The notes under the pieces: model-generated | Seen by the model: only the letters and a program-made list of their open reading frames with translations | Database searches by the model: none | Told to the model about the DNA's origin: nothing | Shown here: piece by piece, positions 1 through 64,000 of the stretch | Position numbering within the stretch: the stretch's first letter is position 1 | How the letters are laid out: each line of letters starts with the position of its first letter | Assembly (NCBI GenBank): GCA_008501585.1 | Contig: QQUN01000005.1 | Location: 1 to 64,000 of the forward strand | Reading direction: 5' to 3' | DNA from: Pseudomonadota bacterium | Lineage (GTDB): Bacteria > Pseudomonadota > Gammaproteobacteria > Burkholderiales > Rhodocyclaceae | DNA: 64,000 nucleotides | Made by a program: the position numbers and the translations under genes

Positions 1-789
1 GATCCCGCGCGGCTGGCCGAGGTCGAGGCGCGCATCGCTGCGGTGACCGACATGGCGCGCAAGCACCGGGTCAGCCCCGAGGCGCTGGCCGAGGTGCTGG
101 CCGAACGCCGGGCCCGGCTCGACGTATTGGTCGCCGAAGCCGACCCGGCCGCGCTGCAGGAAAAGGCTGCCGCTGCGCAGCGCGCCTATGCCGACGTGGC
201 CGCGCGGCTGAGCGCAGCCCGTGCGCCGGTCGCGGCCGACTTGTCCGGGCAGGTGACGGCAGCGATGCAGACGCTGGCCATGGCCGGCGGGCGCTTCGAC
301 ATTGTGCTCGAGGCCGAACCCGAGGGCAGCGCCCATGGCAACGAAACCGTGGTGTTCCAGGTGGCGGCCAATCCCAGCCAGCCGCTGCGGCCCTTGGCCA
401 AGGTGGCCTCGGGCGGCGAGTTGTCGCGTATCGGGCTGGCCATCCAGGTGATCACCAGCCGGGCCGCGGCGACGCCAACCATGATTTTCGACGAGGTGGA
501 TGTCGGCATCGGTGGCCGGGTGGCCGAGATCGTTGGCCGCATGCTGCGCGAGCTGGGCACGCAACGCCAGGTGATGTGCGTCACCCATCTGCCGCAAGTG
601 GCCGCCCAGGCCAACTGGCAGTGGTCCATCGCCAAGGCGCAGCGCAACGGCGACACCGTGAGCAGCGTGACGGTGCTCGACGACGCGGCGCGGATCGACG
701 AGATCGCGCGCATGCTCGGCGGTGTCAACATCACCGAGACCACACGCCAGCATGCGTCGGAAATTCTCGGGCTGACGCCGGCCGGCTGA
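1..789 (+). CDS. recN: DNA repair protein RecN, C-terminal part (5' truncated by window edge)
   Basis: Frame open from base 1; contains KVASGGELSRIGLAIQVI...PTMIFDEVDVGIGGRVAEIVGRML...QVMCVTHLPQVAAQA, RecN-type SMC/ABC signature and Walker B. Confidence 0.95.
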   Translation, partial: DPARLAEVEARIAAVTDMARKHRVSPEALAEVLAERRARLDVLVAEADPAALQEKAAAAQRAYADVAARLSAARAPVAADLSGQVTAAMQTLAMAGGRFDIVLEAEPEGSAHGNETVVFQVAANPSQPLRPLAKVASGGELSRIGLAIQVITSRAAATPTMIFDEVDVGIGGRVAEIVGRMLRELGTQRQVMCVTHLPQVAAQANWQWSIAKAQRNGDTVSSVTVLDDAARIDEIARMLGGVNITETTRQHASEILGLTPAG

Positions 790-792
790 GTC

Positions 793-949
793 AGAACTTG
801 TGAATAAATCGACTGCGCGTGTCGATTGCTGCGTTGCTCACTCGCTCACGCCTCGCCTATCCATTTGATATGTCTCGTCGTTCGCTCGCGTAGTTGCCAA
901 ATGCGGCCTTGCACTCGGCCCTGCTCGCTACGATTTCTTCACAAGTTCT
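793..949. repeat. Structured intergenic repeat, copy 1 (long form), perfect 12-bp terminal inverted repeats AGAACTTGTGAA/TTCACAAGTTCT
   Basis: Left arm 793-804, right arm 938-949; internal hairpin TCGAC-TGCGCGT-GTCGA; shares core with 17860-17941. Confidence 0.75.
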
Positions 950-1512
950 CAGTTGATGGCGGTGATCGCCGCGGTGAGGAGGAAACCGGCCGCGGCCACC
1001 CGCCGCATGATGTGACCCGGCAGGCGCTCGGCCAGTCGCTCGCCCACCATCACGGCCGGCACATTGGCGAGCATCATCCCTAGCGTGGTGCCGACCACGA
1101 CCCAGCTCAGCGACTCGAAGCGCGCGCCCAGCGCCACGGTGGCGAACTGTGTCTTGTCGCCGATCTCGGCCAGGAAAAAGGCCACCAGCGCGATCAGGAA
1201 GATCTGCCAGGCCGTCTGCGCGGACGGGGTGGCGCTATCGTCGTCGAGCGTGTCGGGGCGCAGCGCCCACAGGCCAAAGACAAGAAAGCTTGCCGCCAGG
1301 GTCCATTTGAGCCAGGGGCCGGGCAGCCACTGCGCCACCCACGCGCCGGCCGCCGCGGCCAGTGCATGGTTGAGCAGGGTGGCAATGAAGATGCCCCAGA
1401 TGATGGCCGCGCGATGTTTCAGCCGCGCGGCCAGCATGAAGGAGAGCAGTTGGGTCTTGTCGCCGATCTCGGCGACGGCGACCAGTGCGGTCGCCGTCAT
1501 GAAGGTTTCCAA
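949..1512 (-). CDS. TMEM165/GDT1 (UPF0016) family, putative Mn2+ exporter
   Basis: Two EIGDKTQ motifs (AEIGDKTQLLSFMLA, AEIGDKTQFATVALG) in hydrophobic segments. Confidence 0.9.
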   Translation of the reverse strand: METFMTATALVAVAEIGDKTQLLSFMLAARLKHRAAIIWGIFIATLLNHALAAAAGAWVAQWLPGPWLKWTLAASFLVFGLWALRPDTLDDDSATPSAQTAWQIFLIALVAFFLAEIGDKTQFATVALGARFESLSWVVVGTTLGMMLANVPAVMVGERLAERLPGHIMRRVAAAGFLLTAAITAIN

Positions 1513-1520
1513 GGTGCGGG

Positions 1521-1970
1521 CTACTTGCTGTCGTCGTTGTTATTGTTGCGGTTGGCGCAGTCCTTGCGCTGGCATTCGACATACAGGTACAAGGCGTGCT
1601 CCTTGACCGCGAAGCCGCGTTCCTTGGCCACGGCGTTCTGCCGCTTTTCGATTTCGGGGTCGAAGAACTCTTCGACCGCCCCGCATTCGACGCATACGAG
1701 ATGGTCGTGGTGCGCCCCCTCGTTGAGTTCAAAAACGGCCTTGCCGGACTCGAAATGGTGGCGTTCGAGCAGGCCGGCCTGCTCGAATTGGGTCAGTACG
1801 CGATAGACGGTGGCGAGGCCAATGTCCATGTCGTCGTTCATCAGCAGGCGATAGACGTCTTCGGCCGTCAGGTGGCGCTGGTCGGTGTGCTGGAACAGTT
1901 CGAGGATCTTGAGCCGGGGGAGGGTGGCTTTGAGACCCATGCTCTTGAGGCTTTGTGAATTTGATGGCAT
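1521..1970 (-). CDS. fur: Ferric uptake regulator Fur
   Basis: [26 protein letters not shown]...HLTAEDVYR...[19 protein letters not shown]...[11 protein letters not shown]; start at internal Met rather than the longer ORF start. Confidence 0.95.
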
Positions 1971-2088
1971 GTCGGTGTCGGCCCGCTGGATGTTGGGGAA
2001 CACGGAAAGTTGGGCGAGACAGTATGATATATTTTTTGCCTTTTCCTGAGAATTCGGGCGTGCTTCCACGCCGTTCCTTGAGCAGACA

Positions 2089-2526
2089 ATGCACTCCAAA
2101 ACCAAACTGATGACCGCAATGGCGGCCGCGCTGTTGATCGCTGGCTGCAGCGTGACGGACTACCTCAGCCCTTATCGCATCGACGTGCGCCAGGGGAACT
2201 ACGTGACTCAGGAGATGGTGTCGAACCTGAAAAAGGGCATGAGCCGGGACCAGGTGCGTTTTGCGCTGGGCACACCGCTGCTGACCGATGCGTTTCACGC
2301 CGACCGCTGGGACTATGTGTATCGCTTTGCGCCGGGCAAGGGGGAGGCCGAGCAGCGTGTGCTGACGGTGTTCTTCGAGGGTGACCAGTTGGTGCGCGTC
2401 GAGGGCGATGTGGTAGCCGGCGATCCGGATGCCCAGCCGGCGGCCGCAGAGAACCGGATTCGCAGCATTGTCCTGAGCGGGCCGCAGGCTGCGACCGCCG
2501 ACGCCCCCGAAGGAGCGAAGCAGTGA
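2089..2526 (+). CDS. bamE: Outer membrane protein assembly factor BamE (SmpA/OmlA)
   Basis: Lipobox [43 protein letters not shown]...DRWDYVYRF; divergent from fur. Confidence 0.93.
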
Positions 2527-3338
2527 GCGCGGACAACCTCATCAAGATTGCCGTGGCCGGCGGTAGCGGCCGCATGGGCCGGATGTTGATCGAAGCGGTT
2601 CAGCAGGCTGACGATCTGGTACTGGCGGCCGTGTTCGACCGGGCCGGCAGCCCGTTCATCGGGCGCGATGCCGGCGAACTGGTGGCCCAGCCCTGCGGTG
2701 TGCGGATCACCGACGATGCCAGCGCTGCCATTGCGGCCGCCGACTGCGTCATCGATTTCACCCTGCCCGAAGGCTCGCTCGCCCACCTCGAACTGGCGCG
2801 TCAGCATGGCAAGGCCATGGTGATCGGGACGACCGGCTTCAATGCCGAGCAGAAGCGGCAGATCCAGCAGGCGGCCGAGTCGATTCCGGTGGTGTTCGCG
2901 CCCAACATGGCGGTGGGTGTCAATGCCGTGTTCAAGCTGCTCGAAGTCGCCGCGCGGATCCTCGATCAGGGCTACGACATCGAGGTGATCGAAGCGCACC
3001 ACCGACTGAAGGTCGATGCGCCGTCGGGCACGGCGCTGCGCATGGGCGAGATCGTCGCCGACCAGCTGGGCCGCGACCTCGAGCAGTGCGCGATCTACGG
3101 TCGTGAAGGGGTGACCGGCAAGCGCAAGGACGAAACCATCGGCTTCTCGACGATCCGCGGCGGTGACGTGGTGGGCGACCACACCGTGCTGTTCGCCGGC
3201 ATCGGCGAGCGGATCGAGATCACCCACAAATCGGGCAGCCGCATGCCCTACGCGCTCGGTGCGCTGCGCGGTGCGCGCTTCCTGGCGGGGCGCGAGCGCG
3301 GCCTGTTCGACATGCAGGACGTCCTCGGCCTGCGCTGA
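2523..3338 (+). CDS. dapB: 4-hydroxy-tetrahydrodipicolinate reductase
   Basis: [45 protein letters not shown]. Confidence 0.96.
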
Positions 3339-3448
3339 CCGGTCGCGCGGCGGATCGCGTTCAAGATTCGCCGCCCTGCGCCGATAGCGCCTGTGATGGC
3401 CCGCGTTTCGGTCGGGCCGCAGCACCGCGATCTGGAATCTCCGCCCCC

Positions 3449-6037
<2,589 letters not shown>

Positions 6038-6245
6038 GGCGCCGTCGCCGCAGGCAAGCGGATGGGGTTTTCCCTGCTTTCGCGCTTGTCGCGTTGCCGG
6101 TCGAGCCGAATTTCGCTAGAATTCGGCGAATTTTCTTGTTGATTGCTGAGCGGGATGGGTCGGCCAGGCTTGTCCCGTTTTTCACGTGTGGAGCAGCGCG
6201 GGGTCGCGCTGAGATCCCATCAACGGTTGAACCAGGAGTTTCGTC

Positions 6246-7385
6246 GTGACTCAATTTCCGCGCGCCATCCTCGTCCTTGCCGACGGGACGGTTTTCAGCG
6301 GCAAAGGTATCGGTGCGGTCGGCCAGACAACGGGCGAAGTCGTATTCAATACCGCCATGTCGGGCTATCAGGAAATCCTCACCGATCCGAGCTACTCACG
6401 GCAGATCGTGACGCTGACCTATCCGCACATCGGTAACACCGGTGTGAACACCGAAGACGTCGAGTCGGGCCGCGTGCATGCCGCCGGCCTGGTCATTCGT
6501 GACCTGCCGCTGCGCGCCTCGAACTGGCGCATGGGCAAGACGCTCGACGCCTATCTGCGCGACGAAGGCGTCGTGGCCATTGCCGACATCGACACCCGTC
6601 GCCTCACCCGCGTGCTGCGCGAGAAGGGCGCCCAGGCCGGTTGCATCGTTACCGCGGGTGACGATGGCGTGATCGATGTCGAGGCCGCGCTGGCCGCCGC
6701 ACGTGGCTTCCCCGGCCTTGCCGGCATGGACCTGGCCAAGGAAGTGACGGCCGCCACCACCCAGGAATGGACCGAGACCGAATGGGATCTGGCCGCGGGC
6801 TACGGTGCCCTCGAGGCGCCGAAGTTCCATGTGGTGGCCTACGATTTCGGCGTCAAGCGCAACATCCTGCGCATGCTCGCCGCGCGCGGCTGTCGCCTCA
6901 CCGTCGTGCCGGCGCAAACCCCGGCCGCCGACGTGCTGGCGATGAATCCGGACGGCGTGTTCCTCTCCAACGGACCGGGCGACCCCGAGCCGTGCGACTA
7001 CGCCATTTCGGCCATCAAGACCATCGTCGACAAGCGCGTGCCCACCTTCGGCATCTGCCTGGGCCACCAGTTGCTGGCCCTGGCCTCGGGTGGGCGGACC
7101 GCCAAGATGAAGTTCGGCCACCACGGTGCCAACCACCCGGTGAAGGACCTCGATTCCGGCCAGGTGATGATCACCAGCCAGAACCACGGCTTTGCGGTGG
7201 ATGCCGACAGCCTGCCGGCCAATCTGCGCGCCACCCATGTGTCGCTGTTCGACGGCAGCCTGCAGGGCATCGCGCGCACCGATGCGCCGGCCTTCAGCTT
7301 CCAGGGCCACCCGGAAGCCAGCCCCGGCCCGCACGACGTCGCCTATCTGTTCGACCGCTTCATCAAGCTGATGGAAGCGCGTTAG
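6246..7385 (+). CDS. carA: Carbamoyl-phosphate synthase small subunit
   Basis: [15 protein letters not shown]...[28 protein letters not shown] glutaminase motif; [12 protein letters not shown]. Confidence 0.97.
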
Positions 7386-7464
7386 TGATGTGACCGGCCC
7401 CGGCAGGCCCGGGGCCTGCCGTTTGTTCCACACATCACCTTTACCGAGTTATCGAGGCAAGCAC

Positions 7465-10683
<3,219 letters not shown>

Positions 10684-10687
10684 GACA

Positions 10688-11164
10688 ATGAACAAGATTC
10701 CTCTGACCGTGACCGGAGCCGAACTGCTCCGGCAAGAGCTGCATACGCTGAAAACCGTGGAGCGCCCGAACGTGATCGCCGCGATCGCCGAGGCGCGCTC
10801 GCATGGCGACCTGTCGGAAAACGCCGAGTACGACGCCGCCAAGGAGCGTCAGGGCTTCATCGAGGGCCGCATCAAGGAAGTCGAAGGCAAGCTGTCGATG
10901 GCGCAGATCATCGACCCGGCCTTGCTGGACGCCGATGGCCGCTGCGTGTTCGGTGCCACCATCGAGCTTGAAGACCTGGAGTCGGAAAACACCGTGACCT
11001 ACCAGATCGTGGGTGACGACGAGGCCGACATCAAGCTGGGCAAGATCTCGATCAGTTCGCCGATCGCCCGCGCCCTGATCGGCAAGTACGCCGGCGACGT
11101 GGCCGAGGTTCAGGCCCCGGGTGGCGTGCGCGAATACGAAATCATCGATGTCCGTTACATCTGA
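10688..11164 (+). CDS. greA: Transcription elongation factor GreA
   Basis: [62 protein letters not shown]. Confidence 0.97.
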
Positions 11165-11172
11165 GCCACGCC

Positions 11173-11664
11173 GTGACCGCCACCATCGCCCGCCTGCAAC
11201 GCCTGCTGCTGACCTTGTGGGTGGGGGCGATGTGGGCGGTGGGCTATCTGGTGGTGCCGGTGCTGTTCGGCGAGCTGGACGACCCCGTCCTCGCCGGCGC
11301 GCTGGCCGGCGCGCTGTTCCAGAACGTTGCCTGGCTGGGCCTGGTGTGTGGTGCCGGCCTGCTGTTCCTGCAGTTCGCCCGCGGCCATGCCTTGCCCTTG
11401 CCGCGGGTGGTCGTGATTTGTGTCGTCGCTATGCTGGTGCTGGTGTGCGTGGGTCAGTTCGTGATCGATCCGATCATTGCCGGCATCAAGGCCGAGGCCG
11501 GACCTGGCGGGGCAATGGCCAGCGAGCTGAAAGACCGCTTTGCCATGTGGCATGGCGTTGCCAGCGTGCTCTATCTGTGCCAGAGCCTGCTCGGTGTGCT
11601 GGCTGTCTGGCGTGCCGCGGTGCCGGCCGGCGGCGCGAACACGCCAGCACCGTCAGCCACGTGA
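11173..11664 (+). CDS. DUF4149-family membrane protein (GTG start)
   Basis: LLLTLWVGAMWAVGYLVVPVLF..., four predicted hydrophobic helices; linked to greA. Confidence 0.7.
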   Translation: MTATIARLQRLLLTLWVGAMWAVGYLVVPVLFGELDDPVLAGALAGALFQNVAWLGLVCGAGLLFLQFARGHALPLPRVVVICVVAMLVLVCVGQFVIDPIIAGIKAEAGPGGAMASELKDRFAMWHGVASVLYLCQSLLGVLAVWRAAVPAGGANTPAPSAT

Positions 11665-12081
11665 TTGGCGGCGGGGCGCACCCGTGCGGGCAGCAGGCTT
11701 GGCTCGGCCGGTCGCAGCTTCACGGCCCTGGGGCGTTCGCGCCTTGGGTTTGTCGGTTGTGCTGCGCGGCGCCGGCTTCTTCTTGAGCTCGGCGGCGGGC
11801 TTTTCGTCGGCCGGCGCTTCGCGCCACAGCACGAGGATATTCCCGATATGCTGAACGTTGGCAGCACCGGTCTGCTCGCAGATCTCGGCCATCAGCTGTT
11901 GCCGGGCGTCGCGGTCTTCGCCATAGACGCGGACCTTGATCAGTTCGTGGGCGGTGAGGGCGAGCTTGATTTCAGCCAGCACCGAGGGGCTCAACCCGTT
12001 GCCCGCAACGCTGACCACCGGGTTCAGATGGTGGGCGCGGGCACGAAGGGCTCGTCGCTGGACGGGCGTGAGGTCAGTCAT
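11653..12081 (-). CDS. yhbY: YhbY/CRM-domain RNA-binding protein
   Basis: LTPVQRRALRARAHHLNPVVSVAGNGLSPSVLAEIKLALTAHELIKVRV; divergent from rlmE as commonly seen. Confidence 0.88.
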   Translation of the reverse strand: MTDLTPVQRRALRARAHHLNPVVSVAGNGLSPSVLAEIKLALTAHELIKVRVYGEDRDARQQLMAEICEQTGAANVQHIGNILVLWREAPADEKPAAELKKKPAPRSTTDKPKARTPQGREAATGRAKPAARTGAPRRQSRG

Positions 12082-12122
12082 GTGGTTGATCCGTTTGGGG
12101 AAAAGGACGCGATTCTACTCCT

Positions 12123-12749
12123 ATGAAGCGTAGCAAGACCAGCAAGGCATGGATGCGCGAGCATCTGAATGACACCTATGTCCAGCAGGCGCGGGCTTCG
12201 GGCTATCGTGCCCGTGCCGCCTACAAGTTGCTCGAGATCGACGACAAGGACAAGCTCCTGCGCCCCGGCATGGTGGTGGTCGATCTCGGTGCCGCGCCGG
12301 GCTCGTGGAGCCAGGTGGCGTCGCAGAAGATTGGCGACGGTGGCCAGGTCATCGCGCTGGATCTGCTGGAGGTCCTCGGCCTGCCGCGGATGACCTTCAT
12401 CCAGGGCGATTTCCAGGACGCAGCGGTATTGCGTGAACTGGAAGCAACGCTCGACGGGCGACCTGTCGACCTTGTGTTATCGGATATGGCCCCCAATATA
12501 TCGGGCATTGCAGCGGCCGATCAGGCGCGTTCGATCGGCTTGTGCGAGCTGGCGCTGGATTTTGCCGTCGAGCATCTCAAGCCGGGTGGCAATTTCCTGG
12601 TCAAGGTGTTCCAGGGCGCGGGGTTTGATGAGTACCGGCGGGCCATGCAGGCGGCGTTCCGTTCGGTCGTGGTCCGCAAGCCGGCCGCCTCGCGGGACCG
12701 CAGCACCGAAGTGTATTTGCTGGGCCTTGGGGTCAAGCCGGTCGTATAG
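12123..12749 (+). CDS. rlmE: 23S rRNA (uridine(2552)-2'-O)-methyltransferase RlmE
   Basis: [18 protein letters not shown]...[13 protein letters not shown]...[11 protein letters not shown]. Confidence 0.95.
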
Positions 12750-12755
12750 TGCGGG

Positions 12756-12772
12756 CTTATCGGGCCGATAAG
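12756..12772. promoter_or_regulatory. 17-bp palindrome CTTATCGGGCCGATAAG in rlmE-ftsH intergenic
   Basis: Perfect 8-bp arms around a single central G. Confidence 0.35.
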
Positions 12773-12858
12773 TCTGGTTTGTTTTGCCTGCGGGAACGTT
12801 CACCCCTAGAATGGGTCTGCATCACTAGTGCCCCTGCCGGGCGTTCAAGGAAGTCGCG

Positions 12859-14751
<1,893 letters not shown>

Positions 14752-14770
14752 TCACCGCGCTGTGACACCA

Positions 14771-14800
14771 ATGGCCGGCTTTTGCCGGCCATTTCTTTTT
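14771..14800 (+). terminator. Intrinsic terminator after ftsH
   Basis: ATGGCCGGC-TTTT-GCCGGCCAT followed by TTCTTTTT. Confidence 0.85.
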
Positions 14801-14836
14801 CTCCGCCGGCACCGCCGGCCGCCCAGGGATTGATGC

Positions 14837-16618
14837 ATGTTTTCCGCTCCGGTCCGTTACCGTATCCAGCCCCTTGACCTTGCCGGGCACCTTTTCACCG
14901 TTAGCTGCGAGATTCCCGCGCCCGCGCCAGACGGGCAGGTGCTCTCCCTGCCGGCCTGGATTCCCGGCAGCTACATGGTGCGAGATTTCGCCAAGAACAT
15001 CGTGACGATCTCGGCCAGCGCGGGCGGCAAGCCCGTCGCCCTCGAAAAGCGCGACAAGCACAGTTGGCGGGCAGCGCGTGTGCCGCCGGGGGTGGCGCTG
15101 ACCGTGGCCTATACCGTTTACGCCTGGGACTTGTCGGTGCGCACCGCGCATCTGGACCAGACCCATGGTTTCTTCAATGGCACCAGCGTGTTTCTCGCCG
15201 TCGAGGGGCAGACCGCGCAGCGCTGTCTGGTGGAGATCCTGCCGCCGCCGGTCGGCGCCATCGGCGACTGGCGGGTGGCCACGGCCATGCGTGAGGCCAC
15301 GGGCATCGACGGCGCGGCCCGTCGGCATGGCTTTGGCTGGTACGAGGCGGACGACTACGATGAGCTGATCGATCACCCGGTCGAGATGGGCGATTTCACC
15401 CTCGCCACGTTCACCGCTGGTGGCGTGCCGCACGAGGTGGTCGTGACCGGGCGCCACGATGGCGACATGGCCCGCCTGTGCGCTGACCTGACACGTATCT
15501 GCGACTGGCAGATCGCCCTGTTCGGTGCCCCTCCGCCGATGTCGCGCTACCTGTTCCTCACCATGGCGGTGGGCGACGGCTACGGTGGGCTGGAACATCG
15601 CGCCTCGACGGCCCTGCTGACCCGCCGGGATGATCTGCCGTTTCATGGCATGGTCGGGCAGACCGAGGGCTACCGGCGCTTTCTCGGCCTGTGCAGCCAT
15701 GAATATTTCCACAGCTGGAACGTCAAGCGCATCCGCCCCGCAGCCTTCATCCCCTACGACTTGTCGCAGGAGACCTACACGCCGCTACTGTGGCTGTTTG
15801 AAGGCTTTACTTCCTACTACGATGACCTCACTTTGGTGCGCTCGGGCGTGATCACCCCCGCCGATTATCTGGGGCTGCTCGGCAAGACCATCACCCAGGT
15901 GCACAAGGGCAGCGGACGGTTGAAGCAGAGCGTGGCCGAATCGTCCTTTGATGCGTGGACCAAGTACTACCGCCAGGACGAGAACGCGGCGAACGCGATC
16001 GTCAGTTACTACAGCAAGGGCGCACTGATTGCATTGGCGCTGGATCTGCAACTGCGCATCGGCAGCGATGGCAGATGCAGTCTCGACGATGTGATGCGCG
16101 CCTTGTGGCAGGCGCACGGGCAGGCCGGTATCGGGGTCACGGAGGCGGGCGTGTTCGACCTGGTGGCCAGCGTGGGTGGCGCCGCCGTGGCACGCTGGTT
16201 GCGTAAGGCCGTCAACGGTACCGACGACCTGCCGCTGGCGCGCTGGCTCAAGCCCATGGGTGTGCGGACGAGCCACCCGGCGCCGACAGCGCCGTCGCTC
16301 GGAGCGCGCCTGAGCGGGGCGGCGGGGGCGGCCACGCTGGGTGTCGTGCACGAGGGCGGGGCGGCCCACCGGGCGGGCCTGTCTGCGGGTGATACCTTGA
16401 TTGCGGTCGACGGGCTGAAAGTGGTCGCCGAGACACTGGAGCCGATGCTGGCCCGTCGTGCGCCGGGCGATACGCTGCGGGTGCACGCCTTTCGCCGTGA
16501 CGAACTGATGTGCTTCGATGTGGCACTCGATGCCGGGGCGTGTCCGGTGCAGCTCGAGATGGCGCCGCGTCCGCCGGCGGCGGCCCGCCGCTTGTGCAAA
16601 GGCTGGCTCGGCGCCTAA
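14837..16618 (+). CDS. M61-family glycyl aminopeptidase with PDZ domain
   Basis: SHEYFHSWNVKRIRP (HExxH-type site), WLFEGFTSYYDDL, C-terminal PDZ AHRAGLSAGDTLIAVDG. Confidence 0.9.
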   Translation: MFSAPVRYRIQPLDLAGHLFTVSCEIPAPAPDGQVLSLPAWIPGSYMVRDFAKNIVTISASAGGKPVALEKRDKHSWRAARVPPGVALTVAYTVYAWDLSVRTAHLDQTHGFFNGTSVFLAVEGQTAQRCLVEILPPPVGAIGDWRVATAMREATGIDGAARRHGFGWYEADDYDELIDHPVEMGDFTLATFTAGGVPHEVVVTGRHDGDMARLCADLTRICDWQIALFGAPPPMSRYLFLTMAVGDGYGGLEHRASTALLTRRDDLPFHGMVGQTEGYRRFLGLCSHEYFHSWNVKRIRPAAFIPYDLSQETYTPLLWLFEGFTSYYDDLTLVRSGVITPADYLGLLGKTITQVHKGSGRLKQSVAESSFDAWTKYYRQDENAANAIVSYYSKGALIALALDLQLRIGSDGRCSLDDVMRALWQAHGQAGIGVTEAGVFDLVASVGGAAVARWLRKAVNGTDDLPLARWLKPMGVRTSHPAPTAPSLGARLSGAAGAATLGVVHEGGAAHRAGLSAGDTLIAVDGLKVVAETLEPMLARRAPGDTLRVHAFRRDELMCFDVALDAGACPVQLEMAPRPPAAARRLCKGWLGA

Positions 16619-17796
16619 CGTTTCTTCGACAAGGCGCTGATGGCGCGGCCGAGACCGTCGAGTGTCAGCGGGTACATGCGTTCCTGGCCAAGGATGTCGC
16701 GGATGATGCGGATCGACTGGCGATACTCCCACAGGCGCTCCGGCTCCGGGTTGAGCCAGACGGCCGAGGGATAGGTGTCGAGCAGGCGGCGCAGCCAGTC
16801 GGCGCCGGGCTCGTCGTTCATGTATTCGATGGCGCCGCCGGGCTGGAGGATCTCGTAGGGGCTCATGGTGGCGTCGCCGACGAAGATCAGCTTGTAGTCC
16901 GGCCCGTAGGTGTGGATCACGTCCATCGTCGGTGTGCGTTCCGAGTGGCGGCGATAGGCGTCGCGCCAGACATGGTCGTACACACAGTTGTGGAAGTAGA
17001 AATACTCCAGGTGCTTGAATTCGGTGCGGCTGGCCGAGAACAGCTCCTCGCAGACCTTGATGTGGTCGTCCATCGAGCCGCCGATGTCGAAGAACATCAG
17101 CACCTTGACCGCATTGTGGCGCTCCGGCCGCATGTGCAGGTCAAGCCAGCCCGCGTTGCGGGCGGTGGCGGAGATGGTGCCTTCGAGGTCCAGCTCCTCG
17201 ACCGCGCCCTCGCGCGCAAAACGGCGCAGCCGGCGCAGGGCGACCTTGATGTTGCGGGTGCCGATCTCGACGCTGTCGTCCAGGTTGCGGAACTCGCGCT
17301 TCTCCCACACCTTGACTGCGGTGCGGTTGCCCGCCGACTCGCCGCCGACGCGGATGCCTTCCGGGTGATAGCCGCTGTTGCCGAAAGGCGATGTGCCACC
17401 GGTGCCGACCCACTTGCTGCCGCCCTGGTGGCGCCCCTTCTGCTCTTCGAGCCGTTTCTTGAATTCCTCCATCAGGCTGTCCCAGCCGAGCTTTTGCAGC
17501 GCGGCCTTTTCCTCGGCGCTCAGGTGCTTGGTGGCCAGGGCCTTGAGCCAGTCTTCGGGCAGGTCGACATCCAGGCCGGGGATCTCGGTGACGCCGGAGA
17601 AATAGCTGCCAAAGGCCTTGTCAAAGCGGTCGTAGTGGCTCTCGTCCTTGACCAGGCAGGTGCGCGAGAAGACGTAGAAATCGTCGATCGAGTGACCGCA
17701 CACCCGTTGTTGCAGTCCTTCGAGCAAGGTCAGGAATTCCTTGGTCGAGACGGGCAGCTTGTGCTGGCGAAGATGGAGGAAAAACGGGATCAGCAC
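16615..17796 (-). CDS. VWA-domain protein (CoxE-like partner of MoxR ATPase)
   Basis: VLIPFFLHLRQHKLPVSTKEFLTLLEGL...VLMFFDIGGSMDDHI (MIDAS-like); likely GTG start inside the longer ORF 16615..17856. Confidence 0.82.
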   Translation of the reverse strand: MLIPFFLHLRQHKLPVSTKEFLTLLEGLQQRVCGHSIDDFYVFSRTCLVKDESHYDRFDKAFGSYFSGVTEIPGLDVDLPEDWLKALATKHLSAEEKAALQKLGWDSLMEEFKKRLEEQKGRHQGGSKWVGTGGTSPFGNSGYHPEGIRVGGESAGNRTAVKVWEKREFRNLDDSVEIGTRNIKVALRRLRRFAREGAVEELDLEGTISATARNAGWLDLHMRPERHNAVKVLMFFDIGGSMDDHIKVCEELFSASRTEFKHLEYFYFHNCVYDHVWRDAYRRHSERTPTMDVIHTYGPDYKLIFVGDATMSPYEILQPGGAIEYMNDEPGADWLRRLLDTYPSAVWLNPEPERLWEYRQSIRIIRDILGQERMYPLTLDGLGRAISALSKKR

Positions 17797-17859
17797 GACA
17801 CGGTTCCGAGGGCAGAAGCTGTCATGATGCCGCCCGCGCGGGTGGCTGTCGAGCACCCA

Positions 17860-17941
17860 GAACGTGTGAATAAGCCGGCTGCGCGAGCCGATTGCTGCGT
17901 TGCAATCGGCCCGGCTCGCGACGATTGCTTCACAAGTGCTC
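17860..17941. repeat. Structured intergenic repeat, copy 2 (short form)
   Basis: Shares GTGAATAA..CG.CTGCGCG.G.CGATTGCTGCGTTGC and CTCGC.ACGATT.CTTCACAAGT.CTCAG with 793-949; middle portion absent. Confidence 0.7.
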
Positions 17942-19907
17942 AGCGGGCGCGGATCTCGACCAGCTCGAAGATGTCCTTTTCGATCTCGGCATTGCTGGCG
18001 GCCTTGGTGGTGCGCACCATCTTGACATAGCGACGGGCCTCGGGCGCATACCAGATGTCGAAGTGCACGGTGGTGGGTTCGACATCGCGCATGGCGGAGC
18101 CGCCGGTGGCCCGCCGGGTGCTCCAGACCTCGATCCGCACGGCGTCAAAGCTGCCTGCCGGGACGCGAACACGGTCGCGGCCATCGACATTGGCGATGGT
18201 GCTCCAGTCGTCCCAGCGGCCTTCCAGCGTCGGCGTGCTGATGCCGCGCCAACGGCCGCCGTCGCCGGGCGGATCAAAGGCCGCCAGCCAGGGGCTGAAC
18301 TCCCAGCCGATGTCACCCCAGTCGATCAGCGTTGCCTGTGTGCCCGGTGAGCGGCGCAGGATGGCACGGCTGGCCTGGGGTGCGGTGATGCTCATCTTTT
18401 CGTACACGGTCGCGCCGTCGACACGATCGGTGGTGAAGTGCAGGGTGCGTGTCGGGCTGGTTGGCCACTTGCCGCGGCTGCGGTAGACCCAGGTTTCGCC
18501 GGGCCGGGGGTGGGGGCTGGCCACCGGTGCAGGCTCAGCTGCGGGTACGGCACGTACGCTCTGGCGGGCGCTGCCGCCGGGGCCGGTGGCACTCAGCGTG
18601 AGCGTCGCGGCGGCGGAGAGCGGCACCGTGATGCAGTTGCGCGCGGCATTGGGCAACTCACCAGGGCGCGGAGTGAGCGTCAAGCGGGTGGCGTTCTCGA
18701 CGCGGTAGCAGACCTTGGCACCGCCGGTTTCGGCGTGTGCGTCGAGGCTGAGGATGCGCGGCGCGGGGGGCGCCGGTGGCGGGGTGGGCTGTGGCCGTGG
18801 CGCCGGTGCCGGTTCGGGGCGCGGGCGTTCGGCGACTGGCGCCGGTGCCGGTTCGGCAGGCGCGGCGGTGTCGGCCTGCCCGGACAGCGGCCAGCCCACG
18901 GCCTCGCCGTTTGCCGGCGTGATGCTGAGCGTGGCGCGGTGGGCGCCCGCGGTGCTTGGGGCAAAGGCCACCGTGTAGCTGCAGCTGCTGTTGGCGCGCA
19001 CGGTGTCGCCGCAGGTGTCGACCAGCACCCGGAAGCTGCCCTGCGCGTTGTCGGTCAGGGCGGCGGTCAGCGCCGCGGCAGCGTCGCTGGTGTTGCGCAG
19101 GCGAAGCTCGCGGGTACGGGTTTCGCCGACGGTGGTGGTGTCGAAGGCTGCGGCCGGTGTTTCTGCGACGAGCCGGGGCGGCGGCGGGGCGGCGGGTGGC
19201 GCGACGGCAGGTGTCGGTGCGGGTGCCGGCTCAGGTGTTGGTATCGTCGGCGGTGGACGGTCTTGGTTGAGTGCAAACCACCCGCCGGCCATGGCGATGA
19301 GGAGTGCGGCAATACCGGCCCAGCGCCCCCATGCGCCCGCCGGGGGTGTCGGTGTGGTCGTCGGTGTGACGGGCCGGGCGGGCGGGGGTGCGGGCGGCGG
19401 CGGTGCGGCGGTGTGCTCCGGGGTGTCGGCCGCGCCGAGAATTTTCTCCAGCGTGCGGATCAGTTCGCCCGAGGTGGCGTCCCACTGCTTGTGGTTCAAC
19501 TCGACCGCCTGGCGACGGACCAGCGCTTGCAGGTCTTCGGGCAGATCGTCGATGGTCGGCATCGGCGCCCGGTCGAGCAGGACCGGCACGACACGGATGT
19601 CGCGGGCGAGGGCTGCACGGGTTTCGAGGCGGATGAAGTCGTGCGGGTCGTCGAGGCGGCGGCGACCGCTGGCGTCGGTGGCGGTGAGCCATTCGTCCCC
19701 GATCAGGACGATGAGGACGCGGCATGAGGCGACCGCGCCTTCGATGGCATCGACAAAGTCGGTGCCGGGCTCGATACCCTCGACATCCATGAATACCCGG
19801 CCTGCGCCAAAGTGCGCGGCGAGGCGGTCATACAGTCGGCCGGCGTAACCGGCCGAATCGTCCCGACGATAGCTGATGAAGATGCCATTCACCCTTGCGG
19901 CCCTCAT
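17940..19907 (-). CDS. TIR-domain protein with one TM helix, Pro-rich linkers, Ig/ASH-like domain and a C-terminal beta-rich domain
   Basis: MRAARVNGIFISYRRDDSAGYAGRLYDRLAAHFGAGRVFMDVEGIEPGTDFVDAIEGAVASCRVLIVLIGDEWL...DDPHDFIRLETRAALARDIRVVPVLL; TM WAGIAALLIAMAGGWFAL; LRLRNTSDAAAALTAALTDNAQGSFRV choice-of-anchor-like segment. Confidence 0.85.
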   Translation of the reverse strand: MRAARVNGIFISYRRDDSAGYAGRLYDRLAAHFGAGRVFMDVEGIEPGTDFVDAIEGAVASCRVLIVLIGDEWLTATDASGRRRLDDPHDFIRLETRAALARDIRVVPVLLDRAPMPTIDDLPEDLQALVRRQAVELNHKQWDATSGELIRTLEKILGAADTPEHTAAPPPPAPPPARPVTPTTTPTPPAGAWGRWAGIAALLIAMAGGWFALNQDRPPPTIPTPEPAPAPTPAVAPPAAPPPPRLVAETPAAAFDTTTVGETRTRELRLRNTSDAAAALTAALTDNAQGSFRVLVDTCGDTVRANSSCSYTVAFAPSTAGAHRATLSITPANGEAVGWPLSGQADTAAPAEPAPAPVAERPRPEPAPAPRPQPTPPPAPPAPRILSLDAHAETGGAKVCYRVENATRLTLTPRPGELPNAARNCITVPLSAAATLTLSATGPGGSARQSVRAVPAAEPAPVASPHPRPGETWVYRSRGKWPTSPTRTLHFTTDRVDGATVYEKMSITAPQASRAILRRSPGTQATLIDWGDIGWEFSPWLAAFDPPGDGGRWRGISTPTLEGRWDDWSTIANVDGRDRVRVPAGSFDAVRIEVWSTRRATGGSAMRDVEPTTVHFDIWYAPEARRYVKMVRTTKAASNAEIEKDIFELVEIRAR

Positions 19908-19956
19908 GCCTTCGTAATGCAAGCATAGCAGCGGGGCGCGGCAGGTGTGGTGCGGT

Positions 19957-20190
19957 TTAGTCCTCGGCGGGTTCCAGGCGGGCGCGCTGGCGCGCCATGT
20001 AGGCGCGGTGCAGGCCAACGATGCAGGCCAGGAAACCGGCCAGGGCGACGACGCCCAGCGTCATGCCGGCGGCGCCGGACATGAGCAGCGGCGGCGGTGC
20101 CGGCTGGTTGGCGGCGATGTAGATGCCAAAGCCGAAGACCATGAGGATGGGCATGACGGCGGTGCCGACGGCGAAGAACAGGACTTTCAT
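19957..20190 (-). CDS. Small membrane protein, two predicted TM helices
   Basis: MKVLFFAVGTAVMPILMVFGFGIYIAANQ...GMTLGVVALAGFLACIVGLHRAYMARQRARLEPAED. Confidence 0.65.
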   Translation of the reverse strand: MKVLFFAVGTAVMPILMVFGFGIYIAANQPAPPPLLMSGAAGMTLGVVALAGFLACIVGLHRAYMARQRARLEPAED

Positions 20191-20224
20191 ACGGTGGCTC
20201 GGAGTGTGTGTGTGACAGGCGCGG

Positions 20225-21067
20225 TTAGCGGTTGCGTTTGGCCATGTAGGCGAGGCGTTCGAACAGATGGACATCCTGCTCGTTCTTGAGCAGGGCGCCG
20301 TGCATTGGCGGCAAGGCGGTATCGCCGTCGCGTGCGTGCAGCGCCTCGGGCGGGAGGTCTTCGGCCATCAGCAGCTTGAGCCAGTCGATCAGTTCGGAGG
20401 TGGAGGGCTTTTTCTTGAGACCGGGAATGCTGCGCAGGCCGAAGAAGACCTCCAGCGCTTCCTTGACCAGGGCCGGCTTGATGCCCGGGTAATGGACGTC
20501 AACGATCTGCTGCATGGTGTCGGCGTCGGGGAACTGGATGTAGTGGAAGAAGCAGCGGCGCAGGAACGCGTCGGGCAGCTCCTTTTCGTTGTTGGAGGTG
20601 ATGACGACGATCGGACGCTGGCGCGCGGCGATGGTCTGGCGCGTTTCATACACATGGAACTCCATGCGGTCGAGCTCGCGCAGCAGGTCGTTGGGGAACT
20701 CGATGTCGGCCTTGTCGATCTCGTCGATCAGCACCACGCAGGGCGTGTCCTGCTCGAAAGCCTGCCACAGCACGCCCTTGACGATGTAGTTGGCGATGTC
20801 CTTGACCTTGTCGTCGCCCAGTTGCGAGTCGCGCAGGCGCGAGACTGCATCGTATTCGTACAGACCGTGCTGCGCCTTGGTGGTGGACTTGATGTGCCAT
20901 TGCAGCAAGGGCAGCCCGAGCGCGGCGGCCACTTCTTCGGCCAGCATGGTCTTGCCGGTGCCGGGTTCGCCCTTGATCAGCAAGGGGCGCTGCAATGTGA
21001 TGGCTGCGTTCACCGCCAGTTTCAGGTCGTCTGTGGCGACATAGCTGTCGCTGCCTTCGAATCGCAT
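20225..21067 (-). CDS. MoxR-family AAA ATPase
   Basis: AITLQRPLLIKGEPGTGKTMLAEEVAAALG; VVLIDEIDKADIEFPNDLLRELDRMEFHV; VITSNNEKELPDAFLRRCFFHYI. Confidence 0.93.
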   Translation of the reverse strand: MRFEGSDSYVATDDLKLAVNAAITLQRPLLIKGEPGTGKTMLAEEVAAALGLPLLQWHIKSTTKAQHGLYEYDAVSRLRDSQLGDDKVKDIANYIVKGVLWQAFEQDTPCVVLIDEIDKADIEFPNDLLRELDRMEFHVYETRQTIAARQRPIVVITSNNEKELPDAFLRRCFFHYIQFPDADTMQQIVDVHYPGIKPALVKEALEVFFGLRSIPGLKKKPSTSELIDWLKLLMAEDLPPEALHARDGDTALPPMHGALLKNEQDVHLFERLAYMAKRNR

Positions 21068-21242
21068 GGAGAGTCCTGTCGCTTCGGGGGTCGTCGAAGC
21101 GCTGATTATATGCGCCGCAGCAGGGCTTGTCAGAATCGAACGAGTGTTTGATTTATGGTCATCGGCGGGCTAAGTTGCTGCTGTACGGGTGTGGCAGGGG
21201 CGCCGGTGCGAAGGACCCAAAACAATGACAAGGAGACGTTTC

Positions 21243-22175
21243 ATGAGAGCTATTCGTCACATTGGCGCCGCGCTGGTGCTGTCGGCGACCTGCGCCATGG
21301 CGCATGCAGGCTTCTCGTCGCTGGTGGTGATCGGCGACAGCCTGTCGGACAACGGAAATGTGTCGGCGCTCACCGGCGGGTCGATACCGCCGGCGCCGTA
21401 TGTGGGGGGGCGCTTCAGCAACGGGCCGGTGGCCGCCGAGGCGATGGCCGGCGCGCTCGGCATCGGCTTGCAGGACTTTGCCTTCGGCGGGGCGAAAACC
21501 GGGACCGATCTGGCGGGCAACGACAGCTACCTGTGGAACCTCGGTCTCAACAACACGGGCATGGGCGCGCAAGTCGGCATGTTTGCCGCCAGCCTCGGCG
21601 GTGCGTCGGCGGACCCCGGCGCCTTGTACATGGTGTGGGGCGGGCCAAACGATTTCTTCGAGCCGACCATGACGCCAGCGATGTCGGCGGGCCATATCGG
21701 GTCGATCATCTCCAGCCTGTACGGCCTGGGCGCGCGCAGCTTCTTCGTTCCGAACATGCCGGACCTGGGCAGTACGCCCGAGTTCCTCGGCACGGCCCTG
21801 GCGCCGACGATGACCGGGGCGACGCTGGCCTTCAACGCGCTGCTCGATGCCGAGATCCTGGGCCTCGGGCTGGTCTTGCCGGATGCGAGCTTCATCCGCT
21901 TCGACACCTTCAACTACTTCGCGCAGGTGCTGTCGCGGCCGGATGACTTCGGCTTCGTCAATGTCGCCTCGGCCTGTATTTCCGATCTTGCATGCGTGCT
22001 CAATCCGGCCGTTCAGGCACAGACCTTGTTCTGGGATGGCGTGCATCCGACCACGGCGGGGCATGCCGCACTCGGGCTGGCGTTCGTGCGCGCGATCCCG
22101 GAGCCGTCGACCGCGCTGCTGCTCTTCGGTGCGTTGGCGGCGGTGGGCGTCACGGGGGGGCGTCGCCGGGCCTGA
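21243..22175 (+). CDS. SGNH/GDSL-family esterase with PEP-CTERM sorting signal
   Basis: Signal peptide; VIGDSLSDNGNVSAL block I; DGVHPTTAGHAAL block V; C-terminus IPEPSTALLLFGALAAVGVTGGRRRA; AAGGAGA RBS. Confidence 0.9.
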   Translation: MRAIRHIGAALVLSATCAMAHAGFSSLVVIGDSLSDNGNVSALTGGSIPPAPYVGGRFSNGPVAAEAMAGALGIGLQDFAFGGAKTGTDLAGNDSYLWNLGLNNTGMGAQVGMFAASLGGASADPGALYMVWGGPNDFFEPTMTPAMSAGHIGSIISSLYGLGARSFFVPNMPDLGSTPEFLGTALAPTMTGATLAFNALLDAEILGLGLVLPDASFIRFDTFNYFAQVLSRPDDFGFVNVASACISDLACVLNPAVQAQTLFWDGVHPTTAGHAALGLAFVRAIPEPSTALLLFGALAAVGVTGGRRRA

Positions 22176-22202
22176 GATCTGCGGCGGCATCGCAGATCGT
22201 TT
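22176..22202 (+). terminator. Probable terminator after PEP-CTERM esterase gene
   Basis: GATCTGCG-GCGGCAT-CGCAGATC then GTTT (short T tract). Confidence 0.45.
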
Positions 22203-22358
22203 GCGATGACGCCGGGGCAAGGGGGCGGAAACGGAAGCTCATGATTTTGTGTGGGTTTTTGTGCGCCGCAGCGAAACGAGAACGGTTTGCATCGGGCGGA
22301 AACCTGCCCGTAGAATCAGGTCGTCGTTTCCGCACCCCAACCCAACAGAGGAGTCTCC

Positions 22359-22679
22359 ATGAAGGGACGACGTCTTATCACTGCGGCCCTTGTGGCCGCG
22401 GCCTGTGCCCCCGCATGGGCCGTTGAAGGTAACGCCGACGCCGCTAAAGACAAAATATCCATGTGCGTCGGCTGTCACGGTATCCCCGGATACCGCACGG
22501 CATTTCCCGTCGTGTACCACGTGCCCAAGCTGGGCGGCCAGCATCCGGCCTACATTGTTCAGGCGCTTCAGGCCTATCAGCGCGGCGACCGGGACCACCC
22601 CTCGATGCAGGCCATCGCGGCCAGCCTGAGCGAACAGGACATGGCCGACCTGGCCGCCTACTACGGAGGGGCACAATGA
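22359..22679 (+). CDS. Periplasmic class I cytochrome c
   Basis: Signal peptide, CVGCH heme motif, distal Met region. Confidence 0.88.
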   Translation: MKGRRLITAALVAAACAPAWAVEGNADAAKDKISMCVGCHGIPGYRTAFPVVYHVPKLGGQHPAYIVQALQAYQRGDRDHPSMQAIAASLSEQDMADLAAYYGGAQ

Positions 22680-22999
22680 AGACGCAACGATGGTTGTGGA
22701 TCACCGTGCTGACCGTCGGTATGCCGATGTCGGCCATGGCCGGCAACGTGGCGGATGGCAAGGAAAAAGCCGCCGTGTGCGCGGCCTGTCATGGGCAGAC
22801 GGGGCAGAGTGTGTCGCCCGATTTCCCGAATCTGGGCGGGCAACATGAGGACTATCTGTACCGCGCGCTGCTCGACTACAAGGCCGGGCACCGCAAGAAC
22901 CCGATCATGGCGGCCCAGGTCGAGAACCTGAGCAAGGCCGACATGGCTGATCTGGCGGCGTACTTTGCCGCCCAGTCGGGGCTGTTCGTCAAACGCTGA
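22676..22999 (+). CDS. Periplasmic class I cytochrome c
   Basis: MKTQRWLWITVLTVGMPMSAMAGNVADGKEKAAVCAACHGQTGQ; start inside the longer ORF 22463..22999; overlaps preceding gene by 4 nt. Confidence 0.88.
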   Translation: MKTQRWLWITVLTVGMPMSAMAGNVADGKEKAAVCAACHGQTGQSVSPDFPNLGGQHEDYLYRALLDYKAGHRKNPIMAAQVENLSKADMADLAAYFAAQSGLFVKR

Positions 23000-23032
23000 G
23001 CGCTTGGCCGTGGGCCGTGCCGGTCGCCGCCG

Positions 23033-23464
23033 TCAGGCGAGGCCGGCACGCTTGCGCACGGCCTCGACATAGGCCGCGCCGTCGGGCGGCTGGCGGTCGC
23101 GCTGGGCGCGCCAGATCACCTCGCCGAGGCATTCGAGCACGTCGTGCAAGGCGTCGTGCCGGTTGCCCCTGCGCAGTTGCAGCTGCGCAAAGGCGGGCTT
23201 GAGCCCGTGCGGCTGGTTGATCGACAGCTGTTCTTCGATGGCCAGATGCAGTGACAGGTGCAGGAAGGGGTTGACCTGGCCGTCTTCCGGCGCGAAGTCA
23301 TGGTCGATCGCCTCCGGGTCTTCCAGCAAGGGCTGGTATTCCGGGTGCAGCTGGACGATATCCACCACCATGGTTTCGAGCGGCGTGAGGATGCTGCCGT
23401 CGCGGTGCTTACGCCAGGCGTCGATGAAGAACTGGCGGGCCTGGTCGCGTGAAGGATCAAACAT
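23033..23464 (-). CDS. DUF1841-family protein
   Basis: MFDPSRDQARQFFIDAWRKHRDGSILTPLETMVVDIVQLHPEY...NPFLHLSLHLAIEEQLSINQP. Confidence 0.8.
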   Translation of the reverse strand: MFDPSRDQARQFFIDAWRKHRDGSILTPLETMVVDIVQLHPEYQPLLEDPEAIDHDFAPEDGQVNPFLHLSLHLAIEEQLSINQPHGLKPAFAQLQLRRGNRHDALHDVLECLGEVIWRAQRDRQPPDGAAYVEAVRKRAGLA

Positions 23465-24131
23465 GGTCGGGGTGTCCGGGCGGTGGGAGATCGGTCTTGT
23501 CGCGGAAGTTGCACAGGTCGCGTACCAGGCAGCGCCCGCAGGCGGGTTTGCGTGCCGTGCACACATAGCGCCCATGCAGGATCAGCCAGTGGTGGGCGTC
23601 GAGCAGGTAGGGCTTGGGCACGCGCCGCAGTAAGGCGGCTTCGACCGCGTCCACATCCTTGCCGGCGGCCAGCCCGGTGCGGTTGGCGAGGCGGAAAATA
23701 TGGGTGTCCACGGCCATCGCCGGCTGGCGGAAGATGGTGTTGAGCACGACGTTGGCGGTCTTGCGGCCGACGCCGGGCAGCGCGGTGAGCGCATCGCGAT
23801 CGGCCGGCACCTCGCCGCCGTGGCGCTCGAGCAGCAGGTAGGACAGCGCCACCACGTTCTTCGCCTTGTTGCGGAACAGGCCGATGGTCTTGATGTGCTC
23901 GGTCACGCCTGCCTCGCCGAGGGTGATCATGGCTTCTGGCGTGGGTGCGGCGGCGAACAGCTTGCGGGTGGCGATGTTCACGCCCTTGTCGGTGGCCTGC
24001 GCCGACAGCACCACGGCCACCAGCAACTGGTAGGGCGAGGCGTATTCGAGCTCGGTCTGCGGATGCGGGTTGGCGGCCTGGAATCGCGCGAACATGTCGG
24101 CGATGGCCGCCTTGCTCATCGGGCGGGGCAT
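23457..24131 (-). CDS. nth: Endonuclease III
   Basis: LLVAVVLSAQATDKGVN; LPGVGRKTANVVLNT HhH; C-terminal CTARKPACGRCLVRDLC Fe-S. Confidence 0.96.
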   Translation of the reverse strand: MPRPMSKAAIADMFARFQAANPHPQTELEYASPYQLLVAVVLSAQATDKGVNIATRKLFAAAPTPEAMITLGEAGVTEHIKTIGLFRNKAKNVVALSYLLLERHGGEVPADRDALTALPGVGRKTANVVLNTIFRQPAMAVDTHIFRLANRTGLAAGKDVDAVEAALLRRVPKPYLLDAHHWLILHGRYVCTARKPACGRCLVRDLCNFRDKTDLPPPGHPDHV

Positions 24132-24138
24132 GCCGGCG

Positions 24139-24825
24139 TCAATGCTCCGGTACGGCGTCGGCGGGCGGCGTGACCGGTGCGGCGTGCTTGCGGGCGGCGG
24201 CGCGACTGTTGATCCAGTTGAACACCGCGATCAGGCAGCCGAGGGCGAAGAAGGCGCCGGGCGGCAGGATAGCGATCAGGAAGCCGGGGTAGCCCTCGCC
24301 GAGCACCTTGATGGCGCTGGCGCCGTCGATGATCAGGTCGATGCCGCCAAACAGCGTGCCGGCGCCGATCAGCTCGCGCATGGTGCCGAGCACGGCCAGC
24401 ACCAGCAGCAGGCCGACGCCCTGGGCGATGCCGTCGAAGGTGGACACCAGCGGATCGTTCTTGGCGGCGAAGGCTTCGATGCGCGCCAGCACGATGCAGT
24501 TGGTGACGATCAGCGGAATGAAGATGCCGAGCACCAGGTACAGCTCGTGCAGATAGGCATTGAAGAGCAGGTCGACCACCGTCACCAGCGAGGCGATGAT
24601 CAGGATGAATACGGGGATGCGGATCTCGTAGGGGATGAAGTTGCGCAGCGTGGCCACCGACAGGTTGGCCAGGGCCATTACCACGATGGTGGCAATGCCG
24701 AGGCTGACCGCATTGACCATGGTGGTGCTGACCGCGAGGATGGGGCACAGGCCGAGCAGTTGAACCAGGCCGGGGTTCTGCTTCCACAGGCCATTGATCC
24801 AGGTGTCTTTGCTGAAGGCGCTCAT
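24139..24825 (-). CDS. rnfE: Electron transport complex subunit RnfE/RsxE
   Basis: NGLWKQNPGLVQLLGLCPILAVSTTMVNAVSLGIAT. Confidence 0.95.
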   Translation of the reverse strand: MSAFSKDTWINGLWKQNPGLVQLLGLCPILAVSTTMVNAVSLGIATIVVMALANLSVATLRNFIPYEIRIPVFILIIASLVTVVDLLFNAYLHELYLVLGIFIPLIVTNCIVLARIEAFAAKNDPLVSTFDGIAQGVGLLLVLAVLGTMRELIGAGTLFGGIDLIIDGASAIKVLGEGYPGFLIAILPPGAFFALGCLIAVFNWINSRAAARKHAAPVTPPADAVPEH

Positions 24826-25508
24826 GGCTTGGTCTCTCCCGTGGCGGCGAGGTGTTCGCCGGTCCTGGCGTCGAACAGGCGGTGCTGGTTGGCCTCGGCG
24901 TAGGCCAGCGCGCGTGCGGTGGCAGCGACCACGGCGCGGGCGCTGATGGTGGCGCCGGCGCGGGCATCGAAATCGCCGCCGTCCTTGCGGACCTGCCAGG
25001 TGGCCGCCGCGGCGCTGTCGAGGCCGCGGCCGATGAACTGGCCGATCCAGGGCTGGGTCTTGTTCGGGTCCTTGCGCGGGTCGATATAGTCGCCCAGGCC
25101 CGGGGTTTCCTTGTGGGCGGTGGCGCGCACGCCGCTCAGGCGGCCGTCGGCGCCGACGGCGACGACCAGGTCGATGCCGCCGCCGTAGCCATCCGGCGCG
25201 CGGGCCTCGACGATCAGCGCGACCGGCTCGCCGTTCTTGCGGGCGCGATACACCACGCTGCCTTCGTCGACACCCAGCGCGGCCGGTGCGGTGACCACCA
25301 CGGTGTCGGTGAGCAAGGTGTTGTCATAGCTGTCCGGCGCCAGCACTTCGGCGATCAGCTTGCGCTTGACCTCGGCCACGGCGGCGTCGATGTCCGGCTT
25401 GGTGTAGCGGTAGGTCAGCGCCATGGCGGCGGTAAACAGCGAGGCGAACAGGGTGAGGATCAAGGCCGTGCGGATCGAGGTCCGCGTGGCGGTGTATTCG
25501 GTGCTCAC
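24822..25508 (-). CDS. rnfG: Electron transport complex subunit RnfG/RsxG
   Basis: N-terminal TM, FMN-attachment-like DARAGATISARAVV; operon position. Confidence 0.92.
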   Translation of the reverse strand: MSTEYTATRTSIRTALILTLFASLFTAAMALTYRYTKPDIDAAVAEVKRKLIAEVLAPDSYDNTLLTDTVVVTAPAALGVDEGSVVYRARKNGEPVALIVEARAPDGYGGGIDLVVAVGADGRLSGVRATAHKETPGLGDYIDPRKDPNKTQPWIGQFIGRGLDSAAAATWQVRKDGGDFDARAGATISARAVVAATARALAYAEANQHRLFDARTGEHLAATGETKP

Positions 25509-25512
25509 GCGC

Positions 25513-26505
25513 TCAGTCTCCCTTGTGGCCGAACACGCGCGGCTGGGTCTTCATGTCGATCAGCGGCACGCACAGGTTCATCAGCAGCACGGCGAAGGCG
25601 ATGCCGTCCGGGTAGGCGCCGAAGTTGCGGATCAGCCAGGTGATGAGCGCCACGCTGGCGGCGAAGATCAGCTTGCCGCGCGGGGTGGTGGCGCCCGAGA
25701 CCGGGTCGGTCACGATGAAGAAGGCCGCCAGCAGGCTGCCGCCGCTGAGCAGGTGGAACAGCGGCGAGGCGAAGTGTGCCGGGCTGGCGAGCCAGAACAG
25801 GCCGGATACGACCACCAGGCCGGCGATGAAGGCGGTCGGCAGGTGCCAGGTGATGACGCGACGCTGGATCAGGAAGAGGCCGCCGATCAGATAGCCCAGG
25901 CCGATCCATTCCCAACCGCGGCCGCCGGCGAGGCCGAAGGCGCTGCCGGACAGGATGTCGCCCACCGCCGTGCCGGCGCGCAGGCCGGTGCGCAGCGCGT
26001 CGAGCGGGGTGGCGCCGGTGACGGCGTCGAGGCTCGCGCCGCCGATCAATTGCAGGTGAGTACCCAGATCCAGCCAGCCGGCCGCCGGCCACTGCGACAT
26101 GGCCGAGGGGTAGGCGACGATCATCAGGCAGTAGGCCGCCATGGCCGGGTTGAAGGGGTTCTGCCCCAGGCCGCCGTAGAGGTGCTTGACGGCGCCGATG
26201 GACAGCACGGTGGCGAGGATGAGGATCCACGCCGGCACGATGGTCGGGAAGGTCAGCGCGATCAGCCAGGCGGTCACCACGGCCGACAGGTCGGAGACAT
26301 ACAGGCCCACCGGCTTCTTGCGTAGGCGCAACACGGCGGCTTCGGCGGAGACGGCGCTGAGCGTGGCGATGGCGATATTGACCACGATGCCGGGCCCGAA
26401 CTGCCAGACATACAGGCCAATGGCCGGCAACAGCGCCACCAGCACGGTGAACATCACCTGCTGCACGCTGGTGGGTTGGCGAACGAAGGGGGAGGTCAGC
26501 ATCAA
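25513..26505 (-). CDS. rnfD: Electron transport complex subunit RnfD/RsxD
   Basis: MLTSPFVRQPTSVQQVMFTVLVALLPA; NPFNPAMAAYC; GATPLDALRTG. Confidence 0.95.
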   Translation of the reverse strand: MMLTSPFVRQPTSVQQVMFTVLVALLPAIGLYVWQFGPGIVVNIAIATLSAVSAEAAVLRLRKKPVGLYVSDLSAVVTAWLIALTFPTIVPAWILILATVLSIGAVKHLYGGLGQNPFNPAMAAYCLMIVAYPSAMSQWPAAGWLDLGTHLQLIGGASLDAVTGATPLDALRTGLRAGTAVGDILSGSAFGLAGGRGWEWIGLGYLIGGLFLIQRRVITWHLPTAFIAGLVVVSGLFWLASPAHFASPLFHLLSGGSLLAAFFIVTDPVSGATTPRGKLIFAASVALITWLIRNFGAYPDGIAFAVLLMNLCVPLIDMKTQPRVFGHKGD

Positions 26506-26507
26506 TG

Positions 26508-28172
26508 CTATTCCGGCGCGTCGGTGGCGGCGTTCTGCTCGGCCTTGGCGGCGCGGCGGGCGTCGGCCTCGGCCACCTGGGCGGCCTGGTCGGGCGTCAG
26601 GTTGTCAGTGTTTTTTGGCGCGACCTCGGCTTTCTGGGCGCGGGCGCGCTCGAGGGCGGCGGCGATCAGGGCGCGCTTGGCATCGTCGGGGGAGGCCGTG
26701 GCGTCGGCCGCAGCCGGGGCGTCGCCCTGGGCGGCCAGCTTGGCCTTGGTGGCCGCGGCCTTGGCTGCGAGCTTTTCGGCCTTTTCGCGCTTTTCGCGGG
26801 CCTGGCGTTCGTTGCGGAATTCGAAGCGCTCACGGGCGGCATCGGCGGCGCTCTTTTCGCGCTCGCGTGCCCAGATCTCGCCCTTGGCGAAGCGGAAGTA
26901 GTCGACCAACCGGATCTGCGACGGGCACACGTAGGAGCAGCAGCCGCACTCGATGCAGTCGAACAGGTGGTATTCCTGCGTCTTGCCGAAGTTCCTGGCG
27001 CGTGAGAACCAGTACAGCTCGAAGGGTTGCAACTCGGCTGGGCAGGCGCGTGCGCAGGCGCCGCAGCGGATGCAGTTCATCTCCGGCGGCGGTGGCGGGA
27101 ACAGGGCCGGCGAAGTGGCGATCAGGCAGTTGGTGGCCTTGACGGCGGGGACGTCGAGGCGCGGCAGCTCGAAGCCCATCATCGGCCCGCCCATCAGGAT
27201 GCGGTCGGTGTCGCCCTTGGGCTTGGCCAGCGCGAGCAGATGCTCGACCGGCGTGCCGATGAGCACCTCGAAGTTGCCCGGCTGCTCGACGTTGCCGGTG
27301 ACGGTCATCACCCGCGAGACCAGCGGTTCGCCATGGGCGATGGCACGGTTGACGGCGTAGGCGGTGCCGACGTTGAAGCATTGCACGCCGAAATCGCCGC
27401 CGAGCTTGCCGTGCGGAATCTCGATGCCGGTGAGCACGCGGATCAGCTGCTTTTCGCCACCGGCGGGGTAGAGCGAGGGCACCGGCACCACGGTGATGTC
27501 ACCGGGCAGGTCGTGCACCGCGGCGCGCAGGGCTTCGATGGCCTGCGGCTTGTTGTCCTCGACGCCGAAGACGATCTCGCGCGCGCCGGTCAGCCGCTTG
27601 AGGATCAGCGCGCCGGCGACGATGCCGTCGGCGCGTTCGCGCATCAGGCGGTCGTCACAGGTGATCCACGGCTCGCATTCGGCGCCGTTGAGGATCAGGG
27701 TTTCGATCCCGCCGCCAGCGCCGGCCTTGATGTGGCTGGGGAAGGTGGCGCCGCCCAGGCCGACGATGCCGTGGTCGCGCAGCCAGTTGAGCGCGTCCCT
27801 GGGGTTGGCCGTGTCGAGATCGAGCGTGGGGCGGTCGGTCCAGCGGTCTTCGCCGTCGGGCTCGATGATCACGCAGCGGGTGGTCAGGCCCGAGGGGTGG
27901 GCCATGGCGTGCGGGGTGATGTCGACGACGGTGCCCGAGGTCGGGGCATGCACCGCGGTGCTCAAGGGGCCGTCGGGCAGGCCGATGCGCTCGCCCTTGA
28001 GCACTTTCTGGCCGGGGACGACGATGCACAGCGCGGTGGCGCGCGGGCTCTGGCGCAGTGGCACCACCAGTTGCGGCGGCATCGGCGCGGGCCGGATCGG
28101 GGCGCCGGCGGAGGCGTTCTTGTGGGTCTCGGGCTTGACGCCGCCCTTGAAGCGGAACAGGCCGGCGATCAT
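26508..28172 (-). CDS. rnfC: Electron transport complex subunit RnfC/RsxC
   Basis: [33 protein letters not shown]; two 4Fe-4S motifs [12 protein letters not shown] and [12 protein letters not shown]; Ala/Lys-rich C-terminus. Confidence 0.95.
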
Positions 28173-28720
28173 GCAGCGTCCTTGATCTGGATGACCGGGT
28201 ATTTCCACTTCCAGGTCCGGACGGTTTCTTTCAGCGGTTCCATGGTGATGCAGTCGACCGGGCAGGGGGCGATGCACAGTTCGCAGCCGGTGCAGTCGGC
28301 CTCGACCACGGTGTGCATCTGCTTGGCGGCGCCGACGATGGCGTCGACCGGGCAGGCCTGGATGCACAGCGTGCAGCCGATGCAGGTCTGCTCGTCGATG
28401 ACGGCGACGGATTTGGGTTTTTCGACACCGTGCTCTTCATCCAGCGGCTTGAACTCGCGGCCGAGCAGATCGGCCAGGTGGCGGATGCCTTCTTCGCCGC
28501 CCGGCGGGCACTGGTTGATGTCGGCCTCGCCGTTGGCGATGGCTTCGGCGTAGGGCCGGCAGCCGGGGAAGCCGCACTGGCCGCATTGGGTCTGCGGCAG
28601 GATGGCGTCGATGTTGTCGACCAGCGGGTCGCCCTCGACCTTGAAGAAGATGGCGGCAAAGCCAAGCGCGGCACCGAGCAGCACGGCAATGCCGGCCATG
28701 ACGAGGATGGCGGTCAGCAT
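28169..28720 (-). CDS. rnfB: Electron transport complex subunit RnfB/RsxB
   Basis: [40 protein letters not shown]. Confidence 0.95.
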
Positions 28721-28760
28721 GGCAGGGCGTCTGTGCGCACGGGCGAGTAGGTGGTGTGGG

Positions 28761-29345
28761 TCACTGGTAGCGATCCAGTCCGGCGAAGCCCATGAAAGCG
28801 AGGCTCATGAGGCCGGCGGTGATCATGGCGATGGCGGTGCCCTTGAACGGGCCGGGCACGTCGGCGCCGTCGAGCCGTTCGCGGATGCCGGCGAACAGCA
28901 CCAGTGCCAGGGTGAAGCCAACCGAACTGCCGAAGCCGAAGAGCAGCGACTCGAACAGGTCGTGGCGCAGACCGACGTTGAGCAGCGGCACGCCAAGCAC
29001 CGCACAGTTGGTGGTGATCAGCGGCAGGTAGATGCCCAGCACCTGGTGCAGCAGCGGGCTGGTCTTGTGGATGACCAGTTCGGTGAGCTGGACGATGGCC
29101 GCAATGACGACGATGAAGGACAGCGTGCGCAGGTAGACCAGATCGTTGGGCACCAGCAGGTAGTGGTCGATCAGCCAGCTGGTGCCGCTACCGAGGGTGA
29201 GCACGAAGGTGGTGGCCGCGCCCATGCCGATGGCGGTCTCGAGCTTCTTGGATACGCCCATGAACGGGCACAGGCCAAGGATGCGCACCAGTACCACGTT
29301 GTTGACCAGGACGGCGCCAAGAATCACGAATAAATAGCTGCTCAT
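28761..29345 (-). CDS. rnfA: Electron transport complex subunit RnfA/RsxA
   Basis: [30 protein letters not shown]. Confidence 0.96.
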
Positions 29346-29438
29346 GCCAAGCTGCTCTTGTTGAAGCCGGGGATTATCCCCTGAGGGGCCGTGCTGCTCA
29401 ACCCCGCTACGGTTATAGGTATATGCCTTTGGTCCGCG

Positions 29439-30452
29439 TCAGTAGTGGCGGTCGGTGGCCGCGACGCAGTCGCGGATCAGGCGTGGGCCGTGGTAGATGA
29501 GGCCGCTGTAGATCTGCACCAGCGCGGCGCCGGCGTCGATCTTCTCGCGCGCGTCCTCGCCGCTGAGGATGCCGCCGACGCCGATGATCGGCACCTCGCC
29601 GCCGAGCTTGCCGGCCAGGGTGCGGATCACGCGGGTGCTGGTCTCGCGCACCGGGCCGCCCGACAGGCCGCCGGTCTCGTCGCCATGGCGCAGCCCCTGG
29701 ACCGCCTCGCGGGCAATGGTGGTGTTGGTGGCAATGATGGCTTCGAAGCGGTGCCGGCGCACGGCGTCGGCGATCTGGGTGATCTGGTCGTCGTCGAGGT
29801 CCGGGGCGATCTTGAGCGCCAGCGGCACCTGCTTGCCATGCTGGTCGGCCAGGCGTTGCTGTGCCGTCTTGAGCGGGCCGAGCAGGGCGTCCAGTTCCGA
29901 GGCGCCTTGCAGGGCGCGCAGGTTCTTGGTGTTCGGCGACGAGATGTTGACCGTCACATAGCTGGCCAGCGCATAGACTTTTTCGAGGCAGGCGAGGTAG
30001 TCGTCCACCGCGCGCTCGATGGGGGTGTCGAAGTTCTTGCCGATGTTGATGCCCAGCACGCCGCGGTACTTGGCGCCGCGCACATTGGCGATCAGGGCAT
30101 CCACGCCATGGTTGTTGAAACCCATGCGGTTGATGATGCCCTCGACCTCCGGCAGGCGGAACAGGCGGGGCTTGGGGTTGCCCGGCTGCGGACGTGGGGT
30201 GATGGTGCCGATCTCGAGAAAGCCGAAACCGATGCGCGCCAGCCCGTCGATGGCCTCGCCGTTCTTGTCCAGCCCGGCGGCCAGGCCGACCCGGTTGGGG
30301 AAGGTGATGCCCATCACCTCGGTGGGGACGGCGGGCAGCGCCTGCGCGGGCGGGAGCAGATGGCCGCCGAGTCGCAGCGCGTTCATGCCAAGGCCGTGGG
30401 CCTTCTCGGCGTCCATCGAGAAGAAAACAGATCGGATCAGGTCGTAGAGCAT
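29439..30452 (-). CDS. pyrD: Dihydroorotate dehydrogenase (quinone)
   Basis: [22 protein letters not shown]...[21 protein letters not shown]...NTKNLRALQ; start inside the longer ORF. Confidence 0.95.
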
Positions 30453-30652
30453 GGGACGGGATTCTACTCCACCGGCGCGGCGATGGTGCGCCGCGTCAGC
30501 GTCCGGGTGGCCCCGCGCCCGCGTGGCGCCTGGGGGCCGGTGGCTGCAGCGATGCCTTCTGTAGCAATTGGTACAGAAGCCGGTGCCGCCGACGGGCATC
30601 GTGGTGCTGTTGCCAAACCGGCGACCAAACCACGGAATGGAGAGCAAACCCC

Positions 30653-31186
30653 ATGAACACATTGAAAACCCTCGCTTGTGCCCTGCTGGTGGCTGCCGGT
30701 CTGGCAGCCGGGACGGCCAACGCGGAGACGCGCCTCGACGATGCCACCATCCTGGCGATTTTCGATCAGGCCAACTGGGCCGACATATCCACCGCGCGCC
30801 TGGGGATCAAACGGGCGAACAGCAAGACGGTGAAGGATCTGGCGATAATGGTGGCGACCGACCATGAAGCGGTGCAGGCGATGGGCCGGGCGCTGGCCAA
30901 GAAGCTGGCGCTGATTCCGTCGCCGCCAGACGATGACACCAGTGCCGCGGCGCATGCGGAGGCTGTCGGGAAGCTGCAGGCGCAGTCGGGGGCGGCCTTT
31001 GACGCGGCCTACCTGACGCACGAGATTGCGTTCCACCGTGCGGTCATTGCCGCAATCCGGACCACACTGCTGCCCCAGGCCACTCACCCGGAACTCAAGG
31101 CGCTGATCACGCAAGTCCTGCCCGGCTTCGAACACCACCTGTCATCGACCGAGTCGGCGGCGCGCTCGCTGGGTGTGGCATTCTGA
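30653..31186 (+). CDS. DUF4142-family periplasmic protein
   Basis: Signal peptide; [47 protein letters not shown]. Confidence 0.8.
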
Positions 31187-31240
31187 GCCCGGACGGCCAC
31201 CCGTGCGGCGGGACACCCCCGCCGCACGCCGACGGAGCGA

Positions 31241-31909
31241 ATGATGCCGACACGGATTCTCGGGGCCATTGCCCGCTATGCAGAATTGTCCGATGCCAGC
31301 CAGCACACCCTGCGCCAGGGCATGCGCTTCAGCCAGCATGCGGCTGGTGAGGTTTTGCTGCACAAGGGGCAGAAGGTGTCCGGTGCGTATTTTGTGGCGC
31401 AAGGGCGGCTGCGCGTCTTTGCCGTTGGCGAGCGCGGTGTGGAGGCGACGCTGTATGCGATCGAGCCGGGCGAGACCTGTGTCTTCGCGCTCAACAGCCT
31501 GTTCAACGACTTGCGCTATCCGGCCTGGGTGCAGGCCGAGGAGGACACCGTGGTCGGCCTGATCCCGGGGCCGGTGTTCCGGCGCCTGTTCGACCACGAG
31601 CGTGCCATGCGCGACCTGGCCGTGCGTGGGTTGTCGACGCTGGTGTTCAAATTGATGGAGGGCGTCGAGGCCGCCCACACGCAGCGCCTGGACCAGCGAC
31701 TGGCCGGCCTGTTGCTGACGCGCGCCAGCGGCGCCGGCGAGGTGCGGATGACGCAGCAGCAGATGGCACAGCATCTGGGAACAACGCGTGAAGTCGTCGC
31801 GCGCTTGCTGCGCGCCTTTGTCCGCCAGGGGTGGATCCAGACCGGCCGGGGCCGGATTGGCCTGAACCAGCCCCGGGCCCTGGCCGATATCGCAGGGGGC
31901 GTTGCATGA
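31241..31909 (+). CDS. Crp/Fnr-family transcriptional regulator
   Basis: Cyclic-nucleotide-binding-like beta roll; MTQQQMAQHLGTTREVVARLLRAF HTH. Confidence 0.9.
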   Translation: MMPTRILGAIARYAELSDASQHTLRQGMRFSQHAAGEVLLHKGQKVSGAYFVAQGRLRVFAVGERGVEATLYAIEPGETCVFALNSLFNDLRYPAWVQAEEDTVVGLIPGPVFRRLFDHERAMRDLAVRGLSTLVFKLMEGVEAAHTQRLDQRLAGLLLTRASGAGEVRMTQQQMAQHLGTTREVVARLLRAFVRQGWIQTGRGRIGLNQPRALADIAGGVA

Positions 31910-31930
31910 GCCGGGCCGCCGGCGGCGCGG

Positions 31931-32662
31931 TCAAATCAGCTGTTCGTCGAGCAAGGTCTGCCACTGGCCGCCGATCCGCCCTTCGAGCGGCTTGAAGCGC
32001 GCCTTGTAGGCCATCTTGCGGCTGTCGCGGATCCAGTAGCCCAGGTAGAGGTAGGGCAGGTTCAGCGCCCGGCAGACGTCGATCTGCCACAGGACGCCCC
32101 AGGTGCCGAAGCTGGCGGTGGGCAGGTCGGGGTCATAGAAGGTGTAGACGCTCGACAGTCCGTCGGTGAGGCGGTCGATGATGCACACCATGCGCAGCAC
32201 GCCCGCCTCGCGGAACTCGATCAGGCGGGTGTCGACATGGCTCTGGAGCAGGAAATGGGCGTACTGCTCGCGGCTGTCCTGGTCCATGCCGCCGCCGGCA
32301 TGGCGTTGCTCCTGGTAGCGCTGGTAGAGCGCGTAGTGCTCGTCGTCGAAGCCGAGCGGCCGTTCGGTGACCTGCAGGTGCCCGTGCCGCGCGGCGCTGC
32401 GGCGCTGGCTGCGGCTGGCCGTGAAGCGCTCGACCGGGATGCGCACCGGAACGCAGGCCTGACATTGGTCGCAGTAGGGGCGGTAGGTGAACACGCCGCT
32501 GCGGCGGAAGCCGTTGCGCACCAGCTCCGAGTAGATCGGGGTGTCGATGACATGGTTGGGGGTGGCGACCTGCGAGCGCGCGCGCTGCGCGGGGAGGTAG
32601 GAGCAGTCGTAGGGCCCGGTGACGTAGAACTGGATCAGCGCGTAGGGGTAGTCCTTCTGCAT
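31931..32662 (-). CDS. bpt: Aspartate/glutamate leucyltransferase (Bpt)
   Basis: [76 protein letters not shown]. Confidence 0.94.
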
Positions 32663-32665
32663 CGC

Positions 32666-33382
32666 TTACTCCGTTGTGCGGCTCCAGTCACACCCGGGGT
32701 CGGGGCGCTGCGGCCAGCGTTGCGGTGTCGGCGTGGGGCCGATGAGTTGTTCCAGCGCCTGGCTGAAGGCTGCGCGCGGCACTTCGATGCCGCCCATGCG
32801 GCTCAGGTGGGCGGTGGTCATCTGGCAGTCGATCAGCCCGAAGCCGTGGTCGTCGAGCAGGCGCGCAAGGTGCGCCAGGGCCACCTTGGAGGCGTCGCTC
32901 ACCCGCGAAAACATCGACTCCCCGAAGAACGCCTTGTCCAGCGCGATGCCGTACAGCCCGCCGACCAGCTCGCCGTCCTTGAAGCATTCGACACTGTGAG
33001 CGTAGCCCAGTTCATGCAGCCGGGCATAGGCGGCCTGCATGTGTGAGGTAATCCACGTGCCGTGGGCGTCGCGGCGCGGCCCGGCGCAGCCGGCCATGAC
33101 CTGCGCAAAGGCGGTGTCGAAACGCACCTCGAAGCGATCACTGCGCAGGGTCTTGGCCAGCGAACGGGTGATGCGCAGGCGCGATGGCAGCAGCACCATG
33201 CGCGGGTCGGGGCTCCACCACATGATCGGCTCGCCCTCGCTGAACCACGGAAAAATGCCGCGCCGGTAGGCCGCCAGCAACCACGGCGGGCTGAGCTCGC
33301 CGCCGGCAGCGAGCAGGCCGTTGGGCTCGACCAGCGCCTGTGTGAGGGGCGGGAAGTCGGGCTCGGTCAGCCACGGGATCAT
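32666..33382 (-). CDS. aat: Leucyl/phenylalanyl-tRNA--protein transferase
   Basis: FPPLTQALVEPNGLLAAGGELSPPWLLAAYRRGIFPWFSEGEPIMWWSPDPRMVL. Confidence 0.96.
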   Translation of the reverse strand: MIPWLTEPDFPPLTQALVEPNGLLAAGGELSPPWLLAAYRRGIFPWFSEGEPIMWWSPDPRMVLLPSRLRITRSLAKTLRSDRFEVRFDTAFAQVMAGCAGPRRDAHGTWITSHMQAAYARLHELGYAHSVECFKDGELVGGLYGIALDKAFFGESMFSRVSDASKVALAHLARLLDDHGFGLIDCQMTTAHLSRMGGIEVPRAAFSQALEQLIGPTPTPQRWPQRPDPGCDWSRTTE

Positions 33383-34470
33383 GGCTGGCGGGCGGGGCGG
33401 GGCGGCGGGACGGGGTCGTAGAAGGTCACCACATGATCGACATCCAGACGGATGCCGATGCGCTCGCCGATGGCGTGGTTGTGGTGGCTGGGGACCAGCG
33501 ACAGCAGCTTGACGCCGTTGTCGAGCCTGAGCGTGTAGAGAATGTCGGCGCCGCGAAAGGCCTTCATCAGCACGGTGGCGGTGTCGGGGCTGCGGTCATC
33601 GTGCACGATGTCGTCCGGCCGCAGCAGGACGTCGACCGTCGCGCCGACCGGGCAGATGCCCATCGGGCCGCAGTCGAGCGGGGTGTCGCTGCGCAGCGTG
33701 CCGAGTGCGATCTCGACCCGGTCATCGCCCACCACCCGGCCGGGGACCAGCACGCCCTGGCCGACAAAGTCGGCGACAAAACGGTTGGCCGGGCGGTGAT
33801 AGAGGTCATAGGGGGTGGCGCGCTGCTGGATGCGCCCGCCATGCATCAGCGCGACGACGTCGGCCACGGCAAAGGCTTCGTTCTGGTCGTGCGTCACCAG
33901 AATGGCGGTGGTGCCGGTTTCCTTGAGGATGCGGCGGACTTCCAGCGACAGGCGTTCGCGCAGCTCGACATCGAGATTGGAGAATGGCTCGTCCATCAAC
34001 AGCAGACTTGGCGCCGGGGCCAGCGCACGGGCCAGCGCCACGCGCTGCTGCTGGCCGCCTGACAGCTCGTGCGGATAGCGCCGGGCCTGCTGGTCAAGGC
34101 CGACCAGATCGAGCAGGGCGTCAACCCGCGCCTGCTGTGCCTCGGTGCTTTGCTTGCCCAGACCGAAGGCGATGTTCTGGCGGACGTCGAGGTGCGGAAA
34201 CAGCGCGTAGTCCTGAAACACCATGCCGATCCGCCGGCGCTCCGGCGGCAGGTGCAGCGCGGTACTGCTGACACACTGGCCGTCGATCCGGATTTCGCCA
34301 CCGCGCACCCGCTCGAAGCCGGCGATCGCGCGCAGTACGGTGGTCTTGCCGCAGCCCGATGGCCCCAGCAGGCAACCGATCTCGCCCTCGGCAAGGGCGA
34401 AGTCCAGCCGGTCGACGACCGGTTGCGTGCCGTAGGCAAGCGTCAGTTGATGCACGTCGAGAAGCGTCAT
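33379..34470 (-). CDS. fbpC: Iron(III)-type ABC transporter ATP-binding protein (FbpC-like)
   Basis: MTLLDVHQLTLAYGTQPVV...GPSGCGKTTVLRAIAGF; LSGGQQQRVALARALA; the 834-aa ORF 5' extension is not believed. Confidence 0.88.
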   Translation of the reverse strand: MTLLDVHQLTLAYGTQPVVDRLDFALAEGEIGCLLGPSGCGKTTVLRAIAGFERVRGGEIRIDGQCVSSTALHLPPERRRIGMVFQDYALFPHLDVRQNIAFGLGKQSTEAQQARVDALLDLVGLDQQARRYPHELSGGQQQRVALARALAPAPSLLLMDEPFSNLDVELRERLSLEVRRILKETGTTAILVTHDQNEAFAVADVVALMHGGRIQQRATPYDLYHRPANRFVADFVGQGVLVPGRVVGDDRVEIALGTLRSDTPLDCGPMGICPVGATVDVLLRPDDIVHDDRSPDTATVLMKAFRGADILYTLRLDNGVKLLSLVPSHHNHAIGERIGIRLDVDHVVTFYDPVPPPRPARQP

Positions 34471-34572
34471 GGCAGAAAGTTGACCGGTGTGGCGGGGTGA
34501 GTGAATGCGATCCATTATAATTTCGTTCCCGCCCGGGGCGCGCCGCGCGTCGGGCCTTTTTTCGGGAACAGG

Positions 34573-36231
34573 ATGCATCGCCGTCTGACTTTGCTTGGCC
34601 AGTACCGCTGGCTCACCCTTGCCGCGCTGGCCGTTGCCGCCCTGGCGGCGGTGCCGATCCTGTCGGTCTTTGCCAGCCTGGCCGATTTCAGCACGCAGGC
34701 CACCTGGGCGCACCTGGCGTCCACCGTGTTGCCCGAGTACATGCTCAACACCCTCATCCTGTGCGTTGGTGTGGGCATCGGTGTGTCGAGCATCGGCGTG
34801 ACCACGGCGTGGCTGACCGTGATGCACGATTTTCCCGGCCGTCGCATCTTCGAGTGGGCGCTGATCCTCCCGCTGGCGGTCCCGGCCTATGTCATGGCCT
34901 ATGTGTACACCGATTTCCTCCAGTTCGTCGGCCCCTTGCAGAGCCAGTTGCGCGACTGGTTCGGATGGCAGTACGGCGACTACTGGTTTCCGGATGTGCG
35001 GACCGTCGGCGGCGCGGTCGGCATGTTTGCCTTCGTGTTCTACCCCTATGTGTACATGCTGGCGCGCACGGCCTTCCTCGAGCGGGCCACCGGCGCCATG
35101 GAGGCCGGGCGCTCGCTCGGCCTGGGGCCGTGGGCCTGCTTCTTCCGGGTCTCGCTGCCGATGGCGCGTCCGGCAATTGTTGCGGGCACTGCGCTGGCCT
35201 TGATGGAGACCCTGGCCGACTTCGGCACCGTGTCCTACTTCGGCGTGCAGACCTTTACCACCGGCATCTATCGCGCCTGGTTCTCGCTCGGCGATCGTGC
35301 CGCGGCCGCGCAGTTGTCGGCGGCCCTGCTGTCGGTCGTGGTGCTGGTGCTGGTGCTCGAGCATGTCAGCCGGGGGCGGGCGCGCTTCAACGATACCTCC
35401 CGCCAGCAACGCCCGCCGCTCGGGCGCAAGCTGTCGCCGTTGGCCGGAGGCATTGCGTCGCTGGCCTGCTTCCTGCCGCTGCTGTTCGGCTTTTTGCTGC
35501 CGGCAGGCCTGTTGCTGGAGATGGCGGTGACCGAGGGCGATGCACACTTCGGGCCCCGCTTCTTTAGCCTGGCCGGCAACAGCTTCACGCTGGCCACGGT
35601 GGCTGCCGTGCTGGGCGTGGCGCTGGCCTTGCTGCTCGGCTACGCCAACCGCCTGTCGCGCGGCCCGCTGACCCGCGGGCTCAACCGGCTGGTGGGTCTG
35701 GGCTATGCAGTGCCGGGCACGGTCATCGCCGTCGGCGTGCTGATCCCGGTGACCCAGCTCGACAACTGGCTGGCAGGGCTGTTCAAGACCCATTTCGGGC
35801 TCAGCATCGGGCTGGTGTTGACCGGGGGCATGGTGGCGCTGGTGTATGCCTATCTCACGCGCTTTTTGAGCGTGGCGCTGCATGCGGTCGATACCGGACT
35901 GGGCAAGATCACCCCGTCAATGGACGAAGCGGCGCGCAGCCTCGGTGCCGGCGCCTGGGCCAGCCTGCGCCGGGTGCATATGCCGATGCTCAAGGGCAGC
36001 CTGCTGACCGCGGGGCTGATGGTGTTCGTGGATGTGATGAAGGAGCTGCCGGCCACGCTGGTGATGCGGCCGTTCAACCTCGATACGCTGGCAACGCAGG
36101 CGTTCAACCTGGCCTCGGACGAGCGACTGGCCGAGGCCTCGACCGCGGCGCTGACCATCGTGGCGGTTGGCCTGGTGCCGGTGATCGTACTGTCGGGGCA
36201 GATCGCGCGGCAACGCCGGCGGCGGGCCTGA
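34573..36231 (+). CDS. fbpB: Iron ABC transporter permease (FbpB-like, fused double permease)
   Basis: Two BPD-type permease domains with EAA loops (EAGRSLGLGPWACFFRVSLPMARPAI; EAARSLGAGAWASLRRVHMPMLKG). Confidence 0.9.
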   Translation: MHRRLTLLGQYRWLTLAALAVAALAAVPILSVFASLADFSTQATWAHLASTVLPEYMLNTLILCVGVGIGVSSIGVTTAWLTVMHDFPGRRIFEWALILPLAVPAYVMAYVYTDFLQFVGPLQSQLRDWFGWQYGDYWFPDVRTVGGAVGMFAFVFYPYVYMLARTAFLERATGAMEAGRSLGLGPWACFFRVSLPMARPAIVAGTALALMETLADFGTVSYFGVQTFTTGIYRAWFSLGDRAAAAQLSAALLSVVVLVLVLEHVSRGRARFNDTSRQQRPPLGRKLSPLAGGIASLACFLPLLFGFLLPAGLLLEMAVTEGDAHFGPRFFSLAGNSFTLATVAAVLGVALALLLGYANRLSRGPLTRGLNRLVGLGYAVPGTVIAVGVLIPVTQLDNWLAGLFKTHFGLSIGLVLTGGMVALVYAYLTRFLSVALHAVDTGLGKITPSMDEAARSLGAGAWASLRRVHMPMLKGSLLTAGLMVFVDVMKELPATLVMRPFNLDTLATQAFNLASDERLAEASTAALTIVAVGLVPVIVLSGQIARQRRRRA

Positions 36232-36240
36232 GAAGATTAA

Positions 36241-36268
36241 AAAAAGGGAGCCGGTCGGCTCCCTTTTT
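36241..36268. terminator. Bidirectional intrinsic terminator between convergent fbpB and ppiC-like genes
   Basis: AAAAAGGGAGCC-GGTC-GGCTCCCTTTTT, perfect 12-bp arms. Confidence 0.9.
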
Positions 36269-36284
36269 CATGGTGCGCGACGCC

Positions 36285-37070
36285 TTATTTGACGTCGGCG
36301 GCAGTGCGCAGCTGCAGGATGTGCTGCTCCAGGCTCTGGGCCTGCAGGCGCTGCTTGAGCTGCGGCGAGACCTGGTCGAAGTCCGGCGCGGCCATCTTGC
36401 GAGTGTCGTCCAGCTTGATGATGTGGTAGCCGAACTGGGTCTTGATCGGCGCCGGGGTCATCTTGCCCTTTTCGAGCTTGACCATGGCGTCGGAGAACGG
36501 CTGCACGAAGGTGCTGGGCGCGTTCCAGCCCAGGTCGCCGCCCTTGTCCTTGGAGCCGGGGTCTTTCGAATGGGCCTTGGCGAGGTCGTCGAACTTCTCG
36601 CCCTTGTTGAGCTTGGCGACGATGGCGAGTGCTTCGGCTTCGTCATCGACCAGGATGTGGCGGGCGTGGTACTCGGTGTCGCCGAGGCGGCCCTTGATTT
36701 CGTCGTAGGCCTTGCGCACGTCGGCGTCGGTGACCGGGTTCTTGGCCACGAAGTTCTGCAGGTAGGCGCGGATCACCACGGCCTTGCGGGCCAGCTCGAT
36801 CTGGGTGGCGACGTCCGGGGTCTTGTCGAGGCCTTCTTTCTGGGCCGCCTGGAAGAGGATCTCGCGACGCACCAGTTCTTCACGGACGGCGCCGCGCAGC
36901 TGGTCGTTGTCGGGCGTGCCCTTGGCGGTCTGCTCGGTGATCAGCGCGTCGGCGTGGCCTTGCGGAATGGCCGTGCCATTGACCGTGGCGACCGGGCCGG
37001 CAGCGAGGGCGACTTGGGCGGCGGCGCCGGCAATCAGCACGACGAGCAGCTTCTTGGAAAACAGGTTCAT
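36285..37070 (-). CDS. PpiC-type peptidyl-prolyl cis-trans isomerase (SurA/PrsA-like)
   Basis: EYHARHILVDDEAEALAIVAKLNKGEKFDDLAKAHSKDPGSKDKGGDLGW...FGYHIIKLDDTR. Confidence 0.92.
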   Translation of the reverse strand: MNLFSKKLLVVLIAGAAAQVALAAGPVATVNGTAIPQGHADALITEQTAKGTPDNDQLRGAVREELVRREILFQAAQKEGLDKTPDVATQIELARKAVVIRAYLQNFVAKNPVTDADVRKAYDEIKGRLGDTEYHARHILVDDEAEALAIVAKLNKGEKFDDLAKAHSKDPGSKDKGGDLGWNAPSTFVQPFSDAMVKLEKGKMTPAPIKTQFGYHIIKLDDTRKMAAPDFDQVSPQLKQRLQAQSLEQHILQLRTAADVK

Positions 37071-37095
37071 TCAGCAATTTCCTTGTTGGCGGGGG

Positions 37096-37365
37096 TCAGA
37101 GTTCGTCCGGCGCACTGGCGCGGATGGCCAGGGCGTGGATGGCGCGCGGCATCAGGTCGCCCAGCGCGGCGTAGATCAGGCGGTGACGGGCCACCGTATT
37201 CTTGCCGGCAAAGGCTGCCGACACAATATCCACACGGTAGTGGCCGCCGCCGTCACGGGCGCCGGCGTGGCCGGCATGGAGGGCGGATTCGTCGTCGATA
37301 TGCAGCGAGAGTGGCGCGAGCGCTTCGGTCAGGCGGGTTTCGATGGCGGCGACGGTGGTGCTCAC
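37096..37365 (-). CDS. BolA-family protein (GTG start)
   Basis: ETRLTEALAPLSLHIDDESALHAGHAGA...GGHYRVDIVSAAFAGKNTVARHRLIYAALGDLMPRAIHALAI. Confidence 0.88.
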   Translation of the reverse strand: MSTTVAAIETRLTEALAPLSLHIDDESALHAGHAGARDGGGHYRVDIVSAAFAGKNTVARHRLIYAALGDLMPRAIHALAIRASAPDEL

Positions 37366-37664
37366 GGCAGAACCTTCTTGAACGGCTTGACGGTGGTGCG
37401 GGCGAAGACGCCTTCGGTCACGTAGGGGTCGGCGGCGATCCAGGCTTCGGCCTCGGCGAGCGAGGCGAACTCGGCGACGATGAGGCTGCCCGAGAAGCCG
37501 GCGGGGCCGGGGTCCGGGGAGTCGATGGCCGGGCAGGGGCCGGCCAGCAGGAGGCGGCCTTCGTCCTTGAGGGCGTTGAGCCGGTCGAGGTGGGCCGCAC
37601 GCACGGCCATGCGGGTGTCCAGCGTGCCGGGCGCGTCTTCGCCGATCAGGGCGTAAAACATCAT
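37362..37664 (-). CDS. yciI: YciI-family protein
   Basis: [43 protein letters not shown]; between bolA and yciB as commonly found. Confidence 0.9.
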
Positions 37665-38272
37665 TGTTGGGGTTCCTCTTCCACGTAACGGGACAGGTAC
37701 ATGCCCTGTCCGATGACAAACAGCAGCATCAGACCCATGCCGCCGAACAGCTTGAAATTGACCCAGGTCTCTTCCGAGAAGCTGAAGGCGACATACAGGT
37801 TGAGCACGCCCATGAGGGCAAAGAAGCCGGCCCAGGCGCCGTTGAGGCGGCGCCAGATCGGGTCGGGCAGGCGGATCTGGGCTTCGAGCACCGCGCGGAT
37901 CAGGTTCTTGCGGAAGACCGTGGCCGAGACCAGCAGTGCCGCGCCAAACAGCCAGTACACCGCAGTCGGCTTCCACTTGATGAACACCGGGTCGTGGAAG
38001 ACCAGCGTGGCGCCGCCGAGCAGCGTGACCAGCACCAGCGTGACCCACAGCATGGTGTCGACCTTGCGATGACGCAGCCACACCCAGCCGATCTGGGCAA
38101 AGGTGGCGGCAATGGTGACGGCGGTGGCGAGCAGGATCGGGGCCTGCTTGATGCCGATCTCGGCGCCGAGCAGGCTGCTGGCCATGTCGGCGGCGGCCAC
38201 GTCGTACACCCCTGCAATCTTGTAGGCGGCGAAGAACAGGATGACGGGCAGCAGATCGAAGAGAACTTTCAT
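37661..38272 (-). CDS. yciB: Inner membrane septation protein A (YciB/IspZ)
   Basis: [19 protein letters not shown]...[23 protein letters not shown]. Confidence 0.94.
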
Positions 38273-38335
38273 GGGCGGTGAGTATATCGGTTTTGGGGCG
38301 GCTGCCGGTGGCGCACCGAACGCGGCCGTGGTGTG

Positions 38336-39052
38336 TCAGACGCCTTGCAGGTCGATCAGTTCCGGGCCGCGCCCGCAGGCTTCATTGGCCGGCAGGGCGG
38401 TGTCGATCTGTTTGGGCGGCGGCAGCTTGAGATTGGCCATGGTATCGATGAATGCCTCGCGCGTGGTGTTGGCCAGGCGCGGGTTGGTCTGGCGTTCCTG
38501 GCCAATGCAGGTGACGCGCTGGCCTTTGTAGTCGTGGGCCGGATAGACCAGGGTTTCGGGCGGCAGCGTGAACAGGCGCTGGGTGACGCTGTCGTAGAGC
38601 GTGCCGGCGTCGCCGCCCTGGAAGTCGGTGCGCCCGCAGCCGCCGATGAGTAGCGCATCGCCGGTGAACAGGCGGTCGCGCCAGCGGTAGGAGACGCAGC
38701 CGGGGGTGTGGCCGGGCGTGGGGATGACCCGCAGCAGTTCGTTGCCGAAGGGGATGAGGGTGTCTTCGGTGGCGCGCAGGTCGGCGCATTCGGCGCCGCC
38801 GATGGCGCTGGTCACGGTGCGGGCGCCGGTGTGCTCCTTGAGTGCGGCGGCGCCGGTGATGTGATCGGCGTGAACATGGGTTTCGAGTACCCAGCGCAGT
38901 TGCAGGCCCTGCTCCTGCAGCAGTGACAGGTAGCCGCCGACATGGCCGAGGACGGTGTCGATCAGTACGGCGTCAGCGGTGAGGGCGTCGGCCAGCAGAT
39001 AGGTGTAGGTGCAGCTGTCTTCGTCGAACAGCTGGCGGAAAACGATGCTCAT
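38336..39052 (-). CDS. MBL-fold metallohydrolase, persulfide-dioxygenase (ETHE1/Blh)-like
   Basis: FRQLFDEDSCTYTYLLAD; ETHVHADHITGA; PTPGHTPGCVSY; YPAHDYKG. Confidence 0.88.
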   Translation of the reverse strand: MSIVFRQLFDEDSCTYTYLLADALTADAVLIDTVLGHVGGYLSLLQEQGLQLRWVLETHVHADHITGAAALKEHTGARTVTSAIGGAECADLRATEDTLIPFGNELLRVIPTPGHTPGCVSYRWRDRLFTGDALLIGGCGRTDFQGGDAGTLYDSVTQRLFTLPPETLVYPAHDYKGQRVTCIGQERQTNPRLANTTREAFIDTMANLKLPPPKQIDTALPANEACGRGPELIDLQGV

Positions 39053-39084
39053 GGACGTGCCCCCGGATAGCGCATGGCCTGATT

Positions 39085-40464
39085 CTAGCCCGAACTCATG
39101 ACAGCGGCGTGGATGCCGGGCAGCGTGAGGGTGGCGATCAGGCCGCCGTCGGGGTGGTTGGCCAGGTCAAAGCGGCCGTCGTGGGCCTTGGCAAAGCGGT
39201 CGACGATGGCCAGCCCGAGCCCCGCGCCTTGCGGATTGCTGCGTGCCTCGTCGAGCCGGACGAAGGGGCGCTTGAGTTGCTCGATGGCCGCTTCGGGCAC
39301 GCCGGGGCCCTGGTCGATGACCGCGATCTGCCAGCGATCGCCGAGGGCCGTGGTGCGCAGGGTGATGGTCTGGTCCGTGCCGCCGTAGCGTTCGGCGTTG
39401 TCGATGAGGTTGCGCAGGGCGCGCCGCAGGGCGACGGGGCGGGCGCGGATGATGGCCGCCTCGTCGAGCTCCAGGCGCAGCTTCAGGCCGCGCAGGCCGT
39501 AGGGTTCGGCCACGTCGGCGATGAGTTGGGCGAGCTTGACCGGTTCGGGCGGTTGCGGTTCGCTGCGGCCGTAGTCGACGAACTGGCCGATCACGCGGTC
39601 CATTTCCTCGATGTCGCTGACCATGGCGCGCACGTCGTCATTGGGCGCGCCGCTCATCTCCACCCCGAGCCGAAGCCGCGCCAGCGGGGTGCGCAGATCG
39701 TGCGAGACGCCGGCGAGGATGATTGCCCGGTCGCTCTCCAGCCGCGCCAGATCGCCCGACATCTGGTTGAAGGCGTCGGCCACCTCGGCGATTTCGCCGG
39801 GGCCACCCGAGTCGAGCGGGGGCGGGTATTGCCCCTGGCCGACGATGCGCGCCGCCTGGGCGATCCGGCGCAGCGGGCGGCCGATACGGAAAACGATCAG
39901 GTAGGCGCCGAGCAAGGCCATGCCCATGATGACGCCGCCCCAGCCCAGCCATTCGAGCGCGCGCGGGCGCTGGATGCGTTCGCGCGGGAGCATCACCCAG
40001 TATTCGTCGGCGTCGAGCGGGTCGAGCCGGAAACTCAGCCAGAAACCCTGAAGCCCTTCCCAGCTGCCGGCAAAGCGCGTGTTTGGCCCCAACTGGCGGC
40101 GCACTTCGCTGGTCAGCAATTCGATGGGGCGTGTCTGCGGCAAGGGGGTGAGGGTGTCGTCGTCTTCGGCCGGATAGACCCGGATGCCTTCGAGGGCGGT
40201 GAGGTCGATCAGCAGTTCGAGCCGCCGTGCCGAGTCGGCATTGACCAGCGCGGTGCGGGTCAGGTTGACGATGCTGACCACCATCTGCGCCAGGTCGCGG
40301 GCGCGCGGTTCCTGCTCGAAATGGCGCACGATCTGCGACCACGCCGCGAAGGCCAGCAGCAGCATCAGCGCCAGCAGGGCGAAGGTCTGCCAAAGCAGCG
40401 AGCGCGGCAGCAGGGCGCTCAGGCCCGATGCGGCGCGTGGCGCAGCGTTGGGGGGGGCGGGCAT
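39085..40464 (-). CDS. EnvZ-type sensor histidine kinase
   Basis: HAMP; GVSHDLRTPLARLRLGVEM; GAGLGLAIVDRFAKAHDG; paired with OmpR-like regulator. Confidence 0.92.
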   Translation of the reverse strand: MPAPPNAAPRAASGLSALLPRSLLWQTFALLALMLLLAFAAWSQIVRHFEQEPRARDLAQMVVSIVNLTRTALVNADSARRLELLIDLTALEGIRVYPAEDDDTLTPLPQTRPIELLTSEVRRQLGPNTRFAGSWEGLQGFWLSFRLDPLDADEYWVMLPRERIQRPRALEWLGWGGVIMGMALLGAYLIVFRIGRPLRRIAQAARIVGQGQYPPPLDSGGPGEIAEVADAFNQMSGDLARLESDRAIILAGVSHDLRTPLARLRLGVEMSGAPNDDVRAMVSDIEEMDRVIGQFVDYGRSEPQPPEPVKLAQLIADVAEPYGLRGLKLRLELDEAAIIRARPVALRRALRNLIDNAERYGGTDQTITLRTTALGDRWQIAVIDQGPGVPEAAIEQLKRPFVRLDEARSNPQGAGLGLAIVDRFAKAHDGRFDLANHPDGGLIATLTLPGIHAAVMSSG

Positions 40465-40476
40465 TCCGGTGAGCGC

Positions 40477-41217
40477 TTAGGCCGACTTGCTGCCGTCCGG
40501 CACGAACACGTAGCCGAAGCCCCAGACGGTCTGGATGTAGCGCGGCTTGCCGGCGTCGTCTTCGACGAGCTTGCGCAGGCGCGAGATCTGCACGTCGATG
40601 GCGCGATCAAAGACGCCGTACTCGCGCCCGCGCGCCAGCTCCATGAGCTTGTCGCGCGACAGTGGCTGGCGCGGGTGTTGCACCAGCACCTTGAGCAGCG
40701 AGAATTCGCCGGTGGTGAGCGAGATCTCCTCGCCGTCGCGGGTCAGAGTGCGGGTGGCCAGGTCGACCGTGACCGAGCCGAAGCTGACGGCTTCGTCGTC
40801 GAGCGCCGGGGCACCGGGCAGTTGCTGCGGCTGGCGGCGCATCACGGCCTGGATGCGGGCAACCAGTTCGCGCGGGTTGAAGGGCTTGGGCAGGTAGTCG
40901 TCGGCGCCCATCTCGAGTCCGAGAATGCGATCGACATCGTCGCCCTTGGCCGTGAGCATGATGATCGGCGTGTTGTCGTCGGCGGCGCGCAGCCGGCGGC
41001 AGATCGACAGGCCGTCTTCGCCCGGCAGCATCAGGTCCAGCACGATCAGGTCGTAGTGCTCGCGGTGCAGCGCCCGGTCGAGGCCGGCGCTATCGACGAC
41101 GGCCTTGACGACATAGCCTTGTTCGGACAAATAACGGGAGAGCAGGTCGCGCAAGCGGGCGTCGTCATCGACGACCAGCACCCGGCAGCGCTGTTTGGGG
41201 GAGTTGTGCGTTGTCAT
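40477..41217 (-). CDS. ompR: OmpR-family response regulator
   Basis: RVLVVDDDARLRDLLSRYL...LIVLDLMLPGEDG; C-terminal winged helix GREYGVFDRAIDVQISRLRKLVEDD. Confidence 0.92.
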   Translation of the reverse strand: MTTHNSPKQRCRVLVVDDDARLRDLLSRYLSEQGYVVKAVVDSAGLDRALHREHYDLIVLDLMLPGEDGLSICRRLRAADDNTPIIMLTAKGDDVDRILGLEMGADDYLPKPFNPRELVARIQAVMRRQPQQLPGAPALDDEAVSFGSVTVDLATRTLTRDGEEISLTTGEFSLLKVLVQHPRQPLSRDKLMELARGREYGVFDRAIDVQISRLRKLVEDDAGKPRYIQTVWGFGYVFVPDGSKSA

Positions 41218-41400
41218 GGCGTGAATCGTATCGACACCCGCGTTCCGAAACCAGCGACAGGGTGACACTTGGCGGGTATCAAGCGTAACCGTTCGTAAGT
41301 TCCGCCATTGTGCGCAATATTGCCTTACATGTCGCTTGGTGGCTGGATAGAATCGCGCTATCTACACAGTGTGATTCATTGCGTGCATCAGACTGCTCTC

Positions 41401-41712
41401 ATGCCTACACCGCTGCGCTTGCTGACCTGCCGTCGTGCCCTTGTGCTGGCCCTGCTTTGCGCGGTCGGGAGCGCTCACGCGTCAGATGATACCCGCAGGG
41501 ATCGCTTCCAGGACCGCCAGTTGCTCGACGAGCAGGACCGCGCCTGGCGGGCCGACATCCGCGCTTCGGTGAGCCAGTTTGCCCATATTTCGGCCGACGA
41601 CAACCGGCCGCAGCGCCAGCCGATGAGCGATGCCGAGCGCAGCGAAATGCGTCGCGACATCGACGAGGCCATCCGCAAGGCCTACGGCAAGCGCCAGCGC
41701 CCGCGTCACTGA
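41401..41712 (+). CDS. Hypothetical secreted charged protein
   Basis: Signal-peptide-like N-terminus MPTPLRLLTCRRALVLALLCAVGSAHAS then strongly charged ~75-aa mature region. Confidence 0.55.
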   Translation: MPTPLRLLTCRRALVLALLCAVGSAHASDDTRRDRFQDRQLLDEQDRAWRADIRASVSQFAHISADDNRPQRQPMSDAERSEMRRDIDEAIRKAYGKRQRPRH

Positions 41713-41845
41713 CGCACCGCTCGCGGCGCCGCCGATGCGGCCGCTGCACACCGCCGCCGTACCCCGTTCATCCTGAAGTCGCTTGCCCATCCCGATGGCC
41801 ATGGATACTGCCCTCGGGCAGCGGCACGGGTACAATCCGCTCTCG

Positions 41846-42535
41846 ATGAAACTCCTTGGCATTGAATCTTCCTGCGAACGCGTCAGCGTCGCCGTCCTGT
41901 GCGACGGCCAGATCCACCAGCAATGGGTTGAAGGGGGCAACACGCCGTCAGCACGGCTGATCCCCACCGCCCTCGAACTGCTCGCGGTCCATGGCCTGTC
42001 GATGGGCGCGCTCGATGCGATTGCGCTCGGCGTCGGCCCGGGCGCCTTTACCGGCTTGCGCCTCGGTTGCAGCGTGGCCCAGGGGTTTGCCCTGGCGGCC
42101 GGGCTTGGCATTGTGCCGGTGTGCAGCCTGGCGACCATCGCCGCCGCGCAATCGGCGCCGCGGGTGCTGGTCGCCACGGACGCCCGCATGGGCGAGGCCT
42201 ATGTGGCGGCCTTTGAGCGTGGTCCGGAGGGCTATACCGCACTGGGCGCGCCGGTCTGCCTGCCGCCGGAGTCCGTCGTGCTGCCGCCGGAAGGCGTGTG
42301 GCTCGGGGTCGGCACCGCGTTCGGCAGCTATGCCGGCCGCCTGCTGGCCGGCGAGGCACGGCTCACGCCTGGCGATGCCACCGCCGTGCCCGGCGCGGGC
42401 GAGCTTGTGCATCTGGCAGCGGCATCGCTGGCGAACACACCGGCCTGCGACCCCGCCACCGTCGGCCCGACCTATGTGCGCGACAAGGTGGCCCAGACGG
42501 TGGCCGAACGCCTGGCGCAAGGCGGCAAGGCGTGA
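41846..42535 (+). CDS. tsaB: tRNA threonylcarbamoyladenosine biosynthesis protein TsaB
   Basis: MKLLGIESSCERVSVAVLCDG; IALGVGPGAFTGLRLGCSVAQGFA. Confidence 0.94.
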   Translation: MKLLGIESSCERVSVAVLCDGQIHQQWVEGGNTPSARLIPTALELLAVHGLSMGALDAIALGVGPGAFTGLRLGCSVAQGFALAAGLGIVPVCSLATIAAAQSAPRVLVATDARMGEAYVAAFERGPEGYTALGAPVCLPPESVVLPPEGVWLGVGTAFGSYAGRLLAGEARLTPGDATAVPGAGELVHLAAASLANTPACDPATVGPTYVRDKVAQTVAERLAQGGKA

Positions 42536-42984
42536 CGGTGCCGGCGTTTTCCTTTCGCCCCATGCACGAGGCCGATCTCGACTGGGTGCTGCGCCATGAA
42601 CCCGAGCTCTACCCGTTTCCGTGGACCCGGGGCAACTTCGAAGACTCGCTCGGCGCCGGATACAGCTGCTGGATCATGTCAGAGGGCGAGACGCCGATTG
42701 GCTACGCGGTGGTGATGCAAGTCTTCGACGAAGCGCATTTGCTCAATTTCAGTGTCGTGCGCGCGGCGCAGGGGCGCGGTGTGGGGGCGGCCTTGCTGGC
42801 GTTTCTGCGCGAGGCGGTGCGCAGCCGCGGCGTGACCCAATTCTTCCTTGAAGTGCGTCCCTCCAACATCGCGGCGCGTGCGGTTTACGAAAAAGCGGGC
42901 TTTACCAGCATTGGCCGTCGCAAGGGGTATTACCCGGCCGACGGCGGGCGCGAAGATGCGCTGGTGATGCGGGTGGCGCCATGA
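42532..42984 (+). CDS. rimI: Ribosomal-protein-alanine N-acetyltransferase RimI (GTG start)
   Basis: [50 protein letters not shown]; overlaps tsaB. Confidence 0.92.
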
Positions 42985-43817
42985 CGCGGCGTGACTCGAT
43001 CCTGCGCGAGATGGGCCTGGGCCCGATCTGGCGGCTGCGCGATGCGCCGGATGTGGCGCCGGCAGACGACGGGGTCGAACCGGCCGCGGTACAGGTCGAC
43101 CCGCCGCCCGCGCCGCCGCCTCCGCCACGGCAGGCCGCATCGCCGCTCAAGTCGCTGGCATCGTTCAATAGTGCACCGGCTGAGCCGGCCGTCGCGCGCA
43201 CCGCACCCGCCGACGCGGGCGAGCGCAGCGCGCGCCTGGCAGGACTCGACTGGGCGGCGCTGACCGAGACCATTCTCGCCTGCCGTGACTGCACGCTGTG
43301 CGAGCAGCGCACCCAGGCCGTCCCCGGCGTGGGCGACCCGCAGGCCGACTGGCTGTTCGTTGGCGAAGGGCCGGGGGCCGAGGAGGATGCGCGCGGCGAG
43401 CCGTTTGTGGGCAAGGCCGGCAAGCTGCTCGATGCCATGCTGGCGGCCATCGACCTGAAGCGGGGCGACAATGTGTACATTGCCAACGCGGTCAAATGCC
43501 GGCCACCACTGAACCGCACGCCGGAGGCGGAGGAGCTGGCGGCGTGCTTCCCCTACCTGGCGCGCCAGATCGAACTGATCCGCCCGAAGCTGATCGTCGC
43601 CCTCGGCCGCCCGGCAGCGCAGGCTTTGTTAAATACCGACATTCGTATTGCATCGGCCCGAGGCCGGTGTTTTGATTACCACGGCACGCCGGTCATCGTG
43701 ACGTATCACCCGGCGTATTTGCTGCGCAACCCGCTCGATAAGGCCAAGGCGTGGGAAGACCTGTGCTTTGCCCGTCGCCAGATGCGGGATCGCGCGTCCG
43801 GACAGGGAGAGGTTTGA
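42981..43817 (+). CDS. Family 4 (type 4) uracil-DNA glycosylase with Pro/Ala-rich N-terminal extension
   Basis: [75 protein letters not shown]. Confidence 0.93.
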
Positions 43818-44419
43818 TGAGATTGTTTCGCGTGCTGGCCGTGTGCCTGCTTTCCGTCAGTTTGTTGTCGGGCTGCGGCTACAACCAGATCCAGATCAAC
43901 GATGAAAAGGTCACCGCCGCCTGGGCCGAGGTGCTGAACCAGTACAAGCGCCGTGCCGACCTGGTGCCCAACCTGGTCAACGTGGTGAAGGGCTATGCCG
44001 ACCATGAGCGCGAGGTGCTCACCCAGGTGACCGAGGCGCGCGCCAATGTGGCCGGCGTGAAGGTGACGCCCGAACTGCTCAACGACCCGGCGGCGATGGC
44101 CCAGTTCCAGCAGGCGCAGGCCAACCTCAGTGGCGCACTGTCGCGCCTGCTGGTCACCGTCGAGCGCTATCCGGACCTCAAGGCCGACGCGAGCTTCCGC
44201 GACCTGCAGGCGCAGCTCGAAGGCACCGAGAACCGGGTCACGGTGGCGCGCAACCGCTTCATCGAGGCGGTGCAGACTTACAACATCTCGGTGCGCACCT
44301 TCCCGAACAACCTCACCGCCATGGTCATGGGCTACTCGCCCAAGGCCAGCTTCACGGTGGAAAACCCCGAGGCCATCAGCCAGCCGCCGGCCGTGCAGTT
44401 CGGTAGCGGCAAGTCCTGA
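43817..44419 (+). CDS. lemA: LemA-family lipoprotein
   Basis: LLSGCGYNQIQINDEKVTAAWAEVLNQYKRRADLVPNLVNVVKGYADHEREVL. Confidence 0.93.
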   Translation: MRLFRVLAVCLLSVSLLSGCGYNQIQINDEKVTAAWAEVLNQYKRRADLVPNLVNVVKGYADHEREVLTQVTEARANVAGVKVTPELLNDPAAMAQFQQAQANLSGALSRLLVTVERYPDLKADASFRDLQAQLEGTENRVTVARNRFIEAVQTYNISVRTFPNNLTAMVMGYSPKASFTVENPEAISQPPAVQFGSGKS

Positions 44420-45315
44420 TGCATCGTCGGGCTGGCGCTCGCGCGGCGCTTGCGCTGTGGCTGTGCCTGGCGTGGCTGGCGGTGTTGCCGCGCCTTGCGC
44501 TGGCCGCGCCGCTGCAGGCGGTGCCGGCGCTCGAAGCGCGGGTTACCGACCTGACCGGCACGCTCAGCCCTGACGAGCAGGCCGCCATCGCGCAGCGCCT
44601 GGCGGCGGTCGAGCAACGCAAGGGCAGCCAGATTGCGCTGCTGATCGTGCCAACCACCGAGCCCGAGGCCATTGAGCAATACAGCATTCGCGTGGTCGAC
44701 GCCTGGCAACTGGGCCGCAAGGGCGTCGACGACGGCGTGTTGCTGCTGGTGGCCAAGGCCGATCGCGCCCTGCGCATCGAGGTCGGGCGCGGGCTCGAAG
44801 GGGCGATCCCCGACGCCATCGCCAAGCGCATCATCGCCGAACAGATCACCCCGCATTTCCGCGATGGGCGCTTTGCCGCCGGGCTCAATGCCGGCATCGA
44901 CGCGATCACCGCGCGTATCGACGGGGAACCGCTGCCTGCGCCGGTGCGTCGTGCGCCGCAGGCCTCGGCCGACTCGGTGTTCGACCTGCTGGTCCAGACT
45001 GTCTTCATCGCCTTTTTCGCCGCCCCCTTCCTGCGCGCCATCTTCGGCCGGCTGCTGGCCTCCGGGGTGGGCGCGGTTGCGGGCGGACTGTGGTGGTTTC
45101 TGAGCACAAGCGCGCTGAGCCTGGCCGGTATCGGTGCGGTGGTTGCGGCGGTGGCGGTCATGGTGGTCGGCAGCGGGCGCGGCGGCGGGCCGTGGACCAC
45201 CGGCAGCGGCCACGGCGGCGGCTTCGGCAGCCGTGGCGGCGGCTGGTCGTCTGGTGGCGGTTTCAGTGGCGGTGGCGGCGGTTTCAGCGGCGGCGGCGCC
45301 TCGGGGCGGTGGTAA
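44419..45315 (+). CDS. TPM-domain (YgcG-like) membrane protein with Gly-rich C-terminus
   Basis: LEARVTDLTGTLSPDEQAAIAQRLAAVEQRKGSQIALLIV; C-terminal GGGFSGGGGGFSGGGASGRW. Confidence 0.9.
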   Translation: MHRRAGARAALALWLCLAWLAVLPRLALAAPLQAVPALEARVTDLTGTLSPDEQAAIAQRLAAVEQRKGSQIALLIVPTTEPEAIEQYSIRVVDAWQLGRKGVDDGVLLLVAKADRALRIEVGRGLEGAIPDAIAKRIIAEQITPHFRDGRFAAGLNAGIDAITARIDGEPLPAPVRRAPQASADSVFDLLVQTVFIAFFAAPFLRAIFGRLLASGVGAVAGGLWWFLSTSALSLAGIGAVVAAVAVMVVGSGRGGGPWTTGSGHGGGFGSRGGGWSSGGGFSGGGGGFSGGGASGRW

Positions 45316-45812
45316 TGGACGTCACACGCATCCTGCGCCATCTGCTGATTCCCGCCTGGCGGGTGAAGCGGCGCTTTCCCGAAGCGATGCTGGCCGAGAT
45401 CGAAGCGGCAATCCGCGACTCGGAATCCGCGCATCGCGGCGAGATCGGGCTGGCGATCGAGTGTGGGCTCGGCCTGGCCGCCTTGTGGCGTGGCGTCACG
45501 CCGCGTCAGCGGGCGCTCGACGCCTTTGCGTCGCTCGGCATCTGGGATACCGAAGAGAACACCGGCGTGCTGCTGTACATCCAGTACGCCGACCATGCGG
45601 TGGAGATCGTGGCTGACCGGGGCATCGCCCGGCATGTGCCGGCCGAGCGCTGGCAGGCGATCTGCCGTGCGCTGGAGGCACGCTTTCGCGCCGGGGACTA
45701 TGCCGGCGGTTGCGCGGCGGCGGTCGCCGAGATCGGAACGCTGATCGCCACGCACTACCCGAAGACTGACGACAACCCCAACGAGCTGCCGAACCGGCCG
45801 GTGATCATGTAG
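45315..45812 (+). CDS. TPM-domain protein
   Basis: MDVTRILRHLLIPAWRVKRRFP...IEAAIRDSESAHRGEIGLAIECGL...ENTGVLLYIQYADHAVEIVADRGI. Confidence 0.85.
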   Translation: MDVTRILRHLLIPAWRVKRRFPEAMLAEIEAAIRDSESAHRGEIGLAIECGLGLAALWRGVTPRQRALDAFASLGIWDTEENTGVLLYIQYADHAVEIVADRGIARHVPAERWQAICRALEARFRAGDYAGGCAAAVAEIGTLIATHYPKTDDNPNELPNRPVIM

Positions 45813-45824
45813 CGCCGCGCGCCG

Positions 45825-47078
45825 TCAGTGCATCGGCGAATCGTCGAGGTGCGCCACGTCGTCCGACACGCGCTGGTTGGCGTGGTGGGCTTTCTGCACC
45901 AGGTACATGGTGCCGGCCACGAACAGGCCGAAGAGGATGATCACCGTGTTGATCGACACCCCCCACATGATCAGCAGCGCGTAGATGCCGGTCATGACCA
46001 GGATCGACAGGTTCTCGTTGAAGTTCTGTACCGCGATCGAGTGGCCGGCACCCATCAGGATGTGGCCGCGATGCTGGAGCAGGGCGTTCATCGGCACCAC
46101 GAAGAAGCCGGCCAGCGCCCCCACCAGGATGAGCAGGAAGATGGCGATGGTCTCGTTGGTCACCAGCGTCATCACCAGCACCATCAAGCCCATGCCGATG
46201 CCCATCGGGATCACCCGCACCGACTTGCGCAGCGTCACATAGCGCGCGGCAAGCACCGCACCGACGGCCACGCCGATGGCCACCACGCCCTGCAGCATGG
46301 TGGCGCTGGACAGGTCCATGCCCAGCGCGTGCTCGGCCCACTTGTAAACAATGAACTGCAGCGTGGCGCCGGCGCCCCAGAACAGCGTCGTCACCGCCAG
46401 CGAGATCTGGCCGAGCTTGTCGCGCCAGAGCAGCTTGAGACAGTGGTTGAAGTCGTGCACCAGGTAGAGCGGATTCTTCTTGAGCACCTTGTGGTCGACG
46501 CCGGTGTCCGGGACGAACATGTTGAAGACGGCCGCGATCACGTACAGCACGCCGATGATCAGCAAGGCCATCTGGTAGGGCTCGTTGCCGAAGGGCAGCG
46601 GCAGGCTCTGCAGGAAGTGGCTCACGTCATCGCGGATCAGCGCGCCGCCGATCACGGTGCCGAGGATGATGGCGCCCACGGTGAGTCCTTCGATCCAGCC
46701 GTTGGCCACGACCAGCAGCCGGTGCGGGAGGTACTCGGTGAGGATGCCGTACTTGGCCGGCGAGTAGGCCGCCGCGCCCAGGCCGACGATGGCGTAGGCA
46801 AACAAGGGGTGGGCGCCAAACACCATCATGGCGCAGCCGGCGATCTTGATGGTGTTGCTGATGAGCATCACCCGCCACTTGGGCATCGAGTCGGCAAACG
46901 CGCCCACAAAGGCGGCCAGCGCCACGTAGGAGACGGTGAAGAACAGCTTGAGCAGCGGCTCGTATTCCTGCGGCGCCTGCATGTCGCGCAGCAGGGCAAT
47001 GGAGGCAATGAGCAGCGCATTGTCGGCCAGCGCCGAAAAAAACTGTGCCGCCATGATGATGTAGAAGCCGCGGTTCAT
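45825..47078 (-). CDS. lplT: Lysophospholipid transporter LplT (MFS)
   Basis: MNRGFYIIMAAQFFSALADNALLIASIALL...AYSPAKYGILTEYLPHRLLVVANGWIEGLTV. Confidence 0.94.
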   Translation of the reverse strand: MNRGFYIIMAAQFFSALADNALLIASIALLRDMQAPQEYEPLLKLFFTVSYVALAAFVGAFADSMPKWRVMLISNTIKIAGCAMMVFGAHPLFAYAIVGLGAAAYSPAKYGILTEYLPHRLLVVANGWIEGLTVGAIILGTVIGGALIRDDVSHFLQSLPLPFGNEPYQMALLIIGVLYVIAAVFNMFVPDTGVDHKVLKKNPLYLVHDFNHCLKLLWRDKLGQISLAVTTLFWGAGATLQFIVYKWAEHALGMDLSSATMLQGVVAIGVAVGAVLAARYVTLRKSVRVIPMGIGMGLMVLVMTLVTNETIAIFLLILVGALAGFFVVPMNALLQHRGHILMGAGHSIAVQNFNENLSILVMTGIYALLIMWGVSINTVIILFGLFVAGTMYLVQKAHHANQRVSDDVAHLDDSPMH

Positions 47079-47243
47079 CGTTGGTAGTGGCGGGGCGCAG
47101 GATGGACGAAGGCCGGTTTATACCACGAAGGGCGTGACGAAGTGTCTGGGTCAGATCAAGGCCGTGGCGATTGACACATGCCAGCGCGTCCGCTGGCGAT
47201 CTGTGGTGAAATGCACATCGGAATAAATCTTCTTTATCGAGCC

Positions 47244-48149
47244 ATGGCCGACCGTCGTCTTCAAGTCTTCAATGCCGTTGTGAAATACGGCTCCTTCACC
47301 CGCGCCGCCGAGCGACTGTTCATGACCCAGCCCGCGGTGACCTTCCAGATCAAGCAGCTGGAGGAGCACTTCAACACCCGTCTGCTCGAACGCGGCCATG
47401 GTTACGCCACGCTCACGCCGGCCGGCGAGATCGTGCACAACTACGCGGAGCGGATCCTGGCCCTCAACGAGGAGATGGAGGCCCGTGTGTCGGAGCTGAC
47501 CGACGAGTTGGCCGGCACGCTCAACATCGGCACCAGCACCACCATCGCCGCCTACTGGCTGCCGAAGATCCTCGAAGGCTTCAAGCGGCAGTATCCGCGC
47601 GTGATCCCGCGGGTCAGCGTGGGCAACTCCAGCCTGGTGGCCGGCCGCGTGGCCAACCGCGACCTCGATCTCGGCCTGATCGAGATCGTCACCGACGACC
47701 CCTCGCTCGAGCGCTGCGGCGCGGCGCAGGACGAGTTGATGGTGATCTGCAGCCCGCGCCATCCGCTGGCCCGGGCCGAGACGCTGAGCGCTGCCGAGTT
47801 GCTGCCGCATCCGTTCATCACCCGCGAGCCGGGCAACGCCATCCGCGATCTGGCCGATCAGTATTTCGCCGCCGCCGGCATCGGCATGGACGAGGTGACG
47901 ATTGCCGCCGAACTGGGCTCGCTGGCGGCCGTCAAGCAACTGGCCAGCGAGGGCTTCGGCTTCGGCATTGCCTCGCATGCCGCCATCCAGCGCGATATCG
48001 GCGAGGGGCGAATCGCCGCCGTACCGTTGCAGCCCAAGCTCTACACGCCGCTGGAGGTGATCTTCCCGAAAGACAAGTTCCGCTCGCGGCTGATCACCAC
48101 CTTTGCCGAATTTGCCGTCGAACAACTCGCCGCTGGCGCCCAACGCTGA
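47244..48149 (+). CDS. LysR-family transcriptional regulator
   Basis: MADRRLQVFNAVVKYGSFTRAAERLFMTQPAVTFQIKQLEEHFNTRLLERG. Confidence 0.93.
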   Translation: MADRRLQVFNAVVKYGSFTRAAERLFMTQPAVTFQIKQLEEHFNTRLLERGHGYATLTPAGEIVHNYAERILALNEEMEARVSELTDELAGTLNIGTSTTIAAYWLPKILEGFKRQYPRVIPRVSVGNSSLVAGRVANRDLDLGLIEIVTDDPSLERCGAAQDELMVICSPRHPLARAETLSAAELLPHPFITREPGNAIRDLADQYFAAAGIGMDEVTIAAELGSLAAVKQLASEGFGFGIASHAAIQRDIGEGRIAAVPLQPKLYTPLEVIFPKDKFRSRLITTFAEFAVEQLAAGAQR

Positions 48150-48151
48150 CC

Positions 48152-49528
48152 ATGGCCACCAAAGCCAAACAACGCAGTACCTTCGTCTGCAACGAATGCG
48201 GCGGCCACACGCCGCGCTGGCAGGGCCAGTGCCCGCATTGCCAGCAATGGAACACCATCGTCGAGACCGTGGCCGAGCCGAGCAGCGGCCCCAACCGCTT
48301 TGCCGCGCTGGCCGGCACCACCAGCGGCCTGCGTGCGCTGTCCGAGATCGAGCCGCGCGAAGAGCCGCGCATCCCCACCGGCATCGGCGAGTTCGACCGC
48401 GTGCTCGGCGGCGGGCTGGTGGCCGGCGGCGTGGTACTGATCGGCGGCGACCCCGGCATTGGCAAATCGACCTTGCTGCTGCAGGCCTTGGCCGTGCTCG
48501 CACCGCATCACAAGGTGGTGTACGTGAGCGGCGAAGAATCGGCCGACCAGGTGGCCCTGCGCGCCCAGCGCCTGCAACTGCCCACCGAAGGCCTGCAACT
48601 GCTGCCCGAGATCGGCCTGGAGGCCATCCTTGGCACGCTCGGCACCGCCCGGCCGCGCATCGCCGTCATTGACTCGATCCAGACGCTGTACTCCGACGCC
48701 TATAGCTCCGCCCCCGGCTCGGTCACCCAGGTGCGCGAATGCGCCGCGCAGCTCACGCGCTTCGCCAAGCAAAGCGGCACCAGCCTGATCCTCGTGGGCC
48801 ATGTGACCAAGGACGGCAGCCTGGCCGGCCCGCGCGTGCTCGAACACATGGTCGACACCGTCCTCTATTTCGAGGGCGACACCCACTCCAGCTTCCGCCT
48901 GGTGCGCGCCTTCAAGAACCGCTTTGGCGCGGTGAATGAGCTGGGCGTGTTCGCCATGACCGACCGCGGCCTGCGCCCGGTCTCCAACCCCTCGGCCATC
49001 TTCCTCTCCCAGCACAGCCAGCCCGTCCCCGGCGCCTGCGTGCTGGTCACGCAGGAAGGCACCCGCCCGCTGCTGGTCGAGGTGCAGGCCCTGGTCGACA
49101 ACAGCCACGCCCCCAGCCCGCGCCGCCTCAGCGTCGGCCTGGAGCAAAACCGCCTCGCCATGCTGCTCGCCGTCGCCCACCGCCATGCCGGCATCCAGTG
49201 CGCCGATCAAGATGTGTTTGTGAACGCCGTCGGGGGCGTCAAGATCAGCGAGCCCGCCGCCGACCTCGCGGTGCTGCTGGCGATCGTCTCCTCGCTCAAG
49301 AACAAGCCGCTGCCGGCACAACTTGCGGTCTTCGGCGAAGTCGGCCTCGCCGGCGAAATCCGCCCCGCACCGCGCGGGCAGGAGCGTCTCAAGGAAGCCG
49401 CCAAACTCGGCTTCACCCACGCCATCGTGCCCAAGGCCAATGCGCCGAAAGGCGGGGTGAAGGGGATCGAGGTGATTGCGGTGGATCGGGTGGAGGAGGC
49501 GATTTCACGGGTGTCGGGGTTGGGGTGA
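48152..49528 (+). CDS. radA: DNA repair protein RadA
   Basis: FVCNECGGHTPRWQGQCPHCQQWNT; GGDPGIGKSTLLLQ; KNRFGAVNELGVFAM. Confidence 0.97.
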   Translation: MATKAKQRSTFVCNECGGHTPRWQGQCPHCQQWNTIVETVAEPSSGPNRFAALAGTTSGLRALSEIEPREEPRIPTGIGEFDRVLGGGLVAGGVVLIGGDPGIGKSTLLLQALAVLAPHHKVVYVSGEESADQVALRAQRLQLPTEGLQLLPEIGLEAILGTLGTARPRIAVIDSIQTLYSDAYSSAPGSVTQVRECAAQLTRFAKQSGTSLILVGHVTKDGSLAGPRVLEHMVDTVLYFEGDTHSSFRLVRAFKNRFGAVNELGVFAMTDRGLRPVSNPSAIFLSQHSQPVPGACVLVTQEGTRPLLVEVQALVDNSHAPSPRRLSVGLEQNRLAMLLAVAHRHAGIQCADQDVFVNAVGGVKISEPAADLAVLLAIVSSLKNKPLPAQLAVFGEVGLAGEIRPAPRGQERLKEAAKLGFTHAIVPKANAPKGGVKGIEVIAVDRVEEAISRVSGLG

Positions 49529-49639
49529 ACGTGCACCTCGCCCCGATTGGGGGCTGTTTGAGCTGCTGAAGGTGGTTTCGGACGGCCATCATTCACTGAA
49601 GCGTCGTATGCTTACTGGACTGATAACAGGAGCGATGCG

Positions 49640-49930
49640 GTGAACCGGCAAAGTGCAATCGACCAACTGACCCGTAGCAAGGCTGAGCTGCAGCGCCGGT
49701 TCGGGGTGACGCGGTTGTCTTTGTTTGGCTCGACGGCGCGGGATGCGGCCACCGATAAGAGCGACGTCGACATCCTCGTTGCCTTCGATGGCCCGGCAAC
49801 CTCCAAACGTTACTTCGGCGTCCAGTTCTATCTTGAGGATTTGCTGGGTTGCCCGGTCGACCTGGTCACCGAAAAGGCCTTGCGGCCCGAGCTGCGGCCC
49901 TTTGTGGAGCAGGAGCGGGTGGATGTCTGA
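49640..49930 (+). CDS. mntA: MntA-type minimal nucleotidyltransferase antitoxin (GTG start)
   Basis: LFGSTARDAATDKSDVDILVAFDGP (GSx10DxD motif); overlaps downstream HepT gene by 8 nt. Confidence 0.92.
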   Translation: MNRQSAIDQLTRSKAELQRRFGVTRLSLFGSTARDAATDKSDVDILVAFDGPATSKRYFGVQFYLEDLLGCPVDLVTEKALRPELRPFVEQERVDV

Positions 49931-50270
49931 ATCGCCGGTGCGCGAATGGCGCTTCTATCTGAATGACATGACGGGCTTTGCCGAGAAGGTGCTGGCCTAT
50001 ACGGACGGCTTTGATCAGGCGACGTTTGTCGCGAGTTCTCTGGCCTACGATGCCACTTTGCGTAATCTCGAACTGATCGGCGAGGCAGCAACGCATATTC
50101 CCGATGCAGTTCGTGCTGCGCATCCGGAGATTCCGTGGCGCATGATCATCGCTACCCGCAATCGATTGATCCACGGCTATCTGGGCATCGATGAGGACAC
50201 GCTGTGGAGCATCATTCAGGACGAAGTGCCGACGCTGTTGCAGCAATTGAAGAAAATCGTGGCGGCCTGA
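49923..50270 (+). CDS. hepT: HepT-like HEPN ribonuclease toxin (DUF86)
   Basis: YLNDMTGFAEKVLAYTDGFDQATFVASSLAYDATLRNLELIGEAATHIPDAVRAAHPEIPWRMIIATRNRLIHGYLGIDEDTLW; Rx4HxY motif RNRLIHGY. Confidence 0.93.
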   Translation: MSESPVREWRFYLNDMTGFAEKVLAYTDGFDQATFVASSLAYDATLRNLELIGEAATHIPDAVRAAHPEIPWRMIIATRNRLIHGYLGIDEDTLWSIIQDEVPTLLQQLKKIVAA

Positions 50271-50280
50271 GATAGCAGAG

Positions 50281-50372
50281 GTAGCCCGGATGCAGGCCTG
50301 CAAGGCCGAAATCCGGGGGTGACGGTTGATGAGGCACCGCTCCCGGATTCCGCTTTGCTGCATCCGGGCTAC
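50281..50372. repeat. REP-like nested inverted repeat
   Basis: GTAGCCCGGATGCA (50281-50294) / TGCATCCGGGCTAC (50359-50372), inner ATCCGGG (50311-50317) / CCCGGAT (50342-50348). Confidence 0.85.
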
Positions 50373-50399
50373 GAATCGGCGCCACGCGGCCGCGTCGGT

Positions 50400-51176
50400 T
50401 TACTTCTCCACAAACGCCCGTTCAATCACGTAGTCGCCGGTCTCGCCGGTGCGCGGCGAGATTTCGAAGCCCATGTCGTCGAGCATCTTGCTGCAGTCGT
50501 CCAGCATGGCGGGGCTGCCGCAGATCATGGCGCGGTCGAGCGCGGGGTCGATGACCGGCAGGCCGGTGTCGGCGAAGAGCTTGCCGGAGGGGATCACCTC
50601 GGTGATGCGGCCGTTGTTGCGGAAGGCTTCGCGGGTCACGGTGGGGTAGTACACCAGTTGCTCGCGCACCGCCTCGCCGATGAACTCGTTGGTCGGCAGG
50701 GTCTTTTCGATGAATTCGCTGTAGGCCAGTTCCGAGGTCCAGCGCACGCCGTGCAGCAGCACCACCTTGTCGAAGCGCTCGTAGGTTTCCGGGTCCTGGA
50801 TCACACTCATGAAGGGCGCAAGACCGGTGCCGGTGGACAGCAGGTACAGGTTGCGCCCCGGGCGCAGGTCGCGCAGCACCAGCGTGCCGGTGGGCTTGCG
50901 GCTGACCACGATGGGGTCGCCGGGCTGCAGGTGCTGCAGGCGCGAGGTGAGGGGGCCGTCGGGCACCTTGATGCTGAAGAACTCGAGGTGCTCTTCGTAG
51001 TTGGGGCTGGCGATGCTGTAGGCGCGGATCAGCGGGCGCGACTCGGTTTCCAGCCCGATCATGACGAACTGGCCGTTCTCGAAGCGCAGGCCGCGGTCGC
51101 GGGTGGTGCGGAAGCTGAACAGGTTCTCGTTCCAGTGGTGGACGCTGAGGACGCGTTCGGTGGCCAGGTTGCTCAT
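50400..51176 (-). CDS. fpr: Ferredoxin--NADP reductase
   Basis: SNLATERVLSVHHWNENLFSFRTTRDRGLRFENGQFVMIGL; RAYSIASPNYEEHLEFFSIKVPDGPLTSRL. Confidence 0.94.
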   Translation of the reverse strand: MSNLATERVLSVHHWNENLFSFRTTRDRGLRFENGQFVMIGLETESRPLIRAYSIASPNYEEHLEFFSIKVPDGPLTSRLQHLQPGDPIVVSRKPTGTLVLRDLRPGRNLYLLSTGTGLAPFMSVIQDPETYERFDKVVLLHGVRWTSELAYSEFIEKTLPTNEFIGEAVREQLVYYPTVTREAFRNNGRITEVIPSGKLFADTGLPVIDPALDRAMICGSPAMLDDCSKMLDDMGFEISPRTGETGDYVIERAFVEK

Positions 51177-51274
51177 GCTTTTTACTCCAGACACGTTGGG
51201 TTGATGTGACTTTACGGTGGTGTTTATGTTCGATAAAGCGAATAATTTGGATAGATATGTTCGATTGAGTCGAT

Positions 51275-52201
51275 ATGAAGATCACGCTTCGTCAATTGCA
51301 GGTGTTTCTCGAGGTGGCCCGGGCCGACAGCGTGTCGCGCGCGGCCGAGCGCTTGTCGATGTCACAGTCGGCGGTCAGTTCGGCGCTCGGTGAGCTGGAG
51401 CGGCAGTTCGATACCTTGCTGTTCGATCGCGTCGGCCGGGTGCTGCGGCTCAATACGCTGGGCGAGCAGGTGTTGCCGCAGGTGGCCGATCTGCTCGATC
51501 GCAGCCAGGCCATTGAAGACGCACTGGCCGGGCGGGCCGGCTACGGACGCCTGCGTATCGGCGCGACGCTGACCATCGGCAATTATCTGGCGACCTTGCT
51601 GGTGGCGCGTTTTCTGCAGCACCACCCCGACAGCCGGGTGGACCTGAAGGTGCACAACACGGCGTCGATCATCGAACGGTTGGCCGATTTCGAGCTGGAC
51701 CTGGGGCTGATCGAGGGCACATGCAGCCATCCCGACCTGGCCGTGGAGACCTGGGTGGCCGACGAGCTGGCGGTGTTCTGCGCGCCGACGCATCCGCTGG
51801 CGAGCCGTCCGGCGCTGTCGCTGGATGACTTGCACGATGTCGACTGGATCGTGCGTGAGGCGGGCAGCGGCACGCGGGCGACCTTCGAGCAGGCTTTTCG
51901 CCACGTGCCCTATTCGCCCCGGGTGCGGCTGTCGCTGGAGCACACCGAGGCGATCAAGCGGGCGGTGGAGTTCGGGCTCGGTGTGGGCTGCTTGTCGCGT
52001 CTGGCGCTGCGCGATGCCTTCCGGCGCGGCAGCCTGGTGCCGCTGGCCGTGCCGGGGCTGGACCTGCAGCGCAGCTTCCAGTTCGTGTGGCACCGGCAAA
52101 AGTTCCAGAGTGCCGGCATGCGCGAGTTTCTCGCCCTGTGCCGGGCCATGACGGCCGGCGCCCGGCGTAGCGACGAGATCGATATCCCCTTCGTGCCATG
52201 A
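51275..52201 (+). CDS. LysR-family regulator, divergent from fpr (FinR-like by context)
   Basis: MKITLRQLQVFLEVARADSVSRAAERLSMSQSAVSSALGELERQFDTLLFDRVGR. Confidence 0.9.
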   Translation: MKITLRQLQVFLEVARADSVSRAAERLSMSQSAVSSALGELERQFDTLLFDRVGRVLRLNTLGEQVLPQVADLLDRSQAIEDALAGRAGYGRLRIGATLTIGNYLATLLVARFLQHHPDSRVDLKVHNTASIIERLADFELDLGLIEGTCSHPDLAVETWVADELAVFCAPTHPLASRPALSLDDLHDVDWIVREAGSGTRATFEQAFRHVPYSPRVRLSLEHTEAIKRAVEFGLGVGCLSRLALRDAFRRGSLVPLAVPGLDLQRSFQFVWHRQKFQSAGMREFLALCRAMTAGARRSDEIDIPFVP

Positions 52202-52290
52202 GGCGGGGGCCGGCTGGCCGATGATGCACTGCGGATGTGCCGCGTTTTGGTTATAGAATCGATCCGGGAGCGCACTGTCGGGGAGGGTCA

Positions 52291-55200
52291 GTGATCGAGT
52301 CTCAATGGGTTCGACAGCCAGTGTTGGCCATGGTCTATGCGTTGGCCGGGGTCGTGGCGAGCCTGCTGCCCGGCCCGGTGCCGGGTGAGCTGGCCATCGC
52401 CCTGCCGGCGGCGGTCGCGCTGCTTGCCTGGCTGGCATGCGGTGGATGGGCCGTGATCGGTATCAGCATCGGGGCCGTGGTGTTCGGCATGATCAGCGAC
52501 CCGCTGTTGCTGTCCATGCCCCGTTCGCAGGCGTTTGCCGGGGCGGTGGTGATGGCCGCAGCGGCGGTGGTGCAGGCTGGTGTCGGTGCCACGCTGACAC
52601 GGCGCTATGTGCCGGGCTGGCGGGCGCTGACGCATGTGCTCGACGCGCTGCGGCTGTTTGCCTTGGCCGGCGCGCTGGCGGCCGTGCCATGGGCGCTGGT
52701 GCGACTTGCGGTGCGGTTTTTCGGGCCCCTCGAGACCGTCGGGCATCCCGCCGGGGTGTTCCTGGCCGGCTGGCTGTCACAGCTTGTGGCGGTGGTCGCG
52801 GTGCTGCCGATCATGTTGACGCTGTGGTGGTGGCGTGTGCCGTTGTGGCGCGCCCGCCTGAGCACGCTGGCGGTGCCGGCCGGAGCGGTGCTGCTCGCGG
52901 TGCTTGGCCTGTTCCGGATCGCGGCGGATGTCGAGCAGGAGCGACACGCGACCCGCTTCGAGGCGCTGGCCGCGGCCATCAGCCACCGCTTTGAAGACCG
53001 GGTGGGCGCGATGATGGCGGCGGTCGATGCGGCCGACCGCTTTCTGGAGAGCACCCCGGCGCCGTCTCGCCGCGCATTTCGCCACCAGACCGAGATCCTG
53101 CTGCCCCGCGCGCCGGGGCTGGTGGCCGTGCAGTGGGTGCCCCAGGTGCGGGCGCAGGAGCGCGATACCTACGAAGCCCGGGCGCGCGACGACGGCATCG
53201 ACGGCTTTGTCTTTCGTGAATTCGACGCCGGCGGACGGCTGATTCCGGCGCGTTGGCGCGAGGTGCATTACCCGGTGTTCTTTTCGGTGCCCAGGCAAGC
53301 CAGCCCGTTCCGGCTGGGGGTGGACATGGCCGCCAGCGAGGCCTGGATGCGGACCGTCGAGCGTGTCATGGATACCGGCCGGCGTTCAGTCAGCACCCTG
53401 CCGGCTCGCGCGGCAGCGCCTGGCTCGCCGCCACCCGATGCCGTGGTGCTGGTGGTCTCGCCCATCCATCGCGGCCGGCCGGGTGCCCCCGAGGCGGCGG
53501 AGTTGGGCGGGCTGACGGTGGGGGTGGTCCGCATCGCCTCGATGATGGCCTCGGTGATTGCCGAATTCGATCTCACCGGCCTTCAGCTCTCGCTGACCGA
53601 CATCACGGACGGTGCCGAGCGGCTCTACCCCGCGCACGAGGCGCCGGTCGGCGAAGGCATGGCGATGTCCGAGACGGTGCCGGTCGGTGACCGGCAGTGG
53701 CAATTGCGCCTGGTGGCCGATCCGCGTTTTGCCACGGCGGAGGGCGTGCCGCTGCTGTGGATTGCCGTGGTCGGCAGTGCGGTGTTCTTTGCGTTGCTGC
53801 ATGGTTTTCTGCTCACCGTGAGTGGCCAGCGGGTCGAGGTGGCGCGGCAGATCGGTGATGGCACGGCGCAACTGCGGCGCGAGGTGGACGAGCGGCGCCG
53901 TGTCGAGGCCACCCTGCGGCAGAGCGAAGCGCGGATGAGCGGGGTGTTCCGCGCGGTGCTCGACGGCATCGTGATCATCGACGAGTACGGCACCATCGAT
54001 TCCGTCAATCCGGCCGTCGCCAGCATTTTTGGCTGGTCGCCGGAGTCGCTGGTGGGGCAGAACGTCAGCCTGTTGATGCCTGAACCCTTCCGCAGCCATC
54101 ACGACGGCTATCTGGCCGATTTCCGCCGTACCGGCCACAAGCACACCATCGGCTTTCATCGCACGGTGGAGGGGTTGCGCAAGGACGGTAGCCGCTTCCC
54201 GGTCGAGCTGACCGTCTCCGAGTTGCCACTGACGCAGCGCACCTTGTTTGTCGGGGTGATGCGCGACATTTCCGAGCGGGTCGCCTCGGCCGAGCAGGGC
54301 CGGCTGGTCAATGCGCAATTGCAGGACATGGTGTCGGCGCTCGAGCGCCGTGATGCCGAGCTGACCGAGCTGAACCGTATCAACGAGCAGCTGATGGCCT
54401 GCAAGGACCGCGCCGAAGCGGCCGAGGTCGTCCGCATGGCCATGCAGCGTATGTTCCCGGGCTCGGCGGGGCGGATCCTGGCCTACGCGCCCGGCGTGCG
54501 CGACGGGCAGCTGAGCGAGTGGGTCCGCTGGGGCGAGGACTCGGGCATTGCCGTGCACGCCCAGGCGGGTGATTGCTGGGCGGTGCGCCAGGGGCGCAGC
54601 TACGAGGTGGTCGCCTCCGAGGCCCTGGTGCGCTGCTCGCACGTGGCGCCCGATGTCGGCCCCTACATCTGCCTGCCGCTGATGGTGCAAGGGCAAACAC
54701 AGGCGGTGCTCACGCTGGCCTACGGCAACATCACCGAGCGGCAGCGTCGCAACCTGGGCCACCTGCTGACCGCCGTCTCCGAGAGCATCAATCTGGCCCT
54801 GTCGAACCTGAACCTGCGCGAGATTCTGCACGACCAGGTGCTGCGCGACCCGCTAACCCAGCTCTACAACCGCCGCTATATGGAGATGACGCTCGACAGC
54901 GAGGTGAAGCGGGCGCGGCGCAATGGCAGCCGGCTGGGCTGTGCGGTGATCGATCTCGACCACTTCAAGGCGATCAACGACGCCTATGGTCACGACGTGG
55001 GCGATGACGTCCTGCGGCGCATCGCCGAACTGCTCCAGCGCTGGTTCCGCAGCAGCGATACCGTCTGCCGCTACGGTGGCGAAGAATTCGTGGTGATCCT
55101 GCCCGACCAGGCGGCCGATGCCATCGCCGAGCGGCTGGTCGCGCTGCAGGCGCATTTTGCCGACGAAATATTCCACGCCGGCTCGCGGCGGTTTGCCCGC

Positions 55201-55335
55201 TGCACCTTTTCGGCGGGCGTGGCGGTCGAGGCGGGGGACGACATCGACGCCGCAAGCTTGCTCAAGCAGGCCGACAACGCGCTCTATGCCGCCAAGGCCG
55301 CCGGGCGCAACCGTGTCATCCTGGCAGAGCACTGA
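52291..55335 (+). CDS. Diguanylate cyclase with MASE1-like membrane domain, CHASE, PAS, GAF-like and GGDEF domains (GTG start)
   Basis: Multiple N-terminal TM helices; CHASE-like periplasmic region; PAS GIVIIDEYGTIDSVNPAVASIFGW; GGDEF-type RYGGEEFVVILP. Confidence 0.9.
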   Translation: MIESQWVRQPVLAMVYALAGVVASLLPGPVPGELAIALPAAVALLAWLACGGWAVIGISIGAVVFGMISDPLLLSMPRSQAFAGAVVMAAAAVVQAGVGATLTRRYVPGWRALTHVLDALRLFALAGALAAVPWALVRLAVRFFGPLETVGHPAGVFLAGWLSQLVAVVAVLPIMLTLWWWRVPLWRARLSTLAVPAGAVLLAVLGLFRIAADVEQERHATRFEALAAAISHRFEDRVGAMMAAVDAADRFLESTPAPSRRAFRHQTEILLPRAPGLVAVQWVPQVRAQERDTYEARARDDGIDGFVFREFDAGGRLIPARWREVHYPVFFSVPRQASPFRLGVDMAASEAWMRTVERVMDTGRRSVSTLPARAAAPGSPPPDAVVLVVSPIHRGRPGAPEAAELGGLTVGVVRIASMMASVIAEFDLTGLQLSLTDITDGAERLYPAHEAPVGEGMAMSETVPVGDRQWQLRLVADPRFATAEGVPLLWIAVVGSAVFFALLHGFLLTVSGQRVEVARQIGDGTAQLRREVDERRRVEATLRQSEARMSGVFRAVLDGIVIIDEYGTIDSVNPAVASIFGWSPESLVGQNVSLLMPEPFRSHHDGYLADFRRTGHKHTIGFHRTVEGLRKDGSRFPVELTVSELPLTQRTLFVGVMRDISERVASAEQGRLVNAQLQDMVSALERRDAELTELNRINEQLMACKDRAEAAEVVRMAMQRMFPGSAGRILAYAPGVRDGQLSEWVRWGEDSGIAVHAQAGDCWAVRQGRSYEVVASEALVRCSHVAPDVGPYICLPLMVQGQTQAVLTLAYGNITERQRRNLGHLLTAVSESINLALSNLNLREILHDQVLRDPLTQLYNRRYMEMTLDSEVKRARRNGSRLGCAVIDLDHFKAINDAYGHDVGDDVLRRIAELLQRWFRSSDTVCRYGGEEFVVILPDQAADAIAERLVALQAHFADEIFHAGSRRFARCTFSAGVAVEAGDDIDAASLLKQADNALYAAKAAGRNRVILAEH

Positions 55336-55349
55336 CCCGGCACGGGCCC

Positions 55350-56393
<1,044 letters not shown>

Positions 56394-56457
56394 CTAAATT
56401 GAAAGTGAACCGAGAAAATGCCCGGGGCGTTCGTTCGCCCCAAGGAAGGAGACCGCC

Positions 56458-56658
56458 ATGAGCTTCATCGACTCCCCCATCGGCCGCTGCGAGAAGGTGC
56501 GCGAGATGGTCCTGCTCGACGAGACGCAGGCCGAGTGCGCCCACGAGCACGACTGTCCGCCCGGAAGGGATTGCCCGCTCGAAGGCTGTTTTGCGCAGGT
56601 TAGCGGTGTGTCAGACGCCCACGCCGACGCGGTGGCAGGAAAGAAGGTTGGTAAGTAA
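56458..56658 (+). CDS. Small Cys-rich hypothetical protein (66 aa)
   Basis: MSFIDSPIGRCEKVREMVLLDETQAECAHEHDCPPGRDCPLEGCFAQ; AAGGAGA RBS upstream of ATG. Confidence 0.65.
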   Translation: MSFIDSPIGRCEKVREMVLLDETQAECAHEHDCPPGRDCPLEGCFAQVSGVSDAHADAVAGKKVGK

Positions 56659-56687
56659 GAGCGCCCGGTGCGTGGCGGTTGGCGCGC

Positions 56688-57325
56688 AGCCCGGCCGAGG
56701 GCCACAGGCCCGACGCCGGGGCCGTGTGCCCGATAGGCAATGCTGATCCCGGCGTCGCTGCGCTCGGCCGGGCTACGGTGTTTGCCTGTGCCCCGGATGG
56801 CGGTAGGGCGGACAAGCGCAGCGCATCCGCCGTGTTCATGGCTGCCCTGGTGGCGGATGCGCCTACGGCTTTGCCGGCACGGCGATGTCGTGTACGCGTA
56901 GCCCGGCCGAGGGCCGCAGGCCCGACGCCGGGGTCGTGTGCCCGATAGGCACTGTTGCTCCCGGCGTCGCTGCGCTCGGCCGGGCTACGGTGTGTGCCTG
57001 TGCCCCGGACGCGGTAGGGCGGACAAGCGCAGCGTATCCGCCGTGCCGATGGCTGCCCTGGTGGCGGATGCGCTTACGGCTTTGCCGGTACGTCGATGCC
57101 GTGTACGCGTAGCCCGGCCGAGGGCCACAGGCCCGACGCCGGGGCCATGTGCCCGATAGGCAATGTCGATCCCGGCGTCGCTGCGCTCGGCCGGGCTACG
57201 GTGTGTGCCTGTGCCGCGGACGGCGGTAGGGCGGACAAGCGCAGCGCCTCCGCCGTGCCGATTGCCGCACTGGTGGCGGATGCGCCTGCGGCTTCTTCGC
57301 CCTACGGTTTTGCCGGCACGTCGAT
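56688..57325. repeat. Three-copy tandem array (~212-bp unit) of REP-like hairpin modules
   Basis: Units begin AGCCCGGCCGAGGGCC at 56688, 56900 and 57111; each holds AGCCCGGCCGAG...CTCGGCCGGGCT and GTAGGGCGGACAAGCGCAGCG...GGCGGATGCGC modules and ends in TTTGCCGG(C/T)ACG(T/G)CGATG(C/T)C. Confidence 0.92.
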
Positions 57326-57739
57326 GCCATGGGCGCCGAGCCAGTGGCGGTCGATTTCCCAGGTGACGGTCTTGATGCCAGCTTGGCGGGCCACGATGTC
57401 GCGGGCTTCAAACTGCAGGCCGGCGAGTTCCTTTTGCGCGGCGATGAAGGCCGGGTCGTTGGTGTCGAGCACGTTGATGTCGGGGTAGAGCACCTTGATG
57501 ATGCGGGTCACCGATACGTCGCGGCTGCGTGGCGTGCCCATGACGGCCTTGTCGCCCTCCACGCGCAGCACGCGGAAGGGGTAGGGATAGGCCTTGAGTT
57601 CAGCGCTGCCCTCGGCCGCAATCGTGGCGTTGAGGGCGCGGGTCTGGCCGTCGGGGCGCTGGATGAACCAGTCCGTCACCCATGCCACGACAAGGGCGAG
57701 GACGATCCAGTGCCAGGTGCGGAGTTTGAGCGCTTTCAT
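57302..57739 (-). CDS. Hypothetical membrane-anchored protein (DUF1523-like)
   Basis: MKALKLRTWHWIVLALVVAWVTDWFIQRPDGQTRAL; 3' end overlaps the tandem repeat. Confidence 0.65.
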   Translation of the reverse strand: MKALKLRTWHWIVLALVVAWVTDWFIQRPDGQTRALNATIAAEGSAELKAYPYPFRVLRVEGDKAVMGTPRSRDVSVTRIIKVLYPDINVLDTNDPAFIAAQKELAGLQFEARDIVARQAGIKTVTWEIDRHWLGAHGIDVPAKP

Positions 57740-57832
57740 TACGTTGGCTGTCGGTGGGGTGTGGGCCCGATTCTAGGTGCATGGCCTGATGACGGATTGA
57801 CCTGACGCAGTGTCGGCCGTTCCGCAAGGCGC

Positions 57833-58564
57833 TCACCAGGGCTCCACGCCGGGGCGGACATCCAGCTCAAAGGTCCACGCGCTTGGCGGCTGGCGGTGCA
57901 GCTGCCAGTAGACCTCTGCCAGATCGGCCGGGCGGATGATGCCGTCCGGCCCCTTGCTGGCGTAAAGCTCGGGCATCAGTCGGGCCGTGTTTTCGTTCTC
58001 GATCAGGCCGTCCACCACCACATGCGCCACATGGATGCCCTGCGAGCCCAGCTCGCGCGCCATGCTCTGGGCCAGCGCCCGCAGCGCATGCTTGCCGCCG
58101 GCAAAGGCCGCAAAGCCGTTGCCGCCGCGCAGGCTGGCCGACGCACCGGTGAACAGGATCGTGCCCGCCTTGCGCGCCAGCATCCGCTTGGCCACCTCGC
58201 GGCCCACCAGGAAACCGGCAAAGGCGCACATCTCCCACACCTTGCGGTAGACCTGCGCGGTGGTGTCGGTGATGCCGAAGCGCACATTGCCGCCCACGTT
58301 GAACACCGTCACCGCGATCGGACCGAGGGTGGTTTCCACCTGCTCGACGAGGTCGATCACCTGCTGCTCGTCGCGCGCGTCGGAATGGATCGCCGTGGCG
58401 CTGGCGCCCTGTGCCTCCACCGCCTGCACCAGCGCGGCGAGGTCGCCCCGGCGGCGGGTGACCACAAGGTGATAGCCCTCGCGGGCAAAGCGCTGGGCAA
58501 TGGCCGCGCCGAGGTGGTCGCCGGCGCCCACCACCAGCGCGATGGGTTTGTGGGTGGCTGTCAT
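57833..58564 (-). CDS. SDR-family oxidoreductase
   Basis: ALVVGAGDHLGAAIAQRFAREGYHLVVTRR; NVGGNVRFGI; C-terminal extension typical of glucose 1-dehydrogenase-like SDR. Confidence 0.88.
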   Translation of the reverse strand: MTATHKPIALVVGAGDHLGAAIAQRFAREGYHLVVTRRRGDLAALVQAVEAQGASATAIHSDARDEQQVIDLVEQVETTLGPIAVTVFNVGGNVRFGITDTTAQVYRKVWEMCAFAGFLVGREVAKRMLARKAGTILFTGASASLRGGNGFAAFAGGKHALRALAQSMARELGSQGIHVAHVVVDGLIENENTARLMPELYASKGPDGIIRPADLAEVYWQLHRQPPSAWTFELDVRPGVEPW

Positions 58565-58624
58565 GGCTGCGCTCCTTCTGGTCGGGCAGCGTTGCGCCGC
58601 CCCATGCGGCAGACCTTACCGCAT

Positions 58625-59266
58625 TCAGGCCGCGCTGCGCGCCGCCAGCAACTCGCGGTCGATCTCGCCGCGTGCCTGGCGCACCACGCTCACCGCCGCG
58701 CTCAATGCTAGGGCCGACACAATGGCCGCCACCAGCAGATCCGGCCAGGCCGCGCCGGTGCCGAACACACCCACCGCCGCCAGCACGATGGCCACGTTCA
58801 CAATCGCGTCGTTGCGGCTGCACAGCCACACCGAACGCATGTTCGCGTCCCCGTCGCGGTAGGCGTAGAGCATCACCGCCACCGACACGTTGGCCGCCAG
58901 TGCCACCAGCCCGATCGCGCCCATGGTGATCGCCTCGGGCGGCACACCCGCCAGCGCCGCCCACAGCGTCTTGCCCAGCACGAACAACCCGTAGGCGCCC
59001 ATGCTCAGCCCCTTCACCAGCGCCGCCCGTGCCCGCCACAGCAAGCCCATGGACAGCACCGCCAGCGACAGCCCGTAGTTGGCCGCATCGCCGGCAAAGT
59101 CCACCGCATCAGCCAGCAGCGACACCGAGCCCGCGCGCAGGCCGCCGACAATCTCCACCACGAACATCAGCGCATTGATCACCAGCGCCACCCACAGCAC
59201 CCGCCGGTAACGCGGGCTCACCTGCGGCGCGCTGGCACTGCAGCCACCATTGCAACAAGCCGACAT
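58625..59266 (-). CDS. Cation diffusion facilitator-family transporter
   Basis: VALVINALMFVVEIVGGLRAGSVSLLADAVDFAGDAANYGLSL; SRNDAIVNVAIVLAAVGVF; N-terminal MSACCNGGC Cys cluster. Confidence 0.88.
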   Translation of the reverse strand: MSACCNGGCSASAPQVSPRYRRVLWVALVINALMFVVEIVGGLRAGSVSLLADAVDFAGDAANYGLSLAVLSMGLLWRARAALVKGLSMGAYGLFVLGKTLWAALAGVPPEAITMGAIGLVALAANVSVAVMLYAYRDGDANMRSVWLCSRNDAIVNVAIVLAAVGVFGTGAAWPDLLVAAIVSALALSAAVSVVRQARGEIDRELLAARSAA

Positions 59267-59295
59267 GGCACCTGTTCCCTTAATTTGATGGCAGC

Positions 59296-59326
59296 ATTTG
59301 AAACCCTGGAGTCACTCCAGGGTCAA
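59296..59326 (-). promoter_or_regulatory. MerR-class promoter/operator for the CDF transporter
   Basis: On minus strand TTGACC-19 nt-TCAAAT with perfect dyad ACCCTGGAGT-G-ACTCCAGGGT in the spacer region. Confidence 0.8.
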
Positions 59327-59357
59327 CAAGCGCATCACAAGCAAGAAGGAGCCCCCC

Positions 59358-59774
59358 ATGCGAATCGGCGAACTCGCCCACGCCTGCGGCGTGGAGGTGG
59401 ACACCATCCGCTACTACGAAAAGGAAGGCCTGCTCCCCGCAGCCACTCGTGCACCCAACGGCTACCGCCTGTTCGGCCCCCTACACGCCGAACGCCTCGC
59501 CTTCATCCGCCACTGCCGCGCCCTCGACATGCCCCTGGCCGAGATCCGCCAATTGATCGAAGTCGCCGATCACCCGCAGGCCGACTGCGGCGACGTGAAC
59601 GCCCTCATCGACGCCCAGCTCGACACCGTGCGCAAGCGCATCGCCGCCATGCAGGCGTTGGAAGCGCAGCTGATGGCGCTACGCGCCCGTTGCGGTGAGC
59701 AACGGGCGGTGGAGGCGTGCGGGATATTGAAGGAGTTGATGGCGGTGGGGCGGGATGAAGGGGGTAAAGGTTGA
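59358..59774 (+). CDS. MerR-family heavy-metal responsive regulator (CadR/PbrR type)
   Basis: MRIGELAHACGVEVDTIRYYEKEGLLPAATRAPNGYRLF; Cys at ADCGDVNALID and VEACGIL; divergent from CDF transporter. Confidence 0.9.
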   Translation: MRIGELAHACGVEVDTIRYYEKEGLLPAATRAPNGYRLFGPLHAERLAFIRHCRALDMPLAEIRQLIEVADHPQADCGDVNALIDAQLDTVRKRIAAMQALEAQLMALRARCGEQRAVEACGILKELMAVGRDEGGKG

Positions 59775-59876
59775 TAGCAGGGATTGAAAATGTTGTATTC
59801 AATATTGATCTGTGTGTTGGCACGAGCTCACGAATAAAGTATTAAAAAACATCGCACCTTTCGCTATCGTTTGGTC

Positions 59877-59904
59877 AAAAATATCAGGTTGTTATTCTGA
59901 TATT
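59877..59904 (-). terminator. Intrinsic terminator overlapping the 3' codons of the island gene
   Basis: Minus strand AATATCAG-AATAACAAC-CTGATATT followed by TTT; TGA stop lies in the 3' arm. Confidence 0.7.
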
Positions 59905-61061
59905 GGGATACATAGAGGTAATCGGGTTGGCTTGCACGGAACCGCCACCGAGCGACATACGAGCTTGACTGGAAATTTCCGCTTTATACGTTTCAAGTTT
60001 TGGAACTAAAGCATAGATTGAAGAGCAATCAACTACAACAGTTCTAAACTGGCTGATGTCAAACGGAATTGGGTCTCCTTTTCTTATGATCTGAACTACT
60101 GGCAAGCTCATCATATGCCGCAGAGCGAGTTCGTAGAAAACGTTTGGGTTGGTAAACGATAAATCTGCTACGACCAACTTCGATTTCATTACATATTCGA
60201 TAACCTGATTTGTGATCATTCCGGGGTGTTCTATTTGGTCTGCCCGGACGACCTTTAGACCCACAGACTCAATTGCTGGCTCAATGATAGAGCCTAGAAA
60301 TAGGTCGGAGTGTTGTCTGTGTTCTGAGCCATCAGCGCCAATCGGAGTGACGTAGAAGCACACTTTTTCAAAATCTACGCCTGTGTGTGTATTTTTCCCC
60401 AACTCTGAGATGATTGCCGGTGTGATTTTTTCTAGCTGCAAAGCAGTTTCTACAGGGGCAGAAGTCAATCCTTCCAGAGCGTGTTCAACATCGATAATTC
60501 TCTGGGCTCCTGAAAGAGTTTTAAGGAGGCCAACTTGTTCCGAATTAACTATGAAATTATCGACTAGAGTCTCTATGTCGTCTTCCGCGTAACCTGCGTC
60601 TTTCAGAGAGTCCGCGAGAACGGTGTGTATAGGAAGCTTGTTTCCCTTGAAAGTTTCATATAGCAGATTGAATGGTTCTACGGAAAGTATTGCCGTGGAA
60701 ATACGCGCATTCGCCCGAGCTCGTTCGGGGACATCTTCCGATGTGGCGCGGTTCCCGTTCTCTGTTAGCTGTAGATGCTCTGTTCCTGGCCCACCGTCAA
60801 TTAGACCGTACTTTGCTGCGTTAGAAACAAGTGTCCGAGAGGGGCCACTCTCTGGCGCTTTTTGGATAGCATCAAAGAGAGTCAGCCGGCGAATTTGTTG
60901 GCTTCCGGCATTCTTTTGTATTGATTTTGCGAAGTCTAGGGCTTCGGTGTAGGCACATAGTGGATATGGCCGTACGCGCCGAGTCCTTTTTTTGCTTTCG
61001 CCGTATCCTCCTTAGTATCACCGTTGTCGGCGTCTGAATAGTTTTCGTTCATGTCTTTCAT
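59884..61061 (-). CDS. Frame-split gene: N-terminal winged-helix-like region plus C-terminal TIR/nucleoside 2-deoxyribosyltransferase-like domain
   Basis: Start MKDMNENYSD (61061, GAGGAA RBS), A7 run at 60987-60993, then -1 frame open to 59884: ...RTRRVRPYPLCAYTEALDFAKSIQKNAGSQQIRRLTLFDAIQKAPESGPSRTLVSNAAKYGLIDGGPGTEHLQLTENG...VCFYVTPIGADGSEHRQHSDLFLGSIIEPAIESVGLKVVRADQIEHPGMITNQVIEYVMKSKLVVADLSFTNPNVFYELALRH. Confidence 0.75.
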
Positions 61062-61244
61062 TCGTTCCTCAAATGCCGTGGGTTGAGATATTGGAATGCA
61101 AGCCTTCGCCTGACGGCGAGGTCCATCACGGTACGTAATGGTGCGTGTACTAAATGCTGCTTTCTCTTTGTGAGTACGGCATAAGCATACTGCAAATGGG
61201 TATCTGCCTTCGAACGATGTAAGTCCTAACTCATCCAAAGCCGC

Positions 61245-61622
61245 TCAAAACCCACCCCTCAACACCCCCACCACCCACCGCTCCCGCGCCGACAACCCCC
61301 ATTCCGCCCGATGGATCAACCACAAGGTATCCATCACCGCCGGGGCGCCCTCGACCACCTGTATCGCATCCTGCCGCGCGAAGGCTTGCCGGGCGTAGCG
61401 GGGGAGCACCGTAAAGCCGAGGCCGCGGGCGACGGGTTCGAGGATGAGGGTGATCTGCTTGGTGAAACCGGTGCTGCGCTGGGCGCGGATGCCGGGGGAG
61501 CGGCAGGTGAGCAGGCGGTTGGCCATGGCGTGGCCGATGGGGTGGTTGATGAAGCCGAGGGCGTCGAGGTCGGTCCGGGCGTGTCGGTGGGCGTAGAGGT
61601 TAGGGGCGGTGGCGGTGACGCT
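61245..61622 (-). pseudogene. LysR substrate-binding-domain remnant lacking the HTH half
   Basis: SVTATAPNLYAHRHARTDLDALGFINHPIGHAMANRLL...LEPVARGLGFTVLPRYARQAFA, abutting the end of the MerR gene with no N-terminal half present. Confidence 0.7.
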
Positions 61623-62058
61623 ACGCGCGGGGGCGCCGCGGGGCTTTGCGGGTTGGCGCGGCTTGTGTGTTGAAGATGCCGAGCGCGGCGGCCTTAAGGA
61701 GTTTCTGGAAGCTGGGGCAGGCGGCGTGGCTGGGGGCGGGGCAGGCGGCGGCGTGGCGCAGGCCGTCGCTGACGGCGCGCAGGCGTTTAATGAGGGTGTC
61801 GATCTCGTCCGCCTTGGCCGACAGCAATTGTCGGTCGATGTTGGGCTCGCCATTGGGCGAGAGCATGGTGTGGACTTCGTCGAGCGACAGGCCGGCGGCC
61901 TGGCCGAGGGCGATGAGGGCGAGCTGGTCGAGCACGCCGGGCGCAAAGCGGCGGCGCAGGCCGTCGCGGCCGACCGAATGGATGAGCCCGCGCTTTTCGT
62001 AGTAACGCAGCGTCGAGGCGGGCACGCCGGTGCGTTTGGCGACCTCTGAAATATCCAT
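61621..62058 (-). CDS. MerR-family transcriptional regulator
   Basis: MDISEVAKRTGVPASTLRYYEKRGLIHSVGRDGLRRRFAPGVLDQLALIALGQAAGLSLDEV; C-terminal CPAPSHAACPSF. Confidence 0.9.
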   Translation of the reverse strand: MDISEVAKRTGVPASTLRYYEKRGLIHSVGRDGLRRRFAPGVLDQLALIALGQAAGLSLDEVHTMLSPNGEPNIDRQLLSAKADEIDTLIKRLRAVSDGLRHAAACPAPSHAACPSFQKLLKAAALGIFNTQAAPTRKAPRRPRA

Positions 62059-62068
62059 TCAAGACTCC

Positions 62069-62099
62069 TTGACTTGAAGTTGACTTCAACTTTTAGAGT
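62069..62099 (+). promoter_or_regulatory. MerR-class promoter/operator for the DUF2938 operon
   Basis: TTGACT-19 nt-TAGAGT with dyad TTGAAGT-TG-ACTTCAA inside the spacer region. Confidence 0.75.
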
Positions 62100-62140
62100 G
62101 CGCTCTACAAGCCTGTCAGTCAACGATCAAGGAGGGTCTC

Positions 62141-62635
62141 ATGGCACTGCTTCAAGACATATTCAGGGTGATCTTCATCGGTGTTGGCGCGACCGTGGTG
62201 ATGGACCTGTGGCTCGCGCTGCTGCGCCGTTTTGGCATCCAGGGGCTGAACTTTGCCCTGTTGGGCCGCTGGGCGGGGCATCTGGGCCGCGGCACGCTGG
62301 TGCATCCGGCCATTGCCAGGGCGGCGCCCATTGCGGGCGAGCGTGCGCTGGGCTGGGCGGTGCATTACGCCGTGGGCGTGGTGTTTGCCGCGCTGCTGGT
62401 GGCGGCCTTCGGCATGGCGTGGCTGCTGCGCCCAAGCCTGTGGCCGGCGCTGCTGTTTGGCGTGGCGACGGTGGTGGCGCCGCTTTTTGTGATGCAGCCG
62501 GCCATGGGGGCGGGGTTTGCCGCGTCGAAAACCCCCACGCCGCTGAAGAACTGCGCGCGTAGCGTGCTGAACCATGCGGTGTTTGGCCTGGGCTTGTACC
62601 TGTCCGCCGTGCTCGTGGGCGCGCTTGTGCGCTGA
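62141..62635 (+). CDS. DUF2938-family membrane protein
   Basis: IFIGVGATVVMDLWLALLRRFGIQGLNFALLGRWAGHL...GWAVHYAVGVVFAALL. Confidence 0.82.
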   Translation: MALLQDIFRVIFIGVGATVVMDLWLALLRRFGIQGLNFALLGRWAGHLGRGTLVHPAIARAAPIAGERALGWAVHYAVGVVFAALLVAAFGMAWLLRPSLWPALLFGVATVVAPLFVMQPAMGAGFAASKTPTPLKNCARSVLNHAVFGLGLYLSAVLVGALVR

Positions 62636-62670
62636 GCCGGTGTTCTTCTGACGTTCTGGGAGTTTCCAAC

Positions 62671-63270
62671 ATGCATACGATTGCCATTGTTTATCACAGT
62701 GCCCACGGCCATACCGAGCATATTGCCCGGCACATTGCCGACGGCGCCCGCACGCTGGCGTCCGTCCGGGCCGATCTGCTCCAGGCGGAGGCGCTGACCG
62801 CCGCGCCGGATGTGCTGACTGGCTACGACGGTTTGATCCTCGGTTCGCCCACCTATCTGGGCGGCGTGTCGGGGCCGTTCAAGTCGTTCATGGACGCCAC
62901 CGGCCGCCTGTGGCGCACGCAGCGCCTGCGTGGCAAGCTCGCCGCCGGCTTTACGTTGTCGTCGCTGCCGGCGGGCGACAAGCAGTCGACGCTGATGTCG
63001 ATGTTTGTGTTCTGCATGCAGCACGGCATGCTGTGGGCCGGCAACCCGGTGCTGCCGGAGCAGCGCGACGGGGTGCCGTATGACGAGGCGGCGAACCGGC
63101 TGGGCTCGTGGTCGGGCTTGATGGCGCAGGCCGGGCATGGGGACGCAGCCGATGCCTTCGTGCCCGGCGACATCAAGTCGGCACGGCTGTTCGGGATGCA
63201 TTTTGCGCAGGCGCTACAGCGCCTGGGGGGTGCGGCTGACGTGCATTCGGAACAGGAGGTGTGCGCATGA
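62671..63270 (+). CDS. Flavodoxin-like NAD(P)H-dependent oxidoreductase (WrbA-like)
   Basis: TIAIVYHSAHGHTEHIARHIADGA; YDGLILGSPTYLGGVSGPFKSFMDATG. Confidence 0.88.
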   Translation: MHTIAIVYHSAHGHTEHIARHIADGARTLASVRADLLQAEALTAAPDVLTGYDGLILGSPTYLGGVSGPFKSFMDATGRLWRTQRLRGKLAAGFTLSSLPAGDKQSTLMSMFVFCMQHGMLWAGNPVLPEQRDGVPYDEAANRLGSWSGLMAQAGHGDAADAFVPGDIKSARLFGMHFAQALQRLGGAADVHSEQEVCA

Positions 63271-63494
63271 TTCCCGCCCGATTTGCGCCGGCTCTGTTCA
63301 GTTTGATTCTGTCGGGCTTGATGTCTCTCTTGGTCTCGGGCATTGCGACCTTCCGTGCCACGGGCTTTTCGCCGGACTTTGCCGGCCTGTGGGCGAGTGC
63401 CTGGCTCACGGCGTGGTTGTTTGCCTTTCCGGCGGTGATGCTGGTGTCGCCTGTGGCGCGGCGGATGGTGGGGGCGCTGGTGGCGAAGCCCTGA
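63267..63494 (+). CDS. DUF2798-family membrane protein
   Basis: MIPARFAPALFSLILSGLMSLLVSGIATFRATGF...FAGLWASAWLTAWLFAFPAVMLVSPVARRMVGALV. Confidence 0.82.
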   Translation: MIPARFAPALFSLILSGLMSLLVSGIATFRATGFSPDFAGLWASAWLTAWLFAFPAVMLVSPVARRMVGALVAKP

Positions 63495-63515
63495 AACGCG
63501 GAGCCGACATGAAAA

Positions 63516-63547
63516 ACCCCACGCGCCCGTGACGGGCGGCGTGGGGT
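63516..63547. terminator. Hairpin between convergent DUF2798 and katG genes
   Basis: CCCCACGC-GCCCGTGACGGGCG-GCGTGGGG with inner GCCCGT/ACGGGC. Confidence 0.6.
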
Positions 63548-63565
63548 CGTTGCTTCAGGGGTGGC

Positions 63566-64000
<435 letters not shown>

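Follow-up and report, generated by a model that had tools for sequence, protein, structure and literature searches.

In this Rhodocyclaceae genome, a candidate single-gene effector of the defence type, probably acquired horizontally, is likely to have been broken by a recent indel in a run of As close to the 5′ end of its gene. The gene lies on the minus strand of the window, the stretch of 64,000 nucleotides analysed here and the reference for all coordinates. This copy is most likely recently switched off or barely expressed, and not a new control device.

Two reading frames make up the gene (Table 1). Translation from the ATG at 61061, which is directly preceded by GAGG, meets a TAG at 60938-60936 after 41 codons. 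The -1 frame, open from stop to stop for 375 codons (61011-59884), is entered through a -1 shift at the A7 run and remains open for 367 codons downstream. An earlier reading of this DNA from its letters alone (hereafter the sequence-only reading) had described this split, and its sequence, frames and coordinates are as it stated. It had also noted that the downstream frame has no start near its 5′ end and that the ORF list first picks it up at an internal TTG (60468); both statements are borne out. An internal start for this frame was therefore rejected, as ATG, GTG and TTG are all absent near its 5′ end and the nearby AAGGAGG serves no in-frame start.

Table 1. Features of the split gene and its surroundings in the window.
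Feature	Position	Strand	Remarks
MerR-family gene	59298..59774	+	left border of variable spot; conserved in siblings
Frame-split gene	59884..61061	-	frame 0 begins at ATG 61061; -1 frame continues from A7 and stops at 59884
C-terminal TIR-like / NDT-DNPH1-fold domain	59887..60381	-	conserved NPNVFYEL motif
N-terminal helical domain	60445..60993	-	two winged-helix-like segments; residues ~7-190 of the open frame
Frame-0 product without shift	60936..61061	-	41 residues
Modest stem	60936..60986	-	immediately 3′ of the A7 run
A7 run	60987..60993	-	site of frame change; frame-0 codons GCA AAA AAA GGA
SD-like AAGGAGG	61007..61013	-	3′ end 13 nt upstream of the A7 run; may stimulate frameshifting or be there by chance
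3′ remnant of LysR regulator gene	61245..61583	-	upstream of the split gene; C-terminal part of PF03466
Second MerR-family gene	61621..62058	-	right border of variable spot; conserved in siblings

The downstream frame is a real gene and not a chance opening, because 367 open codons would arise at this base composition with a probability of ~3e-9, none of 2000 first-order Markov simulations reached that length (the longest gave 243 codons), and relatives match the frame over its whole length. The AT-richness stated in the sequence-only reading is evident, with 46.6% GC in the split-gene block against ~66% in the surrounding region. By codon position, GC content is 0.56, 0.40 and 0.43; the last of these values compares with 0.82-0.89 in five neighbouring genes and is similar to the 0.45-0.52 of three relatives. 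No sigma-70 consensus promoter was found, which is weak evidence in a genome that is not that of E. coli.

Four full-length relatives carry the main argument about the frame. The closest, L074 (60% identical), came from a search of the order, and L003 (52%) turned up when 399 genomes from this family were searched; L066 (48%) and L039 (47%) came from IMG/VR, where a single-protein query returned nothing and alignment queries returned two contigs. Each of the four is a single uninterrupted ORF, the intact form being a protein of ~400 residues, and where the window has its A7 run, six or more As stand in none of them. At the DNA level, L074 can be aligned to the window in both flanks of the run and further upstream, the two genes start alike (Met-[Asn/Asp]-Glu), and a 5-nt length difference between them falls at the run. 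As judged from this alignment, frame 0 and the -1 frame of the window together make up one gene, whose length changed at the run.

Such genes are rare: samples of the family, order, class and phylum contain no close relatives except L003, L074 and L004, the last an N-terminus only, at the end of a contig. Searches of E. coli genomes gave no near copies, and searches of plasmid and phage records gave none for the N-terminal domain.

The sequence-only reading had listed programmed frameshifting, phase variation, recent inactivation and error without choosing among them. We favour a recent inactivating indel because the relatives are intact, the slippery site is common to none of them, and the downstream frame has been cleanly kept. 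This clean frame also argues that the break is recent, since a long-silent frame would decay; the lesion would be both recent and silencing. A survey of prokaryotic frame transitions treats singletons such as this one as likely indel mutations or errors (PMC3711429). The broken copy would then be an ordinary case of accessory-gene inactivation, and it cautions that genes of this sort escape ORF callers.

Functional -1 ribosomal frameshifting (or transcriptional slippage) at the A7 run would instead yield a small, regulated amount of full-length effector, and such low output would suit a potentially toxic protein. The preserved downstream frame fits this reading, as do the in-phase A_AAA_AAA, the SD-like AAGGAGG upstream and the stem directly 3′. 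In E. coli the heptamer slips at >0.1% with no stimulators present, and many IS elements contain it; SD-like elements 6-17 nt upstream, a range that includes the spacing found here, are treated as stimulatory (PMC4066793). This combination of A-rich in-phase heptamer, upstream SD-like element and modest downstream stem is shared with dnaX and IS-type -1 frameshifting (PMC4066793, PMC3711429); unlike those sites, however, the one in the window is conserved in no relative. The heptamer is indeed in the phase of the slippery rule, as had been pointed out, but this adds no weight, since the same phase results automatically once an A run that is read in frame has suffered an indel. The statement that no strong hairpin lies downstream goes a little too far. 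Immediately 3′ of the run, 51 nt fold with an energy of -16.4 kcal/mol (z -2.2), which places them within ~3% of shuffles, whereas longer stretches are not outstanding (z -1.1 and -0.75). No Rfam element was found near the site. On balance, we consider frameshifting at this run unlikely.

A homopolymer error in assembly or sequencing, with the true gene in one frame, has less probability than frameshifting. Errors of this kind typically arise in homopolymers, and the break is known from one assembly, all four relatives being uninterrupted. Against this, a comparison of 194 well-matched ORFs (~104 kb) with sibling G200 brought up no other convincing mid-gene frameshift, and, if the data were accurate short reads, seven bases would by general knowledge be a short run for errors. 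We also rejected an assembly error affecting the window at large: the sibling-guided ORF comparison gave a few split candidates, none of them a convincing mid-gene frameshift. Most lay at the 5′ ends of stop-to-stop ORFs, which contain upstream sequence, and one examined closely was an antisense frame.

Less probable than either is a fuller proposal in which single-gene abortive-infection effectors of a winged-helix-like plus DrHyd/TIR-like family, their N-terminal sensor swapped between two classes of TIR-like enzyme, would use -1 frameshifting at A7, helped by the SD-like element and the stem, so that in this lineage little of the toxic full-length protein is present until it is needed. Least probable is a phase-variable switch, with the effector turned on or off as the A run reversibly changed its length in the population. 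In favour of it, a position close to the 5′ end is where one would expect a switch in a gene that may be costly, the run of the window and that of L074 differ by 5 nt, and poly-A runs of at least seven are treated as possible phase-variation sites (PMC3711429). Against it, the run is absent from the relatives, only one allele was seen, and seven As are by general knowledge short for efficient switching.

With an inactivating indel as the preferred reading, the nature of the intact protein becomes the more lasting question. An AlphaFold model of the open frame, built from 38 aligned sequences, has a mean pLDDT of 87.5 and consists of two confident domains joined by a poor linker (residues 192-208). 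The sequence-only reading had likened the C-terminus to TIR and nucleoside deoxyribosyltransferase-like (NDT) domains, and here the structural and profile evidence agrees with it. Foldseek against the PDB places DNPH1 and NDT proteins at the top with a probability of 1.00, at an E-value of only ~3e-3 and TM-scores by target of 0.5-0.67. A profile of 23 C-terminal domains matches DNPH1/Rcl (E 1e-6), and the domain is recognized by the PADLOC 'Effector TIR' model (3e-9) and by a PHROG (7e-42). Pfam gave no match to the window protein, while relatives match PF05014, PF10137 and TIR_2; a PDB sequence search with the single protein returned nothing useful.

A Tyr-Glu pair is invariant in the 23 C-terminal domains and aligns to the YELG segment of Rcl. 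The Glu of YELG is catalytic in DNPH1/Rcl, and the predicted catalytic Glu of the window protein is residue 294 of the open frame, within NPNVFYEL. The YEL motif and other conserved positions are kept in the window copy. The protein thus has in common with TIR-like/DrHyd (NDT-DNPH1) proteins the C-terminal fold, with its five-strand Rossmannoid core, and the YEL glutamate aligned with the YELG of DNPH1/Rcl; unlike them, it has an N-terminal winged-helix-like domain and is without a Pfam match. The TIR-DrHyd-SLOG class is reported to include NADase effectors and makers of cyclic ADP-ribose in immune systems (PMC9503650).

The C-terminal domain is also common in staphylococcal and streptococcal phages (H41-H80), at ~30-46% identity over ~110-150 residues, in proteins mostly annotated as hypothetical. 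The one strong match in a viral structure library (E 4e-9) is a siphovirus protein with the name CMP hydrolase, aligned across 169 columns only. In the same genus, the protein L006 has the C-terminal domain alone and adjoins genes that read as phage tail-like.

Modelled alone, the N-terminal domain reaches a pLDDT of 93 and shows two segments of helices, with a beta hairpin after each. It likely comprises two winged-helix units, to judge from this predicted structure. The winged helix proposed for the middle of the protein is compatible with the model, but the fold and sequence matches are weak: the best fold matches, MntR-like DR2539 and the winged helices of SelB, have E ~0.1 or worse, Pfam, NCBIfam, PADLOC and PHROGs give nothing confident, and a search of PDB sequences with the N-terminal profile returned nothing useful.

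The same N-terminal domain occurs with other partners. In L033, L036 and L078 it is joined to a more distant NDT-like domain, and in L075, L076, L077 and L082 to a TIR of the CAP12/Pycsar type (PF10137, E 5.5e-15 to 1e-19); PADLOC lists the latter four, through their C-terminal part, as PDC-S35 and TIR effectors. These four form a candidate sister group of effectors. Six further proteins (L034, L035, L037, L038, L079 and L080) lack a TIR-like domain; in them, the N-terminal domain leads into a C-terminal tail that is short and of a different kind. By analogy, the exchange of enzyme partners by a single N-terminal module may match the build of abortive-infection sensor-effector proteins.

The split gene occupies a spot between two MerR-family genes (window 59775-61620) whose content varies within the genus. 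The spot is empty in sibling G176, where the flanks are ~60 bases apart, and in G221 it holds a gene that reads as methionine-gamma-lyase-type. Siblings G200 and G239 have an intact LysR gene together with other genes, and G110 also has different genes. In the window, the spot contains the split gene and the 3′ remnant of a LysR gene, 82-86% identical to the intact LysR genes of G200 and G239. Of the relatives, L039 and L067 adjoin phage terminase/portal-like genes, L066 adjoins a serine recombinase, and L003 adjoins a toxin-antitoxin-like pair (a weak match).

This context, with its variable spot and mobile relatives, and the domain architecture support a defence-type effector, which was the suggestion of the sequence-only reading; its function is a prediction from these features. 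Probably the gene is swapped among bacteria and encodes a suicide-type anti-virus enzyme. It would be an acquired candidate for a stand-alone TIR-like anti-phage gene, with a predicted anti-phage role and NADase activity. In the intact protein, the N-terminal winged-helix-like part would presumably sense a trigger or bind DNA or protein. Upon an infection cue, the C-terminal domain would hydrolyse the N-glycosidic bond of NAD+ or of a nucleotide by means of the conserved glutamate, and this hydrolysis would stop the infected cell. The enzymatic activity, the substrate, the sensing and the anti-phage role of the effector are all putative. In this genome, translation from ATG 61061 would end after 41 codons and leave the system off, save for rare slippage.

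Several known systems resemble this arrangement in part. CAP12/Pycsar-effector TIRs (PF10137; PADLOC PDC-S35, PycTIR and Effector TIR) are linked to it through the relatives in which the window's type of N-terminal domain is fused to a PF10137 TIR, and the window's C-terminal domain, like these effectors, matches a PADLOC TIR-effector model. Unlike them, its C-terminus is of the NDT/DNPH1-like type and no cyclase or partner gene adjoins it. PADLOC found no cyclase, partner or other known defence gene among nine neighbouring proteins, and membership in CBASS or Pycsar was rejected on this ground. SpbK (PMC12847820), the DUF4062 protein Swarozyc (PMC13174449) and other stand-alone TIR-like NADase defences likewise combine a sensing part and a TIR-like enzyme in one protein, and relatives of the window gene occur, as in that comparison, on prophage-like contigs. 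The window gene differs from SpbK and Swarozyc in the families of both its N-terminal and C-terminal domains, and its activity and phage trigger are predicted ones.

The intact relatives define a family that the libraries searched do not cover. A single N-terminal domain that pairs with either of two TIR-like enzyme domains, and is met beside phage genes, beside a recombinase and in a variable spot, has the typical appearance of a modular abortive-infection sensor. The intact family is thus a concrete and testable candidate, and lasting interest lies there, the frameshift being probably an ordinary lesion.

Elsewhere in the window, an intergenic, GC-rich tandem repeat at 56683-57294 consists of 2.9 copies of a 211-nt unit with 92% matches.
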